NCBI GenBank assembly: GCA_947474545.1
Contig: CANJJI010000004.1
Coordinates: 1 to 64,000 of the forward strand
Source of the DNA: Beijerinckiaceae bacterium
GTDB lineage: Bacteria > Pseudomonadota > Alphaproteobacteria > Rhizobiales > Beijerinckiaceae
Direction of reading: 5' to 3'
DNA: 64,000 nucleotides
Below the pieces are notes generated by a model that searched no databases, was not told where the DNA came from, and saw nothing but the letters and a program-made list of their open reading frames with translations. Within the stretch, counting starts at the first letter, position 1; the number at the start of each line of letters is the position of its first letter. This document shows, in pieces, positions 1 to 64,000 of this stretch. Both the position numbers and the translations under genes were made by a program.

Positions 1-2
1 AG

Positions 3-104
3 CGCAAGGCCCGCGGCTACAAGCGTTTCGCAACAATGCGCACCGTTCTGTTCCTAATCGCCGGAAAACTCGACTTCGCCCAAATCAAACCCCAGGCTCT
101 GTAA
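3..104 (+). mobile_element. Transposase C-terminal end (partial, ISL3-like)
   Basis: The first bases encode the last 33 residues of a protein cut by the window edge. The tail is basic (RKARGYKRF), followed by a hydrophobic stretch with IAGKLDF, and stops at 102-104. This ending resembles the C-termini of ISL3-group (IS204/IS1001/IS1096/IS1165) transposases as I recall them. The following sequence resumes in a truncated unrelated gene, which fits an insertion sequence whose right end lies between about 105 and 190. I could not fix the terminal inverted repeat or a target duplication because the left end is outside the window. The family assignment is tentative. Confidence 0.55.
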
Positions 105-124
105 CCCACTCGAAATTTAAATGA

Positions 125-553
125 GCCAGAAATCCTGGTCCTCTCGATTGCGGCGGTATTCTAAAATATCACCTCTCGCAGAGGCCGTTATTAAACCCGT
201 TTATTGAATGGCAGAAGAGTCTGCCATCGCAAATCGAAGATCTTATGGTTCGTCCGGAAGGCTATTTTCACATCTATGCTTTCAATACGCTACGCCAATT
301 TGGAGCAAATTTTGAGTTGCTCGCGACACATCTGGAGTGGCTGCAGAATTCGCTGGCCCATGTGTTTTACAATGAAATAGCTGCTGCCCAGGCAATTTCA
401 GAATCGGCCAAAAGCATGCAATTTCAACTAGCGCGAGCGGTGGCTCGCCGCAAGCCCGATAGCCTTGCAGGATTGATCACGCCGATTGCCTCTCATTATG
501 AGAGACTCATGACGGGCCTTGACACATTCGCAGGCGTCAAACGTGCCGCCTGA
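125..553 (+). pseudogene. DUF1839-like protein, C-terminal remnant
   Basis: The frame is open from 125 to the stop at 551-553. The first ATG is at 245, but protein-like sequence (LLNPFIEWQ at about 188-211) starts before it, so the ATG is unlikely to be a genuine start. The conserved-looking part carries FHIYAFNTLRQFGANFELL and then a helical region with QLARAVARRKP. This resembles the C-terminus of DUF1839 proteins, which in Bradyrhizobium-type genomes sit beside family 2 glycosidases in an amino-acid:carrier-protein ligase locus. That matches the next gene here. The N-terminal two thirds are missing, most simply removed by the insertion sequence just upstream. The family call comes from memory of sequence style and context. 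Confidence 0.5.
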
Positions 554-573
554 AATCGCGGATCTGTTGTACA

Positions 574-3039
574 ATGACCTCTGATCGCGTCCATTTTTCT
601 GCGCCTCAGGAAATTTCGTCCGGGTGGAAGTGCGCGATACTGCAAGCTGATTTATGCCGGACGCCGGATGAGGCTATAAAATCAGGCGATTGGATTTCAG
701 CCAAGGCGCCCGGGACTACAGCGCAGGCATTGAGCGAAGCCGGGCTCTGGCCGCCTGACGATCCTTCGCCCTTGCATGATCAGGATGTCTGGTATGTCTG
801 CGATATAGTCACGCAGGTTCCTTCCAGATTGCGGTTGGAAGGGCTCGCAACTATTGCAGAAGTCTGGATTAATGGCCAGTTGGCAACTGAATCCATCAGC
901 ATGTTTTTGCCCGTTGATATCGAATTGAAGGATAGCGGAAGTATTCAAATAGCTATCTGCTTTCGGAGTCTGAAACGATATCTGGATCAAGTTAAAGGCA
1001 AGCGTGCGCGGTGGCGAACGGCTTTAGCCGACAACCAGTCATTGCGCTTTGTCCGAACGACTCTGCTTGGTCATATGCCCGGATGGTGTCCACAGATTGA
1101 TTGTGTTGGTCCGTATCGCACGATCAAGCTGTTTCCCGGGGGGGCTCTCAGCCGGGAGAGCTTTGATTTGTGGACCCATTATTCTCAAGATAAGGGTTTC
1201 CTGTCAGCGTCTTTTACATTTCCGGAAGATGTGGCCTTACCTGGGTTTGTAACTTTGCTATGCGCGGGTCGCTCCGTTGCCTTAGTCATGGATGGCCGTA
1301 AAGCTCATGGTTTATTGGAACTTGATAATGTTGAGCCGTGGTGGCCCCATACGCACGGAAAATCTATGCTCTATGAGGTTGCGGTCGATATTGAGGGTAA
1401 CATTCAACCATTGGGCGCGGCGGGCTTCAGATCGGTTGAAATTGATCACGGGGCAGATGAATCCCGCTTTGGCTTTGTGGTCAACGGCGTCAAGATATTT
1501 GCACGCGGCGTTTGCTGGACGCCGTGGGATCTTGCCAGTCTGCCCGGCGACAAATCAACCTATTATCAGGCCTTGCGGCTTATGCGTGATGCAGGATTTA
1601 ATATGGTCCGCATTCCCGGCATGACGCTTTATGAAAGCCCGGAGTTTTTTGAAGTTGCCGATGAGCTTGGCATCATGGTCTGGCAAGACCTGCAGTTTGC
1701 AAATTTCGATTACCCATTTTCCGACAAGGCATTTCACGCGGCCGCAGTAAAAGAGATCGAGAACTTTCTTTCCAACACCCGGCGTCATTGTTCGCTCGTC
1801 GCACTCTGCGGAGGCAGTGAGGTTGAGCAGCAGGCAGCGATGATGGGGTTGCCGTCAACGGTGCGCAAGGTTGAATTTTTAGAGGGTGAAGCTAAAGCAA
1901 TTTTGTTGCGAGACCGTCCAGATATTGTTTACGTCGAGAACTCGCCTTGGGGTGGTGACCTTCCGTTTTCCGTCAATCACGGGGTAGGACATTATTACGG
2001 GGTTGGCGCATATTTGCGGCCGCTCGAAGACGCACGCAGGGCGGATGTCAGTTTTGCAGCGGAATGCCTTGCTTTCTCAAATGTGCCAGATCCCGCAACC
2101 CTGCGGGCGCAGTTTAGCCCGCCGGTATTAGAAAGCTTGGGTTGGAAAGAGGGTGTTCCCCGCGACAGAGGCGCTTGCTGGGATTTTGAGGATGTCCGCG
2201 AGTTCTAAATGAATCTCCTTTACGGCGTCGATTGTGCGGTTTTGAAAGATATTGATCCGGCCCGTTATCTTGCTTTGGCTCGCGCCTGTATTGCTGAAGT
2301 TATGGAAACGGCATTTCATGAATGGCGGCGGCCTAAGTCCCGCACCGATGGAGCGCTGGTATTTCTCTGGAAGGATTTACGGGCGGGGGCGGGCTGGGGA
2401 ATTGTCGATCTTTCCGGACGTCCGAAGTCTGCCTGGTATGCCTTGCGCCGGGCTTGCCAGCCGGAGCAACTTTTATTGACAGACGAGGGTGTGAACGGAC
2501 TTCACCTGCACGTAGTCAATGAAACTCAAAGTGCACAAAACCTTTTTATTACCATGGAGTGTATGACGGAATCGGGCGATATAGTGGCTTCCGGCGAGGC
2601 GGGCTTGTCACTTGGAACACGGCAGTCGCGAACATTGACGGGAGCGGAATTGTTGGGCGCGTTTTTTGACGTGAACTATGCCTATAAGTTTGGAGCGCGG
2701 GCTCATGATATTGTCGTAGCCCGTCTAAACGATCGTCCAACATCCGAAAATATCAGCGAAGTTTATTTTTTTCCCGGCGGGCGGGGGAGCGTGCAGTATG
2801 ATAACGGTCTCAAAGTTGAGCTGCTAGAGCAGAACGATTCGTTTTCGCTCAATATTTCATGCAGACGCTTTGCGCAGACAGTTGCAATCGATGATGAGTA
2901 TTTTAGGCCGGCCGATAATTACTTTCATCTGGCGCCAGGCCGGGTCAGATGTATCAGACTCGAGCGGATCGGCGAAAACAGGTGCAGACCATCTGGAATC
3001 GTGAGCTCGCTCAACGGATTGGATGTTGCCCGTTACTAG
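574..3039 (+). pseudogene. Family 2 glycoside hydrolase (beta-mannosidase-like), interrupted by an in-frame stop
   Basis: Two open frames, 574-2208 (544 aa) and 2209-3039 (276 aa), lie in the same reading frame, separated only by one TAA at 2206-2208 that is immediately followed by ATG. Joined, they give about 821 residues, a normal GH2 length. The first part holds the sugar-binding-like beta domain and most of the TIM barrel. Candidate acid/base Glu lies in GGSEVEQQ and candidate nucleophile in FAAECLAF. The second part continues the barrel end (LVFLWKDLRAGAGWG, then GRPKSAWYALRRA) and a C-terminal beta domain. Homologues as I recall them read DVRDxY at the break, so a Tyr codon changed to TAA is the simplest cause. 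A sequencing error is the alternative. It follows the DUF1839 remnant by 20 bases. Confidence 0.75.
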
Positions 3040-3103
3040 AATGTTGCACGAAAAGCGCAGCCCGGCCTTCCGTCCTCAAACGCGTAAGGAAAAAGAACTA
3101 GCG

Positions 3104-3135
3104 CGGAATTGCGGTTCAACTGAACCGAAATTCCG
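3104..3135. terminator. Hairpin between convergent genes
   Basis: A 15-base inverted repeat with one mismatch (3104-3118 and 3121-3135) and a two-base loop lies between the end of the glycosidase on the plus strand and the end of an SDR gene on the minus strand. It has no long T run, so it may be a bidirectional terminator or simply an mRNA 3'-end structure. Confidence 0.45.
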
Positions 3136-3192
3136 TTCAAGTATCAAGACGCCGTACGCGAGGCCGGCGTCCCGGTGAAAACCGAAAGAATA

Positions 3193-3912
3193 TTACGAAC
3201 GGCCAAGATATGGTTGATCGACAGGCAACATCGTCAGCTCGAAGACATTTGTTTCGTTCGGGAGACTGGCCATCAAGGTAATCGCCCGTGCAACGTCTTC
3301 TGTCGCCATCGTGTTCGACTTGGGACGCTGATCCATACCTGGGGAAAGTTCGGAAACAGTGGAGCCGGGATGAAGCACAGACGCCGTAATATTGAACGGC
3401 CGCGCATCAAGCGCGAGCGAATGGTTCATGGAGTGAATAGCGCCCTTGGATGCCGCATATCCGATTGCGTTCGGGCGCGGCATCTCCGCCGAAATACTGC
3501 CGATGGTGATGATGCGTCCGCGCCGAAGAGGTTTCATGCGGCGAAGAGCTTCGCGCGCACACAGGAATACGGATGAAAGATTCGTCGCTATTATTTTGTT
3601 CCAGGCTTCGAAACTTAATTCGTCCGTTGGCGTATGGTCCGCATATCCTGCACAATTAACAACGATGTGTGGGACGCCGAAGGCTTTTTCCGTCGCATCG
3701 AACAACGCGATGATGTCCGCTTCCTGCGTTACGTCAGTTCGCACCGCAATGGATTTTTGGCCGAGGCGTTTGGCGCGTTCATCCAGCCGCTCGGTACGGC
3801 GCGCAGCCATGGCGACCGAAGCCCCCTCAGCCACAAACATTTCGGCAATGCCAGCGCCGATGCCGGAGCTGGCTCCTGTCACTATCGCGATTTTACCGTC
3901 TAGTGTGCCCAT
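3193..3912 (-). CDS. SDR family oxidoreductase
   Basis: A 239-residue classical short-chain dehydrogenase. The Rossmann motif TGASSGIG is at residues 12-19, the structural NxxS region includes N111, and the active site is Ser139 or Ser141, Tyr152 and Lys156 (YAASK). SDR enzymes use NAD(P)H to interconvert alcohols and ketones, and the exact substrate cannot be read from the sequence. The start is well supported by GGAGGAATTC just before ATG. It is the last gene of a minus-strand set (5991-6848, 4780-5916, 3971-4759, then this one, after a 58-base gap), so it probably acts with the flavin monooxygenase and hydrolase upstream of it. Soluble cytoplasmic enzyme. Confidence 0.9.
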   Translation of the reverse strand: MGTLDGKIAIVTGASSGIGAGIAEMFVAEGASVAMAARRTERLDERAKRLGQKSIAVRTDVTQEADIIALFDATEKAFGVPHIVVNCAGYADHTPTDELSFEAWNKIIATNLSSVFLCAREALRRMKPLRRGRIITIGSISAEMPRPNAIGYAASKGAIHSMNHSLALDARPFNITASVLHPGSTVSELSPGMDQRPKSNTMATEDVARAITLMASLPNETNVFELTMLPVDQPYLGRS

Positions 3913-3970
3913 GAATTCCTCCCCGGTGTGTTATCTCATATTTCCTCGGGCATTATGCCCGGCGACAGTT

Positions 3971-4759
3971 TCATGCCACGTTTGCGGCAGGTTTTACAAG
4001 AAAGCTTTCGCCGCGATCCAGAAAGTCGAGAGCCAGTGTGGCGACGCGTTTGGGCTGATCGAATTCGAGAGCGTGCGCAGCATCCCATATATAAGTGAGA
4101 TGGGATTGCGGGATACGCTGTTTCAGTAACTGGCCTGATTCAGGCGGAATGATCTTGTCCAGGGATCCCATCAGAACCAGAGTGCGGGCCTTGATCTCGC
4201 CAAGCCGCCCCGCCATTTGTTCGTCGAAGGCAACGCCAGCAGTATATTCGGCGACTGCTTTGCGGTTCGTCATCAGAATATGTTCGCCGCGCTTTTCTTC
4301 CGGCGCGTTCTCGGGATTGGCATGCAGGGCACGCAGACGTTCTTGTGTATCATTGGGGAGCCCGCCCTTGTCAGCGGGTCTCAGCCCGGCAGGGGCTTCC
4401 AGAACGAGCTGTCCTGCAAGTGATGGGTGGCGGATGGCGAGCCACAGCGCGATCCAGCCGCCAAAGGATTCACCGATGACATCACATTCGCCATTGCAAT
4501 GGGTGGTTATATATTCGCCGATCAGATCGGCAATGTCCTGCATGGAGGAGATGCTCGCATGACGATGCGTTCCCTCAAACCCGGGAATTACGGGAGCGTG
4601 GACCGTGTGGTGATCGGCAAGCGCCTGAACAACTTTCGACACGCGCGGACCGGCAGCGCTGTGAAGATGAATAAGTGGACGGCCCGAGCCGCCGGTGTTG
4701 ACGCGCAAGGCGCCGCTTTTCATCGCGTATTCTTTTTCGGTGAAAACAATATTTGTCAC
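3971..4759 (-). CDS. Alpha/beta fold hydrolase
   Basis: A 262-residue single-domain alpha/beta hydrolase without signal peptide. The nucleophile elbow is GESFGG with Ser98, the acid is Asp201 in GSLDKIIP and the base is His229 in DAAHALE, so the triad is complete. The size and layout match C-C bond or ester hydrolases of aromatic breakdown (MhpC-like) as well as many esterases, and the substrate is unknown. The chosen start is GTG at 4759 with AGGA eight bases upstream. An internal ATG (4723) would remove 12 residues. It follows the LLM monooxygenase gene by 20 bases on the same strand, pointing to co-transcription and a shared pathway. Confidence 0.88.
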   Translation of the reverse strand: MTNIVFTEKEYAMKSGALRVNTGGSGRPLIHLHSAAGPRVSKVVQALADHHTVHAPVIPGFEGTHRHASISSMQDIADLIGEYITTHCNGECDVIGESFGGWIALWLAIRHPSLAGQLVLEAPAGLRPADKGGLPNDTQERLRALHANPENAPEEKRGEHILMTNRKAVAEYTAGVAFDEQMAGRLGEIKARTLVLMGSLDKIIPPESGQLLKQRIPQSHLTYIWDAAHALEFDQPKRVATLALDFLDRGESFLVKPAANVA

Positions 4760-4779
4760 GGTGATGTCCTGCTTAGCGT

Positions 4780-5916
4780 TTAGAGTGCGCGTACTTCCGG
4801 CAGTACACGGTCACGGAATAATTCCATGCTGCGGATCACCGCGGTTTGCGGCATTCTGCCCAGCGCCATGTTCATGTTGATGTGGCCTGCGCCCAGATGC
4901 TGATTGAGGCGCTTGATCTGTTTGACGACACTCGATGGACTACCGCAGAGAATTGTACCGGCTTCGATCTGTTCCTTGACACTGCGTTGCTTTAAAGTTT
5001 CAAGCCGTTTGACGAAATATTCGCCAGCACCTGCGCCGCCCGAGCCCTCGCCAAAGAAACGGGTTTTTTGCACAACGATACGTTGAGCATCCTGTTGCGG
5101 GCGCATCAGCACCTTATGGAAATAGGCGAGGGCCTCTGCCATCGTCTCTTGTGCTTCTTCATCCGTTTCGGCGATGCAGGTGCCCTGTCCAACAAGAATG
5201 TCCTCGGGCCCGGGGTTTCGACCGTGCTCCATTGAACTTGCGCGATAGGTATCAATGAGACCGCGTGCGACATCGAGGTCGCCGATCAACGTCAGGCCGA
5301 CCATGGCAGGAAACTGGCCGACAAAGGCGGCTGATTCCTTGTTGCTTGCTGACATCAACATACGCGGATGTGGCGTCTGATGCGGGCGCGGCCAGATGGA
5401 AATGGCGCGGTATTGATAGAATTCACCCTCCCAGCCGAACGGCTCGGGCTCAGTCCAGCATTTGAGAATGATGTTGAGCGCCTCGCGCATACGCCCGCGG
5501 GATTCATCGGGCGAAACATTATAGGCAATATATTCATGGGGAATGCCGCGCACGAAACCGGCAATAAGACGTCCGCCACTCATCACATCGAGCATGGCGT
5601 ATTCTTCGGCGACGCGAACCGGATTCAGGAGAGGCAGCAAATTGCCGAGCATGGCCAGCTTGACGTTCTTTGTCCGTTGGGTCAGCGCGCCGCCAACCAC
5701 ATTGCAATTGGCCATGAGTGAATAGGGCGAGAAATGATGCTCATTGCAGCCAACCCAATCGAATCCGCATGTCTCGGCATGAGCAAGCGTGTCGATATAG
5801 CGTTTGTATAATTCGGTGCCTTTTTCGCCGCGGAACTGTCCATTACGCGCCGGCCATTCGGTCGGGGCTTCTTCAAGGTCTGTCCATGGCATCAGGTGGA
5901 AGAATGAAAAATGCAT
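4780..5916 (-). CDS. LLM class flavin-dependent oxidoreductase
   Basis: A 378-residue luciferase-like monooxygenase. It begins MHFSFFHLMPW, shows the EHHFSPYS segment near residue 60 typical of the group, and has the NPVRVAEEYAMLDVMSGGR block found in bacterial luciferase relatives. These are TIM-barrel enzymes that use reduced flavin supplied by a separate reductase, and no such reductase gene is in this window. Role inferred: oxygenation of an unknown carbon substrate. ATG at 5916 is preceded by GAGGAAAG. It is the second gene of the minus-strand set starting at 6848, with a 74-base gap after the SDR and 20 bases before the hydrolase. Confidence 0.88.
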   Translation of the reverse strand: MHFSFFHLMPWTDLEEAPTEWPARNGQFRGEKGTELYKRYIDTLAHAETCGFDWVGCNEHHFSPYSLMANCNVVGGALTQRTKNVKLAMLGNLLPLLNPVRVAEEYAMLDVMSGGRLIAGFVRGIPHEYIAYNVSPDESRGRMREALNIILKCWTEPEPFGWEGEFYQYRAISIWPRPHQTPHPRMLMSASNKESAAFVGQFPAMVGLTLIGDLDVARGLIDTYRASSMEHGRNPGPEDILVGQGTCIAETDEEAQETMAEALAYFHKVLMRPQQDAQRIVVQKTRFFGEGSGGAGAGEYFVKRLETLKQRSVKEQIEAGTILCGSPSSVVKQIKRLNQHLGAGHINMNMALGRMPQTAVIRSMELFRDRVLPEVRAL

Positions 5917-5990
5917 ATCTTGAGCTTTCCTCGTTTATACTTGCCGTCCGGGCCATATCGGCCTTACTGGAAATTATCCAGTATTCGTGG

Positions 5991-6848
5991 CTATCGCGGC
6001 GGCGGCTCCATTCCGCGTTCCTGATACCATTTCTCGCATTCGTCAAAAGCGGCTTGAACACGGGCATGTCTTTCGTCGAGCAGTTCACGCGCCCATGTAT
6101 GCGTGAATATGTAGAATTCGCGGTTGCGAATGGCGCGCAGGACACGTTCGCCGACAACGTCAGGCGGTAAGCCCTCGTGAAGCAGATGGGCGAATTGTTC
6201 ACTCTCTTCGCGCTTGAAAGCGCCACCCATGCGTTCAGGCCGTGCGCGGCCTGAATGAAAAATGCCGGTGTTCACGGCGGCAGGGGCGAGAATTGACAGG
6301 CCAATGTTAGAGCCTTCCAGATCCTGTTCCAGAGCTTCGCTTATGGCGACCACTGCATATTTAGACATGGAATAGGGGCCGGTATCCCAGCCCGGCTGGA
6401 TGCGGAAGCCGCCAATCGACGCGGTGTTGACGATGTGTGACTCTTCGCCGTGTTCGCGCATATGCGGCACGAAGGTCTGAAAGCCATGAATCACGCCGTA
6501 GAGGTTCACGCCAAGCACCCATTCCCAATCTTTCGCCGGCAGCTTTTCGATTGGCACACCGTGCATGGAGATCCCGGCATTGGCGCAAAACACGTGCACT
6601 TTGCCGAAGGCGTCGAACGCCTGTTGTGCAGCCCGCTGCAGCTGTTCTTTCACGCTGACATCGGCCTCAACAGCGACCGCCTGCGCGCCGAGCCTGTTCA
6701 CTTCGCCCAGCGCCTGCTCAAGACCGTCGCGGCGGATATCGCATAGAACGACGTTCATGCCGTTGCGCGCGAATGTGCGGGCCATACCGAGGCCTATGCC
6801 GGATCCGGCGCCTGTTATGAAGGCTGTCTTGCCCTGAAAATTCTGCAT
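5991..6848 (-). CDS. SDR family oxidoreductase
   Basis: A 285-residue short-chain dehydrogenase. I trimmed a longer open frame to the ATG at 6848 because the Rossmann motif TGAGSGIG then falls at residues 12-19, as in other SDRs, and because the extension has no homologous look. Catalytic residues are Ser144, Tyr159 and Lys163 (YSMSK). The C-terminal extension ends WYQERGMEPPPR, a tail I associate with a group of SDRs often found in alphaproteobacterial degradation clusters. It heads the minus-strand set and is divergent from the Rieske oxygenase at 7024, so the 175-base gap between them probably holds both promoters. Confidence 0.87.
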   Translation of the reverse strand: MQNFQGKTAFITGAGSGIGLGMARTFARNGMNVVLCDIRRDGLEQALGEVNRLGAQAVAVEADVSVKEQLQRAAQQAFDAFGKVHVFCANAGISMHGVPIEKLPAKDWEWVLGVNLYGVIHGFQTFVPHMREHGEESHIVNTASIGGFRIQPGWDTGPYSMSKYAVVAISEALEQDLEGSNIGLSILAPAAVNTGIFHSGRARPERMGGAFKREESEQFAHLLHEGLPPDVVGERVLRAIRNREFYIFTHTWARELLDERHARVQAAFDECEKWYQERGMEPPPR

Positions 6849-7023
6849 GTTTGGCGTTCCTCTGATTTTACAGAACAATATTTTTTCTGAGGGCGCAATG
6901 TCCAGAGCACGGTCATGCGTCCATATTGTGTATCGGGAATCCGGATGCCGCCCTGCGATCTGGACATACGTGCTGCCACGTGTTCGACTGTTCAATCAGG
7001 GACAGCAAGTTGGGAGCCAAATC

Positions 7024-8346
7024 GTGACATCAGCAGCGGAAAGTGAAATTCTGACTCGCGTGGGACCGGGTACGCCGCTGGGGACAATGATGCGGGAATA
7101 TTGGATTCCTGCGTTGATGTCTTCAGAGCTCGGGGCCGATGCGCCGCCCACTCGGCTTATGCTTCTGGGGGAAAAGCTGATCGCCTTTCGCGACAGCCGG
7201 GGGCGCGTGGGCATACTCGATCATCGCTGTCCGCATCGCTGCGTCTCGCTGTTTTTCGGCCGCAACGAGGAAGCTGGATTGCGCTGCACCTATCACGGCT
7301 GGAAGTTTGACGTGGATGGCAATTGTCTCGATCAGCCGAATGTTCCTGCGCATCAAGCGTTTCCTGACAAGGTGAAAGTTAAAAGCTACCCTGTCGTCGA
7401 GCGCCATGGCCTGATCTGGACCTATATGGGCGCGCGCGCCGAGCCGCCGCCTTTGCCGTGTTTTGAGTCCGTGATGCTTGCTGACCCTGCCGAACGCAAC
7501 TTGTTCTGCGTGATGCGGGAGTGCAATTGGCTGCAGGCTCTGGAAGGGGATATTGATACGTCCCACTTCAGCTTTCTGCACATGGGCGGCGTGGGCGCTG
7601 ACGAGGTGGAGGCTGAAAATCCCGGGCGTTATGCACTGATCTATCCTGCCCCTGAATATCATGTTGCGGATACGGATTGGGGCACAATGTATGCAGCCCA
7701 CCGGCCAGCAGATACGGGCAACACCTATTGGCGCTTTGCCCATTTCATGTTTCCCTTCTGGACCATCCCTCCTGACGGCAATTTCGCAGATCACGTGATC
7801 GCCCGCGCCTGGGTGCCTATGGACGATACTCACACGATGTTCATCCATTGCTCCTGGAAGAAGAATGCCCCGGGGCTGCGCAAGCGAAGGGATGGGTCGC
7901 CGATCCCCGGCGCGACGGTGGGAAACACTTATCTACCCAATACTACGGACTGGTTTGGCCGCTGGCGTCTGGCGGCAAATGTTGAGAATGACTATCTGAT
8001 CGATAGGGACGCCCAGCGCAGCGGATCGAATTATTCGGGCATCACGGGCATTCATCTTCAGGATCAAGCCCTGACGGAAAGCATGGGCGGGATCGTGGAT
8101 CATACGTACGAGCATCTTGCTGTGAGCGATCTCATGATCAACCGTACGCGGCGGCGGATATTGCAGGCTGCACGGGCTGCAGCGGAAGGCGTCACCCCGC
8201 CGGGGGTGGACCGTCCGGAAACTTTCCAGGGTGCGCGTGGCGGCGATTTTGTTTCGTCCAGCTCCATTGGCTGGCTGCAGGCCTATGGAGACGAGATGCG
8301 CGTTTCCAAAAACCCGGCTGGTGTATTGAAGGTTGCTGCGGAATGA
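7024..8346 (+). CDS. Rieske [2Fe-2S] aromatic ring-hydroxylating oxygenase, phthalate 4,5-dioxygenase type
   Basis: A 440-residue oxygenase component. The Rieske cluster ligands are Cys69, His71, Cys88 and His91 (CPHRC, then CTYHGWKF). The mononuclear iron site is Asp178, His181 and His186. The N-terminal pattern VGPGTPxGxxxREYW is that of phthalate-dioxygenase-type monocomponent oxygenases, which hydroxylate or O-demethylate aromatic acids and need a separate reductase. I chose GTG at 7024: it has GGGAG eight bases upstream and gives the same N-terminus as the paralogue at 14901. The open frame reaches further back, but that part overlaps the divergent SDR start. Substrate unknown. rph follows after 64 bases on the same strand. 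Confidence 0.88.
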   Translation: MTSAAESEILTRVGPGTPLGTMMREYWIPALMSSELGADAPPTRLMLLGEKLIAFRDSRGRVGILDHRCPHRCVSLFFGRNEEAGLRCTYHGWKFDVDGNCLDQPNVPAHQAFPDKVKVKSYPVVERHGLIWTYMGARAEPPPLPCFESVMLADPAERNLFCVMRECNWLQALEGDIDTSHFSFLHMGGVGADEVEAENPGRYALIYPAPEYHVADTDWGTMYAAHRPADTGNTYWRFAHFMFPFWTIPPDGNFADHVIARAWVPMDDTHTMFIHCSWKKNAPGLRKRRDGSPIPGATVGNTYLPNTTDWFGRWRLAANVENDYLIDRDAQRSGSNYSGITGIHLQDQALTESMGGIVDHTYEHLAVSDLMINRTRRRILQAARAAAEGVTPPGVDRPETFQGARGGDFVSSSSIGWLQAYGDEMRVSKNPAGVLKVAAE

Positions 8347-8410
8347 GGCGTGAACTTGCGTTTCAGCCCCAACCGGGGCAGATAACGCCCATCACAAGAG
8401 GAAAATATCG

Positions 8411-9124
8411 ATGCGTCCTTCCGGTAGAGCCATGGATCAAAAACGCGAAGTCACTATGGAACGTGACGTTGCGCGCTATGCCGAAGGCTCATGCCTGATC
8501 AAATGCGGCAATACCCATGTGCTGTGCACGGCGTCTCTGGAAGACAAGCCGCCGATGTGGCTGCGCGGACAGGGGCGGGGCTGGGTGACCGCAGAATATG
8601 CGATGTTGCCGCGCGCTACGGAAACGCGCACCCGCCGCGAAGTCCAATCGGGCAAGCCATCTGGCCGTACTCAGGAAATACAGCGGCTGATTGGACGTTC
8701 TCTCCGCGCCGTGGTGGACCTGCAGGCTTTGGGTGAACGGGCGATTACGATTGACTGCGACGTGCTGCAAGCTGACGGTGGGACGCGCACAGCCTCGATC
8801 ACCGGCGGTTGGATCGCGCTGCACGATTGCCTCAAGTGGATGCATGGCCGTTCCATGATCAAGAACATGCCGCTGAACGACCATGTAGCCGCGATCTCTT
8901 GTGGAATCACGAAAGAAGGCACTGTGCTTGACCTCGATTACATCGAGGACTCGGCAGCGCATACGGATTCAAATTTCGTCATGACCGGCAAGGGCAATAT
9001 AGTCGAAGTGCAGGCGACAGCTGAAGGGGCGGCTTTTACGGACGAACAGCTTGCCCAGATGATGGCGCTGGCGCGCAAGGGCATTTCGGAGCTTGTCGAA
9101 CTGCAGAAACAGGCCATTGCCTGA
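8411..9124 (+). CDS. rph: Ribonuclease PH
   Basis: A 237-residue phosphorolytic 3'-5' exoribonuclease that trims tRNA 3' ends and adds or removes nucleotides with phosphate. It has the usual length and family blocks: MRPSGR start, RAMxQKREVTxE-like opening, [13 protein letters not shown]-like helix (here [14 protein letters not shown]) and [18 protein letters not shown] carrying the phosphate-site residues. ATG at 8411 follows AGAGGAAAATATCG. rdgB follows after 16 bases, the usual alphaproteobacterial pairing. In many relatives hrcA-grpE is next to rph; here the upstream neighbour is a Rieske oxygenase instead. Confidence 0.96.
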
Positions 9125-9140
9125 CGTTTAGGTATTCCAA

Positions 9141-9785
9141 ATGAGTGAACAGCTGTCGCATCGTCGCCTTTCCGGGCGGATCGTTATCGCCACGCACAAT
9201 GCGGGGAAATTGCGCGAAATGCGGGAATTGCTGCAGCCATACGGTATCGAGGCAGTGTCGGCAGGAGAGCTGTCGTTGCCCGAGCCCGATGAAACCGGAA
9301 CGACATTCATTGCGAACGCGCTCATCAAGGCGCGAGCGTCTGCCATAGCTGCGAACCTGCCTGCATTCGCTGATGATTCCGGCTTGTGTGTTGATGCCTT
9401 GGGTGGAGATCCTGGCATCTATTCGGCTCGCTGGGCCAAGGAAGCAGGCGATTTTCCCAAGGCCATGGCGCATATCGAAGGCTTGATGCAGGCAAAAGGC
9501 GCAACCGAACCGGCACAACGCAAAGCGCACTTTGTGTCGGCGTTGGCTTTGGTCTGGCCCGATGGACACGAAGAGACATTTGAGGCGAAGGTCTTTGGAA
9601 GAATTGTCACTCCGCGCGGAGAAAGCGGTTTTGGTTATGATCCATTTTTCCTGCCCGAAGGTTATGATCGCACTTTTGGCGAAATGAGCTCAGATGAAAA
9701 GCATGGCATTCCCGCCGACGGATCGCAGGCCTTGTCGCACCGCGCGCGGGCGTTTCAGATCCTTGCCAGGGCTTGCCTAAGCTAG
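9141..9785 (+). CDS. rdgB: RdgB/HAM1 family non-canonical purine NTP pyrophosphatase
   Basis: A 214-residue house-cleaning enzyme that hydrolyses dITP, ITP and XTP to monophosphates and keeps deaminated purines out of nucleic acids. The family signature [10 protein letters not shown] is near residues 19-28, [11 protein letters not shown] with the catalytic Asp follows, and the C-terminal substrate loop [11 protein letters not shown] and SHRARAF are present. It sits 16 bases after rph and is likely co-transcribed. In many alphaproteobacteria hemW comes next. Here the following gene is an unrelated TPR protein. No strong ribosome site precedes this start, consistent with coupling to rph. Confidence 0.95.
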
Positions 9786-9941
9786 CCGACTGCGCGCGCA
9801 CATCCTGTCGACGAGCCACTATGCGGAGCGGTTTGTACCTGGTGCTCGTTCGCACACCTGTGGCCCGGATAGAGAGCTATAGGCATATGGTGGCGGCTTC
9901 GCGTTTCTTCGAACCCGGTCTCACGCACGCAGGAGGCGAGA

Positions 9942-11597
9942 ATGGCCGGACCCGGATTTTCCTATACGTCGCTTTTGTTCAAGGATGCGCCTGGCGGCTA
10001 TATCTTTCAGGCGCCGGGCTTATCGCTGACCGGCGAACGCAAACATTACCTTGTAGACGCACAGCAACGGGCGGAAATTGAAGCCATAATGCCTAAAGGC
10101 GTTTATCTCGAGCCATTCAAGAGTATGGTCTGGGCAACGGTAATCTTCTCTGTCTTGATCATGGTGATAGTTCTTGCCGCGATGCATACGGAACATCCCT
10201 TCACGATAATCATGGCCGGCATTGGTGCGCTAATTGCTATTGGCATCTGGGCATTGCAGATTTCGAACAGAAAGCGGGTGCAACGCCTCCAACCCATCCT
10301 TGAGCGGGCAAGCCTGACCGAACAAGCGATTAGCATCGATGACATGAGTCTCGCGATGTCAAAAAGCAAATCACCGCGCGGGTTTGTGATCACAGGTAGT
10401 GTAAGTGGCCTTTTTGCAATGGCTTTCGCGACAGTTGTCTACCTGTCCCTATATTGGCTTGATCCAGGAAAAAGTTATTTCGGAAACCCGATCGCAACCT
10501 CGTTTTCTCTTTACACAATTGGTTTGATCGCCTTATCGGCTATCAGCTTCAAATCAGCGATTTTGGCGGGGATACCACGTGGGTCAAATCCCACAGACGG
10601 ACAATGGAAATGGATGGCAGGCTTGCAGCGCGTGTCAATATTGGCGTCTGCAGCGGCTGGCTTGTTCGGTGTTGCATTGCTGATCATGACAGTCTGGCAG
10701 GACTATACTAATTTTGCTGATGGTAAGAGATTCATCGCGAAGAAGGACTATGATAAGGCCATAAGCAGCTTTACGAAGGCCATTGAAGATGAGCCCTACC
10801 GTGCAGATACTTATATGCAACGGGCGCTGGCCTATGTGTTGAAGTCTGAAAATGCACGCGCGATTTCGGATTTTACAAAAGTCATCGAACTCGAACCACG
10901 TAATGTTGCGCCGCTCCGGCAGCGCGCAGGCAGCTACCGGGCGATTGGCGATCACGGCAAGGCGATCTCCGATCTCACCAAAGCAATTGAAATGGCGCCT
11001 CAAGAAAGTTTCCTTTATCTTTCGCGCTCCTGGTCGCTGTCGTCGCTTGGCGCTTACGATCAGTCGCTTGATGATGCAACAAAAGCGATTGAACTGGAGC
11101 CGAATTCCGCCGGAGCTTACAAGGCTCGTGGTGATGTCTATTTTCACGAGAAGCAGCTCGATCTTGCACTCGCGGATTTTAGCAAGGCTACCTTGCTCGA
11201 ACCAAAAGATCCGTATGCACGCATCCAACGGGGTCGTGTATATCAAGATCGTAATGAGTTTGACTTTGCCAATGGCGATTTTACTAAAGCAATCGACATG
11301 AATATTGCGCCCGCGCAGGGTATAGCCTACACTTGGAAAGGTGCGCTCAATATAAAGCTCGCCAAATACGATCAAGCCGTTTCAGATTTTTCCAAAGCCC
11401 TGGAGTTTAATGCTGCGATCTTTGTCAGTCACAACAATCGTGCCTTTGCCTATCTGAAAACTGGTGAACGCGATCTTGCGGCGTCAGATTACAAAGCTGT
11501 ATTGGGTTTAACAGCCAAGAATGATTCAGATCGGCGAAATCAGCAAATTGCCCGGGATGGTTTGGCGCGCATCGGCGTATTGGAAGCAATAAAATAA
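9942..11597 (+). CDS. Membrane protein with C-terminal TPR array
   Basis: A 551-residue protein with two parts. Residues 1-255 contain about five hydrophobic segments (near 62-84, 87-106, 147-170, 184-206 and 225-250). From about 262 to 545 there are roughly eight tetratricopeptide repeats with the recurring pattern AIsDFTKAIELEP. The TPR part would sit on one face of the inner membrane and bind protein partners. The membrane part resembles no family I recognise. AGGAGG stands seven bases before ATG at 9942. It stands alone between rdgB and the end of the minus-strand catabolic cluster, and codon use looks slightly richer in A and T than its neighbours. Function unknown. Confidence 0.8.
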   Translation: MAGPGFSYTSLLFKDAPGGYIFQAPGLSLTGERKHYLVDAQQRAEIEAIMPKGVYLEPFKSMVWATVIFSVLIMVIVLAAMHTEHPFTIIMAGIGALIAIGIWALQISNRKRVQRLQPILERASLTEQAISIDDMSLAMSKSKSPRGFVITGSVSGLFAMAFATVVYLSLYWLDPGKSYFGNPIATSFSLYTIGLIALSAISFKSAILAGIPRGSNPTDGQWKWMAGLQRVSILASAAAGLFGVALLIMTVWQDYTNFADGKRFIAKKDYDKAISSFTKAIEDEPYRADTYMQRALAYVLKSENARAISDFTKVIELEPRNVAPLRQRAGSYRAIGDHGKAISDLTKAIEMAPQESFLYLSRSWSLSSLGAYDQSLDDATKAIELEPNSAGAYKARGDVYFHEKQLDLALADFSKATLLEPKDPYARIQRGRVYQDRNEFDFANGDFTKAIDMNIAPAQGIAYTWKGALNIKLAKYDQAVSDFSKALEFNAAIFVSHNNRAFAYLKTGERDLAASDYKAVLGLTAKNDSDRRNQQIARDGLARIGVLEAIK

Positions 11598-11726
11598 AGA
11601 AAAGCTGCGATGCACCGCAACGTCATTGTTGGCACTCATGTCTTGTAACAGCGTGTAACGTCAATAGACGATGCGCCCGCCCAGCTGGCTGGTGGAGCGG
11701 AGTATAAGACTGTCCGCACTGGAATA

Positions 11727-12827
11727 TCACCGCCGCCCATTCGCCGCCTGGCCTTTCTCGATATAGTCGCGAAGAAATGTTCTGATCTGGGGCGGTGGGT
11801 TCATCGTACGCTTGAATATGTCTTCAGTATTCTTGTCTGTCACGTATTTGGGAATATATTGCATTGTCTTCTGAGCTTCGGCCTTGAAGTCAGAATCTTC
11901 CTGCATTCTTAAGAAGCCGTCCTTGAGAGCAGCCATTGCGTCGGGCGGTGAATCTTGCGGCAGATGAATTGTGCGTAAGAACAATGTCCCGACATTGTTG
12001 ACGACACGGAAGGCTTCCCACAATTCCCCACTGGGATATTCGCCTTTCACGCGCCTGTAGAAGGCCGGAAAATGCTCGGCTTCGATGCCTTGTGATTCCG
12101 GCGGCGTCGAAAACTCCTTGCCGTCGTCGTATGGATCATACCAGAGCGCGATGCCTTCTCCCGTCTTGATGATATTAGGCTCGATGGATGCCCTGTACGT
12201 AGGCATAGATTCTGCGGTCATGTGTACTTCACCACGCTGCAAGGCGAGGCGTGCTTCGGCGGAGCCACGGAATCCGGAAATGTATTTGTGGGGGATGCCG
12301 AGCATGTCGAGTTGCATGCGAATGCGGACGTCCTTGTCGGCCTCAGGCGTCAGGCCACCTGCCCAGAAGTCTCTGGCCTTCAAGATGTCCTCGGGCTTGT
12401 TGATGCCGGGTGGTACGTCCTTGCGGATATAGGCTACGCTGGTGCCGGGACCGCTGGCGATGAATCCGAGTTTCGTGACGTCGACCTTGATGCCGGGATC
12501 TCCCAGTGTTGTTTTTGATGCTGCGCCTGTGAAGAAACCGACGACAGTGCCATCGCGGGGTGCGGCCTGTCCCAGCCAGTTGAGCCCGACAATGCCCGCG
12601 CCTCCAGGCATATTTCGCGGCACGATAGTTGGTGCGCCGGGTAGGTATTTGACGATGTGACGGGCGGCGAGACGCGCTTCGAAATCGGTCGGGCCGCCCG
12701 GTGTGAAATTGATCAGAAAGGTGATTGTTTTGCCTTTGTAGAATTCATTGGGCTGGGCGTTAGAGCTGCCTGTGGCGGCCACCACAAGAGCCAAGACAGC
12801 AGCAAATGTCTTTATGTTTACACGCAC
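11727..12827 (-). CDS. Bug/TctC family tripartite tricarboxylate transporter substrate-binding protein
   Basis: A 366-residue periplasmic binding protein. The N-terminus is a Sec signal (about 22 residues ending SSNA, mature start QPNEFYKGK). The family block FYKGKTITFLINFTPGGPTD and the NMPGGAGIVGLNWL segment follow; these form the carboxylate-binding pocket in Bug proteins. GTG at 12827 with GGGAGA upstream is preferred to a further upstream ATG because it places the signal at the N-terminus. It is the last gene of the 21517-11727 minus-strand cluster, after the acyl-CoA dehydrogenase, with a palindromic element in the gap. No TctA or TctB membrane genes are present. Likely captures an aromatic or other carboxylate. 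Confidence 0.85.
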   Translation of the reverse strand: MRVNIKTFAAVLALVVAATGSSNAQPNEFYKGKTITFLINFTPGGPTDFEARLAARHIVKYLPGAPTIVPRNMPGGAGIVGLNWLGQAAPRDGTVVGFFTGAASKTTLGDPGIKVDVTKLGFIASGPGTSVAYIRKDVPPGINKPEDILKARDFWAGGLTPEADKDVRIRMQLDMLGIPHKYISGFRGSAEARLALQRGEVHMTAESMPTYRASIEPNIIKTGEGIALWYDPYDDGKEFSTPPESQGIEAEHFPAFYRRVKGEYPSGELWEAFRVVNNVGTLFLRTIHLPQDSPPDAMAALKDGFLRMQEDSDFKAEAQKTMQYIPKYVTDKNTEDIFKRTMNPPPQIRTFLRDYIEKGQAANGRR

Positions 12828-12884
12828 GGATTCTCTCCCTTGCCATACCTGGCGCCAAGAATGATGGGGGATCACAATAATGAT

Positions 12885-12924
12885 TGCGATCCCGGAAAAA
12901 TGCATCCGCATTTTCCGGGATGAC
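12885..12924. repeat. GTCATCCCGG palindromic element, half copy (A)
   Basis: A single hairpin with about 14 paired bases and a one-base bulge: ATCCCGGAAAAATGC pairs with GCATTTTCCGGGAT, and the right side continues as CCGGGATGAC minus its last bases changed. It matches one half of the longer elements at 36742, 45920, 62310 and 62925. It lies in the gap between two minus-strand cluster genes. Confidence 0.7.
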
Positions 12925-12931
12925 TATCCAT

Positions 12932-14089
12932 TTATTTCCCGTACGCATTCAGCACGTGCCGGGCGATAACCATTTTCATCACCTCTGTTGCACCTTCGGT
13001 GATGCGATAGCTGCGTTGCTGCCGCCACATCTTTTCTATCGGCAGGTCAGTCGTCAGGCCAATGCCGCCATGGATCTGCATGCACATATCGGCGGCCTTG
13101 AACGCCATTTCATCGGCAAAATATTTGCACATGTATGCCTCTGTGCGCGCCTGGTGACCTGCCTCGATCATGGATGCTGCGCGATAGACCAGCAGACGTG
13201 CAGCTTCCAGCTCGACATACATATCCGTGAGCATGAACTGGATCGCTTGCCGGTCGGACAGGGGCCTGCCGAAGGTTACACGTTGCTTGGCGTAGGTTGC
13301 CGCCAGTTCAAGACAGCGTTCGGCAACGCCGATGGCGCGGGCGCCATGATGGACGCGCCCGTGTCCCAGCCACTTCTGGGCGAATTTAAAGCCATCGCCT
13401 TCGCCGCCCACCATATTCTTTGCAGGCACACGGACATCTTCAAAAATGATTTCCCAGGGCTTGTCGCCCATCATCGTATTGTATTGTACGCCTAGCTTCA
13501 CACCAGGCGTATTCATATCGACGAGGAAGCAGGAAATTCCGCCCTTTGAGCCTTTTGCGCGATCGGTTGCGACCATAAGCTGAATATAATCGGCATCGCC
13601 TGCGCCGGTGATAAAGCGCTTGGTTCCATTGATGATATAATGGTCGCCGTCGCACGCAGCCACTGTTCGCATGGAGCCGGGATCAGAACCAGCGTCAGGC
13701 TCGGTTTGGCCGAAGCAGGCAATGCGTTCGCCGCGCAAAGTGGGCAGTAGATATTTTTCTTTCAACTCTCCGGTGAGATCGTAAAGATTGGAGCGCACAT
13801 GCGGGCCCATGATACCGTGCCCGCGCGCAGGAAGTGCAATGGTACGCGCGAATTCTTCCCATACGATGACGCTGGCCATCAGGTTCATGCCGAGGCCGCC
13901 GTATTCCTCCGGCACTTCCATCATCCAGAGGCCGAGTTCCTTGGTGCGGGCTTCGAATTTCTTGCGCCATTCGGGCTTCAGCTTTTCCCCGTCGCAGGTT
14001 TCGCGCTCGAACGGGATCATTTCATCGTTGACGAACCGGCGGAGCTGATCGCGCAGCATCCGCAGTTCTTCGGGCATTGTGAAGTCCAT
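12932..14089 (-). CDS. Acyl-CoA dehydrogenase family protein
   Basis: A 385-residue flavoprotein that introduces an alpha-beta double bond into an acyl-CoA, passing electrons to ETF. It shows the three-domain ACAD pattern: N-terminal helical domain, the FAD-contact block FGQTEPDAGSDPGS near residues 127-140, the GHGRVHHGARAIG helix, TFGRPLSDRQAIQF and the C-terminal ITEGATEV region that carries the catalytic Glu position. The length is normal. It follows the aldolase gene by 28 bases and precedes the Bug gene by 104, with RBS GAGGGAAC. In this setting it could oxidise a CoA-activated side chain or ring product, but the substrate is unassigned. Confidence 0.93.
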   Translation of the reverse strand: MDFTMPEELRMLRDQLRRFVNDEMIPFERETCDGEKLKPEWRKKFEARTKELGLWMMEVPEEYGGLGMNLMASVIVWEEFARTIALPARGHGIMGPHVRSNLYDLTGELKEKYLLPTLRGERIACFGQTEPDAGSDPGSMRTVAACDGDHYIINGTKRFITGAGDADYIQLMVATDRAKGSKGGISCFLVDMNTPGVKLGVQYNTMMGDKPWEIIFEDVRVPAKNMVGGEGDGFKFAQKWLGHGRVHHGARAIGVAERCLELAATYAKQRVTFGRPLSDRQAIQFMLTDMYVELEAARLLVYRAASMIEAGHQARTEAYMCKYFADEMAFKAADMCMQIHGGIGLTTDLPIEKMWRQQRSYRITEGATEVMKMVIARHVLNAYGK

Positions 14090-14117
14090 GGTGTTCCCTC
14101 TGCAGTTTTGTTTCTGA

Positions 14118-14864
14118 CTATTCTGTTAGCGAAACGTAGTAACGCCAGAGCGCCGCATCGCGGCCTGCAGGCGGCGCGCCCGGTTTGCCGGGTTTGGGGT
14201 TGAGATCGCCACGCATGAAGAAGTCCTGCTCGTCTTGCGGAATAGGCTGAGGATCGCCCAGCAACTGCGCCTGATAGTTCACTTCCGCCAGATTGGTGAG
14301 GTGGATGGCGGTGAGAGCCGCTTCCTCGACATTCACGCCGGCTGTCGAAACGCCGTGGCCACGCATCATGCAGCAATCGGATTTCCCCATGGCTGCGGCC
14401 AATTCATCGCCACGTTCTGGTGTGTCGCAGAGAATGCTGCGCGGGTAGGTCGGAATGCCTTTGAACGCCAGTTTTGCGCTGGAGGGATCATAGGCTCCAT
14501 AGAGCGGTAAAAGCGGCTTGCGGCAGATGGTGAACAGCACGACCGGCAGCGGATGAACATGTACGACGGCCTGAACTTCGGGCCGGGCCTTATAAAGCGC
14601 GGTATGGATGAAGACTTCGAGGGGCGCCTCGAGGCCCTGATCGTTAACATGAACCAATTTGCCATCGAGTCCCACCTCCACGACTTGTTCGGTGGTAGTG
14701 AAACGCACGCCCAGTTCACCCGGTCCGCGTGCGCGAATGAAAACACGATCCGTGCCCGGCAAACGGGCGCTTGCATGTCCCGTCGCTCCTTTGGCCAGAC
14801 CCAGTGCGCCGAGTACGCGGCAGGCCTGCGCGACGCGGGCGCGCAATTCGTCGATCTCACTCAT
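14118..14864 (-). CDS. Class II aldolase/adducin family protein
   Basis: A 248-residue zinc-dependent class II aldolase fold. A Gly-rich GATGHASARLPG block near residues 25-36 binds the acidic group in relatives; zinc ligands are probably His101 and His103 (HVHPLP) and a later His in RGHGVSTAG. The fold covers sugar-phosphate aldolases, ribulose-5-phosphate epimerases and, as I recall, decarboxylases such as 3,4-dihydroxyphthalate decarboxylase. In a Rieske oxygenase cluster, a decarboxylase or C-C lyase acting on a hydroxylated acid is the more attractive reading. It lies 36 bases after the Rieske gene, with AGGAGG before the start. Confidence 0.87.
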   Translation of the reverse strand: MSEIDELRARVAQACRVLGALGLAKGATGHASARLPGTDRVFIRARGPGELGVRFTTTEQVVEVGLDGKLVHVNDQGLEAPLEVFIHTALYKARPEVQAVVHVHPLPVVLFTICRKPLLPLYGAYDPSSAKLAFKGIPTYPRSILCDTPERGDELAAAMGKSDCCMMRGHGVSTAGVNVEEAALTAIHLTNLAEVNYQAQLLGDPQPIPQDEQDFFMRGDLNPKPGKPGAPPAGRDAALWRYYVSLTE

Positions 14865-14900
14865 GCATTTCCTCCTGCCATTCGCCGGGCGAATGATCTG

Positions 14901-16106
14901 TTATTTCGCAGCCGCCAGTTCTTCTGCGAACTGCGCCTGCCCTTGTGAATAGGTGAAGCGGATGATCTCGTTCACCTTGGGATCGCGGACCACACCGTCG
15001 GGTTCGCCGCCTTCCTGCACCTTGCGAATCTGTTGGCGCAGGAGATCGCGATACATCACGACGCCTCTGTCGCTGGCGCCCAGCAGCTCCGTTGTGCGGT
15101 CGGCAATAGAGCCCTGCGTCTCCCAGGCCATTTGGTCCTGATAGACGAAGTTATGCAGTTCGTATTCGCCATCGGGCTGCAGCGGGTGGGTCATGATATC
15201 GAGCGGAATATCCTCATCCTTCTGGTCAACAATCGAGCCATCGTCCGTGCGAAGGAACTCCACCCAATAGATTGCCGTGTGGGTATCGTCGATGGGCACG
15301 CGGAAATGGATGGTCAGATATTTGGCCTGAGGCGCAATCAGAATGTTCGGGAAAATGGCGGGATGGCCATGTTCCTTTTCTGGCCTGTCGCCGCCATAAG
15401 TGCGCACTTTACGAATTCCGGTCCAGGATTGTTCGCGGCATAACTCGAAATCAATGCCCTCAATGGGACGGCCGAAATAGGCTAGGTCCGGCGCCCATTT
15501 CTTGGCCTCTTCTGGTGGCCGCTTCTTCAATGCGCGTTCGAAGAGTTTGGCATGCAGCCAGAAAGTGTGCGTGGGATCGTGTGAGTTCTCCTGCGCCTGC
15601 AACCAGTTGTTGTTGTGAACCGGGAGAATGACATTGGTCCGAGTGCCGTCCTTGCGAATAAGCAGCTCCCAATTAGGCAGCAGGGGGACCGGATCCGGGC
15701 CGAGATAGGCGAAGACCAGTCCGGCCAATTGCTGCACCGGATAGGAACGAAGCTTTGCCTGTTTCATCAGAGGGGAATTAGGGCGCTCATACGGCTGTTC
15801 GATGCAATTTCCATTCACATCGAATTTCCAGCCATGATAAGGGCAGCGTAACCCATCTTCCTCGCAAAAGCCGAAGTAAAGTGAGACGTGGCGGTGTGGG
15901 CAGCGCTCCGGGATCAGGCCCAGTTTGCCCTTGCCATCGCGAAACAACACGAGATTTTCGCCCATGATGCGGACGCGTTTGACCGGCTTGTCGTCAGTCA
16001 ATTCCTTGACTGCCGCAACAGGCATCCAGTAGCGCCGCAGAAGTTCGCCGCACGGCGTACCGGGGCCAACCTGGGTAAACAGGGCATTGTCATCCGCACT
16101 GAGCAT
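14901..16106 (-). CDS. Rieske [2Fe-2S] aromatic ring-hydroxylating oxygenase, phthalate 4,5-dioxygenase type
   Basis: A 401-residue oxygenase and clear paralogue of the one at 7024. Rieske ligands are Cys69, His71, Cys88 and His91, exactly the same numbering; the iron site is Asp177, His180 and His185. The C-terminal region is shorter by about 40 residues. The reaction is probably hydroxylation or O-demethylation of an aromatic acid with electrons from a reductase encoded elsewhere. GGAGGAACAC precedes ATG at 16106. It sits between the FMN/[3Fe-4S] protein gene (105 bases away) and the aldolase gene (36 bases), as part of a single-direction cluster. Substrate unknown. Confidence 0.9.
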   Translation of the reverse strand: MLSADDNALFTQVGPGTPCGELLRRYWMPVAAVKELTDDKPVKRVRIMGENLVLFRDGKGKLGLIPERCPHRHVSLYFGFCEEDGLRCPYHGWKFDVNGNCIEQPYERPNSPLMKQAKLRSYPVQQLAGLVFAYLGPDPVPLLPNWELLIRKDGTRTNVILPVHNNNWLQAQENSHDPTHTFWLHAKLFERALKKRPPEEAKKWAPDLAYFGRPIEGIDFELCREQSWTGIRKVRTYGGDRPEKEHGHPAIFPNILIAPQAKYLTIHFRVPIDDTHTAIYWVEFLRTDDGSIVDQKDEDIPLDIMTHPLQPDGEYELHNFVYQDQMAWETQGSIADRTTELLGASDRGVVMYRDLLRQQIRKVQEGGEPDGVVRDPKVNEIIRFTYSQGQAQFAEELAAAK

Positions 16107-16211
16107 GTGTTCCTCCGAGAGTCTGGCCGGTCTTGCGACAGGCTGCGTCCTTGCATTTCCGCAGAGTATGGCCAGCGGGGGAGAGGGTCAATCGCCCTCC
16201 GTACCGCTGCT

Positions 16212-17648
16212 TCATTCTGCCCCGGAGTTGCGGAATCCTGCTACGCCACGTTCAACTGCTGTCACGTGGCGGAGTGCGAATTCTTCCGGACCCGCGACGC
16301 CGCAGGAATGGGCAATCATCTCAACATCTTCACGCATCCGCTTGGCGTAATGCATCACACGGACGGATTTGTCGGTGGGATCGAGCCCTTTGATAAGTTT
16401 GGGATCAGAGGCGGTGACGCCTGTCGGGCAATTGCCGCTGCCGCATTTCATGGCCTGGATGCAGCCCAGGGAAAACGTGAAGCCACGTGCGCTGACGACA
16501 AAGTCCGCGCCGGTGCAGAGCGCCCAGGCGACCTTATCAGGGGTCACCAATTTGCCTGCGGCGACAATGCGGATGCGTTTGGTCAGCGCATGCTGTTCGC
16601 GCGCCGCGACCACCATTGGCAGCGCCATCGTAATCGGCAAACCCATGCATTCGGCCAGCGCTTCGGGCGCTGCGCCTGTCCCCCCCTCGCCGCCGTCTAC
16701 GTGGACATAATCCGGACAGCCCTCAGGATGTTGCAGGCAATCGGTGAACCATTCGTCCAGATGCTGAGCATCTCCAACAACGAACTTGACGCCAACTGGC
16801 TTGCCAGTGATGCGACGTACGCGAGCTATAAATTCACCTAACTCGCGAATACTTCCGATGTCCCTGTGCCTATTGGGGCTTATCGACGCTTGCCCTTCTG
16901 GAATGTTGCGGATACCGGCTATTTCCTTTGTAACTTTGATCGCGGGCAGTACGCCGCCCTTACCGGGCTTTGCGCCTTGCGCAAGTTTGACCTCAATCAT
17001 TCGGACATTCTCATGGGCAGCGATTGTGCGAAGTCTTTCTTCGCTGAGCCCGCCGTTTTCATCACATACGCCGTATTTCGCGGTTCCGATCTGAAACACG
17101 ATGTCTGCGCCGCCTTCAAGGTGGAAGGGCGACAATCCGCCTTCGCCGGTGCCCATCCATACGCCCGCCATCTTTGCGCCACGCGACAGCGCGGAAACGG
17201 CGGCATGGCTCAAGGCGCCGTAACTCATGCCCGAAATATTGAAAAAGCTTTGCGCTATATAAGGTCTTGCGCAGGCGCCCGGTCCCTCGATCACGCCGAT
17301 CTGCAATCCGGCAAAAGGTTTGCGATCTTCTTCCAGCACCGGAAAGGCGGCGTTTCTGAAAGCAAAACTCGGCGTCGCCTCACTGCCGAAACTGATGTAG
17401 TTCGAAACATTTTTTGAGGAGCGGTAAATCCAGGAGCGTTCCAGGCGATTGAACGGGCGTTCTTCCCAATCCGGCAAATACTGGTATTGCCGCATATATT
17501 CGCCCCATGTCTCCGCAAAATAGCGGAAATGTCCGAGGACCGGGTAATTGCGCAGAATGGTGTGCTGGGTCTGGTTGATGTCGTGAACATAGATGGCGGC
17601 AATGGCAGCAATCACGGCAAGTGTTGCAATTATGAGAAACGTCAGCAT
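16212..17648 (-). CDS. FMN-binding glutamate synthase family protein, membrane-anchored
   Basis: A 478-residue protein matching only the FMN and iron-sulfur half of the glutamate synthase large subunit. A transmembrane segment occupies residues 3-22. The TIM barrel holds the HVDGGEGGTGAAP phosphate-binding loop near 316-328, and three cysteines at 396, 402 and 407 form the expected [3Fe-4S] site. The glutamine amidotransferase domain is absent, so it cannot work as a standard GOGAT alone. Such stand-alone proteins are common in bacteria and have no settled role. Here it lies 88 bases after the FAD hydroxylase and 105 before the Rieske oxygenase, all on the minus strand. Involvement in electron transfer or a ring redox step is speculation. 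Confidence 0.88.
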   Translation of the reverse strand: MLTFLIIATLAVIAAIAAIYVHDINQTQHTILRNYPVLGHFRYFAETWGEYMRQYQYLPDWEERPFNRLERSWIYRSSKNVSNYISFGSEATPSFAFRNAAFPVLEEDRKPFAGLQIGVIEGPGACARPYIAQSFFNISGMSYGALSHAAVSALSRGAKMAGVWMGTGEGGLSPFHLEGGADIVFQIGTAKYGVCDENGGLSEERLRTIAAHENVRMIEVKLAQGAKPGKGGVLPAIKVTKEIAGIRNIPEGQASISPNRHRDIGSIRELGEFIARVRRITGKPVGVKFVVGDAQHLDEWFTDCLQHPEGCPDYVHVDGGEGGTGAAPEALAECMGLPITMALPMVVAAREQHALTKRIRIVAAGKLVTPDKVAWALCTGADFVVSARGFTFSLGCIQAMKCGSGNCPTGVTASDPKLIKGLDPTDKSVRVMHYAKRMREDVEMIAHSCGVAGPEEFALRHVTAVERGVAGFRNSGAE

Positions 17649-17736
17649 TCATTCCTCCCTTTGTGTGATACGGACTTTTTGTTATGTCAGGCTTCGAGCC
17701 ATTGCAGCGCTGTGTGACAATGGCGTGATAGGCAAA

Positions 17737-19386
17737 TCACACAGCGGATATCCGGGTTTCGCTTGAGCCAATTTCAGAATGTCCGCAAATACGCGCGACA
17801 ATCGCTTTGGCCGAAAGCTCTGCAAATTCTCCTCGCCAGGCAATATGTTGATCTGGCCGTATGAGAACCAATGGTGCGCTGTAAAGTTCATGCAATCGCG
17901 GGTCTTGTGGCGCGATAGTGCGCAGCGGCGCTTTGATATCTGCAAAAGCTTGTTGTAACGCGCTTATGAATTCATCATCGGGATCATCGCCAATAACCAG
18001 CAGAGTGAAGCCAAGTCCAAAATGATCGTAAAGAGAAGACCCATCGGCGAGCCAGAGATGGGGAGCAAGGCATCCGGGATGAGCCGAGGGGATGTATGTG
18101 GTCGAGAGCGGCGGCGGCTTCGTCCCATCTGGCGCGACAAGCGGCGAACCTGAATAATTGACGCCGAGTACTATGCCCAGAGTGTGGAATTCTGCGGCTT
18201 TTGCTTTGAGAATGTTTTCACCCATTCGCTGCCGGACGAATTCGCCTTCGGAGGAATTTTCTTCTAGCTTGTCATGCAGAAGGTGCTGGCTTTGAACAGC
18301 GAGATTGCTGACAGCCTCGTTCATCACGACATCATGGACGGGGCGGCGCTCCTGTTCGTAGGACGTCAGCAATCCCGCTCCGCCCCAACCTTGCAACACT
18401 GCAGCCAGCTTCCAGCCGATATCGACAGCGTCCGAGATGCCCATGTTCATGCCGTAACCGCCAAAGGGCGGATGTACATGACAGGCATCACCTGCCAGAA
18501 AAATGCGTCCGCCGCCATAGCTCTCTGCGCTCGCGCGGCTTGCTGTCCAGTAGTCGGCGGCGATGATTTCGGCTTCGACGGGACGTCCCACGGCCGCTTC
18601 CAGCCTATTGAAGATCTCGGGCCTGGTGAGTTCCTCTTCGCCTGGCCGAAGCACGGTCATGAAAGCCCAGAGATCGCCGGTATCCATTTGCCCGAGGGCT
18701 CCCGGGCTTTCGGGGTTCACGATCCAGTAGATGAACGCTTCACGTTCCGGTTTCGATTGTCCGAGTTGCGGGCATTTGATGATGACGTTGAGGAAATTGC
18801 CGAGATCGCGTTCGCCATTCATGGCAATGCCAAGTGCGCGCCGGACGGTGCTGCCGGGTCCGTCGGCCCCTATCACATAGTCAACGGATAACGTCTCAGC
18901 GGCGCCGGTAGCTCCATTTCTGATTTGCACCTTTACATCATCGACAGATTGATGAACGTCAGTGACCTCTGCGTTGAGCCGAATGACGACATTTGGCAGG
19001 GTGGTGAGCTTTTCGCGAAGGACAGCCTCGACCTTGTATTGCGGGATCCATTGCGCATGTTCGCTAAAGCGTTCATCGCGTTTTTTCGCGGTGAAGAATG
19101 CATTTTCAAAACAGGCAAGTTCGTAGCCGAACAACCTGGTCTTGAAGAGGATATCGGGAGGGCAGTCTGCGGCAAGCGGCGCCATCTCGCGCAGCCGGCT
19201 TGCAATGCCCCACCGGCGCATATGTTCGACAGTGCGCACATGCGTAGTTTTGGCGCGCGGGTGCCAGCCCGCGCGCTCCTGTTTTTCAAGGACTAATACA
19301 CTTATGCCGCGCAAGCCTAGTTCCAGCGCAGCGGCGAGACCCACAGGCCCTGCCCCAACGATGATAACCTGGGCATCGCGGGGCAT
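17737..19386 (-). CDS. FAD-dependent aromatic monooxygenase (TfdB/PheA-like)
   Basis: A 549-residue flavoprotein hydroxylase. The dinucleotide motif GAGPVG is at residues 11-16, the DG motif ADGPGS near 165 and the GD motif GDACHVHPPFGG near 290. The last 150 residues are the thioredoxin-like domain typical of phenol hydroxylase relatives. It inserts one oxygen atom into a phenolic ring using NAD(P)H. I trimmed a longer open frame to ATG at 19386, where FAD-binding begins directly, which leaves a four-base gap to the stop of the MetE-like gene. That spacing means translational coupling. A paralogue lies at 31225 and shares the C-terminal IRPDQ motif. Confidence 0.9.
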   Translation of the reverse strand: MPRDAQVIIVGAGPVGLAAALELGLRGISVLVLEKQERAGWHPRAKTTHVRTVEHMRRWGIASRLREMAPLAADCPPDILFKTRLFGYELACFENAFFTAKKRDERFSEHAQWIPQYKVEAVLREKLTTLPNVVIRLNAEVTDVHQSVDDVKVQIRNGATGAAETLSVDYVIGADGPGSTVRRALGIAMNGERDLGNFLNVIIKCPQLGQSKPEREAFIYWIVNPESPGALGQMDTGDLWAFMTVLRPGEEELTRPEIFNRLEAAVGRPVEAEIIAADYWTASRASAESYGGGRIFLAGDACHVHPPFGGYGMNMGISDAVDIGWKLAAVLQGWGGAGLLTSYEQERRPVHDVVMNEAVSNLAVQSQHLLHDKLEENSSEGEFVRQRMGENILKAKAAEFHTLGIVLGVNYSGSPLVAPDGTKPPPLSTTYIPSAHPGCLAPHLWLADGSSLYDHFGLGFTLLVIGDDPDDEFISALQQAFADIKAPLRTIAPQDPRLHELYSAPLVLIRPDQHIAWRGEFAELSAKAIVARICGHSEIGSSETRISAV

Positions 19387-19390
19387 GGGG

Positions 19391-20548
19391 CTACTTGGCC
19401 CAGAGCTTCTTTGATGCGATGGCGGCGCCTTCCGACATGGCCTTGAATTTTTCCCACATGACCTTGGGATTGACTTCCGGTTTGTAGGTTGCCTGAGACG
19501 AGAAGCCACAATCAGCGCCCGCGATCACGTTTTCACGGCCGCACAGATTTGCGAAACGTGTTAGCCGTTCGGCGACCAGTTCGGGATGTTCGATGATATT
19601 GCTGGCATGGGTGATGACGCCGGGGATGATGATCTGCCCGGGCTGCAATTTGACAGTCTCGAAAACATGATACTCGTGTTCGTGACGCACGTTACCTGCC
19701 TCGAATGAGAACGCCTGCGCGTTGATTTTAAGCATGTGTGGAATGACTTCCATCAGCGAAGCTTCGTGCAGACGCGGACCGTCGTTGATGCCGTAACAGG
19801 TATGAAAGCGAACCTTTTCTGCAGGAATGCCGCGCAAGGCATGATTGATCGATTCAACATACATGCCCGCTTTGCGCGCAAGCATCTTTGCATCGTCCCT
19901 GTAATCATAGACAATGTCGGACAGGAATGGGTCGTCCACTTGCAAAAGGAAGCCAGCATCAACAATCGCCTTGTATTCGGTGCGCATGGCTTCACCGAGC
20001 GCTTCAAAGAATTCTTCCTCGGTTTTATAATATTCGTTTTGTGCGACGCCGCTTGGCGCTGTAGACGGCACAAAGGCCTCTTCATATTTCAGGCCCGTCA
20101 GCGCGCTCTTGAGATTTTCAAGATCGCGTTTAAGAATCTCCTCGCCTTTATACTTCACTGCCCCTGTGCAGAACGCGGGCACGAAGGGCGCAACAGAGCC
20201 GCCGAGCATAGCGCGCTGAAAATAGTCCGCGTAATACTCAGGAAATGCGTCAACTTCCTTGGCAAACAGGCGCAACTTGCGTTCAGGCTTGCCTTCGATG
20301 CCGGTGAGACGTTCCTGAATGTAAGAGAAGAAGCCTGGTTTTGAAGTTTCACCGTCTGCGGGGATATCAACGCCGACCTCGATCTGTTTGCGGACGATTT
20401 CAGCAGTTGCGCTTTTCAGGCGGGCGTCATATTTCCCTTTGTCATAGTCGCGGCCCGAAAGTTTTTCACGCATCATATCGAGGAGATCATGGGGCCGCGG
20501 CAACGAGCCAGCGTGTGTGACGAGTATTCTGTTCGTGCTGTGCTTCAT
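19391..20548 (-). CDS. Cobalamin-independent methionine synthase II family protein (MetE C-domain-like)
   Basis: A 385-residue stand-alone relative of the catalytic half of MetE. The zinc-site residues align well: His249 and Cys251 (FHTCYG), Glu283 (SFEAGN) and Cys347 (ADCGFSS). It begins LVTHAGSLPRP. Full MetE is about 750 residues and has an N-terminal tetrahydrofolate domain, which is missing. Relatives of this short class include zinc-thiolate alkyl transferases, so methyl or alkyl transfer to or from a thiol is likely, while the methyl donor is unknown. It is coupled to the FAD hydroxylase gene (four-base gap), and AAGGAGGAG precedes the start. A paralogue of identical length is at 55409. 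Confidence 0.87.
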   Translation of the reverse strand: MKHSTNRILVTHAGSLPRPHDLLDMMREKLSGRDYDKGKYDARLKSATAEIVRKQIEVGVDIPADGETSKPGFFSYIQERLTGIEGKPERKLRLFAKEVDAFPEYYADYFQRAMLGGSVAPFVPAFCTGAVKYKGEEILKRDLENLKSALTGLKYEEAFVPSTAPSGVAQNEYYKTEEEFFEALGEAMRTEYKAIVDAGFLLQVDDPFLSDIVYDYRDDAKMLARKAGMYVESINHALRGIPAEKVRFHTCYGINDGPRLHEASLMEVIPHMLKINAQAFSFEAGNVRHEHEYHVFETVKLQPGQIIIPGVITHASNIIEHPELVAERLTRFANLCGRENVIAGADCGFSSQATYKPEVNPKVMWEKFKAMSEGAAIASKKLWAK

Positions 20549-20573
20549 TGTGCGTCTCCTCCTTGTTCACCGA

Positions 20574-20596
20574 TATTCCGTACCGGTGATTTCGCG
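20574..20596. promoter_or_regulatory. Small palindrome upstream of the MetE-like gene
   Basis: TCACCG and CGGTGA arms separated by 11 bases lie about 25 bases ahead of the MetE-like start, close to its ribosome site. It could be an operator or an RNA hairpin. No riboswitch fold that I know could be recognised in this 174-base gap. Confidence 0.2.
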
Positions 20597-20722
20597 GCAG
20601 CAAGCTAACATATTGCATGTTGTTGAATAGAAGAAATCGTGCGGTTTTATTGATGGGCACTTGACCACTGAGTGGGCAGCGTCTTGCGGACTTGCTGTAA
20701 CTTTCAAAATTGTGCAACCGCC

Positions 20723-21517
20723 TCACACCGGGTTCGTTGTCGTTCCCTTGAACGCGAGATAGCCGCCGTCCAGCAAGAGATCCGTACCTGTCATAAACGC
20801 CGATTCATCGCTTGAAAGAAAAATCGCTCCTGCGGCGATTTCTTCGGTCTTTCCGGTTCTCCCGACGAGATAGGCGGGGCCCTTGGCGGCATTGGCTTCC
20901 TCGCGGCTTTTGAAGCGCTGCATGGCGGCGCGCAGCGTATCTATCGCTCCGGGCGAAATGGAATTGGCGCGGATGTTGTCCTTGCCGAAATCGATGGCGA
21001 GACATTTGGTGAGCTGCAGCACTGCACCCTTGGACGAACAATAGGCGGGACGTCTGGGCATTCCGATGTGGCCGTGTGACGATGCAATATTTACGATTGT
21101 GCCGCCGCCTGCGCGGCGCATTTCGCCAACCGCATATTTGCACATGAGGAACATGCCGGTGAGATTGACGTCGAATGCAGAGCGCCAGTTTTCCAGCGAC
21201 AGTTCTTCGACTGTACCGAGCGGAGTGGCTGCAGCCGCGACATTGGCCAGCGTGGTCAGTTTCCCGAAGGCGTCCACGGCGGATTTGACAACGTGTTCGC
21301 ACTGGGCAGGGTTGGTGACGTCGAGGGCTGTCGCTGTGGCGCGGCCACCGCCGGTCTTGATGTCATCGGCTACAGCTTGCGCCTTTTCCAAACTGATGTC
21401 GGCAACAAGAACTTCTGCTCCCTCTGCAGCGTATCGGCGGGCGATAGCGCTGCCGATTTCTCCCCCACCGCCGGTGACTATTGCAACGCGTCCTTCGAGT
21501 AAAAACGGTCTGGCCAT
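20723..21517 (-). CDS. SDR family oxidoreductase
   Basis: A 264-residue short-chain dehydrogenase. The cofactor motif TGGGGEIG starts near residue 16, the catalytic Ser is in NIASSHGH and Tyr-Lys in YCSSKGA. The final GGYLAFKG segment is the usual closing strand. The acidic residue after the second strand (ADIS) suggests NAD rather than NADP. It is the most upstream gene of the minus-strand cluster that runs to 11727, separated from the MetE-like gene by 174 bases, so it may have a separate promoter. RBS is GGGGGGA. Probably a dehydrogenation step on a ring diol or alcohol product. Confidence 0.88.
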   Translation of the reverse strand: MARPFLLEGRVAIVTGGGGEIGSAIARRYAAEGAEVLVADISLEKAQAVADDIKTGGGRATATALDVTNPAQCEHVVKSAVDAFGKLTTLANVAAAATPLGTVEELSLENWRSAFDVNLTGMFLMCKYAVGEMRRAGGGTIVNIASSHGHIGMPRRPAYCSSKGAVLQLTKCLAIDFGKDNIRANSISPGAIDTLRAAMQRFKSREEANAAKGPAYLVGRTGKTEEIAAGAIFLSSDESAFMTGTDLLLDGGYLAFKGTTTNPV

Positions 21518-21710
21518 GGTCCCCCCTGTTGTAAGCTTGTTTGGAGGACATCAGTGCATAAAGTAGGTCGTGTAAACAACTGGGATATATTACCCGATCT
21601 GAATAGGGTGAATTAAATTCAAGACAAAATGAAGTTGTAAAAAGTCGCCGCCGAATTCAAGCTTGGGAATATTGCTTCAAGGCTCGGAATTTATTTCGCT
21701 TCCGAGCCAG

Positions 21711-22289
21711 TCAGGCTTCGCCGTCGATTTCGGCCGGTGGCTCAACAATAATATATTTTCCGGCGATGTTCACTTCAGGAACAGCAGCTTTTGTGAAAGG
21801 TACCATGCGGCTTTCGGCGGTGCCTGCGTCGATTTCCAGGATATCGCCAGCACCGAAATTGACCACGTTCAGGACTCGACCGAAACGTTCGCCACTTTTG
21901 AGCCGGGCCTCCAGGCCAATGAGATCCGTGAGGTAATATTCGTCTTCTTCTGGCGGGGGAAGTTGCAAACGGTTGACAAATATCTCTTGATTGACAAGCG
22001 TTTCGGCTGAGTCACGATTGTCGATGCCTGAAATCCGGGCAACTAACATGTCATCTTTGATGTGCCGCACATTTGATAGGCGAAATTGCCGGGAATTGTC
22101 GCGATTTACGAGTTCACCATAGCGTGCAATCGCCAATGGTTCAGCTGTGAATGACTTGATGCGTATTTCGCCGCGCACACCGTGCGCTGCGCCAAATCTG
22201 CCCACCAAAATCAGATTCTTAGGGCCAGAAGGCGATTTTCTGGGTTGGGCCGCGTCGGGATGGGTGGACTTATCCGGCTGCCGGCTCAT
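21711..22289 (-). CDS. rimM: Ribosome maturation factor RimM
   Basis: A 192-residue factor that binds S19 and helps 16S rRNA 3' domain processing in 30S assembly. The N-terminal RimM beta barrel starts LVGRFGAAHGVRGEIRI and the PRC-barrel half holds YYLTDLIGLEA, both canonical. The N-terminal 24 residues are a hydrophilic extension. Upstream on the same strand is rpsP, as usual. Downstream, where trmD and rplS are expected, there is instead a 193-base gap and an SDR gene. A perfect 14-base hairpin stands just ahead of the start. Confidence 0.95.
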   Translation of the reverse strand: MSRQPDKSTHPDAAQPRKSPSGPKNLILVGRFGAAHGVRGEIRIKSFTAEPLAIARYGELVNRDNSRQFRLSNVRHIKDDMLVARISGIDNRDSAETLVNQEIFVNRLQLPPPEEDEYYLTDLIGLEARLKSGERFGRVLNVVNFGAGDILEIDAGTAESRMVPFTKAAVPEVNIAGKYIIVEPPAEIDGEA

Positions 22290-22302
22290 TGCAATAGCCC
22301 GA

Positions 22303-22333
22303 GATCTGCCTGCAATCTCATTGCAGGCAGATC
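22303..22333 (-). promoter_or_regulatory. Perfect 14-base hairpin between rpsP and rimM
   Basis: Arms 22303-22316 and 22320-22333 are exact reverse complements with a three-base loop. On the minus-strand mRNA it starts 46 bases after the rpsP stop and ends 13 bases before the rimM ATG. There is no T run, so it is unlikely to be an efficient intrinsic terminator; mRNA processing, 3' protection of rpsP mRNA or control of rimM translation are possible. Confidence 0.6.
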
Positions 22334-22379
22334 AGGATGGGTTTCAAATACGGCGATGCGCTTCATGAAGCGCGAACTC

Positions 22380-22754
22380 TCAGCTTTCGGCAGGTTCGGC
22401 GGCGGCAGCGGCTGCTTTTTCCGCAGCTGCGGCGTTGGCTGCAGCGCGTTCCTGAGCCTTCTTCTTGGGAAGAGCTTTTTCCGGATTGTTGCGGGCTTCG
22501 CGCTTGCCGATGCCGACAGTCTCGAGCAGGCGTGCGACGCGATCCGTCGGCTGAGCGCCCTTGGCAACCCAGGCTGCAGCCTTTTCCGCATCCAGCACGA
22601 GACGCAAAGCGTCGTCCTTCGCCTTCAGCGGATCGAACGTGCCGAGCTTTTCGATGAAACGGCCATCTCTGGGCGAGCGGCCATCGGCCACGACGATGCG
22701 ATAGAACGGGCGCTTCTTGGCGCCGCCACGGGCGAGGCGAATTTTTACGGTCAT
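22380..22754 (-). CDS. rpsP: 30S ribosomal protein S16
   Basis: A 124-residue S16. The opening [22 protein letters not shown] is diagnostic (shortened here to its first motif VKIRLARGG). The core ends near residue 85 and is followed by an Ala-, Glu- and Lys-rich tail of about 40 residues, a known feature of alphaproteobacterial S16. It contacts 16S rRNA in the 30S body and is required for assembly. It is placed between ffh (103 bases upstream) and rimM on the minus strand, in the standard order. Confidence 0.97.
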
Positions 22755-22798
22755 GCTTTGTGCCTTTCGTTGCTTTCCAATGTTTCAAAAGCGGATAG

Positions 22799-22855
22799 CG
22801 AATAGTGAGCAGCGAATAGAGGTTGTCCTATTCGTTATTCGCTACTCACTATTCG
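22799..22855. repeat. Inverted repeat between ffh and rpsP
   Basis: Arms 22799-22817 and 22837-22855 are 19 bases with one mismatch (CGAATAGTGAG and its complement), enclosing nested ATTCG repeats. It begins three bases past the ffh stop. It probably ends or stabilises the ffh transcript. The repeated CTATTCG units look like a mobile intergenic repeat rather than a one-off terminator. Confidence 0.55.
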
Positions 22856-22857
22856 TC

Positions 22858-24426
22858 TCATTTCTTCTTCCCGAACGGGTTGAACCCACCGGAAAATCCT
22901 CCGCCAAGTCCCGGCAGCTTCACGCCGCCCAGTCCTGGCAAACCTGTTTGCGGTCCGCCCAGCAATCCCGGCGGCGGCGCTTCGGGCAGTTTGGGCATTT
23001 GTGCGGGGAGATTGCCGCCGCCCATCTGCTTTTTCATCTCCTCGATCTGTTCTGGGGTTGGCGTGGGCATGCCGCCGCCAATGCCGAACATCTGCGCCAT
23101 CTTGGCCATGGGCCCGCGCTTGCCCGCCTGCTGCCCCATCATCTTCATCATGTCAGCCATTTGGCGATGCTGTTTGAGAAGCTTGTTGAGATCTTCCACT
23201 TTCATGCCGGCGCCAGCGGCAATGCGCTTCTTGCGGGATGCTTTCAAAATATCGGGATTGCGCCGCTCCAACGGGGTCATTGAGAGAATGATCGCGCGCT
23301 GGCGCTTGATCGTTTTTTCGTTGATATTCGCATTGGCCATTTGATCCTTGATCTTGGCAACGCCGGGCATCAGCCCCATCAAGCCGCCAAGACCGCCCAT
23401 CTTTTCGATCTGGGCGAGCTGGTCGCCCATATCGTTGAGATCGAACTTGCCCTTGCGCATCCGCTCGGCCATGGCCGCGGCTTTTTCCGCGTCGATATTC
23501 GCGGCGGCCTTTTCGACCAGGGCGACGATGTCGCCCATTCCGAGAATGCGGTTGGCAATACGCGAGGGCTGGAATTCGTCGAGGTCGTCGACCTTTTCAC
23601 CTGTGCCGATGAGCTTGATCGGCTTGCCGGTCACGGCGCGCATGGAGAGTGCGGCACCGCCGCGCCCATCGCCGTCCATGCGGGTCAGCACAATGCCGGT
23701 GATTCCCACGCTTTCGTTGAAATTACGGGCGAGATTGACTGCGTCCTGGCCTGTCAGAGAATCCGCAACAAGCAGGATTTCATGGGGGTTGGCGGCGGCC
23801 TTGATCTCCGCCATTTCCTGCATCAGGGGTTCGTCGATGTGGGTGCGGCCAGCGGTATCCAGCAGGACAACATCATAGCCCTGCAACCGCGCGGCCTGTT
23901 CGGCGCGGCGGGCGATCTGTACCGGCGTTTCGCCTGCGACAATCGGCAGGGTTTCGATGCCAATCTGGCGGCCCAGTACCGCGAGTTGTTCCTGAGCGGC
24001 TGGGCGTTTCACGTCGAGCGACGCCATCAACACCTTGCGCTTGTAACGATCGGTCAGGCGCTTGGCGATTTTTGCAGAGGTGGTGGTTTTACCAGCGCCC
24101 TGAAGGCCGACCATCATGATGGCGACCGGCGGCGCTGCGTTCAGATTGATCGGTTCGCCTTCGCCGCCAAGGGTTTCGACGAGCACGTCATTGACGATCT
24201 TGACGACCATCTGGCCCGGCGTGACAGATTTGACGACATTGACGCCAACAGCCTGCGCGCGGACTTTTTCAGTAAATTCGCGCACGACTTCGAGCGCCAC
24301 GTCCGCCTCTAGCAGCGCCCGGCGAATTTCGCGCATGGCAGCGTTCACATCAGCTTCGCTCAGGGCGCCGCGGCGTGTCAGACTGTCAAATATGCCGGAG
24401 AGCTTTTGACTGAGGCTCTCGAACAT
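22858..24426 (-). CDS. ffh: Signal recognition particle protein
   Basis: A 522-residue SRP54 homologue that binds 4.5S RNA and signal sequences and docks with FtsY. The N domain is followed by the GTPase G domain with P-loop GLQGAGKTTT at 107-116, DTAGR near 191 and TRMDGDGRGG near 249, then a methionine-rich M domain (MADMMKMMG). The C-terminal tail is long, rich in Pro and Gly, with GGGxPxP and GLPGLGG repeats, longer than in E. coli but common in this order. It is the first gene of ffh-rpsP-rimM. Its partner ftsY is also in this window at 44893. Confidence 0.97.
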   Translation of the reverse strand: MFESLSQKLSGIFDSLTRRGALSEADVNAAMREIRRALLEADVALEVVREFTEKVRAQAVGVNVVKSVTPGQMVVKIVNDVLVETLGGEGEPINLNAAPPVAIMMVGLQGAGKTTTSAKIAKRLTDRYKRKVLMASLDVKRPAAQEQLAVLGRQIGIETLPIVAGETPVQIARRAEQAARLQGYDVVLLDTAGRTHIDEPLMQEMAEIKAAANPHEILLVADSLTGQDAVNLARNFNESVGITGIVLTRMDGDGRGGAALSMRAVTGKPIKLIGTGEKVDDLDEFQPSRIANRILGMGDIVALVEKAAANIDAEKAAAMAERMRKGKFDLNDMGDQLAQIEKMGGLGGLMGLMPGVAKIKDQMANANINEKTIKRQRAIILSMTPLERRNPDILKASRKKRIAAGAGMKVEDLNKLLKQHRQMADMMKMMGQQAGKRGPMAKMAQMFGIGGGMPTPTPEQIEEMKKQMGGGNLPAQMPKLPEAPPPGLLGGPQTGLPGLGGVKLPGLGGGFSGGFNPFGKKK

Positions 24427-24560
24427 GGGTTCGCTCCGTTAAGCGTGTCAAACCGCAAAGCACAAGCGCGCCCGGGGGCGCATCGCGCTGCCGGACGTTG
24501 ACCTCCTGCCTCAAGGGCTGGTCGGCTTCTGCGTTCAGGGTTCTGGACGAGAATATCCGG

Positions 24561-24589
24561 CTTTTAGGGGGGAGCAGCGGACAAGTCAA
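24561..24589 (-). promoter_or_regulatory. Candidate sigma-70 type promoter for ffh
   Basis: On the minus strand TTGACT (24584-24589) and TAAAAG (24561-24566) are separated by 17 bases, about 135 bases ahead of the ffh ATG. The match is five of six to the -35 and four of six to the -10 consensus. This is a sequence match only. Confidence 0.35.
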
Positions 24590-24682
24590 TGTAAACTGTT
24601 GGAATGTGCGTTCAAACACTGAAAATGGCTCCTGTTTGCCTCAATTTCGGGAAAAATCCTTTCCTTATTGGAGGCATTACCG

Positions 24683-25882
24683 ATGGTGCATAGCCTTTTG
24701 ATCCATTGCAGACCTTCGCCACTCACGCGCCTGAATTTGGCCGTGGCCGCGACCGGAGCCTTGTTGTTGGCGTTCACTGGCCCGAACAGAGCTATGGCGC
24801 AGATGGACGTCATTGACCCCAATCACTTCGGACTGCGACAGGAAATGCCGCTCCTGAAAGTTCAGGGTCCATCTGGGCCGTACCGTCTGGAACTCATGGT
24901 TGTGCGCTCTGCTGGCGCACAAGGTAAGCTGCCAATTGCCCTGATCACTCACGGCAAACCCCGCAACGCCGCGGAAATGGCAAAAGTGCGTGGTGAAACA
25001 ATGGTGCGCGAGGCTCGTGACATGGCCTATCGGGGATACCTTGCTGTTGCCGTTGTCCGGCGCGGATATGGACAATCGGACGGAACACCCGGCGTCGCCA
25101 GCAACGCCCCTTACCTTCAGTGCAATTCAGCAAGCTTGCAGAAATATTTCGAAGTTGAGGCCGATGATCTGGAAGCCGTTCTCAAGTCTATCGCCATCCG
25201 GCCCGATGCTGACGCCACCCGCGTTATCGCCATTGGCGGCTCTGTGGGTGGCGGCGTAGCGCTGGCGCTGGCCGCACGCAACCCGCAAGGCCTGTTGGGC
25301 GTAGTCAGCATTTCTGGCGGCGTGCGTTTGACTAACGCCGAGGGTCAGGTCGCTTGCCCCTATAACCATCTGGCTGAAGCCTATGGAAAGCTCGCCGTCA
25401 GTACGAAGGTCCCTTCGCTTTGGATTTATTCGCAGAATGACCGAACGTTCGACCCTTCTGTCGTTAAGATGCTCCACATCGCCTATTTAGCGGCGGGCGG
25501 CAAGGCGTCGTTGAGAATGATTCCGCCAATTGGCGAAGACGGCCATAACGCGATGCATTTGGCCGACGGTCGCAAGCACTGGCTCACACAATTCGATATT
25601 TTTGCTGTCGACAACAGATTACCCACATGGAGCGTCGAGCACACAAACCTTGCCATGCAGCTGACTAAATTACCTACCAAATACCGCCCCTTCATGGCGG
25701 AATATTTTTCGGCCTACACGCCCAAGGTTCTAGTGCAGGCACCAAATGGCAATGTGTCATTCAATGCCGACACGCGGAGCCTGTTCAACGCGCGCCAATC
25801 AGCTCTTGAGGCCTGTCAAAAAGCTGCCGGCGCCCAATGTCGCGTAGTGCTCGAAAACTTTGCACCGCCGCTCGGACAGTAG
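24683..25882 (+). CDS. Secreted alpha/beta hydrolase (prolyl-oligopeptidase/DLH-like)
   Basis: A 399-residue exported hydrolase. A Sec signal of about 39 residues ends AMA-Q. The nucleophile Ser187 is in GGSVGGG, and RGYGQSDG and EADDLEAVL are typical of dienelactone-hydrolase-like and acyl-peptidase relatives. A candidate acid Asp lies near YSQNDRTF and His near EDGHNAMH. I chose ATG at 24683, which has GGAGG eight bases upstream, over the TTG at 24668. Two cysteine pairs in the mature part could form disulfides in the periplasm. Divergent from ffh, where dapF is often found in relatives. Substrate unknown. Confidence 0.82.
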   Translation: MVHSLLIHCRPSPLTRLNLAVAATGALLLAFTGPNRAMAQMDVIDPNHFGLRQEMPLLKVQGPSGPYRLELMVVRSAGAQGKLPIALITHGKPRNAAEMAKVRGETMVREARDMAYRGYLAVAVVRRGYGQSDGTPGVASNAPYLQCNSASLQKYFEVEADDLEAVLKSIAIRPDADATRVIAIGGSVGGGVALALAARNPQGLLGVVSISGGVRLTNAEGQVACPYNHLAEAYGKLAVSTKVPSLWIYSQNDRTFDPSVVKMLHIAYLAAGGKASLRMIPPIGEDGHNAMHLADGRKHWLTQFDIFAVDNRLPTWSVEHTNLAMQLTKLPTKYRPFMAEYFSAYTPKVLVQAPNGNVSFNADTRSLFNARQSALEACQKAAGAQCRVVLENFAPPLGQ

Positions 25883-25904
25883 CGACCACCACGGCTGAAA
25901 AAGT

Positions 25905-25920
25905 TACCTTGTGCAAGGTA
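25905..25920. terminator. Short hairpin between convergent genes
   Basis: A seven-base perfect inverted repeat with a two-base loop (TACCTTG and CAAGGTA) lies between the ends of the hydrolase and the small hypothetical gene. It is short and lacks a clear T run, so only weak support exists for termination. Confidence 0.3.
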
Positions 25921-25935
25921 GAAACCAGGCACGGG

Positions 25936-26154
25936 CTAGACTTTCGCCTTCTCTGCCCGTTTCTCAGCCACACGCTTCATGGCGGCTTTCGCCGCCTGAT
26001 AGGCCTTGGCCTCAAGGCCCCAATACATGCCTTTTTCCAGCGGGATCAAATTACCCGCCACATAAATCTCCCAGGCCCAGCGTGCATCGCGGCCATTGCC
26101 GCCGCGCGGGAGCAGTCTGAGGGAATATTCGGGATGTTCTGGCTGATCTGACAT
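25936..26154 (-). CDS. Conserved small hypothetical protein
   Basis: A 72-residue protein starting MSDQPEHPEYSL; a longer frame is open upstream but this start fits better. It has an aromatic core (WAWEIYVAG, then KGMYWGLEA) and a basic amphipathic C-terminal helix rich in Ala, Lys and Arg. No signal or membrane segment. I do not recognise a family. The C-terminal helix and aromatic core suggest a small folded protein rather than a chance frame. It precedes no obvious partner, and the next minus-strand gene upstream is the membrane protein at 26197. Confidence 0.6.
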   Translation of the reverse strand: MSDQPEHPEYSLRLLPRGGNGRDARWAWEIYVAGNLIPLEKGMYWGLEAKAYQAAKAAMKRVAEKRAEKAKV

Positions 26155-26196
26155 CTGACGAGTATGGCATGGAAAACTCGCGCAACCCAAAAAATC

Positions 26197-26586
26197 TCAA
26201 TCCTGCAGGATATCAAGCAACCGCAATATCAGGATCGTCAGGCTTGCGACTACAAAACTGTAAACAACAAGCCTGATGAAGGGCCGCTGGACGCGCGCTT
26301 TGCCTGGCATACCCATGGGGTAAATGACCGGCAACGGTGACCCCACGGGTGGCTTCTTTGCGCCGCCCCCATAAGTATCCGTGATTTTATGAAGAGTGCC
26401 GTTTTCGTCGTGAAATTCCACCATCGCCATGAAATATTCAGAACCATAATCGGTTCGCCGTTCATGATCGACAACCGTACCCTTGGTTCGTGACTTTGGA
26501 TATCTCAGAAACCACCAATCCTGGTAAACAAGATGGCCAAGAATGGGGGTCAGAAACAGGATTGCGATCCAAAGAAAAAGCGTCAC
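26197..26586 (-). CDS. DUF3592-like membrane protein
   Basis: A 129-residue protein with a transmembrane segment at about 2-21 and another at 103-123. The soluble middle (residues 30-95) has GTVVDHERR, a short beta-rich stretch, TDTYGGGAKKPPVG and LPVIYPMG, the pattern of DUF3592 domains, which are small beta folds exposed at the membrane. The reaction or partner is unknown. Located between the small hypothetical gene (43 bases) and the Bug gene (23 bases upstream of its start), all on the minus strand. Confidence 0.7.
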   Translation of the reverse strand: MTLFLWIAILFLTPILGHLVYQDWWFLRYPKSRTKGTVVDHERRTDYGSEYFMAMVEFHDENGTLHKITDTYGGGAKKPPVGSPLPVIYPMGMPGKARVQRPFIRLVVYSFVVASLTILILRLLDILQD

Positions 26587-26608
26587 AGGCAGCGCCTCCG
26601 CTGCTATA

Positions 26609-27667
26609 TTATTGCGCGCCGATTAAAAACTTCTTCATGACGACATCCTGCAATGTGGCCTTGCGTTCCGCACTCATGCCATTGATCAGGCCCAGTGCTC
26701 TCTCGCGCGTGACTTCCGGTGATTGAAAATCGATATAGCGCTCGAGACGCACGCCTTCTGCAATCACGGCGGGATCTGTTAGCACCTTGCGCACTATAGC
26801 GCGAATAAATGCAACGCGTTCGGGCGGCGCTTTCGGGTTCATCATGATGATCCGGCCGAGCGCGTCGATATCTGCGCGGGCGTTCATCCACCATGTCTGG
26901 GTTTCGTTGAGGCCGCCTTGTTCAAATATTGTAGGCATATCCGGCAGGAAGCGCGAACGGGCGCGCGCAACCACTGCGATGGCACGGTTTTGTCCGCTCT
27001 TTATATAGTTGTTAGCAGACGTATCGGATACATAGAGCGCGTCCATTTCGTTACGTGCGATGGCCAGCGAGCCTTCATTGCTGGAACGATAGCCAAGCAC
27101 AGCCCGGCATTTCATGGCAAACGCTTCACAGAGCATGGAGGCGCCGTCAGACAATCCGTCTATGGGGCCGGTGGCGGGCCAGCGCACCACATCGAGCGAT
27201 TTGAGATCTGCCAGAGTTTTGACTGGAGACTTCGGTTCCACCAGCACGACCCAGGGCGACTGGCTGACTGTGGCGAGAAAATTGATCCTGCTCAGATCAT
27301 ATTGCACTGTCTTGAGCTCAAATAACTGGGACATAACGGCTGCGCCGCCGTTCATGATGATAATCTGCTGGCCGTCATTATCTGTCGCGTACATCCGGTT
27401 AAGCGCGATCAAACCACCGACTGCACCTTGATTGTCTACGATAACGCTATTGCCGAGTTCGGTTGAAAAATAAGGCGCCAGTAGCCGGGCATAATTGTCA
27501 TAACCGCCACCGGGGCCGCCGCCAGCGATGAATCGCAAAGGGTGGGTTTTGTAATAGGTGATGGCATCGAGATCGCCGGGCGATTGGGCCATCGCCATGG
27601 ATGTGCCTGCCAACAGGGCAAACAAGGCCTGACAGGACCTTGTAATCAGCTTGGATAGACCGGCCAT
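26609..27667 (-). CDS. Bug/TctC family substrate-binding protein
   Basis: A 352-residue periplasmic binding protein. I trimmed to ATG at 27667, which has GGGGGA upstream and puts a signal peptide (ending SMAMAQ) at the N-terminus. The family loop HPLRFIAGGGPGGGYDNYARL occupies residues around 45-65 (shown here by its key FIAGGGPGGGYD). This paralogue differs strongly from those at 11727 and 36849. There is no TctA or TctB in the window. It would deliver a small carboxylate to an unlinked permease or act in sensing. It stands upstream of two small genes and downstream of the MacAB-like locus, on the same strand. Confidence 0.82.
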   Translation of the reverse strand: MAGLSKLITRSCQALFALLAGTSMAMAQSPGDLDAITYYKTHPLRFIAGGGPGGGYDNYARLLAPYFSTELGNSVIVDNQGAVGGLIALNRMYATDNDGQQIIIMNGGAAVMSQLFELKTVQYDLSRINFLATVSQSPWVVLVEPKSPVKTLADLKSLDVVRWPATGPIDGLSDGASMLCEAFAMKCRAVLGYRSSNEGSLAIARNEMDALYVSDTSANNYIKSGQNRAIAVVARARSRFLPDMPTIFEQGGLNETQTWWMNARADIDALGRIIMMNPKAPPERVAFIRAIVRKVLTDPAVIAEGVRLERYIDFQSPEVTRERALGLINGMSAERKATLQDVVMKKFLIGAQ

Positions 27668-27844
27668 GTGTTTCCCCCAAATGAATTGAGGCGATGTTAT
27701 GATGGGAGAGACATTGCGGCAAGCCAGATGGAACAGCATCCGGAAGCGGTAGTTTGGACGGCGTAGAATATCTGCGTCACAAAACGGTCTGGACTCTCAG
27801 ACAAGATTTCACCTTTCGCAGCGCAATTGCGTATCTCAGAACAT

Positions 27845-29050
27845 TCACTCGTGCCGGAGTGCTTCGATCGGGTCCATATGTGCAGCGCCACGGGCTGGAA
27901 AATAACCGAAGACAACGCCGACAGCGGCAGAAAAAACAAAGGCAACAAAGACAATCATGGGATCGACGACGAAGGGTATGTTCATAAAGCGTGCAGCAAC
28001 AAAGGCGAAGCCGAGGCCGGTGCCTATTCCAACGATGCCGCCAAATATCGAAAGCACGACAGCCTCGACCAGAAACTGCATGAGAACCTGACTTTCAAGC
28101 GCGCCGATCGCCAGCCTTATGCCGATTTCCCGCGTTCGTTCGGTCACAGATACGAGCATGATGTTCATGATGCCAATGCCGCCGACCAGCAGACTGACGC
28201 CTGCAACTGCTGCCAGAAGGCCTGTCAACATCGTGGTTGCTGCAGCCTGAGTTTCGGCAACCTGCTTCATGTCGCGAACTGTGAAATCATCGCGCTTGCC
28301 TGGCGTAATGTTTCGCCTTTCCCGCAAAAGGAATTCTATGTCGGTCTGGACTTTTGCTGTGTCAATTCCATCCTCAGCAGAAACATAGATCGTTGGAATA
28401 TCGCTGTTGCCAGCTATACGCCGGTGAAACGTGCGCAATGGCATAATGACGATGTCATCCTGATCAGAGCCAAAACTTGATTGTCCCTTGCCTTCGAGAA
28501 CGCCGATAACTTCGCACGAAATCTTGTTGACCCGGATTGCGCGCCCGATGGGCTCGCTGGAACCAAACAGGCGCGTTCGCACTGTTGTTCCAATAATGCA
28601 GGCGGCGCGGCCACTTCTCAATTCACCTTCGAGAAAGGTACGGCCACTGTCGAGAGACCATGCCTGGGCGATAAAGTAATTGTTGTCTGTGCCGCGAACC
28701 GGCGTCATCCGGTTTTCGGAACCTGATACAAGCGTCACTGCCTTTTGCGCTACAGGCGCAACGACCTGAATGCCGCGCAACTGGCTTCGCAAAGCCTCGA
28801 TATCCCGAATGTTGAACGGTTTGGCATCAGCGCTCGCCCGTCCCGGCCCGAACTGGCCCGGGCTCAGAAATAGAAGGTTGCTGCCAAGCCGAGACAAGTC
28901 GGCTTTTACTTTTGCTGTTGTGCCATTGCCAATCGTCACCATGGCAATCACCGCGGCTACGCCAATGACGATGCCGAGCACTGTCAGAGAGGAGCGCAGG
29001 ACATTCCGGAATATTGCCTGGCGGGCAAGTCTGATTGTTTCAAGCAGCAT
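27845..29050 (-). CDS. MacB-type ABC transporter permease
   Basis: A 401-residue permease with one N-terminal transmembrane helix (about 20-42), a large periplasmic domain (about 45-280) and three C-terminal helices (near 283-305, 330-355 and 365-390). This is the MacB/LolC-type layout. It begins LETIRLARQAIFRNVLRSSLT, shows GTDNNYF in the periplasmic part and ends DPIEALRHE, the usual C-terminal signature. Unlike E. coli MacB, the ATPase is a separate gene, with which it overlaps by 11 bases. Together with the adaptor at 29781 it should form a tripartite exporter with an outer-membrane channel encoded elsewhere. Confidence 0.92.
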   Translation of the reverse strand: MLLETIRLARQAIFRNVLRSSLTVLGIVIGVAAVIAMVTIGNGTTAKVKADLSRLGSNLLFLSPGQFGPGRASADAKPFNIRDIEALRSQLRGIQVVAPVAQKAVTLVSGSENRMTPVRGTDNNYFIAQAWSLDSGRTFLEGELRSGRAACIIGTTVRTRLFGSSEPIGRAIRVNKISCEVIGVLEGKGQSSFGSDQDDIVIMPLRTFHRRIAGNSDIPTIYVSAEDGIDTAKVQTDIEFLLRERRNITPGKRDDFTVRDMKQVAETQAAATTMLTGLLAAVAGVSLLVGGIGIMNIMLVSVTERTREIGIRLAIGALESQVLMQFLVEAVVLSIFGGIVGIGTGLGFAFVAARFMNIPFVVDPMIVFVAFVFSAAVGVVFGYFPARGAAHMDPIEALRHE

Positions 29051-29777
29051 GGGCGCGTGCCTCTCCGCTCACATCACTTGCAATCTTGCCGTCGACGAAC
29101 TTGATGATGCGGCGTGCGTAATCCGCCATGTCGGATTCATGCGTCACCATGATCACGGTGATATTGCGATCACGGTTCAATCCTGTGATCAGTTGCATGA
29201 TTTCATGACTGGTTTTGGTGTCGAGATTTCCTGTGGGTTCATCGGCCAGCAATACGGCAGGGTTTGTCACGATAGCACGCGCAATCGCTACACGTTGCTG
29301 CTGACCGCCTGAAAGCATGCTTGAGACGTGGTTGGCCCGATTTTCAAGACCAACTTGTTCCAGCGCGCGCATGGCTGCTTGCCGGCGCTCGGAAAATTTC
29401 ATTCCGCGGTAGATAAGAGGCAACTCCACATTTTCAACCGCGCTGGTGCGCGCAAGCAGATTGAATCCCTGAAAAACGAATCCGATGTAATGGCGGCGCA
29501 GCAGGGCGCGCTGGTCCCGGCTGAGGGCGCCAGCTTCAATTCCAAGGAATGAATAGCTTCCGGAGGTTGGGGTATCCAGGCAGCCGATCATGTTCATGGC
29601 CGTCGATTTGCCAGAGCCCGACGGCCCCATAATCGCGACAAACTCGCCGCTCTGTATTGTCAGATCTACGCCGGCAAGCGCATGAACAATGGCTTCTCCA
29701 CTGCCATAAATTTTCTCGACATTCCTGAATTCGATCAGGGATTGGCCGGGATTTGCAGATTCAGGTTCCGGTGGCAT
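29040..29777 (-). CDS. ABC transporter ATP-binding protein (MacB/LolD type)
   Basis: A 245-residue nucleotide-binding subunit with Walker A GPSGSGKST near residue 52, signature LSGGQQQRVAIAR near 159, Walker B LLADEPTGNLD near 179 and a switch His in VTHESDMADYA. The spacing and the GCLDTPTSG loop are those of the MacB/LolD class. The ATG is only three bases from the stop of the adaptor gene and its end overlaps the permease start by 11 bases, so the three genes form one operon in the order adaptor, ATPase, permease. Confidence 0.93.
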   Translation of the reverse strand: MPPEPESANPGQSLIEFRNVEKIYGSGEAIVHALAGVDLTIQSGEFVAIMGPSGSGKSTAMNMIGCLDTPTSGSYSFLGIEAGALSRDQRALLRRHYIGFVFQGFNLLARTSAVENVELPLIYRGMKFSERRQAAMRALEQVGLENRANHVSSMLSGGQQQRVAIARAIVTNPAVLLADEPTGNLDTKTSHEIMQLITGLNRDRNITVIMVTHESDMADYARRIIKFVDGKIASDVSGEARAHAA

Positions 29778-29780
29778 GGG

Positions 29781-31067
29781 TCACCTGCGTTGCGCAGTAT
29801 CGACGATGACAGCGTCGCCTGCCTGCAGATCGCCACGGACGATTTGCGTACGCAGACCATCACTCGATCCAACCGTCACGCGTACTGGCAGAGCCTGTCC
29901 ATCGCGCAGAACAAATATCCGCGCGGCGGCTCCGGTTGCACGTTGCTGGCTTGCAGGACGAAATTGCGGACGTGGACTTGGAAGCAGGCGATCGAGAAGC
30001 GTACGGTTTTGGGCCGGGGCGACGATTTGCGGGGGTTGGAAACGCAGGGCCTGATTGGGGACGGTCAATGCGTCCTTCAATTGTTCGACGACTATTTCCG
30101 CAGTTGCGGTCATCCCCGGGAGAAGCTGCAGCGCAGAATTGTCGGTTGTCAAAACAGCTTTGTACGTGACGACACCCTGCACGACTTCCGATCCATAGCG
30201 CAGCATGCGGATCTGTGCGTCGAACTTCTTGTCGGGATAGGCATCGACGGAAAATGCCGCTTTTTGCGCTTCACGAACCCTACCCACGTCGGCTTCGTCG
30301 ACATCGACCTGAACTTCCATGCGCTTCAGATCTTCGGCGATGGTGAATAGAACCGGCGCCTGCAATGAAGAGGCGACGGTCTGCCCGGGGTCAACCTTGC
30401 GCATCAATACGACACCGTTGATCGGTGATGTAATGCGGGCCCGCGACAAGTTGGTTTCATCGAGACGTAACTGGGCTTCGGACATCTCCACATTTGCCTT
30501 GGCGGTCTCCACGGCGACAACAGCGCGATCATAGGCTGCCTTGGCTGTGTCGAGGTCCTGTGCGGAACTGACATTGTGCGCGGCCAAGGACTTCTTGCGG
30601 TCGTAGATCTGATGCTTTTCTGCAAGCGAGACGTTTGCGTCCTGCACTGAAGCGCGCGATGCACTCAGGCGGGCGCGGGAATTTTCGACAGATGCGGTCA
30701 GCTTGGTTGTATCTAATTCTGCGAGTACATCCCCTTTTTTAACGGTTGTATTAAAGTCGACGTTCACCTGACGCATGACACCAGACAATTCGCTGGAAAT
30801 GTCGACCTTGTTTGTTGGTTGCACGGTACCTGTGGCCGTGACTTTGATGACCAGTTCTGCCCTTTCAGCGGGGGCAGTTACGAATGTATAGGGCACGCGG
30901 GCGGCGTTGGGATTGTACCAGTAACGCCACCCGCCAAAGGCAGCCGCGCCACCGATGAGAAGAAGGACGATGTTTCGCGGCCGGAAAATGCGGCGTACAG
31001 GGGATGCCCCAACCCCAAGAAGAGCCTCGATTTCAGCCCGTTGCTCCTTGGATGAATTCATGTTCAT
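29781..31067 (-). CDS. MacA-type periplasmic adaptor protein
   Basis: A 428-residue membrane-fusion protein. An inner-membrane anchor spans about 32-50. It is followed by a barrel-sandwich (lipoyl-like) half, KVDISSELSGVMRQVNV, a long alpha hairpin rich in Ala, Lys and Glu (about 115-190), the second half ITSPINGVVLMRKVDPGQ and a beta-barrel domain. This links the inner-membrane ABC exporter to an outer-membrane channel. It begins the three-gene exporter operon. The C-terminal region past residue 350 contains an Arg- and Pro-rich insertion not usual in E. coli MacA. Confidence 0.9.
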   Translation of the reverse strand: MNMNSSKEQRAEIEALLGVGASPVRRIFRPRNIVLLLIGGAAAFGGWRYWYNPNAARVPYTFVTAPAERAELVIKVTATGTVQPTNKVDISSELSGVMRQVNVDFNTTVKKGDVLAELDTTKLTASVENSRARLSASRASVQDANVSLAEKHQIYDRKKSLAAHNVSSAQDLDTAKAAYDRAVVAVETAKANVEMSEAQLRLDETNLSRARITSPINGVVLMRKVDPGQTVASSLQAPVLFTIAEDLKRMEVQVDVDEADVGRVREAQKAAFSVDAYPDKKFDAQIRMLRYGSEVVQGVVTYKAVLTTDNSALQLLPGMTATAEIVVEQLKDALTVPNQALRFQPPQIVAPAQNRTLLDRLLPSPRPQFRPASQQRATGAAARIFVLRDGQALPVRVTVGSSDGLRTQIVRGDLQAGDAVIVDTAQRR

Positions 31068-31224
31068 GACGCAGCCCCGCCGCGTGGGTGAGCCATAAAA
31101 TCAGAGCCCGCAGGCATACGCTGGGGCTCAACCACCGATGCTGATTGCTTATCAGCCTGCTGCTATATTGTAATTGACAGGGATCAACGCTACCGGGGCG
31201 GCTCAAGCATTGCAGGCAAATGAG

Positions 31225-32883
31225 CTATTTTCCAGAAATCTTTGCGATCAGGGCTTCTGCTTCAGTATTTCCTGTTGTCCCGCGCCAGGCGACAACCTGA
31301 TCGGGACGTATCAATGCGAGATCCGCCTCATAGAGGTCGCGCAGGTTTTTGTCTTTTATAGTGGTGATCTGAAGGGGCATTCCCGCAGCTTTCGCGGCGC
31401 TAACCAAATTGTCTATGCCGTCAGTGGTTTCGCCCATCTGAAGTAGCGTCCAGTCGAACCCAAATTTATCGTAAAGAGAGGTTCCATCCGCAAACCACAT
31501 GTGGGGCGCGCGGCCGCCGGGGCAGGCCGTGGGATGGTAAATGTTTGGGCCGTCGGGTGGGGGCTTTGTGCCATCGCTTGCAATGATCTCACAGCCGTCG
31601 TAGCGCGCGCCCAGCGTGAAGCCTGGGATGTTGAACTCTGCCCGGGCGTGTTTGTTGTAATATTCGCCTGCGATATGGCGGGCTTCCTCGCCTTTCGGGG
31701 TCGCCTGTTCAAGTTCGGGCACAGCGACGAAATTACCCAGGGAATCTGCAAACGCCCGCGCATAACCGGTGTTGCGAACGGCGACGGCGCGCCTCTCCGT
31801 GTCGTAGGATTGCAGCAAGCTTTCGCCGCCGTAGCCTTGCAGGACCGCGCTCAATTTCCAGGCAAGATTTACAGCATCTTCAATGGCCGTGTTGTAGCCC
31901 ATGCCGCCGGCGGGCGTGAATAGATGCGCGGCATCGCCACCAATGAAAGCGTTGCCCTGGCGCATCCTTTCCGCAACAAGCGTATATCCTGCGGTCCAGG
32001 AGACGCGGGACAGGATTTCGATCGGCAATTCTTTCCCCCATCCGGTGAAAACCTGACGTTTAGCTTCCGCTTCATCAATGAGATCTTCATCCTGGCCGGG
32101 CTTCAGCTGGAAGTGAAAGGAAAACTCCTCCTTGCCGTCGATGGCTGTCATGAACGCACGTTGTTCAGCATTCACAGTCACGTTCATCCAGGCCGGCGAA
32201 TTTGGCATTTGCGCATAATAGCTTGGGCATTTGAGATAGATCGCATACATGCGCCCACCCATGAATTCGCGCTGGCGGCCACTTTCCCCGGCATAGGACA
32301 CCCCCATCTGCTTGCGTACGAGCGAGCGTCCGCCATCTGCGCCAACGATGAATTTGGCGCGCGTGATTGTTTGCGGGCCGCCGTTCAATGGTTCGGTCAC
32401 GCAGTCCACATGCGTTCCAAAATCGGTGAATCCAACAAAACGCGTTTCAAAATGGATTTCGTTGGTTGGATATTTGCGGGCGTGTTTCAGCAGCACCTGC
32501 TCGACATATTTTTGCGAGACGCGATGAGGCAATTCTGCCGCGCTCCAGGCGCCCGAAAGGCCCTTGATGATTTCTTTGGCATCCTTGGCGGTGGGCAGGC
32601 TGAAGCGGGCCAGTTCGTATTTTGAAATCCGTGTAAAATAGGCGATGTCGGGCGGATAATCGGGCGGCATGCCCATGGCGCGAATTTCGTCGGCAAAGCC
32701 GTGGCGACGGTAATGCTCCATGGACCGGGCTTGGGTCGCATTGGCCTGCGGATTGAAGGCAGTCGTTGATTTGGTGTCGACCAATGTGGCGGCGACGCCT
32801 CTGCGGCCAAACTCATTTGCCATCATCAGCCCGCACGGGCCGCAGCCAACGATGAAAACGTCTGTTTCGCGCGGTATGCTCAT
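31225..32883 (-). CDS. FAD-dependent aromatic monooxygenase (TfdB/PheA-like)
   Basis: A 552-residue paralogue of the enzyme at 17737. FAD motif GCGPCG at residues 11-16, DG motif VGADGGRSLVRK near 169 and GD motif GGDAAHLFTPAGG near 300 are intact, and the C-terminal thioredoxin-like domain has the shared LIRPDQ motif. It probably hydroxylates a phenolic ring with NAD(P)H and oxygen. Its nearest same-strand neighbours are the CYTH-CHAD gene upstream (69 bases) and the exporter operon downstream (157 bases). An export link is possible but not shown. Unlike its paralogue it has no MetE-like partner beside it. Confidence 0.9.
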   Translation of the reverse strand: MSIPRETDVFIVGCGPCGLMMANEFGRRGVAATLVDTKSTTAFNPQANATQARSMEHYRRHGFADEIRAMGMPPDYPPDIAYFTRISKYELARFSLPTAKDAKEIIKGLSGAWSAAELPHRVSQKYVEQVLLKHARKYPTNEIHFETRFVGFTDFGTHVDCVTEPLNGGPQTITRAKFIVGADGGRSLVRKQMGVSYAGESGRQREFMGGRMYAIYLKCPSYYAQMPNSPAWMNVTVNAEQRAFMTAIDGKEEFSFHFQLKPGQDEDLIDEAEAKRQVFTGWGKELPIEILSRVSWTAGYTLVAERMRQGNAFIGGDAAHLFTPAGGMGYNTAIEDAVNLAWKLSAVLQGYGGESLLQSYDTERRAVAVRNTGYARAFADSLGNFVAVPELEQATPKGEEARHIAGEYYNKHARAEFNIPGFTLGARYDGCEIIASDGTKPPPDGPNIYHPTACPGGRAPHMWFADGTSLYDKFGFDWTLLQMGETTDGIDNLVSAAKAAGMPLQITTIKDKNLRDLYEADLALIRPDQVVAWRGTTGNTEAEALIAKISGK

Positions 32884-32952
32884 CTTGTTACACCCTGCCT
32901 TTGTGCCGCTGCATAGTCGGACCGGCGGGCGTGAGCAAGTAGGGAGGCCTCT

Positions 32953-34575
32953 CTATTTGCGAGTCCGATCCCAGAACCTTTTGACTTTTTTGAAAGAATT
33001 GAATTGGTCGATAAGTCCGGCATCAGCTTCCGCCTGTCCTCGGGCCGTCCAGCCGGTGACGATGCCCGCAGCCCGTGCCGACTTTGGTCCTGCGCGCCTT
33101 TCAATATCTGCTATTATGGTGTTTGCGACCAAGCCATCATTAAATACGCCCAGCGCATCCTGAAATTGCCCGGCCACGCGGACATATTTTCGCGCTGTTC
33201 CCGGATGTTCGAACAATTCCCGGAATAGTTCAGCGCAGTAGCGTATATTTTTTAAAATGATCCGGAGTTCGTGGCGCAATTCTCCTGACATGGCTTCAAG
33301 CGTTTGCCCGCTTTTTCTGGCTTTCCGATCAAGCTTGTGAAGCGCATGGGCAGCAAGTTTAGCCGCGGGTTGCCCCAGAGACATAAGGTGCTGCGCTTCA
33401 AGCCCTTCTTGCCAGCCGTGACGCGCAATAAAGGACCGCAGCTCCAGGACAAACCGGGTCGTTTGGGGCGCCGCCAACATGGCATGAGCGCGTCCATAAC
33501 CTTCTTCCCGGCGTTCTTGCGCAGCTTGAATAAAGGCATCAACGCTTTCGTCATGGGCGCAATATTTGAAAGGCCCTCGCTCCAGCATGGAAATGAACAC
33601 GTCGGTGTCGCGCGCATCACCGAGCGCAGCCGCTATTTCCTTGCCGTCCGTCCTGAATGCCAGAAATTTCGGGTGAGGTATGGTCCGGTGAAATAACTTG
33701 AGAACCGCACGCAACCTGCGGATTCCCACCCTCATCTGATGAATGGCTTCAGCATTGTCCGATTGGAGCAGCGCCGGCCAGTTCAGCACGAAATGGTCCA
33801 GACATTCGGTCAGACTTGCGCCAATGAGGTCATCCAGCCGCATATCGCTGTCCAACGGGGGACTTTGGGCCCGGCGCACGGCAATCTTGTCGTCAGCGGC
33901 AAGGCCGAAGCCGCGCTGAGATTTTGTCAGCAGTCCAAGGCGCAGATTATAGGCGGCCGAAAGCTGTTCGGCGAAAGCGTAGAGGTCGGCGGCTTCACCT
34001 TGCTTGAGTTCCAGCTCGATTTCCCGCACAGGCACTTTGCTCTTCCCATCGATAATGTTGCCAATATCGAGGGCCACCTCGATTTTCGACGAAGCTATGG
34101 CGATGTCGATCGTCCGCCGGCGGATTTGTGTGCTGAAATGCGGAATCAACGGAGCGCCGCCTGTCAGCAATTGTAATTCCGCCGCGACTTCCTGGCCAAA
34201 AAGGTCAATTTCCGGTTCTCCGCCAGGGCATTTCACTTCCAGTTCGTTTCTCGTGTCGGAAGCTGTGTTGGGACCATCGGACCACTTCAGGGTTTGAATG
34301 AAGCGGCCTTGCGACTTGCGTACGCGCAGAACGATCCCCCGCGACCACAATGCGCTGCCCGGCGTATCAAAATAGACAGATGACAAGTTACGCGCCGGGG
34401 CGGCGCCTTCTGCGTCTTTCATCAGGGATGCAAATGCAGAGTCGAGTGATTCTTGAGGGCCATCCAGCTTAATTTCGCATTCCTGAAACGGAGCGATGGG
34501 GACGACCGCCTCAATGCCTGGCGCCAAAGCAGCAGGGTGCGGTCTTTCAACCACTTCAATTTCTGGAAAACTCAA
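32953..34575 (-). CDS. CYTH and CHAD domain-containing protein
   Basis: A 540-residue two-domain protein. The CYTH domain (about 28-215) opens with ExExK at residues 32-36, the triphosphate-binding signature. The CHAD domain (about 240-530) is helical, with conserved His and Arg/Lys residues (IHQMRVGIRRLRAVLK, then LRHELRIILKNIRY). CYTH-CHAD proteins hydrolyse or bind inorganic triphosphate and polyphosphate. The start is TTG at 34575, with AGAGG six bases upstream, and no better in-frame ATG precedes the ExExK motif. It is divergent from the decarboxylase-like gene at 34758. Cytoplasmic; likely phosphate or granule related. Confidence 0.9.
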   Translation of the reverse strand: MSFPEIEVVERPHPAALAPGIEAVVPIAPFQECEIKLDGPQESLDSAFASLMKDAEGAAPARNLSSVYFDTPGSALWSRGIVLRVRKSQGRFIQTLKWSDGPNTASDTRNELEVKCPGGEPEIDLFGQEVAAELQLLTGGAPLIPHFSTQIRRRTIDIAIASSKIEVALDIGNIIDGKSKVPVREIELELKQGEAADLYAFAEQLSAAYNLRLGLLTKSQRGFGLAADDKIAVRRAQSPPLDSDMRLDDLIGASLTECLDHFVLNWPALLQSDNAEAIHQMRVGIRRLRAVLKLFHRTIPHPKFLAFRTDGKEIAAALGDARDTDVFISMLERGPFKYCAHDESVDAFIQAAQERREEGYGRAHAMLAAPQTTRFVLELRSFIARHGWQEGLEAQHLMSLGQPAAKLAAHALHKLDRKARKSGQTLEAMSGELRHELRIILKNIRYCAELFRELFEHPGTARKYVRVAGQFQDALGVFNDGLVANTIIADIERRAGPKSARAAGIVTGWTARGQAEADAGLIDQFNSFKKVKRFWDRTRK

Positions 34576-34757
34576 GTTACGCCTCTATGACATCCGCCCC
34601 CCAAATTCGTGCATTGCGCAGCATTTCGTCAAGGGAAATCGGAAATTGTTCGTTTATTGGTTGGAAATGCGTGAGATTGCAGCCATAAAATCCTGTGGCT
34701 CGCAAAATAAGACAGTTTTGTGACAATATGAATGGGCGCGCCGACGGGATACTTTCC

Positions 34758-35756
34758 ATGAGAACCAGAAAAGAAATCAGCATAGCTTTCGCCGAAAACC
34801 CGCGAACACGGCCAATACTTGATGGCCGTGTGCAGGCCGAAGGGATTGATCTTTTACCCAGTGCTGGCAACCCGGGCGATATATTCTGGCGGCAATTACA
34901 CTATGGCGACTTCGATGTCGCCGAAATGTCCTTCTCCTCTTTGATGATTGCCAAAGCCAGGGGCGACGACCGTTTTGTTGGCCTGCCGATCTTTACCACG
35001 CGGCGCTTTTTTCATTCGCATATTCTTGTGCGAAAAGGATCACGCATCGAACGTCCGGAAGACCTGAAGGGAAAGCGCGTTGGCGTGACCGAATATCAGC
35101 AAACCGGCGCGTTATGGACGCGCGGGGCGCTTGAGCATGAATGGGGTGTCCGGTCTCAGGACATGGAATTCTTCATGGAGCGTACGCCCGAAAAGAGCCA
35201 CGGCGGCGCAACGGGATTTAAACCGCCTGCGGGCGTGACCGTGCATCAGATTCCTGAAGACAAGAGCGTCGCCTCCATGATGCTTTCAGGGGAACTTGAC
35301 GCCGCCATTCATTATCGTGGCCACGTCAATCTTGTGAATCGTTCGCGCGCAAATCTCGTCACTCATCTGGATATCAAGACATTGTTTGCCGATACGGCGG
35401 CTGAGGGCGCGCGTTATTATGCAAAGACGAAGATTTTCCCGATCAATCATGGCATGGTCATCAAGCGGGAGCTGGCGGAAAAACATCCGTGGCTGATTAT
35501 CAATCTCATCAAGGCGTTTAACGATGCCAACGCTATATGCGAGGCTGAACGTCAACAGCACGTGGAATATCATATCGATTCAGGCCTGCTGCCGCCTTCG
35601 GCGCGGGAGGCTATGAAAAAGCAAATCGTATATTACGGTATTCCCGAAAACCGGCTGGTGCTTGAAACGGCTGCGCTCTATTCTCTCGAGCAAGGTTTGA
35701 CGCCACGGCTGATGAAACTCGAAGACGTGTTCGCCGAAAGCGCGATGGAAATGTAA
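34758..35756 (+). CDS. 4,5-dihydroxyphthalate-decarboxylase-like / substrate-binding-fold protein
   Basis: A 332-residue protein with the fold of periplasmic binding proteins (DLKGKRVGVTEYQQTG, then PEDKSVASMMLSGELDAAIHYRG) but with no signal peptide; it starts MRTRKEISIAF. The family includes 4,5-dihydroxyphthalate decarboxylase and is often auto-annotated as an ABC binding protein. A cytoplasmic location favours an enzyme, so removal of a carboxyl group from a hydroxylated aromatic acid is my preferred reading. ATG at 34758 was chosen; upstream GTG 34695 and ATG 34728 are alternatives. It forms a pair with the epimerase-like gene 22 bases later. Confidence 0.75.
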   Translation: MRTRKEISIAFAENPRTRPILDGRVQAEGIDLLPSAGNPGDIFWRQLHYGDFDVAEMSFSSLMIAKARGDDRFVGLPIFTTRRFFHSHILVRKGSRIERPEDLKGKRVGVTEYQQTGALWTRGALEHEWGVRSQDMEFFMERTPEKSHGGATGFKPPAGVTVHQIPEDKSVASMMLSGELDAAIHYRGHVNLVNRSRANLVTHLDIKTLFADTAAEGARYYAKTKIFPINHGMVIKRELAEKHPWLIINLIKAFNDANAICEAERQQHVEYHIDSGLLPPSAREAMKKQIVYYGIPENRLVLETAALYSLEQGLTPRLMKLEDVFAESAMEM

Positions 35757-35778
35757 GACTGCAAAACAGGAGGAAATC

Positions 35779-36735
35779 ATGACAACTCTGGTAATCGGCG
35801 CGGGCCTTGTCGGTTCGCAATTAGCGCGCATCCTGGTCGAGGGAGGCGAGAAGCCTGTCCTCATGGATTTTGCAGCGCAGACCAAATCCATCGGCGAAAT
35901 TGTACCGCTGGACAAGGTGACGATGATATCAGGCGATATTCTGCGCCCGCTCTCCATTGTGAAGGCGATCAACGATCACGGCATCACCGGCATCGTCCAC
36001 ACTGCCGCCAACCCCATGCTGACCCTGGGCGCGCAGACTGATCCCTATTCGGCAATTAATCTCAATATCATGGGGACTGTAAACGTGATGGAAGCTGCGC
36101 GTGTCACCGGGGTGAAGCGCGTTGTTGTCTCCAGCTCTAACGTTCTCAATCATTATCTTGCGGGCGGCGGCGGCTCGACTGAGCCTATGAATGAGGAAGC
36201 CTATCCACGCCCGACGACATTTTATTCCGCAACCAAGCAGGCCATAGAGAGCCTTGGTCTCAATTATGCCAAATGGTGCAACGTCGAATTCGCCGGCATG
36301 CGTTATGGCGCCGTGTTCGGCCCGTGGAGCGGCGCGGGTGGCGGCGGTCCCTCGAACGTCGTGCGCGACGCCTTGCGCAATGCAATGGCTGGCCGTGAAG
36401 CGGTCGTGCCGCCAGGCACGATGGAATGGGTCTATTCGAAAGATGCGGGACGTGGCACCGTTCTGGCGCTGAAGGCAAAGGAACTTGGCAGCGGCGTGTT
36501 CAACGTCACCATGAGCGCCGCTGTCTCGCCGGACGAATTTGCACAGGCGCTCAAGCAGGTCGTGCCCGGCGTGCAAATTCGCATCGACACGCCCAAAGGC
36601 ACGGCGATCTCGCTGCCCAACATGCGCCGCACTAGCGATCTCACAAACTCGAAGGCGACCATCGGTTATGAGCCGCAATTCGATATTCTGAACGCCCTGC
36701 AGGACATGCACGCCTGGATGAAGGCAAACGGTTAG
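35779..36735 (+). CDS. NAD(P)-dependent oxidoreductase, extended SDR/epimerase type
   Basis: A 318-residue extended SDR. The cofactor motif is GAGLVGSQLA near residues 7-16, catalytic Ser-Ser in VVVSSSNVLNHY and Tyr-Lys in FYSATKQAIE near residue 153. The end resembles NAD-dependent epimerases and uronate dehydrogenases. It begins with AGGAGGAAATC ahead of ATG and follows the decarboxylase-like gene by 22 bases, so the two are likely one transcript. Substrate unknown; its role may be to oxidise or epimerise a product or a linked sugar acid. A palindromic element follows the stop. Confidence 0.87.
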   Translation: MTTLVIGAGLVGSQLARILVEGGEKPVLMDFAAQTKSIGEIVPLDKVTMISGDILRPLSIVKAINDHGITGIVHTAANPMLTLGAQTDPYSAINLNIMGTVNVMEAARVTGVKRVVVSSSNVLNHYLAGGGGSTEPMNEEAYPRPTTFYSATKQAIESLGLNYAKWCNVEFAGMRYGAVFGPWSGAGGGGPSNVVRDALRNAMAGREAVVPPGTMEWVYSKDAGRGTVLALKAKELGSGVFNVTMSAAVSPDEFAQALKQVVPGVQIRIDTPKGTAISLPNMRRTSDLTNSKATIGYEPQFDILNALQDMHAWMKANG

Positions 36736-36741
36736 CATTCA

Positions 36742-36840
36742 GTCATCCCGGCCGAGCGAAGCGAAAGCCGGGATCGCTTCGAAATATGCACTGTAACAAT
36801 GCGATCCCGGATAAATCGCTGCGCGATTTTCCGGGATGAC
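36742..36840. repeat. GTCATCCCGG palindromic element, copy B (reverse orientation)
   Basis: A 99-base element bounded by GTCATCCCGG and CCGGGATGAC. It contains two hairpins, one with CCGAGCGAAGCG and one with AAATCGCTGCGCGATTT. It fills the gap between two convergent genes and is reversed relative to copies at 45920, 62310 and 62925. Confidence 0.85.
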
Positions 36841-36848
36841 CACACGCT

Positions 36849-37868
36849 TCATTCGCCGCGCGCCGCTTTGGCCAGGGCGACAACTTCCGGCGAGACGGCC
36901 AACGTCTCGTCAACGAGTTTCGCCAGCGCTGCGCCATCGAGCGCCGGGCCAAAATCGATATGTTTATCTTTGGTGAATGCAATGAGTTCGGGATCGTTCA
37001 TTGCGTCCATAAAGGCTTTGCGCAAAGCAGCAACACGATCAGCGGGAATTTCGGGTGTCGCCATGATGGAGCGGCCCATGGCGTTACCCATTGCGAAAAG
37101 TTTGAGCGCGAGTTTTTCATTTGCGTTACGTCCAAGTTCCATCATCAACGGTACATCGGGCAGATCGGGCGCACGGGCATCAGCATATTGCACGAGGATG
37201 TTGATCTTCTTGTCGCGCAGCCAGTCTGCATTATCGACCTTCATGGACGCCCAGGCCTTGCTCCCGCCTTCCACTTCGCCGCGCTGGATGGCGAGGATCG
37301 TCTCGGCATTGCCGGGATAAGATAGGATCACGTTGAATTTCGTGCCGGCAAGCTGATTGAGCGCTTTCAGATAAAATACGGTCGGCGAGGCCGCGCCTGA
37401 TCCGCCCATGATTGTTTCGCGTTTGCGTGCATCCTCCAGAGTTTTCGTTGCTGACGTGTGCCAAGTGTAGGTTACTTCAACCACCGGGGCGACGCGTCCG
37501 ATCCAGGTGAATTTGCGCGCGTCATATTGGATACCTTCAGTTTTCATCGCCTGTTCGATTGCAATGGCCTGTGGCGCGACGCCAAGGACTGTGCCGTTTC
37601 TCGGGGCGGCGTTGAAGACCCAATTGGTCATTTTCAAATGACCCGCACCGGGCATGTTCTTAACGATCACGGCAGGTTTGCCGGGCATGTGCGGGCCCAT
37701 GTTGCGGGCTATCAGACGTCCGTAAAGATCATAACCGCCGCCCGGGGAAGTGCCGACGTAGAGTTCGATAGTCTTGCCCTTGTAGAATTCTTCCGGCGTC
37801 TGTGCGCGAGCAGGCAAGTTTGCGAGCAGAGCATTGAAAGCGAACAAGGCTGGAAGTGTCTTCTTCAT
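36849..37868 (-). CDS. Bug/TctC family substrate-binding protein
   Basis: A 339-residue periplasmic binding protein with a signal peptide (MKKTLPALFAFNALLANLPARAQ). The mature protein opens FYKGKTIELYVGTSPGGGYD, and the VKNMPGAGHLKMTNWV block matches the TctC family pocket. Like the copies at 11727, 26609 and 49940, it has no membrane transporter genes nearby. It lies 191 bases downstream of the SDR at 37917 on the same strand; the two could be co-transcribed. The preceding minus-strand gene suggests uptake of the substrate used by that SDR. Confidence 0.87.
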   Translation of the reverse strand: MKKTLPALFAFNALLANLPARAQTPEEFYKGKTIELYVGTSPGGGYDLYGRLIARNMGPHMPGKPAVIVKNMPGAGHLKMTNWVFNAAPRNGTVLGVAPQAIAIEQAMKTEGIQYDARKFTWIGRVAPVVEVTYTWHTSATKTLEDARKRETIMGGSGAASPTVFYLKALNQLAGTKFNVILSYPGNAETILAIQRGEVEGGSKAWASMKVDNADWLRDKKINILVQYADARAPDLPDVPLMMELGRNANEKLALKLFAMGNAMGRSIMATPEIPADRVAALRKAFMDAMNDPELIAFTKDKHIDFGPALDGAALAKLVDETLAVSPEVVALAKAARGE

Positions 37869-37916
37869 GGTGACGCCCTTTTACATCCGACAAGAGAGCA
37901 GGGAATGTTCGGCAGT

Positions 37917-38657
37917 TTATGCCGGTCCGCGAAATTCCAGAATCTTGTCACGCGGAACATCGTAAAGTTTTCCGTTCTCCTGCCATCCGGGCAGGCACAT
38001 ACGCACGATCTGCGGCGAGATTTCCTCTGGCGTCTTCAGTGACATCGGGTCCTCATCGGGCATGATGGCGGCGCGCATGCCGGTGCGTGTGGGACCGGGA
38101 TTGCACAACATCACACGAAGGTTGGTTGCTTCAGCCTCCGCCGCCCATGTGCGGACAACAGCATCCAGCGCCGATTTTGAAATCGCATAGACGCCGCGTC
38201 CGGGCGAGAGTTTGCTGCCTGATCCGGAGGTGAGGAAAACAGCACGCGGCGCTTCGGCCCTCAGCATGAGCGGCCCAAGTTCGCGTATCAACAGCCAGCT
38301 GGCGGTGACATTGGTTGTAAAGACCGCCTGCCATTCGGCTTGCGTTATCTGGCCGAGCGTTGTGCGGGGTCCCATCATGGCGGCATTGGAAACAAGAATG
38401 TCGAGATGGCCGAATTTGTCTGTGATCATCTGTCTAAGCGACATGATCGCGGTTACATTTGAGATGTCACATGCGTGGAGAACAGTCTGTCCGCCAGTTT
38501 TGATAATTTCTGCACAGACGGGTGCCAGGCTTGCTTCATCGCGCGCCACAGCAATGACGGTTGCGCCCCGCCGCCCCAAGTCCAATGCAATACCGCGCCC
38601 GATGCCACGGGACGCACCGGTTACCAGGGCAATGCGGCCCTTAAGAGATTCCTGCAT
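37917..38657 (-). CDS. SDR family oxidoreductase
   Basis: A 246-residue short-chain dehydrogenase. The motif TGASRGIG lies near residues 11-18, NAAMMGPR near 90, catalytic Ser in TSGSGSK and Tyr-Lys in YAISKSA near 150. The motif set is that of the FabG-like classical SDRs. I used ATG at 38657, which has GGTGGA seven bases upstream; an upstream GTG (38669) and ATG (38663) are possible. Cytoplasmic NAD(P)-linked oxidoreductase of unknown substrate. It is next to the Bug gene, and divergent from the MBL-fold gene. Confidence 0.87.
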   Translation of the reverse strand: MQESLKGRIALVTGASRGIGRGIALDLGRRGATVIAVARDEASLAPVCAEIIKTGGQTVLHACDISNVTAIMSLRQMITDKFGHLDILVSNAAMMGPRTTLGQITQAEWQAVFTTNVTASWLLIRELGPLMLRAEAPRAVFLTSGSGSKLSPGRGVYAISKSALDAVVRTWAAEAEATNLRVMLCNPGPTRTGMRAAIMPDEDPMSLKTPEEISPQIVRMCLPGWQENGKLYDVPRDKILEFRGPA

Positions 38658-38769
38658 CAACATTTCCACCCGAAATTTGTTTGCGGCTCTGTTCAGTCCG
38701 GTTTGTTATCACAAATTTTAACAGCCTTTTGCGCTTGACCCAACATGCTTCAACATCAATTGTCGAACA

Positions 38770-39834
38770 ATGAATCGCCGCCGTTTCCTGACTGCACTGA
38801 CTTTGCCTTTGCTGGCCGCCGGGGGGCTGGTTGGCTGGCGCTCGAGTTACAATCCGTATTACTCTGGTCCCTCAAGCGATCATTTTGACGGACAACAATT
38901 CTTCATTGATGGTTTTACCAGAGATAAAGCCCATCTTGATCTCATTCGCTGGCAATCGGCGCGGCAGAAGGCAAAATGGCCGGAATCGTTTCCGGGACTT
39001 GCGGACAAGCCGCCAATGCGGGTCAAGGATGCGGCGCTGCGCGTTGCCTATGTTGGTCACGCCACGCTTCTGATCCAGACTCACGGATTGAACATCCTGA
39101 TTGATCCGGTATGGGCGGAACGGGCGAGCCCCGTGCAATGGGCCGGACCGAAGCGGATCAACGCGCCGGGAATTGCACTCAGCGATTTGCCGCCACTGGA
39201 TTATGTGCTGGTCTCCCACAATCATTACGACCATCTTGATCTTGTCACGCTGGGTGTGCTCGCTGCGGCCCATCCCGGCGCACAATTTTTGACGCCACTT
39301 GGTAATGATTTGATCATGCAGGGCGCCGTCCCCGCAAACCGTCTTCATACATTCGATTGGGGCGCTCGTGTCGAGATCGGGCGGGGCGCTGCGGTGCATT
39401 TCGAGCCAAGCTATCATTGGTCCGCACGTGGCCTGTTCGACCGGCGGATGGCGCTATGGTGCGCTTTTGTCATCGAGACGCCTTCGGGCAAGATTTATCA
39501 CATTGCCGATACCGGGTTCGCCGATGGCGCCCTGTTCAGGCAGGCGCGGGAGAAACACGGCGGGTTCAGGCTGGCTATCATACCCATCGGCGCTTACGAG
39601 CCGCGCTGGTTCATGCGGGATCATCACGTTAATCCGGACGAAGCTGTGAAAATTATGCAGCTGTGCGGCGCGGAACGAGCACTGGCGCATCATTGGGGAA
39701 CATTTCAGCTGACCGATGAGCCCCATGACGAGCCGCCGCAACTGCTCGAAGCGGCGCTCATGCGGGAAAACATCCCCGCGCCGCGCTTTCAGGTGAAGCG
39801 GCCGGGCGAAGCGCTGGATATTGCGACTGTTTGA
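38770..39834 (+). CDS. MBL-fold metal-dependent hydrolase (NAPE-PLD/UlaG-like), exported
   Basis: A 354-residue metallo-beta-lactamase fold protein. It begins with a twin-arginine-like export signal (RRRFLTALTLPLLAAGG). The metal site is HxHxDH at His150, His152, Asp154 and His155. Later His residues in SYHWSARG and ALAHHWGTF complete a two-metal site. This subgroup is close to N-acyl-phosphatidylethanolamine phospholipase D and UlaG. It could hydrolyse a phosphodiester or lactone at the outer face of the membrane. There is no recognisable ribosome site before ATG. Divergent from the SDR at 37917. Confidence 0.87.
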   Translation: MNRRRFLTALTLPLLAAGGLVGWRSSYNPYYSGPSSDHFDGQQFFIDGFTRDKAHLDLIRWQSARQKAKWPESFPGLADKPPMRVKDAALRVAYVGHATLLIQTHGLNILIDPVWAERASPVQWAGPKRINAPGIALSDLPPLDYVLVSHNHYDHLDLVTLGVLAAAHPGAQFLTPLGNDLIMQGAVPANRLHTFDWGARVEIGRGAAVHFEPSYHWSARGLFDRRMALWCAFVIETPSGKIYHIADTGFADGALFRQAREKHGGFRLAIIPIGAYEPRWFMRDHHVNPDEAVKIMQLCGAERALAHHWGTFQLTDEPHDEPPQLLEAALMRENIPAPRFQVKRPGEALDIATV

Positions 39835-39841
39835 ACAACCG

Positions 39842-40459
39842 CTATTTCAGCAGCACATAAATATCGACGGCGAGATTCGTATCATCGGAACCGATGGTTT
39901 CGTTGACGAATTCCTCAATCAATTCGTCGCGCGCCGAGAGGCCTTTCTCATCGAGATAGGCGGCAATCGCTTCATATGTCGATTCGATATCATCGTAGGC
40001 GCCGCGATGTTCAAATTTCAACGCCTGACCGCCGGGACTTTTGCCGGCGGTTACGCTGCCTGAAAATGTGGCTCCCGAACGGGGCTCTGCGGCCAGCGGC
40101 AACATGGCTTCATAGGTAAAGCCCTCGTCGTCGCTCTGAATGAAAACCGCAACAGGCTTGCCACCCACTTCCAGTTTCTCTTTTTCGGCTTCGGCGCGCA
40201 GGGTGACGAATGCGTCGGTGATGGCTTTGAATCCGTCGTCCCATTTGGCCTTTCCGCGGGCGACAAGTGCGGGGCGTTCGGGAACTTCGATAGGGACAAC
40301 TGTCGGAGCTTCCGGCTGAGCCGGTTCCGCCGGCGTTTCGGGAGCAGGTGTTTGGACGGGCGCGCTTTGCTGGGCTGACGCAGGGGAACTCACCGGCGCG
40401 GCGCATATTGCGCACAGCAGAGCCAAACCAGCCAGACGGAGGGCATTGGTCCAGAGCAT
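39842..40459 (-). CDS. Exported GyrI-like effector-binding domain protein
   Basis: A 205-residue protein with a signal peptide (about 29 residues, ending SSPASAQ), a Pro- and Ala-rich linker (about 30-60) and a C-terminal domain (about 80-205) whose strands KPVAVFIQ, EAMLPLA, ALKFEHRGAYDDIESTYEAI and VDIYVLL match the GyrI-like/SOUL effector-binding fold. In most cases this domain occurs as a cytoplasmic regulator or toxin-binding protein, so an exported form is unusual. It ends seven bases from the MBL-fold gene on the opposite strand, and lies divergent from dapF. Function unknown. Confidence 0.8.
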   Translation of the reverse strand: MLWTNALRLAGLALLCAICAAPVSSPASAQQSAPVQTPAPETPAEPAQPEAPTVVPIEVPERPALVARGKAKWDDGFKAITDAFVTLRAEAEKEKLEVGGKPVAVFIQSDDEGFTYEAMLPLAAEPRSGATFSGSVTAGKSPGGQALKFEHRGAYDDIESTYEAIAAYLDEKGLSARDELIEEFVNETIGSDDTNLAVDIYVLLK

Positions 40460-40601
40460 CAGAAAGTCTCCCGAAGCGGGTGATTCCCGCTGTTTTGATT
40501 ATAAGTAGGTTCCAGTGGCAAAAACAGGGCCAGATCGCCTCTGGCGCGATTTTGAGCCCGAAAGATTTGGGCCTGAGGACCAACAGGATTATAAGCAGCC
40601 C

Positions 40602-41489
40602 ATGACATCTGCCGCCGCCAACCCTCTTGCCAACAGGCCGTTCCTGAAAATGAACGGCATCGGTAATTCCATTGTTGTCCTCGACCTGCGCGGCAGCGCG
40701 CTGCAGGTGGGCGCTGTCGATGCGCGCGCCATCGGACGCGGCGAGGGGCTGGCCTATGATCAGATGATGGTGCTTTACGATCCGGTTTCGGCTGGGACTG
40801 CGGCAAGGATGAAGATATTCAATATTGACGGTTCGCTTTCCGGCGCCTGCGGGAATGGCACACGCTGCGTCGCCTGGGCGCTTATGCAACAAATGGCTGA
40901 CAAGCATATTGTTCTGGAAAGCGATGCGGGCCTGCTGGAATGTACGCGCGAGGGCCCTTGGCGGTTTACCGTCGACATGGGCGCGCCGCAGCTTGGGTGG
41001 GCTGATATTCCCTTGCGGGACGCCGTCGCCAATACTGTGCTAGTGACCCTGCCTGACCCGCCGCCGGGCGCGGAACTCTTGGACGGGTTTGGCGCGGTGA
41101 GTATGGGCAATCCTCACGCCGTGTTTTTTGTCGATGACATTGAAGCACATCACCTCGACCGGGTAGGACCGCTCATCGAGCATCACCCGATGTTTCCCCA
41201 ACGGGTAAATGTCTCGCTCGCGCACGTGGTTTCGCGCGATTACATCGATTTGAAAGTCTGGGAGCGCGGGACCGGGCTGACACTGGCCTGCGGCTCAGCC
41301 GCCTGCGCCACGCTGGTCGCTTCTGTGCGCCGGGATCTGTGCGGCCGCCGCGCCACCATCCGCCTGCCGGGTGGCGAACTGGTGATCGAATGGCGCGAAA
41401 GCGATGGCCATGTGCTGATGACCGGTGATGTTGAACTTGAATTCGAGGGGAAGTTCGACCCGTCGCTGTTTGCCGCAGCCAACGCATGA
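40602..41489 (+). CDS. dapF: Diaminopimelate epimerase
   Basis: A 295-residue enzyme that converts LL- to meso-diaminopimelate for lysine and peptidoglycan. The two catalytic cysteines are Cys83 (GACGNGTRC) and Cys230 (ACGSAACA), and KMNGIGNSIVVLD is the N-terminal signature. I chose ATG at 40602; an upstream GTG adds 29 residues lacking family similarity. The stop overlaps the start of mtaB by four bases (ATGA), so translation is coupled. The dapF-mtaB order is standard in this order of bacteria. Confidence 0.96.
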   Translation: MTSAAANPLANRPFLKMNGIGNSIVVLDLRGSALQVGAVDARAIGRGEGLAYDQMMVLYDPVSAGTAARMKIFNIDGSLSGACGNGTRCVAWALMQQMADKHIVLESDAGLLECTREGPWRFTVDMGAPQLGWADIPLRDAVANTVLVTLPDPPPGAELLDGFGAVSMGNPHAVFFVDDIEAHHLDRVGPLIEHHPMFPQRVNVSLAHVVSRDYIDLKVWERGTGLTLACGSAACATLVASVRRDLCGRRATIRLPGGELVIEWRESDGHVLMTGDVELEFEGKFDPSLFAAANA

Positions 41490-42784
41490 GTCCCGGAAAT
41501 ACTATCGAGGTCATGACCTTCGGCTGTCGGCTTAACACGATTGAATCCGAGGCCATGCGGCGCGCGGCTATCGAAGCGGGTCACGAGGATATGGTCATCG
41601 TGAATACCTGCGCGGTGACGCAGGAGGCCGTGCGGCAAGCGCGGCAATCGATCCGGCGCATCGCGCGCGAAAAGCCCGGCGCGAAAATCGTCGTCACGGG
41701 CTGCGCGGCGCAAATCGATCCGGCGATGTTCGCGGATATGCCGGAGGTTGCGCGGATCATCGGCAATGCGGACAAGGCCAAAGCGGCAAGCTGGCGGCCG
41801 CTGGATTTTGCCGATGATCTCGCCCCGCGTGTGCGCGTCAACGACATTATGGCGTTGACGGAAACCGCCCACCATTTTGTGGCCAGCGAGGGCGTGGATT
41901 CGGTCGAGGGGCATACCCGCGCCTTCGTGGAGGTGCAGAATGGTTGCGATCACCGCTGCACGTTCTGCATCATTCCCTATGGTCGGGGACCTTCGCGTTC
42001 TGCGCCTGCGGGGGAAGTGGTGCAGCAGGTCCGGAAACTGGCGGACAATGGCTACAAGGAAATCGTACTCACTGGAGTCGATATTACCTCATGGGGCCAC
42101 GATCTGCCGGGCGCGCCGAAATTCGGCCGGCTGGTGAAATCCATTCTCACACATGTTCCAGAACTTGTGAGGCTGCGGATTTCGTCACTCGATTGCATCG
42201 AGGCTGACGACGACCTTTGGGATTGCATCGCCAATGAAAAACGTCTGATGCCGCATCTGCATCTGTCGCTGCAAGCGGGGGACGATCTCATTCTCAAGCG
42301 CATGAAGCGCCGCCACCTGCACGACGACGCTATCAGATTTTGTGAGGAAGCGCGCAGGCTCCGGCCTGAGATGATTTTCGGAGCGGATATTATCGCTGGT
42401 TTCCCGACGGAAACTGAAGCGATGTTCGACCGCTCGCTGGATCTGGTGGATGATTGCGGCCTCACATTTCTGCACGTCTTCCCCTATTCGCCGCGTCCGG
42501 GAACACCGGCTGCGAAAATGCCGCAGGTTGCGCCGCATGAAATCAAGGCGCGCGCCAAGCGATTGCGCGACAGGGGCGCTTTGGCGCTTTCCGCACATCT
42601 CGACCGGCAGATTGGCAGAACATTGAAGCTGCTGACGGAAGCAGGGGGAATGGCGCGCAGCGAGGACTTTACTCCTGTTCGCCTTGCCGGTTTGGAGCGT
42701 GGCCAATTGGTCGATGCGACGATCACCCATCATGATGGGGCTGTGCTCTCCGCTGTTCCCGCGATAGCGAAAGCACTCACGTGA
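41486..42784 (+). CDS. mtaB: tRNA (N6-threonylcarbamoyladenosine-37-C2)-methylthiotransferase MtaB
   Basis: A 432-residue radical SAM enzyme that adds a methylthio group to t6A at tRNA position 37. The N-terminal UPF0004 domain has cysteines 14, 42 and 73 for one [4Fe-4S] cluster. The radical SAM cluster is Cys154, Cys158 and Cys161 (GCDHRCTFC). The end is a TRAM-like domain. Normal length for MtaB. It overlaps dapF by four bases and overlaps the TauE/SafE gene by four, so all three are coupled. Confidence 0.95.
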   Translation: MSPGNTIEVMTFGCRLNTIESEAMRRAAIEAGHEDMVIVNTCAVTQEAVRQARQSIRRIAREKPGAKIVVTGCAAQIDPAMFADMPEVARIIGNADKAKAASWRPLDFADDLAPRVRVNDIMALTETAHHFVASEGVDSVEGHTRAFVEVQNGCDHRCTFCIIPYGRGPSRSAPAGEVVQQVRKLADNGYKEIVLTGVDITSWGHDLPGAPKFGRLVKSILTHVPELVRLRISSLDCIEADDDLWDCIANEKRLMPHLHLSLQAGDDLILKRMKRRHLHDDAIRFCEEARRLRPEMIFGADIIAGFPTETEAMFDRSLDLVDDCGLTFLHVFPYSPRPGTPAAKMPQVAPHEIKARAKRLRDRGALALSAHLDRQIGRTLKLLTEAGGMARSEDFTPVRLAGLERGQLVDATITHHDGAVLSAVPAIAKALT

Positions 42785-43542
42785 GCGCTTTTCTTTCCTC
42801 ACTGTCCTCACTGTGGATTTATACGCCGCTGGAATTTGCCGCAGCGCTGGCGATCGTGATGGCGGGCGGCATCGTACGGGGCTTTACGGGATTTGGTTCC
42901 GGCCTCGTGATGGTGCCGTTGCTGGCGTTACTCTGGGGTCCGGTTGAGGCGCTGGCGGCGATGGTGGGTCTTGGCAGCTTTGCGACATTGCAGCTGATTC
43001 CCCGGGCATTTCCCATGACGAACTGGCGCGATGTCGGCCCGATGGTGGTGGGCTCGCTGGCTCTGACGCCGGTTGGTACAGTTCTGCTGATTTCGCTCGA
43101 TCCGGGCGTAGTGAAAAAAATCATCGCGGCGCTGGTGCTGATAGCGACGATCATTACCTTGCGTGGCTGGGTCTATCGCGGGCCGCGCGGGATCGTGCCG
43201 GGATTTATATCGGGCGGATTGACCGGGCTGATCAATGGCGTGGCGGGCGTGGGCGGGCCGGCGACCGTGCTCTATCTGATGGCGTTGCCGGACAAGCCTG
43301 AGACGCACCGTGCCAATATTGTTTCGGCGATGGCGTTCGTGACAATCGCGGTGTTTGTTTCGATGATTGTCGCCGGGGCGGTCAGCGCCCGGGCGGTGAC
43401 GCATATCATCGTGTTTTTTATACCTTCTTTCCTCTCGATCCGGATTGGCGTAAAGATGTTTCACGTCCTGCCGTCCCGGTTGTTCAAGATCATCGTGCTG
43501 TGGTTCCTGATTGCGATCAGCCTCACGATACTCGTGGCGTGA
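42781..43542 (+). CDS. TauE/SafE family anion exporter
   Basis: A 253-residue membrane protein with about eight hydrophobic segments and the family repeats VRGFTGFGSGLVMVPLLALL and GGLTGLINGVAGVGGPATVLYLMA. Such proteins export sulfoacetate, sulfite or other small organic anions. The start overlaps mtaB by four bases, so it is in the dapF-mtaB transcript. The substrate cannot be deduced. Inner membrane. Confidence 0.93.
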   Translation: MSAFLSSLSSLWIYTPLEFAAALAIVMAGGIVRGFTGFGSGLVMVPLLALLWGPVEALAAMVGLGSFATLQLIPRAFPMTNWRDVGPMVVGSLALTPVGTVLLISLDPGVVKKIIAALVLIATIITLRGWVYRGPRGIVPGFISGGLTGLINGVAGVGGPATVLYLMALPDKPETHRANIVSAMAFVTIAVFVSMIVAGAVSARAVTHIIVFFIPSFLSIRIGVKMFHVLPSRLFKIIVLWFLIAISLTILVA

Positions 43543-43666
43543 TCGGCAAACGCGAACAAGTCGCCAAATTTCACCCCTATTCCCAAAGTGGTTCTCCGCG
43601 ATATGCTGTGTAGGTGAATAAGCGGTTCGCCCCTGCGATTCGCGACACCTGAACGGAGATTCCGTG

Positions 43667-43975
43667 ATGAAAAGTCTGTCCTTCGCAATGCCCTTCGCAC
43701 TCGCGATTTCGCTCGCGGCAAGCAGCGTCTTTGCTCAGTCACCTGCTCCTGCGCCAAGCGCGCCTGCGGCCCCTGCAGCTGCTGCCCCTGCGCCGACCTG
43801 CACGGCAAGCGCGACCGAGAAAAAACTCGCGGGCGCGGCCAAAAACAGTTTTATGAAAAAGTGCCAGACGGATGCGGCGACATCGTGCAACAATCAGGCG
43901 ACCGAGCGCAAAATTTTCGGCGCGGCCAAGGCCAGCTTCACCAAGAAATGCATTGCTGACGCCGTCGGCGCTTAA
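43667..43975 (+). CDS. PsiF repeat family periplasmic protein
   Basis: A 102-residue protein with a signal peptide (about 22 residues, ending VFAQ), a Pro- and Ala-rich linker and two PsiF-type repeats (EKKLAGAAKNSFMKKC, then ERKIFGAAKASFTKKC) with paired cysteines. PsiF in E. coli is phosphate-starvation inducible, but function is unknown. GGAG is eight bases ahead of ATG at 43667. A GTG at 43664 is immediately upstream and less likely. It lies 124 bases after the TauE/SafE gene, probably with its own promoter. Confidence 0.85.
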   Translation: MKSLSFAMPFALAISLAASSVFAQSPAPAPSAPAAPAAAAPAPTCTASATEKKLAGAAKNSFMKKCQTDAATSCNNQATERKIFGAAKASFTKKCIADAVGA

Positions 43976-43987
43976 AATCCCGCGAAT

Positions 43988-44749
43988 TCACAATGCGCTG
44001 GCCGGCTCATCCCCGGCCGGTTTTTTCATGTCGATATGACGGGCCGTTTCGTCCTGCGCGCGCCAGCCGCAGGCGTGGAGCAGCGCTTTCATGTGATCGG
44101 GCACAGGCGCGCTGACACGCACCGGCTCGCCATTTTTGGACATGGGCACGACGATCTCGCGGGCCAGCAATTGCAGCCGCACCAAGCTATCACGGGCTGC
44201 GCTGCCGTAGATGTTGTCTCCGGCAATGGGAAAGCCTGAAGACGCCGAATGTACGCGTAATTGATGGGTGCGTCCGCTCAAGGGTGTATATTCGAGCCAG
44301 GCAATGGATTTCCCTTCGCCATCGAGGCCGCGTCCCAGCACACGCCAGCGGGTTTGCGAGGGCAGGCCCATGGGATCGTGCTGCATCCACCAGCCGCGAT
44401 TGGCGTCCTTGCGGCCCAGAGGCATGTCGATCAAGCCTTCGTCCGCCGCAGGCCCGTCTTCAACGACCGCCCAATAGGTCTTGCTGACAAGCTGTTCCTT
44501 GAACAGTTTTCCGAGCCGTTCCAAGGCTTTGTGATGTCGTCCCAGGACCAGACAGCCGGAGGTTTCGCGATCCAGCCGGTGGGCGAGGTGCGGTACGCGC
44601 GGCAGCCCGAACGCCAGGACATAGAAATAGTCCTCAAGGTTCTCGCCCCCCTTAGGCCCGCGATGGACGGCGATCCCCGCAGGCTTGTCGATGACGAGCA
44701 TCATTCCATCGCGATAGAGTATTCGGCCAAGAAGGTCTTCGGATTTCAT
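43988..44749 (-). CDS. RluA family pseudouridine synthase
   Basis: A 253-residue rRNA or tRNA pseudouridine synthase. The catalytic Asp60 is in HRLDRETSG, and the SVIDKPAGIAVHRG-like opening (here MLVIDKPAGIAVH) and RTHQLRVH motif are intact. There is no S4 domain, so it is closer to RluA than to RluC or RluD. Target uridine unknown. The gene is convergent with PsiF (12-base gap) and divergent from ftsY. Confidence 0.9.
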   Translation of the reverse strand: MKSEDLLGRILYRDGMMLVIDKPAGIAVHRGPKGGENLEDYFYVLAFGLPRVPHLAHRLDRETSGCLVLGRHHKALERLGKLFKEQLVSKTYWAVVEDGPAADEGLIDMPLGRKDANRGWWMQHDPMGLPSQTRWRVLGRGLDGEGKSIAWLEYTPLSGRTHQLRVHSASSGFPIAGDNIYGSAARDSLVRLQLLAREIVVPMSKNGEPVRVSAPVPDHMKALLHACGWRAQDETARHIDMKKPAGDEPASAL

Positions 44750-44892
44750 CTGTTATCTTTCGGTCTGCCGGATTAGAGGCTATCGAAGGATCGGACCGAT
44801 TGGTCAAGCGCGTATCGATTCTATGGGGTGGGGAGCCGGTAACGCGAGAATCCAGTCCGGGTTTAGCGCGTAAAGCTCCAGAGCGAATATTT

Positions 44893-45912
44893 ATGGCTGA
44901 TAAAGAGAGCAAGAAACCTGGCCTGCTGGGCCGCCTGTTCGGGCGAAGCGAGGCTGCGCCAGCTGTTGCTGCGACCCATTCACCCGAGCCCAAGCGCAGC
45001 TGGTGGCAGCGGCTGCGCGAGGGTCTTTCGCGTTCCTCTTCGGCGCTGACACAGGGTATCAGCGACATTTTCACCAAGCGAAAGCTGGATGCAGGTACGC
45101 TCGAGGAACTGGAAGACATATTGATCCAGGCCGATCTCGGTCTCGCTGCTTCGACCCGCATCGCCGCAGCTGTGGGCAAGGACCGTTATGACAAGCAGAT
45201 CACGCCGGAAGAAGTCAGCGCCATTCTCGCCGCCGAAGTGGAAAAGGTGCTTGAGCCGGTTGCAAAGCCCTTGGTGATCGACACGGAGAAAAAGCCGTTT
45301 GTCATTCTCGTGGTCGGGGTGAATGGTTCCGGCAAGACGACCACAATTGGCAAGCTGGCATCTGTTTTTTCCGGTGAAGGGCACAAGGTGATGCTGGCGG
45401 CGGGCGATACGTTCCGTGCAGCGGCAATCCAGCAATTGCAGATCTGGGGCCAGCGCACGGGCGCGGCTGTCATCGCCAGGGATCAGGGTTCGGATGCGGC
45501 GAGCCTCGCCTTCGAGGCGATTGAAGCAGCGAAAAAAGACGGCGCTGACGTTCTCATCATGGATACAGCTGGACGGTTGCAGAACCGGGCCGAACTGATG
45601 GCGGAATTGGAAAAAATCGTCCGCGTCATGAAAAAGGTCGATGCGGAAGCGCCCCATGCGGTGTTGCTCGTGCTTGACGCCACCGTGGGCCAGAATGCGC
45701 TGAACCAGGTGGAGATCTTTGGCCGGGTAGCCGGGGTGACGGGTCTTGTCATGACCAAGCTCGACGGCACTGCCCGGGGCGGGATTCTGGTCGCAATCGC
45801 CGACAAATTTGCACTGCCGGTGCATTTCATCGGCGTGGGCGAAGGTGTGGACGATCTGGAAGCTTTCGAAGCGCGCGATTTCGCACATGCAATTGCTGGA
45901 ATCAGCCGGTAA
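44893..45912 (+). CDS. ftsY: Signal recognition particle receptor FtsY
   Basis: A 339-residue SRP receptor, GTPase partner of Ffh. The NG domain starts near residue 40. The P-loop GVNGSGKTTT is at 142-151, DTAGRLQNR and TKLDGTARGG follow. The short basic and Trp-containing N-terminus (KRSWWQRLREG) contacts lipid; the long acidic A domain of E. coli is absent, as in other alphaproteobacteria. ATG at 44893 chosen over a longer frame because it starts MADKESKKPG. A palindromic element separates it from ispZ. Confidence 0.97.
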   Translation: MADKESKKPGLLGRLFGRSEAAPAVAATHSPEPKRSWWQRLREGLSRSSSALTQGISDIFTKRKLDAGTLEELEDILIQADLGLAASTRIAAAVGKDRYDKQITPEEVSAILAAEVEKVLEPVAKPLVIDTEKKPFVILVVGVNGSGKTTTIGKLASVFSGEGHKVMLAAGDTFRAAAIQQLQIWGQRTGAAVIARDQGSDAASLAFEAIEAAKKDGADVLIMDTAGRLQNRAELMAELEKIVRVMKKVDAEAPHAVLLVLDATVGQNALNQVEIFGRVAGVTGLVMTKLDGTARGGILVAIADKFALPVHFIGVGEGVDDLEAFEARDFAHAIAGISR

Positions 45913-45919
45913 CAAGTGT

Positions 45920-46012
45920 GTCATCCCAGAAATCGTGCAACGATTATCCCGGATCGATTGGTGCTAGAAGGTCGACGCGATCCCGGCTCTCGCTACGCTC
46001 GGCCGGGATGAC
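45920..46012. repeat. GTCATCCCGG palindromic element, copy C
   Basis: A 93-base two-hairpin element bounded by GTCATCCC and CCGGGATGAC. The first hairpin contains AAATCGTGCAACGATT and the second GGCTCTCGCTACGCTCGGCC. It lies in the gap between ftsY and ispZ, both on the plus strand. Confidence 0.85.
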
Positions 46013-46045
46013 AGCATTACGAGAGTCAGCACAGGATCAAGACGT

Positions 46046-46672
46046 ATGGACGCCAAAGTAGACCCTCAAACCAGCACAGCCAGCGAAGTGCGCAGGCCGA
46101 AGGTCAATCCATTGCTCAAACTGGTGCTGGAAATGGGGCCGCTGGTTGCGTTCTTCATCACCAATTCGAAGTTTGGGATTTTTCCGGCCACCGGTGTGCT
46201 GATGGCCTGTGTCGTGGCGGCGCTGATCGTTTCTTACGTGCTGACCAAACATTGGCCCATCATGCCCGTCGTCACTTGCGTGGCTGTGCTGTTCTTTGGC
46301 GGCCTGACGTTTTTCTTTCACGACGACCTGTTCATCAAACTCAAACCTACGATCGTCAACGCGCTGTTCGGCAGCGTCTTGCTGGGTGCGCTTTATATGG
46401 GCAAGCCCCTGCTGCCGATCGTTCTCGACAGTGTGATGAACCTGACCGAAGAAGGCTGGAAAAAACTCACCCTGCGCTGGGGCATATTCTTTTTCGTTCT
46501 CGCAATTTTGAACGAAATTGTCTGGCGTACGCAAACCACGGATTTCTGGGTAAGCTTCAAGACGTTTGGCATCATGCCGCTGACGGTCGTCTTCGCGCTG
46601 TCGCAGGTCGGGTTGATCATGAAGCATGAGTTGAAGGAAGAAGAAGCCGCGAAGGCGCCGGAGCATTTTTGA
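46046..46672 (+). CDS. ispZ: Inner membrane-spanning septation protein A (YciB)
   Basis: A 208-residue membrane protein with about five transmembrane segments and the family sequences NPLLKLVLEMGPLVAFFI and VNALFGSVLLGALYMGKP. YciB/IspZ interacts with division and elongation machinery and affects envelope synthesis in E. coli. The ftsY-ispZ-ccmG neighbourhood is normal in this order. Convergent with ccmG with a seven-base gap. Named ispZ by convention in this group; the older septation name is yciB. Confidence 0.92.
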   Translation: MDAKVDPQTSTASEVRRPKVNPLLKLVLEMGPLVAFFITNSKFGIFPATGVLMACVVAALIVSYVLTKHWPIMPVVTCVAVLFFGGLTFFFHDDLFIKLKPTIVNALFGSVLLGALYMGKPLLPIVLDSVMNLTEEGWKKLTLRWGIFFFVLAILNEIVWRTQTTDFWVSFKTFGIMPLTVVFALSQVGLIMKHELKEEEAAKAPEHF

Positions 46673-46679
46673 AGGCGTA

Positions 46680-47273
46680 TTACTTCAACGCCTTTTCTAT
46701 CTCCGGCATCAGCATGCTCTTTAAGGTCAGCTCTGAAATCGGCCCGATGAATTTGTAGGCTATTGTGCCGTCGCGCTTCACAACAAAGGTTTCGGGTACG
46801 CCATAGACGCCCCAGTCTATGCCGACGCGTCCCGAGCGGTCTGTGCCGATCAGCGCATAGGGATTGCCGAGCGAGTCGAGGAAGCGTTTGGCGTTTGCCG
46901 GTTCGTCCTTGTAGTTCAGGCCGGCGATGCGTACGCCCCTGGCTTTCAGCGTGTCATCTTTCGCCAGTTGCATCAGCAGGGGATGTTCATCTCGGCAGGG
47001 CGCGCACCAGCTGGCAAAGACGTTCACGAGCGTCACGCTGCCGCCTTTCAGATCGCCATGGGAAAAGCCTGGCAGGCTTGCACCCTCCAGCGGCGGCAGG
47101 GTGAAGGCGGGGACAGCCCGGCCTATTAGTGCTGAGGGAACTTTTGCCGCGTCCTTGCCGAGCTGGGTCAGGAATAAAAAGGCCAGCGCCAGAAATATCG
47201 TGAGCGGCACGAGCGCCAGCAGGAGGCGGCGCGCCTTGCCCGGCTTTTCGATTGGGTTGCTTGAGTCACTCAT
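46680..47273 (-). CDS. ccmG: Thiol:disulfide interchange protein CcmG/DsbE
   Basis: A 197-residue membrane-anchored thioredoxin. The anchor is residues 18-37. The active site is Cys90 and Cys93 (FASWCAPCRDEHP), and GVYGVPETFVVKRDG is the CcmG-specific GVxGxPET loop. It reduces apocytochrome c heme-binding cysteines in the periplasm. The start overlaps ccmD by four bases (ATGA). It is the last gene of ccmC-ccmD-ccmG. Confidence 0.95.
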   Translation of the reverse strand: MSDSSNPIEKPGKARRLLLALVPLTIFLALAFLFLTQLGKDAAKVPSALIGRAVPAFTLPPLEGASLPGFSHGDLKGGSVTLVNVFASWCAPCRDEHPLLMQLAKDDTLKARGVRIAGLNYKDEPANAKRFLDSLGNPYALIGTDRSGRVGIDWGVYGVPETFVVKRDGTIAYKFIGPISELTLKSMLMPEIEKALK

Positions 47274-47419
47274 GCGTCCTCGCCGCCGTCACGCGGTGGA
47301 AATTTGTCCAGCGCCCGGCGCAGTGAAGCGTATTCCCGGGTGATCGCGCCAATCATTAAGGCGACGACAACGAAAGTGAGGCCATAGGCCGCGAGGATGA
47401 AGACGGAATGGGTGCTCAT
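47270..47419 (-). CDS. ccmD: Heme exporter protein CcmD
   Basis: A 49-residue single-span membrane protein. It starts MSTHSVFILAAYG, has one transmembrane segment (about 5-25, VVVALMIGAI) and a charged C-terminal tail (REYASLRRALDKFPPRDG). It retains CcmC and CcmE association in cytochrome c maturation system I. Its ATG overlaps the ccmC stop (ATGA) and its stop overlaps the ccmG start (ATGA), so it is tightly coupled on both sides. Identified from position, length and sequence pattern. Confidence 0.92.
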   Translation of the reverse strand: MSTHSVFILAAYGLTFVVVALMIGAITREYASLRRALDKFPPRDGGEDA

Positions 47420-48177
47420 CTCGCGCTTTCGACGATCTCAGGCGAAGGGACCGGCGTTTCCCCCCGCGCCGCCATAATGGAGAGCCGCCGCAGGCGCCGC
47501 CGCAGGATTTCATTGCGCGTCGCCATCAGGTGTAACGTCAGAAAGAGCAGAGTGAATGCCAACGCCATCACGAGCAATGGCCAGAGCATGGAGGGATGGA
47601 TGGTCGGTCCTCCCATGCGGAAGACCGAGGCGGGCTGGTGCAGGGTCGACCACCAGTCGACGGAGAATTTGATAATGGGAAGATTGACTACGCCAACCAG
47701 TGTGAGGATGGCGGCGGCTCGTGCGGCCTGAGGCGGCTCTTCGATGGTCTGCCAGAGGGCGATCAGGCCGAGGTAGATGATAAACAGCACCAGAACTGAG
47801 GTGAGTCGGGCGTCCCACACCCACCAGGTTCCCCACATCGGCCTGCCCCAGAGAGAGCCGGTGACGAGACAAATGAAGGTGAAGGCCGCGCCGAGAGGGG
47901 CGGCCGCCTTCTGCGCCGCATCGGCAAGAGGGTGCCGCCAAACCAGAGTGCCGAGCGCTGAAAGCGTCATCACACCGTAGCAGAACATGGAGAGCCAGGC
48001 AGCGGGCACATGAATATACATGATCCGCACCGTCTCACCCTGCTGGTAATCTGCGGGCGAAGCAAAGAAAGCCCCCCAAAGGCCCAGTGCGAGTAAAAGC
48101 GCTGTGATGCCGCCGGTCCACGGGATGAGCGCATTGGCGAGGCGAAGAAAATTCGCCGGATTGGCATATTTCCACAT
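47416..48177 (-). CDS. ccmC: Heme exporter protein CcmC
   Basis: A 253-residue six-span membrane protein that loads heme onto CcmE. The tryptophan-rich heme motif WGRPMWGTWWVWDARLTS is clear near residue 130, and conserved His residues flank it (HVPAAW and TLHQPAS). I used ATG at 48177 (MWKYANPANFL); a longer open frame upstream lacks similarity. Normally ccmB lies directly upstream on the same strand. Here a lipoprotein protease gene on the plus strand and a Bug gene separate them, so ccmC must use its own promoter near 48178-48300. Confidence 0.95.
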   Translation of the reverse strand: MWKYANPANFLRLANALIPWTGGITALLLALGLWGAFFASPADYQQGETVRIMYIHVPAAWLSMFCYGVMTLSALGTLVWRHPLADAAQKAAAPLGAAFTFICLVTGSLWGRPMWGTWWVWDARLTSVLVLFIIYLGLIALWQTIEEPPQAARAAAILTLVGVVNLPIIKFSVDWWSTLHQPASVFRMGGPTIHPSMLWPLLVMALAFTLLFLTLHLMATRNEILRRRLRRLSIMAARGETPVPSPEIVESAR

Positions 48178-48418
48178 GGCGCAGATGTATTGCGCCGCCG
48201 CCGTGAAAGCAATTGCCGGAGATTTCCCAAGCCCCAAATGCCGCGAATGTGACTGCCTGGAAACCGGTAGGGGCATGCCGGGCAGGGGCTATGGCGAATG
48301 CGCCACACACACGCCCGGATTTTCTGTTCACTGCTTGTGGCGATTGCCGGATTTGTAGCAATCCAGTAATCGAAGTCTGATGAAATCTTGCCGGAGTTCG
48401 GCGAGTCCCGGGTGTTTT

Positions 48419-49915
48419 ATGCGTTTTTTGCTCCTGTTCCTGAGTCTGGCTCTGTCTGGCTGCAATTCCGCCAATCAGACGTCGCTTGTCACGCCAGATC
48501 TCGCGGATGTGCAGAGGATTGCCACCTCGCCGCGCGTCACGCAGGCGCTCGAATCCGATGTGTCGCGCCGTTACGGCGGCATATATCGGCACGAGCCAGC
48601 AGAAGCTCTGGTGCAGGCAACCCTGCAGGATTTAATTCGTGCGGCTGGCGTTCCCGATTTACCGCAAAGCGTTATCCTGCTGGATTCCCCGGTCTATAAC
48701 GCACTGGCGCTTCCCAATGGCCAGCTGTTTGTCACGCGGGGCATGTTGGCGCTGGCAAACGACAGGGCTGAACTGGCCGCAGCGCTGGCGCATGAACTCG
48801 GGCATGTCATCTCCCGCCATTCGGCCCAGCGCATTGTCGAACGCGCGCGGGCCAATGCGGATGTGCAGAACGTCGCGCGCATTTTCGGAGATCCCGATGT
48901 TGTCCGCGCAACTGCTGCCGCGCATCAGCAATCACTGGCCGCATTTTCCCGTGACAAGGAGCTGGAGGCGGATCGAATCGGCGTCGAATTGTTGAGCAAG
49001 GCGGGCTATGATCCTCATGCGGCGCTGCGTATCCTGCAGTCACTGGACAGAATGGGGACGTTTTACGCCAATCTGGCGCGGCTACAGCGCCGTCCCGCTT
49101 CACCACTTGCGACCCACCCGCCGACGCCCGAGCGGGTCGCCGCGACCCGCAAGTTGATCGAGGGCACCGGCAAGGCCAGTGGACGCACGGATCGCGAGCG
49201 TTATCTGGCGACAATTTCCGGTATTTCCTTTGGTGAAAGCGGGCGGGCCGGCTTTGTGCGCGGGCGATCATTTTTTCATCGCGGCATCAATATCGCGATC
49301 ACGATGCCCCAAGGCTATGTAGTGCAGGGATTTCCGGAAGCCGTCGGCGGCATCAAGCAGGGCGGGAAGACCGTCGTGATTTTCCGGCGCATGGCGGACG
49401 GAGTTGCGGGCGACCCGGAGGGGGCGCTGCGGCGGCTGTTTGCACGGAACGGACCGGAAGTCACAATCGGCCCGCTGCCTGCGGGGCAACAGGGCGCGAT
49501 GGCTTCAACCAATACGCCCAAAGGCAAATCCAAATTCGCCATCGTTGTTGTTGGTGGCCGGCCCTACCGGCTGTTCATAACCTCGACTGCGCCGGATGCG
49601 GCGTTTGACCGGGATTTTTCGGAAACGCTTGGCTCGCTGCGCACGCTTTCGCAGCAGGATGAACGGATCGCCCGCCCACTCAATTTGCGGATTGTAAGGG
49701 CGGAAGGGCCAGTCGCTCTGGGTCGCTACGCCGCACAAACAGGCGACGGCGAACATGGCGTAGATCTTTTGCTTGCTATCAATGGTTTGCGCAGCTCGTC
49801 CGATTTGCGGCCCGGCAGCCAGATCAAGGTGCTTGAGCCGGGCCAAGCGCCTGCCCTGCCTATTGCTCAGCCCTTTCCGGTAGAAGCTGTGGCAGCGGAG
49901 CCCGCCGCGCTGTGA
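48419..49915 (+). CDS. M48 family metalloprotease lipoprotein with LysM-like C-terminus
   Basis: A 498-residue BepA-like peptidase. The signal ends in a lipobox with Cys15 (LALSGC). The zinc site is HELGH at 125-129, and the third ligand is in the ELEAD motif at 181-185. The end (about 440-490) resembles a LysM peptidoglycan-binding repeat (LLAINGLRSSSDLRPGSQIKVL, reduced here to its key NGL and LRPGSQIKVL). Likely assembles or repairs outer-membrane proteins. The start is ATG at 48419, which gives a standard lipoprotein signal. It lies between ccmC and ccmB. Confidence 0.87.
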   Translation: MRFLLLFLSLALSGCNSANQTSLVTPDLADVQRIATSPRVTQALESDVSRRYGGIYRHEPAEALVQATLQDLIRAAGVPDLPQSVILLDSPVYNALALPNGQLFVTRGMLALANDRAELAAALAHELGHVISRHSAQRIVERARANADVQNVARIFGDPDVVRATAAAHQQSLAAFSRDKELEADRIGVELLSKAGYDPHAALRILQSLDRMGTFYANLARLQRRPASPLATHPPTPERVAATRKLIEGTGKASGRTDRERYLATISGISFGESGRAGFVRGRSFFHRGINIAITMPQGYVVQGFPEAVGGIKQGGKTVVIFRRMADGVAGDPEGALRRLFARNGPEVTIGPLPAGQQGAMASTNTPKGKSKFAIVVVGGRPYRLFITSTAPDAAFDRDFSETLGSLRTLSQQDERIARPLNLRIVRAEGPVALGRYAAQTGDGEHGVDLLLAINGLRSSSDLRPGSQIKVLEPGQAPALPIAQPFPVEAVAAEPAAL

Positions 49916-49939
49916 AGTTACTGCGGTTCCCCGTTTTGC

Positions 49940-50917
49940 CTATTCTAATTTGGCGCCGAACCGCGCCTTGATGATATCGCCCCAGAGCTTGCGTTCTGCG
50001 GCAAAGAATTTTGCCGCTTCGGCCGGAGGTAGCGAATTGATCTCGATGCCCATGCCCTGAACGCGAGCAGTGACAGCTGGAATCTTCAGGGTTTCGTCCA
50101 CATCGCGATAAATCTTTTCTGCCAGTACAGAAGGAAGGCCCGGCGGTCCCGTCATGCCAAACCAGGTGAGCGCCTGGTAGCCGGGCAGGCCATTTTCTTC
50201 CATTGTCGGTTCATTGGGCATAATCTGTGTGCGTTGTTTTGCGGCTACGCCAAACGACTTCACTTTGCCCGCTTCAATCAATTGTTTTGAAGTGGTGACG
50301 ATATCGAACACGAAATCGACATGGCCGTTCATGACATCGACCAGAGCGGGGGCTGCACCGCGATAGGGCACATGCACCATCTGCAATCCGCCTGCGAGAT
50401 TTTCCAACTGTAGCGCGGCCAGTTGCGCCGTCGAACCCATGCTGGATGAGGCGTAAGTAATCTTGCCGGGATTGGCTTTCACATGGGCGATGAATTCCTT
50501 CAGCGTGTTCGCCGGAAAACTCGTGCGTACGACCATCACATAAGGCACGCTGCCAACCATGGTGATAGGCGCGAGCGCATCGGCGTCGTAGCCCGTGCTT
50601 TTGTAGATGAACTGGTTGATGACCAGCGGCGGCGCGGGCACAAACAGCAGCGTATAGCCATCGGGCGCGGCGCGCGAAATCGTCTGCCCGCCAATGTTGC
50701 CGCCTGCCCCCGTCATATTGTCGACGACAACGGATTGGTTCCATTTCTTGGAGAGTTGCTCGGCGATAATACGCGCCAGCGCATCAGTTCCCGATCCCGG
50801 CGGGAACGGCATGATGAGGCGAACCCCGCGCGAAGGATATACGTCTTGCGCGGCGGCTGGCGCATTGCATGCTGCGAAGGTGAGCAATGCAGCGCCAAGA
50901 GCAGAGATGATTTTCAT
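49940..50917 (-). CDS. Bug/TctC family substrate-binding protein
   Basis: A 325-residue periplasmic binding protein of the standard Bug type. The signal peptide ends AAAQ near residue 24. The mature start YPSRGVRLIMPFPPGSGTD and the NMTGAGGNIGGQTISRAAPDGYTLL block are canonical. Like the other three copies it has no TctA or TctB next to it. It is 24 bases past the M48 gene (convergent), and 56 bases downstream of ccmB on the same strand, so it may be read through from ccmAB. It is placed inside what is normally an uninterrupted ccm operon. Confidence 0.9.
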   Translation of the reverse strand: MKIISALGAALLTFAACNAPAAAQDVYPSRGVRLIMPFPPGSGTDALARIIAEQLSKKWNQSVVVDNMTGAGGNIGGQTISRAAPDGYTLLFVPAPPLVINQFIYKSTGYDADALAPITMVGSVPYVMVVRTSFPANTLKEFIAHVKANPGKITYASSSMGSTAQLAALQLENLAGGLQMVHVPYRGAAPALVDVMNGHVDFVFDIVTTSKQLIEAGKVKSFGVAAKQRTQIMPNEPTMEENGLPGYQALTWFGMTGPPGLPSVLAEKIYRDVDETLKIPAVTARVQGMGIEINSLPPAEAAKFFAAERKLWGDIIKARFGAKLE

Positions 50918-50973
50918 AATTTCCTCCCGGGCGAATGTTGCCCCGGCGCGATGGCGCCGACAAGTTCGCTTTT

Positions 50974-51645
50974 TTATTCCCCCAGCAACCTGATCGCCGC
51001 CGCCGCTGCAAATGGCGCGAGCGCGATGGCCGCCAGCGACAGGCCCAGCAGGATCAGGAGTGGTGTTGCAAACGGGATTGTGCCTCCGCTGGCTGCCGCC
51101 GAGGCGGAGACGCCGAAGATCAGCACAGGGATGGCCAGCGGCAAAATCAGGATGGCGCTCAACAGGCCGCCGCGTCGCATGGCGGCGGTGAGCGCGGCGC
51201 CGATGGCGCCAAGAAATGTCAGCGCGGGCGTGCCTGCCAGCAAGGTGAGCGTGGTCCCGGCAAGCGCATCAACATCCATCGCGAGCATCAGGCCGAAGAG
51301 CGGCGCGGCGAAAATGAGTGGCAGGCAGGTCGCAACCCAATGGGCCATGCATTTTACAGTGACGATCAGTTCGAGTGGAATTTCAGACAACCGAAGCAGA
51401 TCGAGCGAGCCGTCTTCCATGTCCGCCTGTAACAGACGGTCCTGCCCCAGCAGTGTCGCCAGCAGAGCCGCAATCCAGAGAACGGCGGGGCCGATGCGTG
51501 CAAGCAGGTTGAGATCTGGCCCGATGGCGAAGGGGACTATCGTCACCATGATGAGAAAGAACACGATTCCGATGGCGGCTCCGCCGCCGATGCGATGGGC
51601 GAGACGCAATTCGCGTTTGAACAAGGCGGCGAGGGCGCGGGTCAT
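50974..51645 (-). CDS. ccmB: Heme exporter protein CcmB
   Basis: A 223-residue six-span membrane subunit of the CcmAB transporter. It opens LAALFKRELRLAHRIGGG and has the family block LRLSEIPLELIVTVKCMAHW near residue 90. It works with CcmA to release holo-CcmE from CcmC. The ATG overlaps the ccmA stop by four bases. Length and segments are normal. Confidence 0.95.
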   Translation of the reverse strand: MTRALAALFKRELRLAHRIGGGAAIGIVFFLIMVTIVPFAIGPDLNLLARIGPAVLWIAALLATLLGQDRLLQADMEDGSLDLLRLSEIPLELIVTVKCMAHWVATCLPLIFAAPLFGLMLAMDVDALAGTTLTLLAGTPALTFLGAIGAALTAAMRRGGLLSAILILPLAIPVLIFGVSASAAASGGTIPFATPLLILLGLSLAAIALAPFAAAAAIRLLGE

Positions 51646-52307
51646 GCAAGCGCGCCTGCACGTTCGGACAGCCGCAGTTCACGTGCATCTTCCAATCCCA
51701 GGGGAGCGTGCGTGGCCGCGATAATGACGCCGCCGCGCGCACGATGGGTTTGCATCATCGCAGCAAGTCTGTCCTGCGAAGCGGCGTCCAGTGCGGTTGC
51801 CGGCTCATCGAGCAGCCAGAGCGGCCTTTCCGCCACGAGCAGACGCGCCAGCGCGATCCGGCGTTTCTGTCCTGCCGAGAGATAACCGGCGGGAAAATCC
51901 GCCACATGGGACAAGCCAACGCAAGCCAGCGCCCCGGCGATATCGGGCTGCGGCCCGCGGCCGCCCAGCATGGCGGCCCAGAACTGCAGGTTTTCCTGAA
52001 CGGTCAGGGCGCCTTTCAGGCCGTCGGCATGGCCGAGATAATGCGCGCACAATCCAGCCGGGGTCCCGGACTCAAGCCCCGTGCCGGTGACGGAAATCCT
52101 GCCCTCTATTGCAGAGAGCAGACCGGCAAGTGTGCGCAGAAGCGTTGATTTTCCAGCGCCATTGGGGCCGGTGACCAGAAGCGCCTGTCCGCGTTCCAAA
52201 ACGAATGACAGTCCGGATGCGAGGGCCTGTCCGCCGCGCCCGATGGTGAGATTTGCGGCGGCCAGCCGGAAATCCGGCCAGCCTTCCAAAGTCGAAGCTC
52301 CATTCAT
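51642..52307 (-). CDS. ccmA: Heme exporter ATP-binding protein CcmA
   Basis: A 221-residue ABC ATPase. Walker A GPNGAGKSTLLR is near residue 54. The CcmA-type signature LSAGQKRRIALARLL is near 137 and Walker B LLDEPATALD near 162. The LSAGQ variant in place of LSGGQ and the small size are typical of CcmA. It is the first gene of the ccmA-ccmB pair, with acnA divergent at 52404. Confidence 0.95.
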   Translation of the reverse strand: MNGASTLEGWPDFRLAAANLTIGRGGQALASGLSFVLERGQALLVTGPNGAGKSTLLRTLAGLLSAIEGRISVTGTGLESGTPAGLCAHYLGHADGLKGALTVQENLQFWAAMLGGRGPQPDIAGALACVGLSHVADFPAGYLSAGQKRRIALARLLVAERPLWLLDEPATALDAASQDRLAAMMQTHRARGGVIIAATHAPLGLEDARELRLSERAGALA

Positions 52308-52403
52308 CTACTTGCTGTAGCCCTTACGCTAAAATTTATCTATAAGCCGCGCGGTTTCTCGTTTATCACACCACCACTCAGGCCACTCAAACAGGATGCA
52401 GCC

Positions 52404-55130
<2,727 letters not shown>

Positions 55131-55160
55131 TCTATCTTCGGTAACTTTATGCCGGACAAT

Positions 55161-55310
55161 GGTTTCCTCATCCTGAGGGCGCGCGAGGCGCGCGTCTCGC
55201 CCTTCGGAGGGCTCAGGATGAGGGGATGAGGAAACCGAAGTGCACCTTTGTTGCTCGCCCCCATGGTTCGAGACGCGCTCCTGCTGAGCGCCCTCACTAT
55301 GAGGGTTGAT
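55161..55310. repeat. CCTCATCCTGAG palindromic repeats downstream of acnA
   Basis: The segment 55161-55236 is one long palindrome: GGTTTCCTCATC pairs with GATGAGGAAACC, and inside it CCTCATCCTGAG pairs with CTCAGGATGAGG, around a GCGCGCGAGGCGCGCG core. A second, degenerate half (about 55262-55310) carries CATGGTTCGAGACGCGCTC. Sequences of this type are common intergenic repeats in Bradyrhizobium-like genomes, from memory. This family differs from the GTCATCCCGG one. Confidence 0.75.
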
Positions 55311-55408
55311 TTTGCACTTGTTTACCTGTTGCCTTTGGGTCTTCTGATGCGCCCTTTTTCATTTTCTGATTTCAGGTCCGCCTTTTTCTTTTAATGTGAG
55401 GAGAGCCC

Positions 55409-56566
55409 TCACCCCCACAGCTGCTTGCTCGCAATCCTCGCGCCCTCCGCAAGGCTTTTCAACTTGGCGGTGACGACAGTGGGGTGCACTTCCGGCACAT
55501 CACGCGGCGTGGACGCAAAACCGCAGTCGGTTGAGGCAATGACGCGCTCCTTGCCGACGACACCGGCGAATTTGCAGATCCGTTCGGCGATGAGTTCGGG
55601 ATGTTCCACCAGCACGGAGGCATGGGTGATCATGCCCGGCAGCAGCGCCTTTTCTGCAGGCAGTTTTGCGTCTGCCCAGATTTTCCATTCATGCTCATGG
55701 CGCGGGTTGGCGAATTCGAACGAATAATAATTCGCGTTGATGCCGAGGATGATGTCCGTGAGGTGCTTCATCTCCATGTCGTGGGTGCGCGGGCCCATGT
55801 TGATGCCGTAACATGTATGATGGCGGACCCGTTCAGCGGGAATGTTGCGGATGGAATGATTCATCGCTTCGACGCGCTGCCACGCCCATTTGCGCGCCTG
55901 TTCCAGTGTCATTTCGGGATTGAGCATGTAGTGCATGGCAAGGCGGGGATCGTCGAGCTGCACGGAAAAGCCCGCTGCAACTATGGCCTCGTATTCAACG
56001 CGCATGGTTTCGGCGCAGGCTTCCAGAAACTCATCCTCGGTCTTGTAGAATTCGTTGACGACAGCCCCTTCCACAGTGCCAACGGAAGCGGCGGGAATGA
56101 AGACATCGGTAAAATTTCGCCCGGCAATGGCGCTTTTCAGATTATCAAGATCGGCTTTGAGAATATCCATGCCCGTATAGGACAACGCGCCGGTGCAGCG
56201 CGATCCTGCCGGCTGGGTGCCGGAATGTCCGGCTGCATAAAATTCCGGAAAGGCATCGATTTCCTTGGTGTGTGCGCGGCCCTTTGCGCCGGGCGGGCGC
56301 GCCTCGACGCCGCCAACGCGCTCTTTCACATAAGCGAAAAAGCCGGTCTTGGATTGCTCGCCATCGCTGATGATATCAATGCCGCAATCGGCCTGATAGG
56401 CGACGCATTCGCTGACGGTCTTGCGCACTGTATCCGCATAGAGCTTTGAATCAACCGGACGGCCGTCCATCCGCGCGACCATGAGTTCACTCAAGGCGGG
56501 CGGTCTTGGCAGTGAGCCGACATGGGTTGTGAGAATCCGCTTTGTGCGTTCGGCCGCAAGTGTCAT
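55409..56566 (-). CDS. Cobalamin-independent methionine synthase II family protein (MetE C-domain-like)
   Basis: A 385-residue paralogue of the protein at 19391, of identical length. The zinc-site residues are kept: HHTCYG, SFEFANPRHEHEW with Glu, and the C-terminal Cys in STDCGFAS. It begins LTTHVGSLPRPP. No N-terminal MetE half, so it is likely a zinc-thiolate methyl- or alkyl-transferase with an unknown donor. I used ATG at 56566 rather than an upstream start. It is divergent from a DOPA-dioxygenase-like gene; unlike its paralogue it is not coupled to an FAD hydroxylase. Confidence 0.87.
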   Translation of the reverse strand: MTLAAERTKRILTTHVGSLPRPPALSELMVARMDGRPVDSKLYADTVRKTVSECVAYQADCGIDIISDGEQSKTGFFAYVKERVGGVEARPPGAKGRAHTKEIDAFPEFYAAGHSGTQPAGSRCTGALSYTGMDILKADLDNLKSAIAGRNFTDVFIPAASVGTVEGAVVNEFYKTEDEFLEACAETMRVEYEAIVAAGFSVQLDDPRLAMHYMLNPEMTLEQARKWAWQRVEAMNHSIRNIPAERVRHHTCYGINMGPRTHDMEMKHLTDIILGINANYYSFEFANPRHEHEWKIWADAKLPAEKALLPGMITHASVLVEHPELIAERICKFAGVVGKERVIASTDCGFASTPRDVPEVHPTVVTAKLKSLAEGARIASKQLWG

Positions 56567-56657
56567 GGCGTTTCCTGAAAGTTGTTTGTTGCTTCTATAA
56601 GAGAATTGGCATGAAATCGGCTTCAACGGCAAGCGCCTGCCAAACCGGAAATAGCCC

Positions 56658-56993
56658 ATGTCAGCAGAAGAATTTCCCGCCTTTCATGCCCACGTCTATT
56701 TCGATGCTGCGAGCGTGGAAAAAGCGCGCGATATCTGTACACGATGCAGCGAAAAATTTGGCATCCGCATGGGGCGCATGCACGAGCGGCCCGTCGGCCC
56801 ACATCCCGATTTCAGCTGTCAGCTGACTGTGCCCGCTGAGAAAGTGGGCGAGGTCCTGACGTGGCTGGCCTTTCATCGTGATGGGCTTGTTGTGTTTTCG
56901 CACCCCAACACGGCTGATGCGCTGACCGATCATCGTGATCGCGCAATCTGGATGGGAGCGGTCAGGCCGCTGGATTTGGGGGCGCTGGGGTAA
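56658..56993 (+). CDS. DOPA 4,5-dioxygenase family protein
   Basis: A 111-residue single-domain protein. It has HAHVYFD (His10, His12), HPDFSCQLTV and SHPNTADALTDH, the histidine pattern of the DOPA 4,5-dioxygenase (extradiol) family. Such proteins cleave a catechol ring or are related catalysts of uncertain role. The size is normal for bacterial members. It is divergent from the MetE-like gene, with a 91-base gap. A ring-cleavage step would fit the oxygenase set in this window but this is inference. Confidence 0.87.
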   Translation: MSAEEFPAFHAHVYFDAASVEKARDICTRCSEKFGIRMGRMHERPVGPHPDFSCQLTVPAEKVGEVLTWLAFHRDGLVVFSHPNTADALTDHRDRAIWMGAVRPLDLGALG

Positions 56994-57111
56994 TGCACGT
57001 TGAAGATTGTCAGGCGTTTGGTCTGATTTTACACGCGCCCGGAATTCCCGTTGCGGCTGTTTGAGCCAGCGCTTCAACCAAATGGCAATGCGACAGTGTC
57101 ATATTCGCGCA

Positions 57112-57594
57112 ATGGAAGAGGACGGACAAACCTATCTCCTGCCATATTCGGCAATAGCGCGGCTGATCATAACTGCGGCCGGTGCGTTCGCATTTTTCAT
57201 GGCGCCCTATGAATTGTGGCGCGGCGTCTGGCCGTTGAATATTACAACGCCGTTCTTTGGTTTCATCATGCTGGGCGGGATGTCGGTTGGAGCAACATTT
57301 CTCCATGCCGGACTTTTTGCGCCATCCGGACGGCTGGTGTTCCGGGATGGCGTTCTGGAGGTTGAGAAGCGCTATCTTACCCATGTTACGCGCAGCTTGA
57401 TCCCTGCAACGGACATACAGGCCGTTGAAGTCGTTGAAGATCCCAATAGCGACGGCCCCAGCGACTGGCAGGCTGCAATCCGGACAACAAGCTCAGGTCC
57501 AATATACTCCCGCCCCCTTGCCACCCCCGCCGACGCCGAGGCTTTGGCGGTGATTTTCCGCGAAAAACTGGGATTGCCGCCAGGGCAGGCCTGA
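57112..57594 (+). CDS. Hypothetical membrane protein with PH-like C-terminus
   Basis: A 160-residue protein. Transmembrane segments lie near 12-34 and 44-65, followed by a beta-rich domain (about 72-150) with VFRDGVLEVEKRYL and SLIPATDIQAVEVV, a pattern of bacterial PH-like domains. I trimmed a longer frame to ATG at 57112 (MEEDGQTYLL). I do not recognise a named family. It sits between the DOPA-dioxygenase-like gene (118-base gap) and VapC, with which it is convergent. Confidence 0.65.
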   Translation: MEEDGQTYLLPYSAIARLIITAAGAFAFFMAPYELWRGVWPLNITTPFFGFIMLGGMSVGATFLHAGLFAPSGRLVFRDGVLEVEKRYLTHVTRSLIPATDIQAVEVVEDPNSDGPSDWQAAIRTTSSGPIYSRPLATPADAEALAVIFREKLGLPPGQA

Positions 57595-57632
57595 TACAGA
57601 CGGAATTATATCAAAGCGGCGCTGCGCCCTTG

Positions 57633-58052
57633 CTATGCAAGCTCGATATCGGTTTTTGGAAAATCATCACCCTTGCAGACGAGTTTGGAATTGAAATAGC
57701 GCGCTGTGGCGTAGGAGAAGCAATCGCCGAGATTCAGGACAGCTGGATTGCCTTGCAGGTTCCCGGCTCCGTATCGCTCGGCGGCATCTACGGCCAAACG
57801 TGTAATTTCATGGCTGGCGGGCGTTATGGCAATGTGTGCGACTTCCAGGAAGCATTCGATTTCCAGAAGAGCTTGCGGGCGCGAAACTTTTTTTATTCGA
57901 CCTACAGCGCATGCTGCTTCCCATACGGAAAGACATGAAATTCTTCTGTCGATTTTGTTATCTCGCGCGTTGTCGATAGCCGATACCAGACTCTCGTAAC
58001 CTGCTTCCCTGCACATGATAGCCACAAGTGCGGATGCATCGACGACAATCAC
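57633..58052 (-). CDS. PIN-domain toxin, VapC family
   Basis: A 139-residue PIN ribonuclease. Acidic active-site residues are Asp5 (VVDASAL), Glu45 (SVWEAA), Asp110 (LNLGDCFSY) and Asp129 (KGDDF), complete for a VapC toxin that cleaves tRNA or rRNA. Its GTG start overlaps the antitoxin stop by four bases (GTGA), the usual coupling. The gene ends 38 bases from the membrane protein on the opposite strand. Target RNA unknown. Confidence 0.9.
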   Translation of the reverse strand: MIVVDASALVAIMCREAGYESLVSAIDNARDNKIDRRISCLSVWEAACAVGRIKKVSRPQALLEIECFLEVAHIAITPASHEITRLAVDAAERYGAGNLQGNPAVLNLGDCFSYATARYFNSKLVCKGDDFPKTDIELA

Positions 58053-58303
58053 GTTCCAGCTCTTTCGTTTTCTCCATTGATCTCATCATAGAATGCCTTG
58101 TCAGCTTTGAGACCAGTGTCTCCGTAGGACGCAATTCGATCCTGTATCGGCTTGATAAGTTCAGCGAGACTTGGCCGGGAATTTTCCCGGTCCTGCATTT
58201 CCTCCAAGGCGGTCTGGATGATTTCGGTGAGTCCGACACCATGCTTTTGGGCAAGCTTGCGAGCGAGCTGTTCCACCTGATCATTCTTGATACTGATACC
58301 CAC
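58049..58303 (-). CDS. VapB/PSK-type antitoxin
   Basis: An 84-residue protein. The N-terminal half (about 1-45) has ISIKNDQVEQLARKLAQ and TEIIQTALE, a ribbon-helix-helix or Rv0623-like DNA-binding segment, and the C-terminal half is acidic and probably unstructured until it binds the toxin. It starts with GTG at 58303, next to a palindrome. The stop overlaps the toxin start by four bases. It should neutralise VapC and repress the pair. Confidence 0.85.
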   Translation of the reverse strand: MGISIKNDQVEQLARKLAQKHGVGLTEIIQTALEEMQDRENSRPSLAELIKPIQDRIASYGDTGLKADKAFYDEINGENERAGT

Positions 58304-58305
58304 GG

Positions 58306-58320
58306 AGAATTTCCAATTCT
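58306..58320. promoter_or_regulatory. Candidate VapBC operator
   Basis: The palindrome AGAATT-TCC-AATTCT ends three bases ahead of the antitoxin GTG start, so a bound repressor would cover the ribosome site. AT-rich sequence follows for 40 bases (TTATAGAATGC), which would suit a promoter. Position and symmetry are the only evidence. Confidence 0.45.
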
Positions 58321-58361
58321 AGACAGTATCATCATTTTATAGAATGCGATCTAAAATACAA

Positions 58362-58385
58362 GCCCGCCATTTCACAATGGCGGGC
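58362..58385 (-). terminator. Intrinsic terminator of asd
   Basis: A perfect 10-base stem (GCCCGCCATT and its complement) with a four-base loop lies 24 bases past the asd stop. On the minus strand it is followed by the T-rich run TTGTATTTTA, so it is a good intrinsic terminator. Confidence 0.8.
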
Positions 58386-58408
58386 GAAATTCTATCAAGC
58401 AGCTGATA

Positions 58409-59446
58409 TCAGGCCGCTTTCTGCTGCTTGGGCGTAATCAGCTTGCGCTTCACCAGCTCCTCGGCGATCTGCACTGTGTTCAGCGCTGCGCCCTTGCGCA
58501 GGTTGTCGGAGACGCACCAGAAGGCGAGGCCGTTTTCAACGGTGGCGTCTTCGCGAATGCGGGAGATGTAGGTCGCGTCCTCGCCAGCGGCCTCGTGGGG
58601 GGTGATGTAGCCACCGGGTTCGTGCTTGTCGATCACCAGAACGCCTGGCGCGTTGCGCAGGATTTCGCGCGCTTCATCGGGTGAAATCGGGTGCTCGAAC
58701 TCTACGTTCACCGACTCAGAATGCGAGATGAAAACCGGCACGCGCACACAGGTGGCAGTGAGCTTGATCTTGGGGTCGAGAATTTTCTTCGTCTCAGCCA
58801 TCATCTTCCACTCTTCCTTTGTGTAGCCGTCTTCCATGAAGACATCTATCTGAGGGATGAGATTGAAGGCGATGCGCTTGGGGAATTTCTTGGGTGTGAC
58901 CGGATCTGACACAAACACCGCGCGGGTCTGCGAGAACAATTCGTCCATCGCTTCCTTGCCGGCGCCGGAGACGGATTGGTAGGTCGAGACGACGACGCGC
59001 AAAATCTTCGCTTTGTCATGCAAGGGCTTCAGCGCCACGACCAGTTGCGCGGTGGAGCAATTGGGATTGGCGATGATGTTGCGGTTCTTGAACCCCACAA
59101 TCGCATCGGCATTCACTTCCGGCACGATCAGCGGGATGTCGGATTCATAGCGCCACGCCGACGAATTATCGATGACCACGCAACCCTGGGCGCCGATCCT
59201 GGGCGCCCATTCCTTGGCGACTCCGCCACCCGCCGACATCAGGCAGATATCGGTGCCGGAAAAATCATAAGTGTCGAGATGTCTGCATTTCAGGGTTTTG
59301 TCGCCAAAGGAGACTTCACGGCCCATGGAGCGCGCAGAGGCGAGGGCAATAACCTCGCTCACCGGGAACTTGCGCTCGGCCAGAATATCCAGCATTTCGT
59401 GGCCCACATTCCCAGTGGCGCCGACGATGGCGACCTTGAATGCCAT
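58409..59446 (-). CDS. asd: Aspartate-semialdehyde dehydrogenase
   Basis: A 345-residue enzyme reducing aspartyl phosphate to the semialdehyde, shared by the lysine, threonine and methionine branches. GATGNVG at 9-15 binds NADP, and the catalytic Cys130 is in NPNCST. The later His position and GKEAMDELFSQ are normal. It begins close to 59446 with no obvious downstream partner. In related genomes asd is near leuB; here 3.5 kb with a Rieske module separates them. Confidence 0.96.
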   Translation of the reverse strand: MAFKVAIVGATGNVGHEMLDILAERKFPVSEVIALASARSMGREVSFGDKTLKCRHLDTYDFSGTDICLMSAGGGVAKEWAPRIGAQGCVVIDNSSAWRYESDIPLIVPEVNADAIVGFKNRNIIANPNCSTAQLVVALKPLHDKAKILRVVVSTYQSVSGAGKEAMDELFSQTRAVFVSDPVTPKKFPKRIAFNLIPQIDVFMEDGYTKEEWKMMAETKKILDPKIKLTATCVRVPVFISHSESVNVEFEHPISPDEAREILRNAPGVLVIDKHEPGGYITPHEAAGEDATYISRIREDATVENGLAFWCVSDNLRKGAALNTVQIAEELVKRKLITPKQQKAA

Positions 59447-59696
59447 GATACCAATCCTGTTTTATGCGACCGCCAAACCGGCAGACGCTTTTTGCACTGC
59501 AGCGCGCCCAAAAGCATGCGCACCCCGCAAAGTCAATCATTCCACGGATGAACTGGCGGTGAACTGTACCGTAGCCCTGCTTTAATCGTCCGTTGACCCT
59601 GCTTTTTGATTCCGGGACTGCGGTAACTTTCCGCTCAACAACTCCGGTCAAAGTTTACGCATCCAATTTGAGCCCGAAGTGGCCGGGGAGCGCGTG

Positions 59697-60554
59697 ATGT
59701 CAGTATGGAGTACAGCCGGACGAGGTTCCGGGGCCTTTTTCAGGCCAAAACCAAAATCAGGAAAACAGCACGGGTTTCTGCGTTCGGCGTTGGGCGCAGG
59801 CGCAACTCTTGGCGCCATGTGGCTGATTACAAATACCTTATTGAATCCGCCAGAATTTCTGGTGCAAACGGCGGCCCGCCCGGCCGTCCAGCATCAAGAG
59901 TGGGTGGAAATCGTCAAACCGTTCCCGCTCTATGCATTGCCTTCTGCAACATTTGGAGCTGAACCGCGCCAGTTTTCAGCGCGCCGTCATGCGAGCGGCG
60001 GAGGCCGGGCAGACGCGCTGGTTTTCGGCGCCGAAGAGCCGGGTAAAGGTAATTGGCTCCGGGTGGAGATTCTGCGATCGGGCCGGGAATCCTCGCCCGA
60101 TGTTCCCTTTTACCCTGAAATCGCTCGTCAAGCGGCCCGCTCTGGCAGCTCGATTGCCCGCTCTGCCTTGCCTGATCTGCTCCAGACCCGGTTCGGCGGC
60201 GTGGAATTTGCCGATGTTCAGGTCGTAACTGGCGATCGCTTTACGGCCTGCATAGGTTTCCGCCTCGGGCGGCAGGAGCCGGGAATAGCTTTTTCCGGCC
60301 TAGCCTGTGGTACAGCGGTGAAGCCTATGGACCGGCAGACGCTGGCCTGCACTCTGGATCGTCTTGATCTGATCGCCTCGGGGGATTATCGGGATCTTGG
60401 GAATTTCTTTGCCGAACGGGAGTTGCGCCGCGGTCAGGATTGTTCCGGAAACAAAACAGCGCTGCAAGCGGACCGGCCCGGCTGGCTGACCCCGGTGGCA
60501 GGCGCTTTGCCGCTTAAGGGATCAATCACGGTTGCCGATGCGAGAAGGCGGTGA
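59697..60554 (+). CDS. Hypothetical membrane-anchored protein
   Basis: A 285-residue protein. A single transmembrane segment (about 30-48, ALGAGATLGAMWLI) follows a basic N-terminus (GKQHGFLRS), suggesting inner-membrane anchoring with the rest in the periplasm. The remaining 230 residues have alternating hydrophobic stretches and cysteines at LACGT, LACTLD and GQDCSG, perhaps disulfides. No family recognised. GGGGAG is six bases ahead of ATG at 59697; a GTG at 59679 is less likely. Divergent from asd. Confidence 0.65.
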   Translation: MSVWSTAGRGSGAFFRPKPKSGKQHGFLRSALGAGATLGAMWLITNTLLNPPEFLVQTAARPAVQHQEWVEIVKPFPLYALPSATFGAEPRQFSARRHASGGGRADALVFGAEEPGKGNWLRVEILRSGRESSPDVPFYPEIARQAARSGSSIARSALPDLLQTRFGGVEFADVQVVTGDRFTACIGFRLGRQEPGIAFSGLACGTAVKPMDRQTLACTLDRLDLIASGDYRDLGNFFAERELRRGQDCSGNKTALQADRPGWLTPVAGALPLKGSITVADARRR

Positions 60555-60645
60555 CGAATTTGACCGGAGTTGCAGATTTCCCTCTGTTCCCGTTCGCAAT
60601 TCGTCGTAAAGTAGCCACAAGGAATCGAACCTCCGAGGGAAGCTT

Positions 60646-60927
60646 ATGCGCCGCATTTTCACTGCTCTTGTTATCGCCGCCAGCACGGCGACATTTCTCG
60701 CCGCTACAATTGTCAGCGCCGATGCGCGGACGCGCAAAAAGAATCCCCGTGTCCTGGTCATCACCAAGCGCAGCTTCCTCGACAGCGGGAAATATCCTGC
60801 GATCGGCAGCATGAACCGTTACGTGACGATGGATACCGTGTTTGGCTATCCAGCCTATATGAGTCAGCGTGGCCGTTACGGACTGGAGACGCTGCCGGGC
60901 CGGTTTGGGCCATCCTGGCCGAACTGA
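60646..60927 (+). CDS. Small secreted hypothetical protein
   Basis: A 93-residue protein with a signal peptide (about 27 residues, ending SADA). The mature part is basic at the start (RTRKKNPRV), then has KRSFLDSGKYP and a tail rich in Gly, Tyr and Arg. It resembles small exported proteins of unknown role widespread in this order. GAGGGAAGC precedes ATG. It is 91 bases downstream of the anchored hypothetical and is followed by a strong terminator. Confidence 0.75.
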   Translation: MRRIFTALVIAASTATFLAATIVSADARTRKKNPRVLVITKRSFLDSGKYPAIGSMNRYVTMDTVFGYPAYMSQRGRYGLETLPGRFGPSWPN

Positions 60928-60945
60928 ACGATTCCTCATTGTTTG

Positions 60946-60981
60946 AAAGGGCCGCCCGGAAAATATCCGGCGGCCCTTTTT
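60946..60981 (+). terminator. Intrinsic terminator after the small secreted protein
   Basis: AAAGGGCCGCC[C]GGA pairs with TCCGGCGGCCCTTT across a short AAATA loop, followed by five T residues. The stem is GC-rich with one bulge. It separates the hypothetical pair from the Rieske alpha gene. Confidence 0.88.
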
Positions 60982-61053
60982 CATTTGCCGCGATTTGCCT
61001 TAAGAAAGCGACGACACACTACTGGCGGTGCGCTCGAGCGCAGGGAGAAGACC

Positions 61054-62307
61054 ATGGACGATCTTAGCGTCAAGACGGCGGCGGCGCCGGATTTCAAATG
61101 GCTACACGGGGACATGTCCCAGGTGCCCTTTCAGGTCTATACCGACGAAGCGCTTTATGCGGCTGAACAGCAGCGCATTTTTCAGGGGCCGGTGTGGAAT
61201 TTCATCGCGCTGGAATGCGAAATTCCCAACCCAGGCGACTTCAAGACCACCTTTGCTGGCGATGCACCGATTATTGTCGTCCGGGCAGAGGACGGCTCGG
61301 TCAAGGCCATGGTCAACCGCTGCGTCCACAAGGGATCATTGGTTTGTTACAAGCCGCGCGGCACGGTGAAGGAATTCACCTGCGTCTACCATAATTGGAC
61401 CTATGATCTCTCCGGGCAATTGACAGGCGTAGCCTTCCGGCGCGGTGTGAATGGCGTCGGCGGGCTGGATCCGGAATACGATATCAAGAAGCACGGCCTG
61501 CAGAAGCTGCGGGTCGAGATATTCAATGGCCTGATCTTCGGCACATTCTCGGACACGACGCCGCCCTTCCGAGAATATATCGGCGCCGAACTTTGCGCCA
61601 ATATCGAGCGTGTATTTCCCAGAAAGTTGAAAGTTCTGGGCTATCACAGCCAGATCCTGCCGAATAATTGGAAGCTCTATGTGGAGAACAACAAGGACGC
61701 GTATCACGCCAGCCTTTTGCATGTGTTCCACAATACGTTTGGCGTGGTGCGGCCCACCATGGGGGGCGGAATAAAGCTTTCAGACAATGGCTGGCATCAT
61801 CTCAGCTACACCGTGAAGAACGCCGACAGCGATGACGCCACCGGCAAGGAAAAAGTCCGCTCGCTGCAGGATCAATACAAGCTCAACGACGTGCGCATGA
61901 TGGAGCACAAGCTCGAGTTCGGCGACTACACCACCAACGCCATCCAGACCGTGTTTCCCACCCTCGTCGTGCAGCAGATCCTCAACGCGCTTGCCGTGCG
62001 ACAGCTCGTGCCCAAGGGCGTCGACAAGAGCGAGTTGATCTGGACCATTCTCGGCTTTGAGGACGACGATGCGGATATGCAGGCTTTGCGCGTGCAAGTG
62101 AATAATCTCGTCGGCCCCGCTGGTCTCATCTCGATGGAAGACGGCTGCGTTGGCGGCTGGGTGCAGACAGCGGCCAAGGCCGATCCCGGCGCACAGACAG
62201 TCATGCCCATGGGTGGGCGCGATATACTGCCGACCGAAGGATCGCGCGTAACAGAATCCGCTGTGCGTGGCTTCTGGAAGGGCTGGCGCGAGTTGATGGG
62301 GGTTTAA
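61054..62307 (+). CDS. Rieske aromatic ring-hydroxylating dioxygenase, alpha subunit
   Basis: A 417-residue large subunit of a multicomponent dioxygenase. The Rieske ligands are Cys90, His92, Cys110 and His113, and the iron site is Asp215, His218 and His223 (NNKDAYHASLLH). The HASLLHVFHNTFG sequence is closest, in my memory, to the anthranilate/salicylate group. It converts an aromatic acid to a diol or catechol. ATG at 61054 has GGGAGAAG upstream; a longer frame is an artefact. The beta subunit follows after a 120-base gap that contains a palindromic element. The reductase is not nearby. Confidence 0.92.
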   Translation: MDDLSVKTAAAPDFKWLHGDMSQVPFQVYTDEALYAAEQQRIFQGPVWNFIALECEIPNPGDFKTTFAGDAPIIVVRAEDGSVKAMVNRCVHKGSLVCYKPRGTVKEFTCVYHNWTYDLSGQLTGVAFRRGVNGVGGLDPEYDIKKHGLQKLRVEIFNGLIFGTFSDTTPPFREYIGAELCANIERVFPRKLKVLGYHSQILPNNWKLYVENNKDAYHASLLHVFHNTFGVVRPTMGGGIKLSDNGWHHLSYTVKNADSDDATGKEKVRSLQDQYKLNDVRMMEHKLEFGDYTTNAIQTVFPTLVVQQILNALAVRQLVPKGVDKSELIWTILGFEDDDADMQALRVQVNNLVGPAGLISMEDGCVGGWVQTAAKADPGAQTVMPMGGRDILPTEGSRVTESAVRGFWKGWRELMGV

Positions 62308-62309
62308 CT

Positions 62310-62410
62310 GTCACCCCGGAAAGCGCGCAGCGCTTATCCGGGCCCGCATTAAAAGTGACGCATGAAAAACTAGCGATCCCGGCCCTGCGCTGCGCTCCGG
62401 CCGGGATGAC
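62310..62410. repeat. GTCATCCCGG palindromic element, copy D
   Basis: A 101-base two-hairpin element (GTCACCCCGGAAAGCGCGCAGCGCTT and its second half ending CCGGGATGAC) that sits between the alpha and beta subunit genes of the Rieske dioxygenase. The left boundary has one change from the consensus. It is in the same orientation as copies C and E. Confidence 0.85.
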
Positions 62411-62427
62411 AAACACCGGACACACAC

Positions 62428-62913
62428 ATGACCACATTCACCAGCGACCTCACCCTGCGCCTGCGCATCGAAACGCTGTTCGCCGATTACGTTCACTGCA
62501 TCGACGATGACGCATTGGAGCAATGGCCGGAATTTTTCACAAAAGACGGAATTTATCGCATCAACAGCCGCGAAAACCTTGCCCTCGGCATGCCCGTCAG
62601 CCTCGTCTATTGCGAGGGACGCGGCATGATGGGCGACCGCATTTCAGCCCTCCGCACTGCCAACATCTACGAACCCCACACCTACAATCACAGCATCAGC
62701 GCGCTGAAGATTTTATCAGTTGCCACTGACGGCATTCGCACGCAATCGAATTTTGCTGTGTTTCGTACAATGTCGGATGGCGCCATGAGCCTGTTCAATT
62801 GCGGGCGTTACATGGACCGCATTGTGGAAGAGAATGGCGCGCTGAAATTTGCCGAAAGACTCGTGGTGCTGGAATCGCGGCGGATTGATACGTTGCTGGT
62901 GATACCGGTGTGA
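62428..62913 (+). CDS. Aromatic-ring-hydroxylating dioxygenase, beta subunit
   Basis: A 161-residue small subunit with the NTF2-like cone fold (LRIETLFADYVHCIDDDALEQWPEFFTKD-type opening, represented here by its FADYVHCIDD motif). It holds IEPHTYNHS-like sequence as in other beta subunits. It stabilises the alpha3-beta3 complex. It starts 17 bases after the palindromic element. The protein is close in length to anthranilate and benzoate beta subunits. Confidence 0.9.
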   Translation: MTTFTSDLTLRLRIETLFADYVHCIDDDALEQWPEFFTKDGIYRINSRENLALGMPVSLVYCEGRGMMGDRISALRTANIYEPHTYNHSISALKILSVATDGIRTQSNFAVFRTMSDGAMSLFNCGRYMDRIVEENGALKFAERLVVLESRRIDTLLVIPV

Positions 62914-62924
62914 TTTAAATAAAT

Positions 62925-63022
62925 GTCATCCCGGAAAGTGCGCAGCGCTTGTCCGGGATCGCGAGGGAATTGCATAAGTTGATGGCGATCCCAGCTCTCC
63001 GCTTCGCTTCAACCGGGATGAC
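62925..63022. repeat. GTCATCCCGG palindromic element, copy E
   Basis: A 98-base two-hairpin element bounded by GTCATCCCGG and CCGGGATGAC. It lies between the beta subunit gene and leuB, which converge, and is close to copy D in sequence (AAAGTGCGCAGCGCTTGTCC). Confidence 0.85.
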
Positions 63023-63030
63023 CATTCAAA

Positions 63031-64000
63031 TCAAACCGCCTTCTTCAACTCCGCAACAATCGCATCGCCCATCTGCTGGGTTGAAACGCTTGACGCCGCA
63101 TCGCCCTTGATATCCGCAGTGCGAAGGCCAGCCGCCAGCGTATCGGCAATGGCTTTCTCGATCATGTCTGCGGCATTGCCCAGATTGAACGAATAGCGCA
63201 GCGCCATGGCGAAGGAGGCGATCATGGCTATCGGGTTGGCGATGCCCTGGCCGGCGATGTCGGGCGCTGAGCCATGCACGGGCTCGAAAAGCGCTTTGCG
63301 TTTGTCGGTCTTCTTGTCAGTGTCGCCGAGGGAGGCCGATGGCAGCATGCCCAGGGACCCCGTCAGCATGGATGCGATATCCGAGAGCATGTCGCCGAAC
63401 AGGTTGTCGGTGACGATCACATCGAACTGCTTGGGCCAGCGCACCAATTGCATGCCCAGAGAATCCGCGAGCTGATGTTCCAATGTCACATCAGCATATT
63501 CGCGCTTGTGCAGGGCGCTGATGACTTCGTGCCACAAAACGCCTGACTTCATCACATTGCGCTTGTCGGATGACGTCACCTTGTTGTTGCGCTTGCGCGC
63601 CAATTCAAACGCAACACGGCCGATGCGCTCGATTTCGTAGGTGTCATAAACCTGCGTGTCGATGCCGCGCTTCTGGCCATTGCCGAGGTCGATGATCTGC
63701 TTGGGCTCGCCGAAATAGACGCCGCCCGTCAGTTCGCGCACGATCATGATGTCGAGGCCGTCGATGATCTCCTTCTTGAGCGAGGAGGCATCGGCCAGCG
63801 CCGGATAGCAGAGCGCAGGGCGCAGGTTGGCGAACAGGGCCAGATCCTTGCGCAGGCGCAGTAGACCCGCTTCCGGGCGCACATCATAGGGAACCGCGTC
63901 CCATTTGGGGCCACCAACTGCGCCGAACAGCACGGCGTCTGCGGCATTGGCGAGCTTCATGTGGTCTTCGCTGATGGACTGGCCGTGCGCGTCATAGGCT
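63031..64000 (-). CDS. leuB: 3-isopropylmalate dehydrogenase (5' end cut by window)
   Basis: The C-terminal 323 residues of LeuB, which oxidises and decarboxylates 3-isopropylmalate in leucine synthesis. [60 protein letters not shown] and [16 protein letters not shown] are diagnostic. The frame stays open through the window edge and continues with [12 protein letters not shown]; an internal Met at 63960 is not the start. Convergent with the dioxygenase beta gene. Confidence 0.97.

Follow-up and report, generated by a model that had tools for sequence, protein, structure and literature searches.

The gene termed MetE1, which lies on the minus strand of the 64,000-nucleotide stretch of Beijerinckiaceae DNA analysed here (the window), is firmly predicted from its sequence to belong to an aromatic catabolic operon and to encode a MetE-type zinc methyl/alkyltransferase that works without folate. 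We propose, with a rough probability of 0.38, that this enzyme serves aromatic (probably methoxy-aromatic) catabolism, with homocysteine as the likely methyl acceptor, rather than bulk methionine synthesis. The evidence for this reading comprises the fold, the zinc and homocysteine sites, the lost folate residues, the operon, the multi-copy family and a complete MetH elsewhere in the genome. The relevant features of the window, all on the minus strand, are:

11727-12911, minus strand: probable TctC-like substrate-binding protein (SBP), read from the sequence with no Pfam match; closes the conserved gene set
12932-14089, minus strand: acyl-CoA dehydrogenase (ACAD) family protein, same operon as MetE1
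14118-14864, minus strand: class II aldolase/decarboxylase; the nearest NCBIfam model, 3,4-dihydroxyphthalate decarboxylase, is matched below its cut-off (184 vs 200)
14901-16106, minus strand: Rieske oxygenase with a LigXa-type C-terminus, same operon as MetE1
16212-17648, minus strand: FMN-binding glutamate-synthase-like (GltS-like) protein (PF01645), same operon as MetE1
17737-19386, minus strand: FAD-dependent aromatic ring hydroxylase, 549 aa (PF01494 and PF21274)
19387-19390, minus strand: four-base intergenic gap (CCCC) between MetE1 and the hydroxylase
19391-20548, minus strand: MetE1, 385 aa, predicted core MetE-like zinc methyl/alkyltransferase (PF01717)
20549-20566, minus strand: likely Shine-Dalgarno region of MetE1 (AAGGAGGAGACGCACA-ATG)
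20723-21517, minus strand: SDR dehydrogenase, upstream of MetE1 across a 174-bp gap
55409-56659, minus strand: second MetE1-clade paralog, 48% identical to MetE1, with all zinc and homocysteine residues kept

The sole Pfam match in MetE1 is PF01717, which corresponds to the catalytic half of MetE, and a Pfam domain search did not find the folate-binding N-terminal domain of the latter. In a multiple alignment (MAFFT) H249, C251, E283 and C347 of MetE1 match the zinc ligands H641, C643, E665 and C726 of E. coli MetE, while S15, E67 and D205 match its homocysteine contacts Ser433, Glu484 and Asp599. Given the conservation of these contact residues, homocysteine is the likely acceptor. The pterin of MetE is stacked on Trp539 and held by Glu583 in the T. 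maritima numbering (PMC539065). These residues are Trp561 and Glu605 in E. coli, and the alignment places Gln170 of MetE1 at the former and a gap at the latter. Thus, both structural statements of the earlier note, that the protein keeps the four zinc ligands and that it lacks the folate half of MetE, are borne out, the second also by the missing pterin Trp/Glu pair. After the zinc-ligand glutamate, members of the MetE1 clade display the signature N286-x-R-H289-E-H291, in which N286, H289 and H291 are invariant across the clade. An AlphaFold2 model predicts with confidence a single TIM barrel (pLDDT 92), whose best fold matches in the PDB are MetE (1xdj; TM 0.75) and MesD (3rpd; TM 0.72-0.81), with TM values of merely 0.41-0.44 against MetH and MmuM. 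An ordinary folate-dependent methionine synthase would share the PF01717 domain, and one-carbon folate genes do occur close to the sphingomonad relatives described below; however, the lack of an N-terminal barrel and of the pterin Trp/Glu, a score of 27.6 bits against the NCBIfam MetE model TIGR01371 (cut-off 929.95) and the presence of a full MetH elsewhere leave this option strongly disfavoured and barely credible.

A profile search of the host genome (4.80 Mb, 96% complete) recovered a full-length MetH (1742 bits) and 23 MetE-like genes, and no full-length MetE exceeded the TIGR01371 cut-off. In a maximum-likelihood tree that also included MetE, MesD and sphingomonad sequences, these 23 split into 13 YxjG-like members, one MetE/MesD-like member and nine in the MetE1 clade (100/99). 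Given the full MetH, the lack of a full-length MetE and the distribution of 23 MetE-like genes over three clades, MetE1 does not serve as the housekeeping methionine synthase. All MetE-like rows of the alignment retain the zinc ligands, and nearly all retain the homocysteine residues. Counted per genome, with some genes giving two matches, PF01717 is matched up to 28 times in members of the genus and 0-3 times in the remaining families of the order; the set of core MetE-like genes itself has grown to some 20 or more in several of these members. An 82% identical relative of the second window paralog occurs in another member of the genus (G003, L052), where it is followed by an overlapping gene for a 121-aa protein. 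Another YxjG-clade gene, on host contig C98, is found 56 bp downstream of that for formate-tetrahydrofolate ligase (L065:2309-3979(-) and 1137-2300(-)).

MetE1 might still be a core methionine synthase that draws on a general donor, whether a methyl-corrinoid protein or, as in the MesD/MesX pair, a partner that depends on oxygen, in which case its adjacency to the hydroxylase would reflect operon sharing and not a common substrate. Core synthases using non-folate donors are established (PMC7857596; core-MetE, PMC7005905), the zinc and homocysteine residues of MetE1 are identical to those of MetE and MesD, a Rhodococcus member of its clade adjoins metE, and the coupling with the hydroxylase is confined to three close species. 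On the other hand, with MetH present in the same genome, nine genes of this clade and 23 MetE-like genes overall far exceed any need for methionine, and MetE1 groups apart from MesD in the tree. A search of the host genome for MesX (PF08908) returned no match, as did the control genomes. We regard this alternative as possible but on balance rather unlikely.

The hydroxylase belongs to the NCBIfam PRK06126 subfamily (NF004780; 559.9 bits versus a cut-off of 445), and its closest solved structure, by sequence, is RebC. Its mechanical open reading frame begins at a GTG within MetE1, and the FAD domain opens at the ATG at 19386. With that ATG taken as the start in place of the GTG, the gap to MetE1 is exactly four bases (TAG-CCCC-ATG), in agreement with what had been claimed earlier. 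In G019 the corresponding genes stand 5 bp apart, and in G003 about 16 bp on the assumption of a GTG start. The further claim that the two genes are translationally coupled holds for the spacing; coupling itself is read from that spacing, the junction displaying neither an overlap nor a clear Shine-Dalgarno sequence beside the hydroxylase ATG. The order MetE1, hydroxylase, GltS-like protein, Rieske, aldolase, ACAD and SBP is the same in three close species of the genus, with per-protein identities to the window of 82-97% in G019 and 72-92% in G003. Since this seven-gene order is kept in three species while the hydroxylase has diverged to as little as 72% identity, its adjacency to MetE1 here is not a matter of chance. 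The SDR gene is also found upstream of the MetE1 ortholog in G019 and in the locus L121. Elsewhere in the window, a second FAD hydroxylase of the PRK06126 subfamily (31225-32883(-), 668 bits) adjoins MacA/MacB-like export genes. Another region of the window (574-3039(+)) contains two same-frame reading frames, 574-2208 and 2209-3039, matching the N- and C-terminal parts of mannosidase-like glycosyl hydrolases; they are divided solely by a stop codon followed by an ATG and are possibly one interrupted gene.

The MetE superfamily also includes the zinc alkyltransferase epoxyalkane:coenzyme M transferase (EaCoMT), and the presence of two oxygenases and an SDR around MetE1 is reminiscent of an epoxide pathway. 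By analogy, the zinc thiolate of MetE1 could attack an electrophile generated by the operon oxygenases, such as an epoxide, arene oxide, quinone or quinone methide, to form a C-S bond. That clade members elsewhere adjoin genes for 2-oxoglutarate oxygenases fits with such a role, but the retention of the residues holding the amino and carboxyl groups of homocysteine points to an amino-acid thiol rather than coenzyme M, and we consider this activity distinctly improbable.

Direct coupling of MetE1 with the hydroxylase, within the seven-gene set, is seen only in the host, G019 and G003. In two further genomes (G021 and G023) the MetE1 ortholog (59-61% identity) sits with branched-chain-type ABC importer genes, and a hydroxylase of 46-47% identity lies about 6 kb off. 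About 40 orthologs from other bacteria (56-67%) have different and widely varying neighbors, mostly without a nearby FAD hydroxylase: within 1.5 kb we found TctC in 9 cases, branched-chain-type binding proteins in 7, luciferase-like monooxygenases in 6 and FAD_binding_3 in 2, with AMP-ligases and SDRs also occurring. A survey from the side of the hydroxylase recovered pairing with MetE-like genes in the same three species only; its homologs of 46-59% identity in G014, G030 and G024 do not adjoin such genes. In a genus-wide survey FAD_binding_3 fell outside the 25 commonest families among the immediate neighbors of MetE1-clade members. Plasmids of Dietzia and Rhodococcus carry a MetE1-clade gene that overlaps one for a 2-oxoglutarate oxygenase (L075:9001-13350, L149:5998-10360), and a phytanoyl-CoA dioxygenase/HD-domain pair reminiscent of PhnY/PhnZ is encoded nearby.

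A general enrichment of oxygenases near MetE-like genes, which a first look at the neighbors had suggested, was rejected, there being no excess over random regions. In a Pfam tally from the same genome Rieske proteins occurred within 3.5 kb of MetE-like genes in 3/128 cases versus 3/146 in random regions, and in the host genome TctC was commoner in the random set than beside MetE-like genes. As random regions of this genome also contain Rieske and luciferase-like genes, catabolic neighbors alone say little. FAD_binding_3 accounts for 3 of the 41 immediate neighbors of host MetE-like genes (on contigs C4, C5 and C13) versus about 0.24 expected (p ~0.0016), a post hoc figure that assumes about 4,700 genes and becomes p ~0.02 when the initial finding is dropped. 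The hydroxylase link is narrower than the earlier note proposed: its recurrence largely fails for the MetE1 pair, which is coupled in three close species, separated by about 6 kb in two and almost absent from the ~40 orthologs, and holds for the wider MetE-like group, in the 3/41 neighbors and in the pairing of an other-clade paralog with pobA in 15 genomes.

The diversity of ortholog neighbors, namely TctC and branched-chain-type binding proteins, luciferase-like monooxygenases, AMP-ligases and SDRs, together with the cupin, RraA, hydrolase and sugar-type transporter genes beside other clade members, could also mean that the pairing is incidental to aromatics, with MetE1 demethylating or dealkylating a non-aromatic imported compound and the hydroxylase belonging to another pathway in the operon. 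Against this the seven-gene set is held together in three species, and the two best-conserved contexts of the family, pobA and LigM/MetF, are both aromatic, making it an unlikely explanation. These two wider links, the pobA pairing and the LigM/MetF clusters, are what keep the aromatic reading alive.

The first of them involves a YxjG-clade MetE-like paralog on host contig C5 that adjoins, on the same strand, the 4-hydroxybenzoate 3-hydroxylase gene pobA (L057:7330-9682(-); relatives in L265-L281). Of the 17 genomes of the genus whose pobA reaches 60% identity or more, 15 have a YxjG-clade gene no more than 2 kb away and on the same strand; the intervening distance is below 150 bp in six, about 0.95 kb in one and 1.7-1.8 kb in eight. 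In L278, which was read at the level of the locus, two CoA-transferase-like genes fill the 1.7-1.8 kb space. A MetE-like neighbor was absent from the three loci checked that encode more distant PobA homologs (52-54%). Some of the pobA/YxjG-clade loci also have branched-chain-type ABC importer genes upstream. We found no paper that assigns the MetE1 clade or describes the pairing with pobA.

The second link comes from within the MetE1 clade, where the host paralog on contig C79 (L071:7428-8546) groups with sphingomonad proteins at 100/100. In all six sphingomonad genomes examined (loci L150, L151, L154, L155, L159 and L160, with G385 and G304 counted as sphingomonads by sequence closeness) a clade member lies within 10 kb of a LigM-type aminomethyltransferase (O-demethylase) and MetF, with PurU or FolD nearby. 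In Sphingobium SYK-6, ligM-metF-ligH constitutes an O-demethylation/C1 operon (PMC6888825). C79-type genes of the genus have an NTF2-like gene directly upstream in 12 of 13 loci, usually with a 1-base overlap. The host C79 locus also encodes, about 4.6 kb away, a Rieske protein 58% identical to that of the window.

In light of these contextual connections, we infer that MetE1 acts as a methyltransferase within the aromatic operon, and the LigXa-type Rieske protein, the pobA pairing and the LigM/MetF clusters make a methoxy-aromatic donor the reading best supported by context. The zinc ion, held in a single TIM barrel, would activate a thiol, most likely that of homocysteine, for attack on the alkylated donor, and MetE1 would thereby demethylate a methylated (methoxy-) aromatic compound, either the substrate or an intermediate, directly or via some carrier. 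Both oxygenases of the operon, the FAD hydroxylase and the Rieske protein, could then oxidize the freed phenol. Our literature search found no precedent for a zinc thiolate that cleaves aryl methyl ethers with neither folate nor cobalamin taking part. It also counts against the proposed role of MetE1 that the Rieske protein of the operon could itself be an O-demethylase, releasing formaldehyde.

A broader and more doubtful possibility is that MetE1, together with the related proteins encoded near pobA and LigM, represents a class of zinc methyltransferases needing neither folate nor cobalamin, which demethylate aryl methyl ethers or other methylated compounds of catabolism and pass the methyl group directly to homocysteine. 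Such a class, expanded beyond 20 copies within a single genus of Alphaproteobacteria, might be for aerobes what the MttB/corrinoid methyltransferases are for anaerobes. Annotation as "cobalamin-independent methionine synthase II family" is widespread among single-barrel MetE-like proteins and leaves the donor unassigned; the pobA pairing and LigM/MetF clusters point to concrete candidate donors. If correct, this would add a third aerobic bacterial route for methoxy removal, besides oxygenases and LigM, in which the methyl group goes back to methionine, with relevance for lignin conversion.

Of the known systems most like MetE1, MetE (TIGR01371; 1xdj) has in common with it the C-terminal TIM barrel, zinc ligands and homocysteine contacts; however, MetE1 has neither the N-terminal barrel nor the pterin Trp/Glu, is about half as long (385 aa vs ~750) and is only ~17% identical. 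The core synthases MesA-D (MesD, 3rpd; PMC7857596) resemble it as single-barrel, folate-independent enzymes with the same zinc and homocysteine residues. MesD, in contrast, groups with MetE and the host paralog on C148, whereas MetE1 falls in another clade, bears the N-x-R-H-E-H signature that MesD lacks and is encoded in a catabolic operon. MesA/B/C are linked to the methyl-corrinoid proteins of methanogenesis or the Wood-Ljungdahl pathway, and the occurrence of MetE1 in aerobic-type catabolic operons argues against its membership in these families. The YxjG-like "vitamin-B12 independent methionine synthase" proteins (PRK06233/PRK06520; Listeria 1ypx) share the single barrel, similar length and zinc site, but form their own clade (100/100), which includes the paralog adjoining pobA. 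EaCoMT, compared by description and not by sequence, is alike in catalyzing zinc-thiolate alkyl transfer beside oxygenases and differs in using coenzyme M as its thiol. The partner of MetE1 is itself a member of the RebC/PRK06126-type FAD hydroxylases. Finally, the LigM/DesA aryl O-demethylases carry out the overall step proposed for MetE1, the transfer of a methyl group from an aryl methyl ether to an acceptor without cobalamin, but belong to an unrelated family and use tetrahydrofolate as the methyl acceptor.
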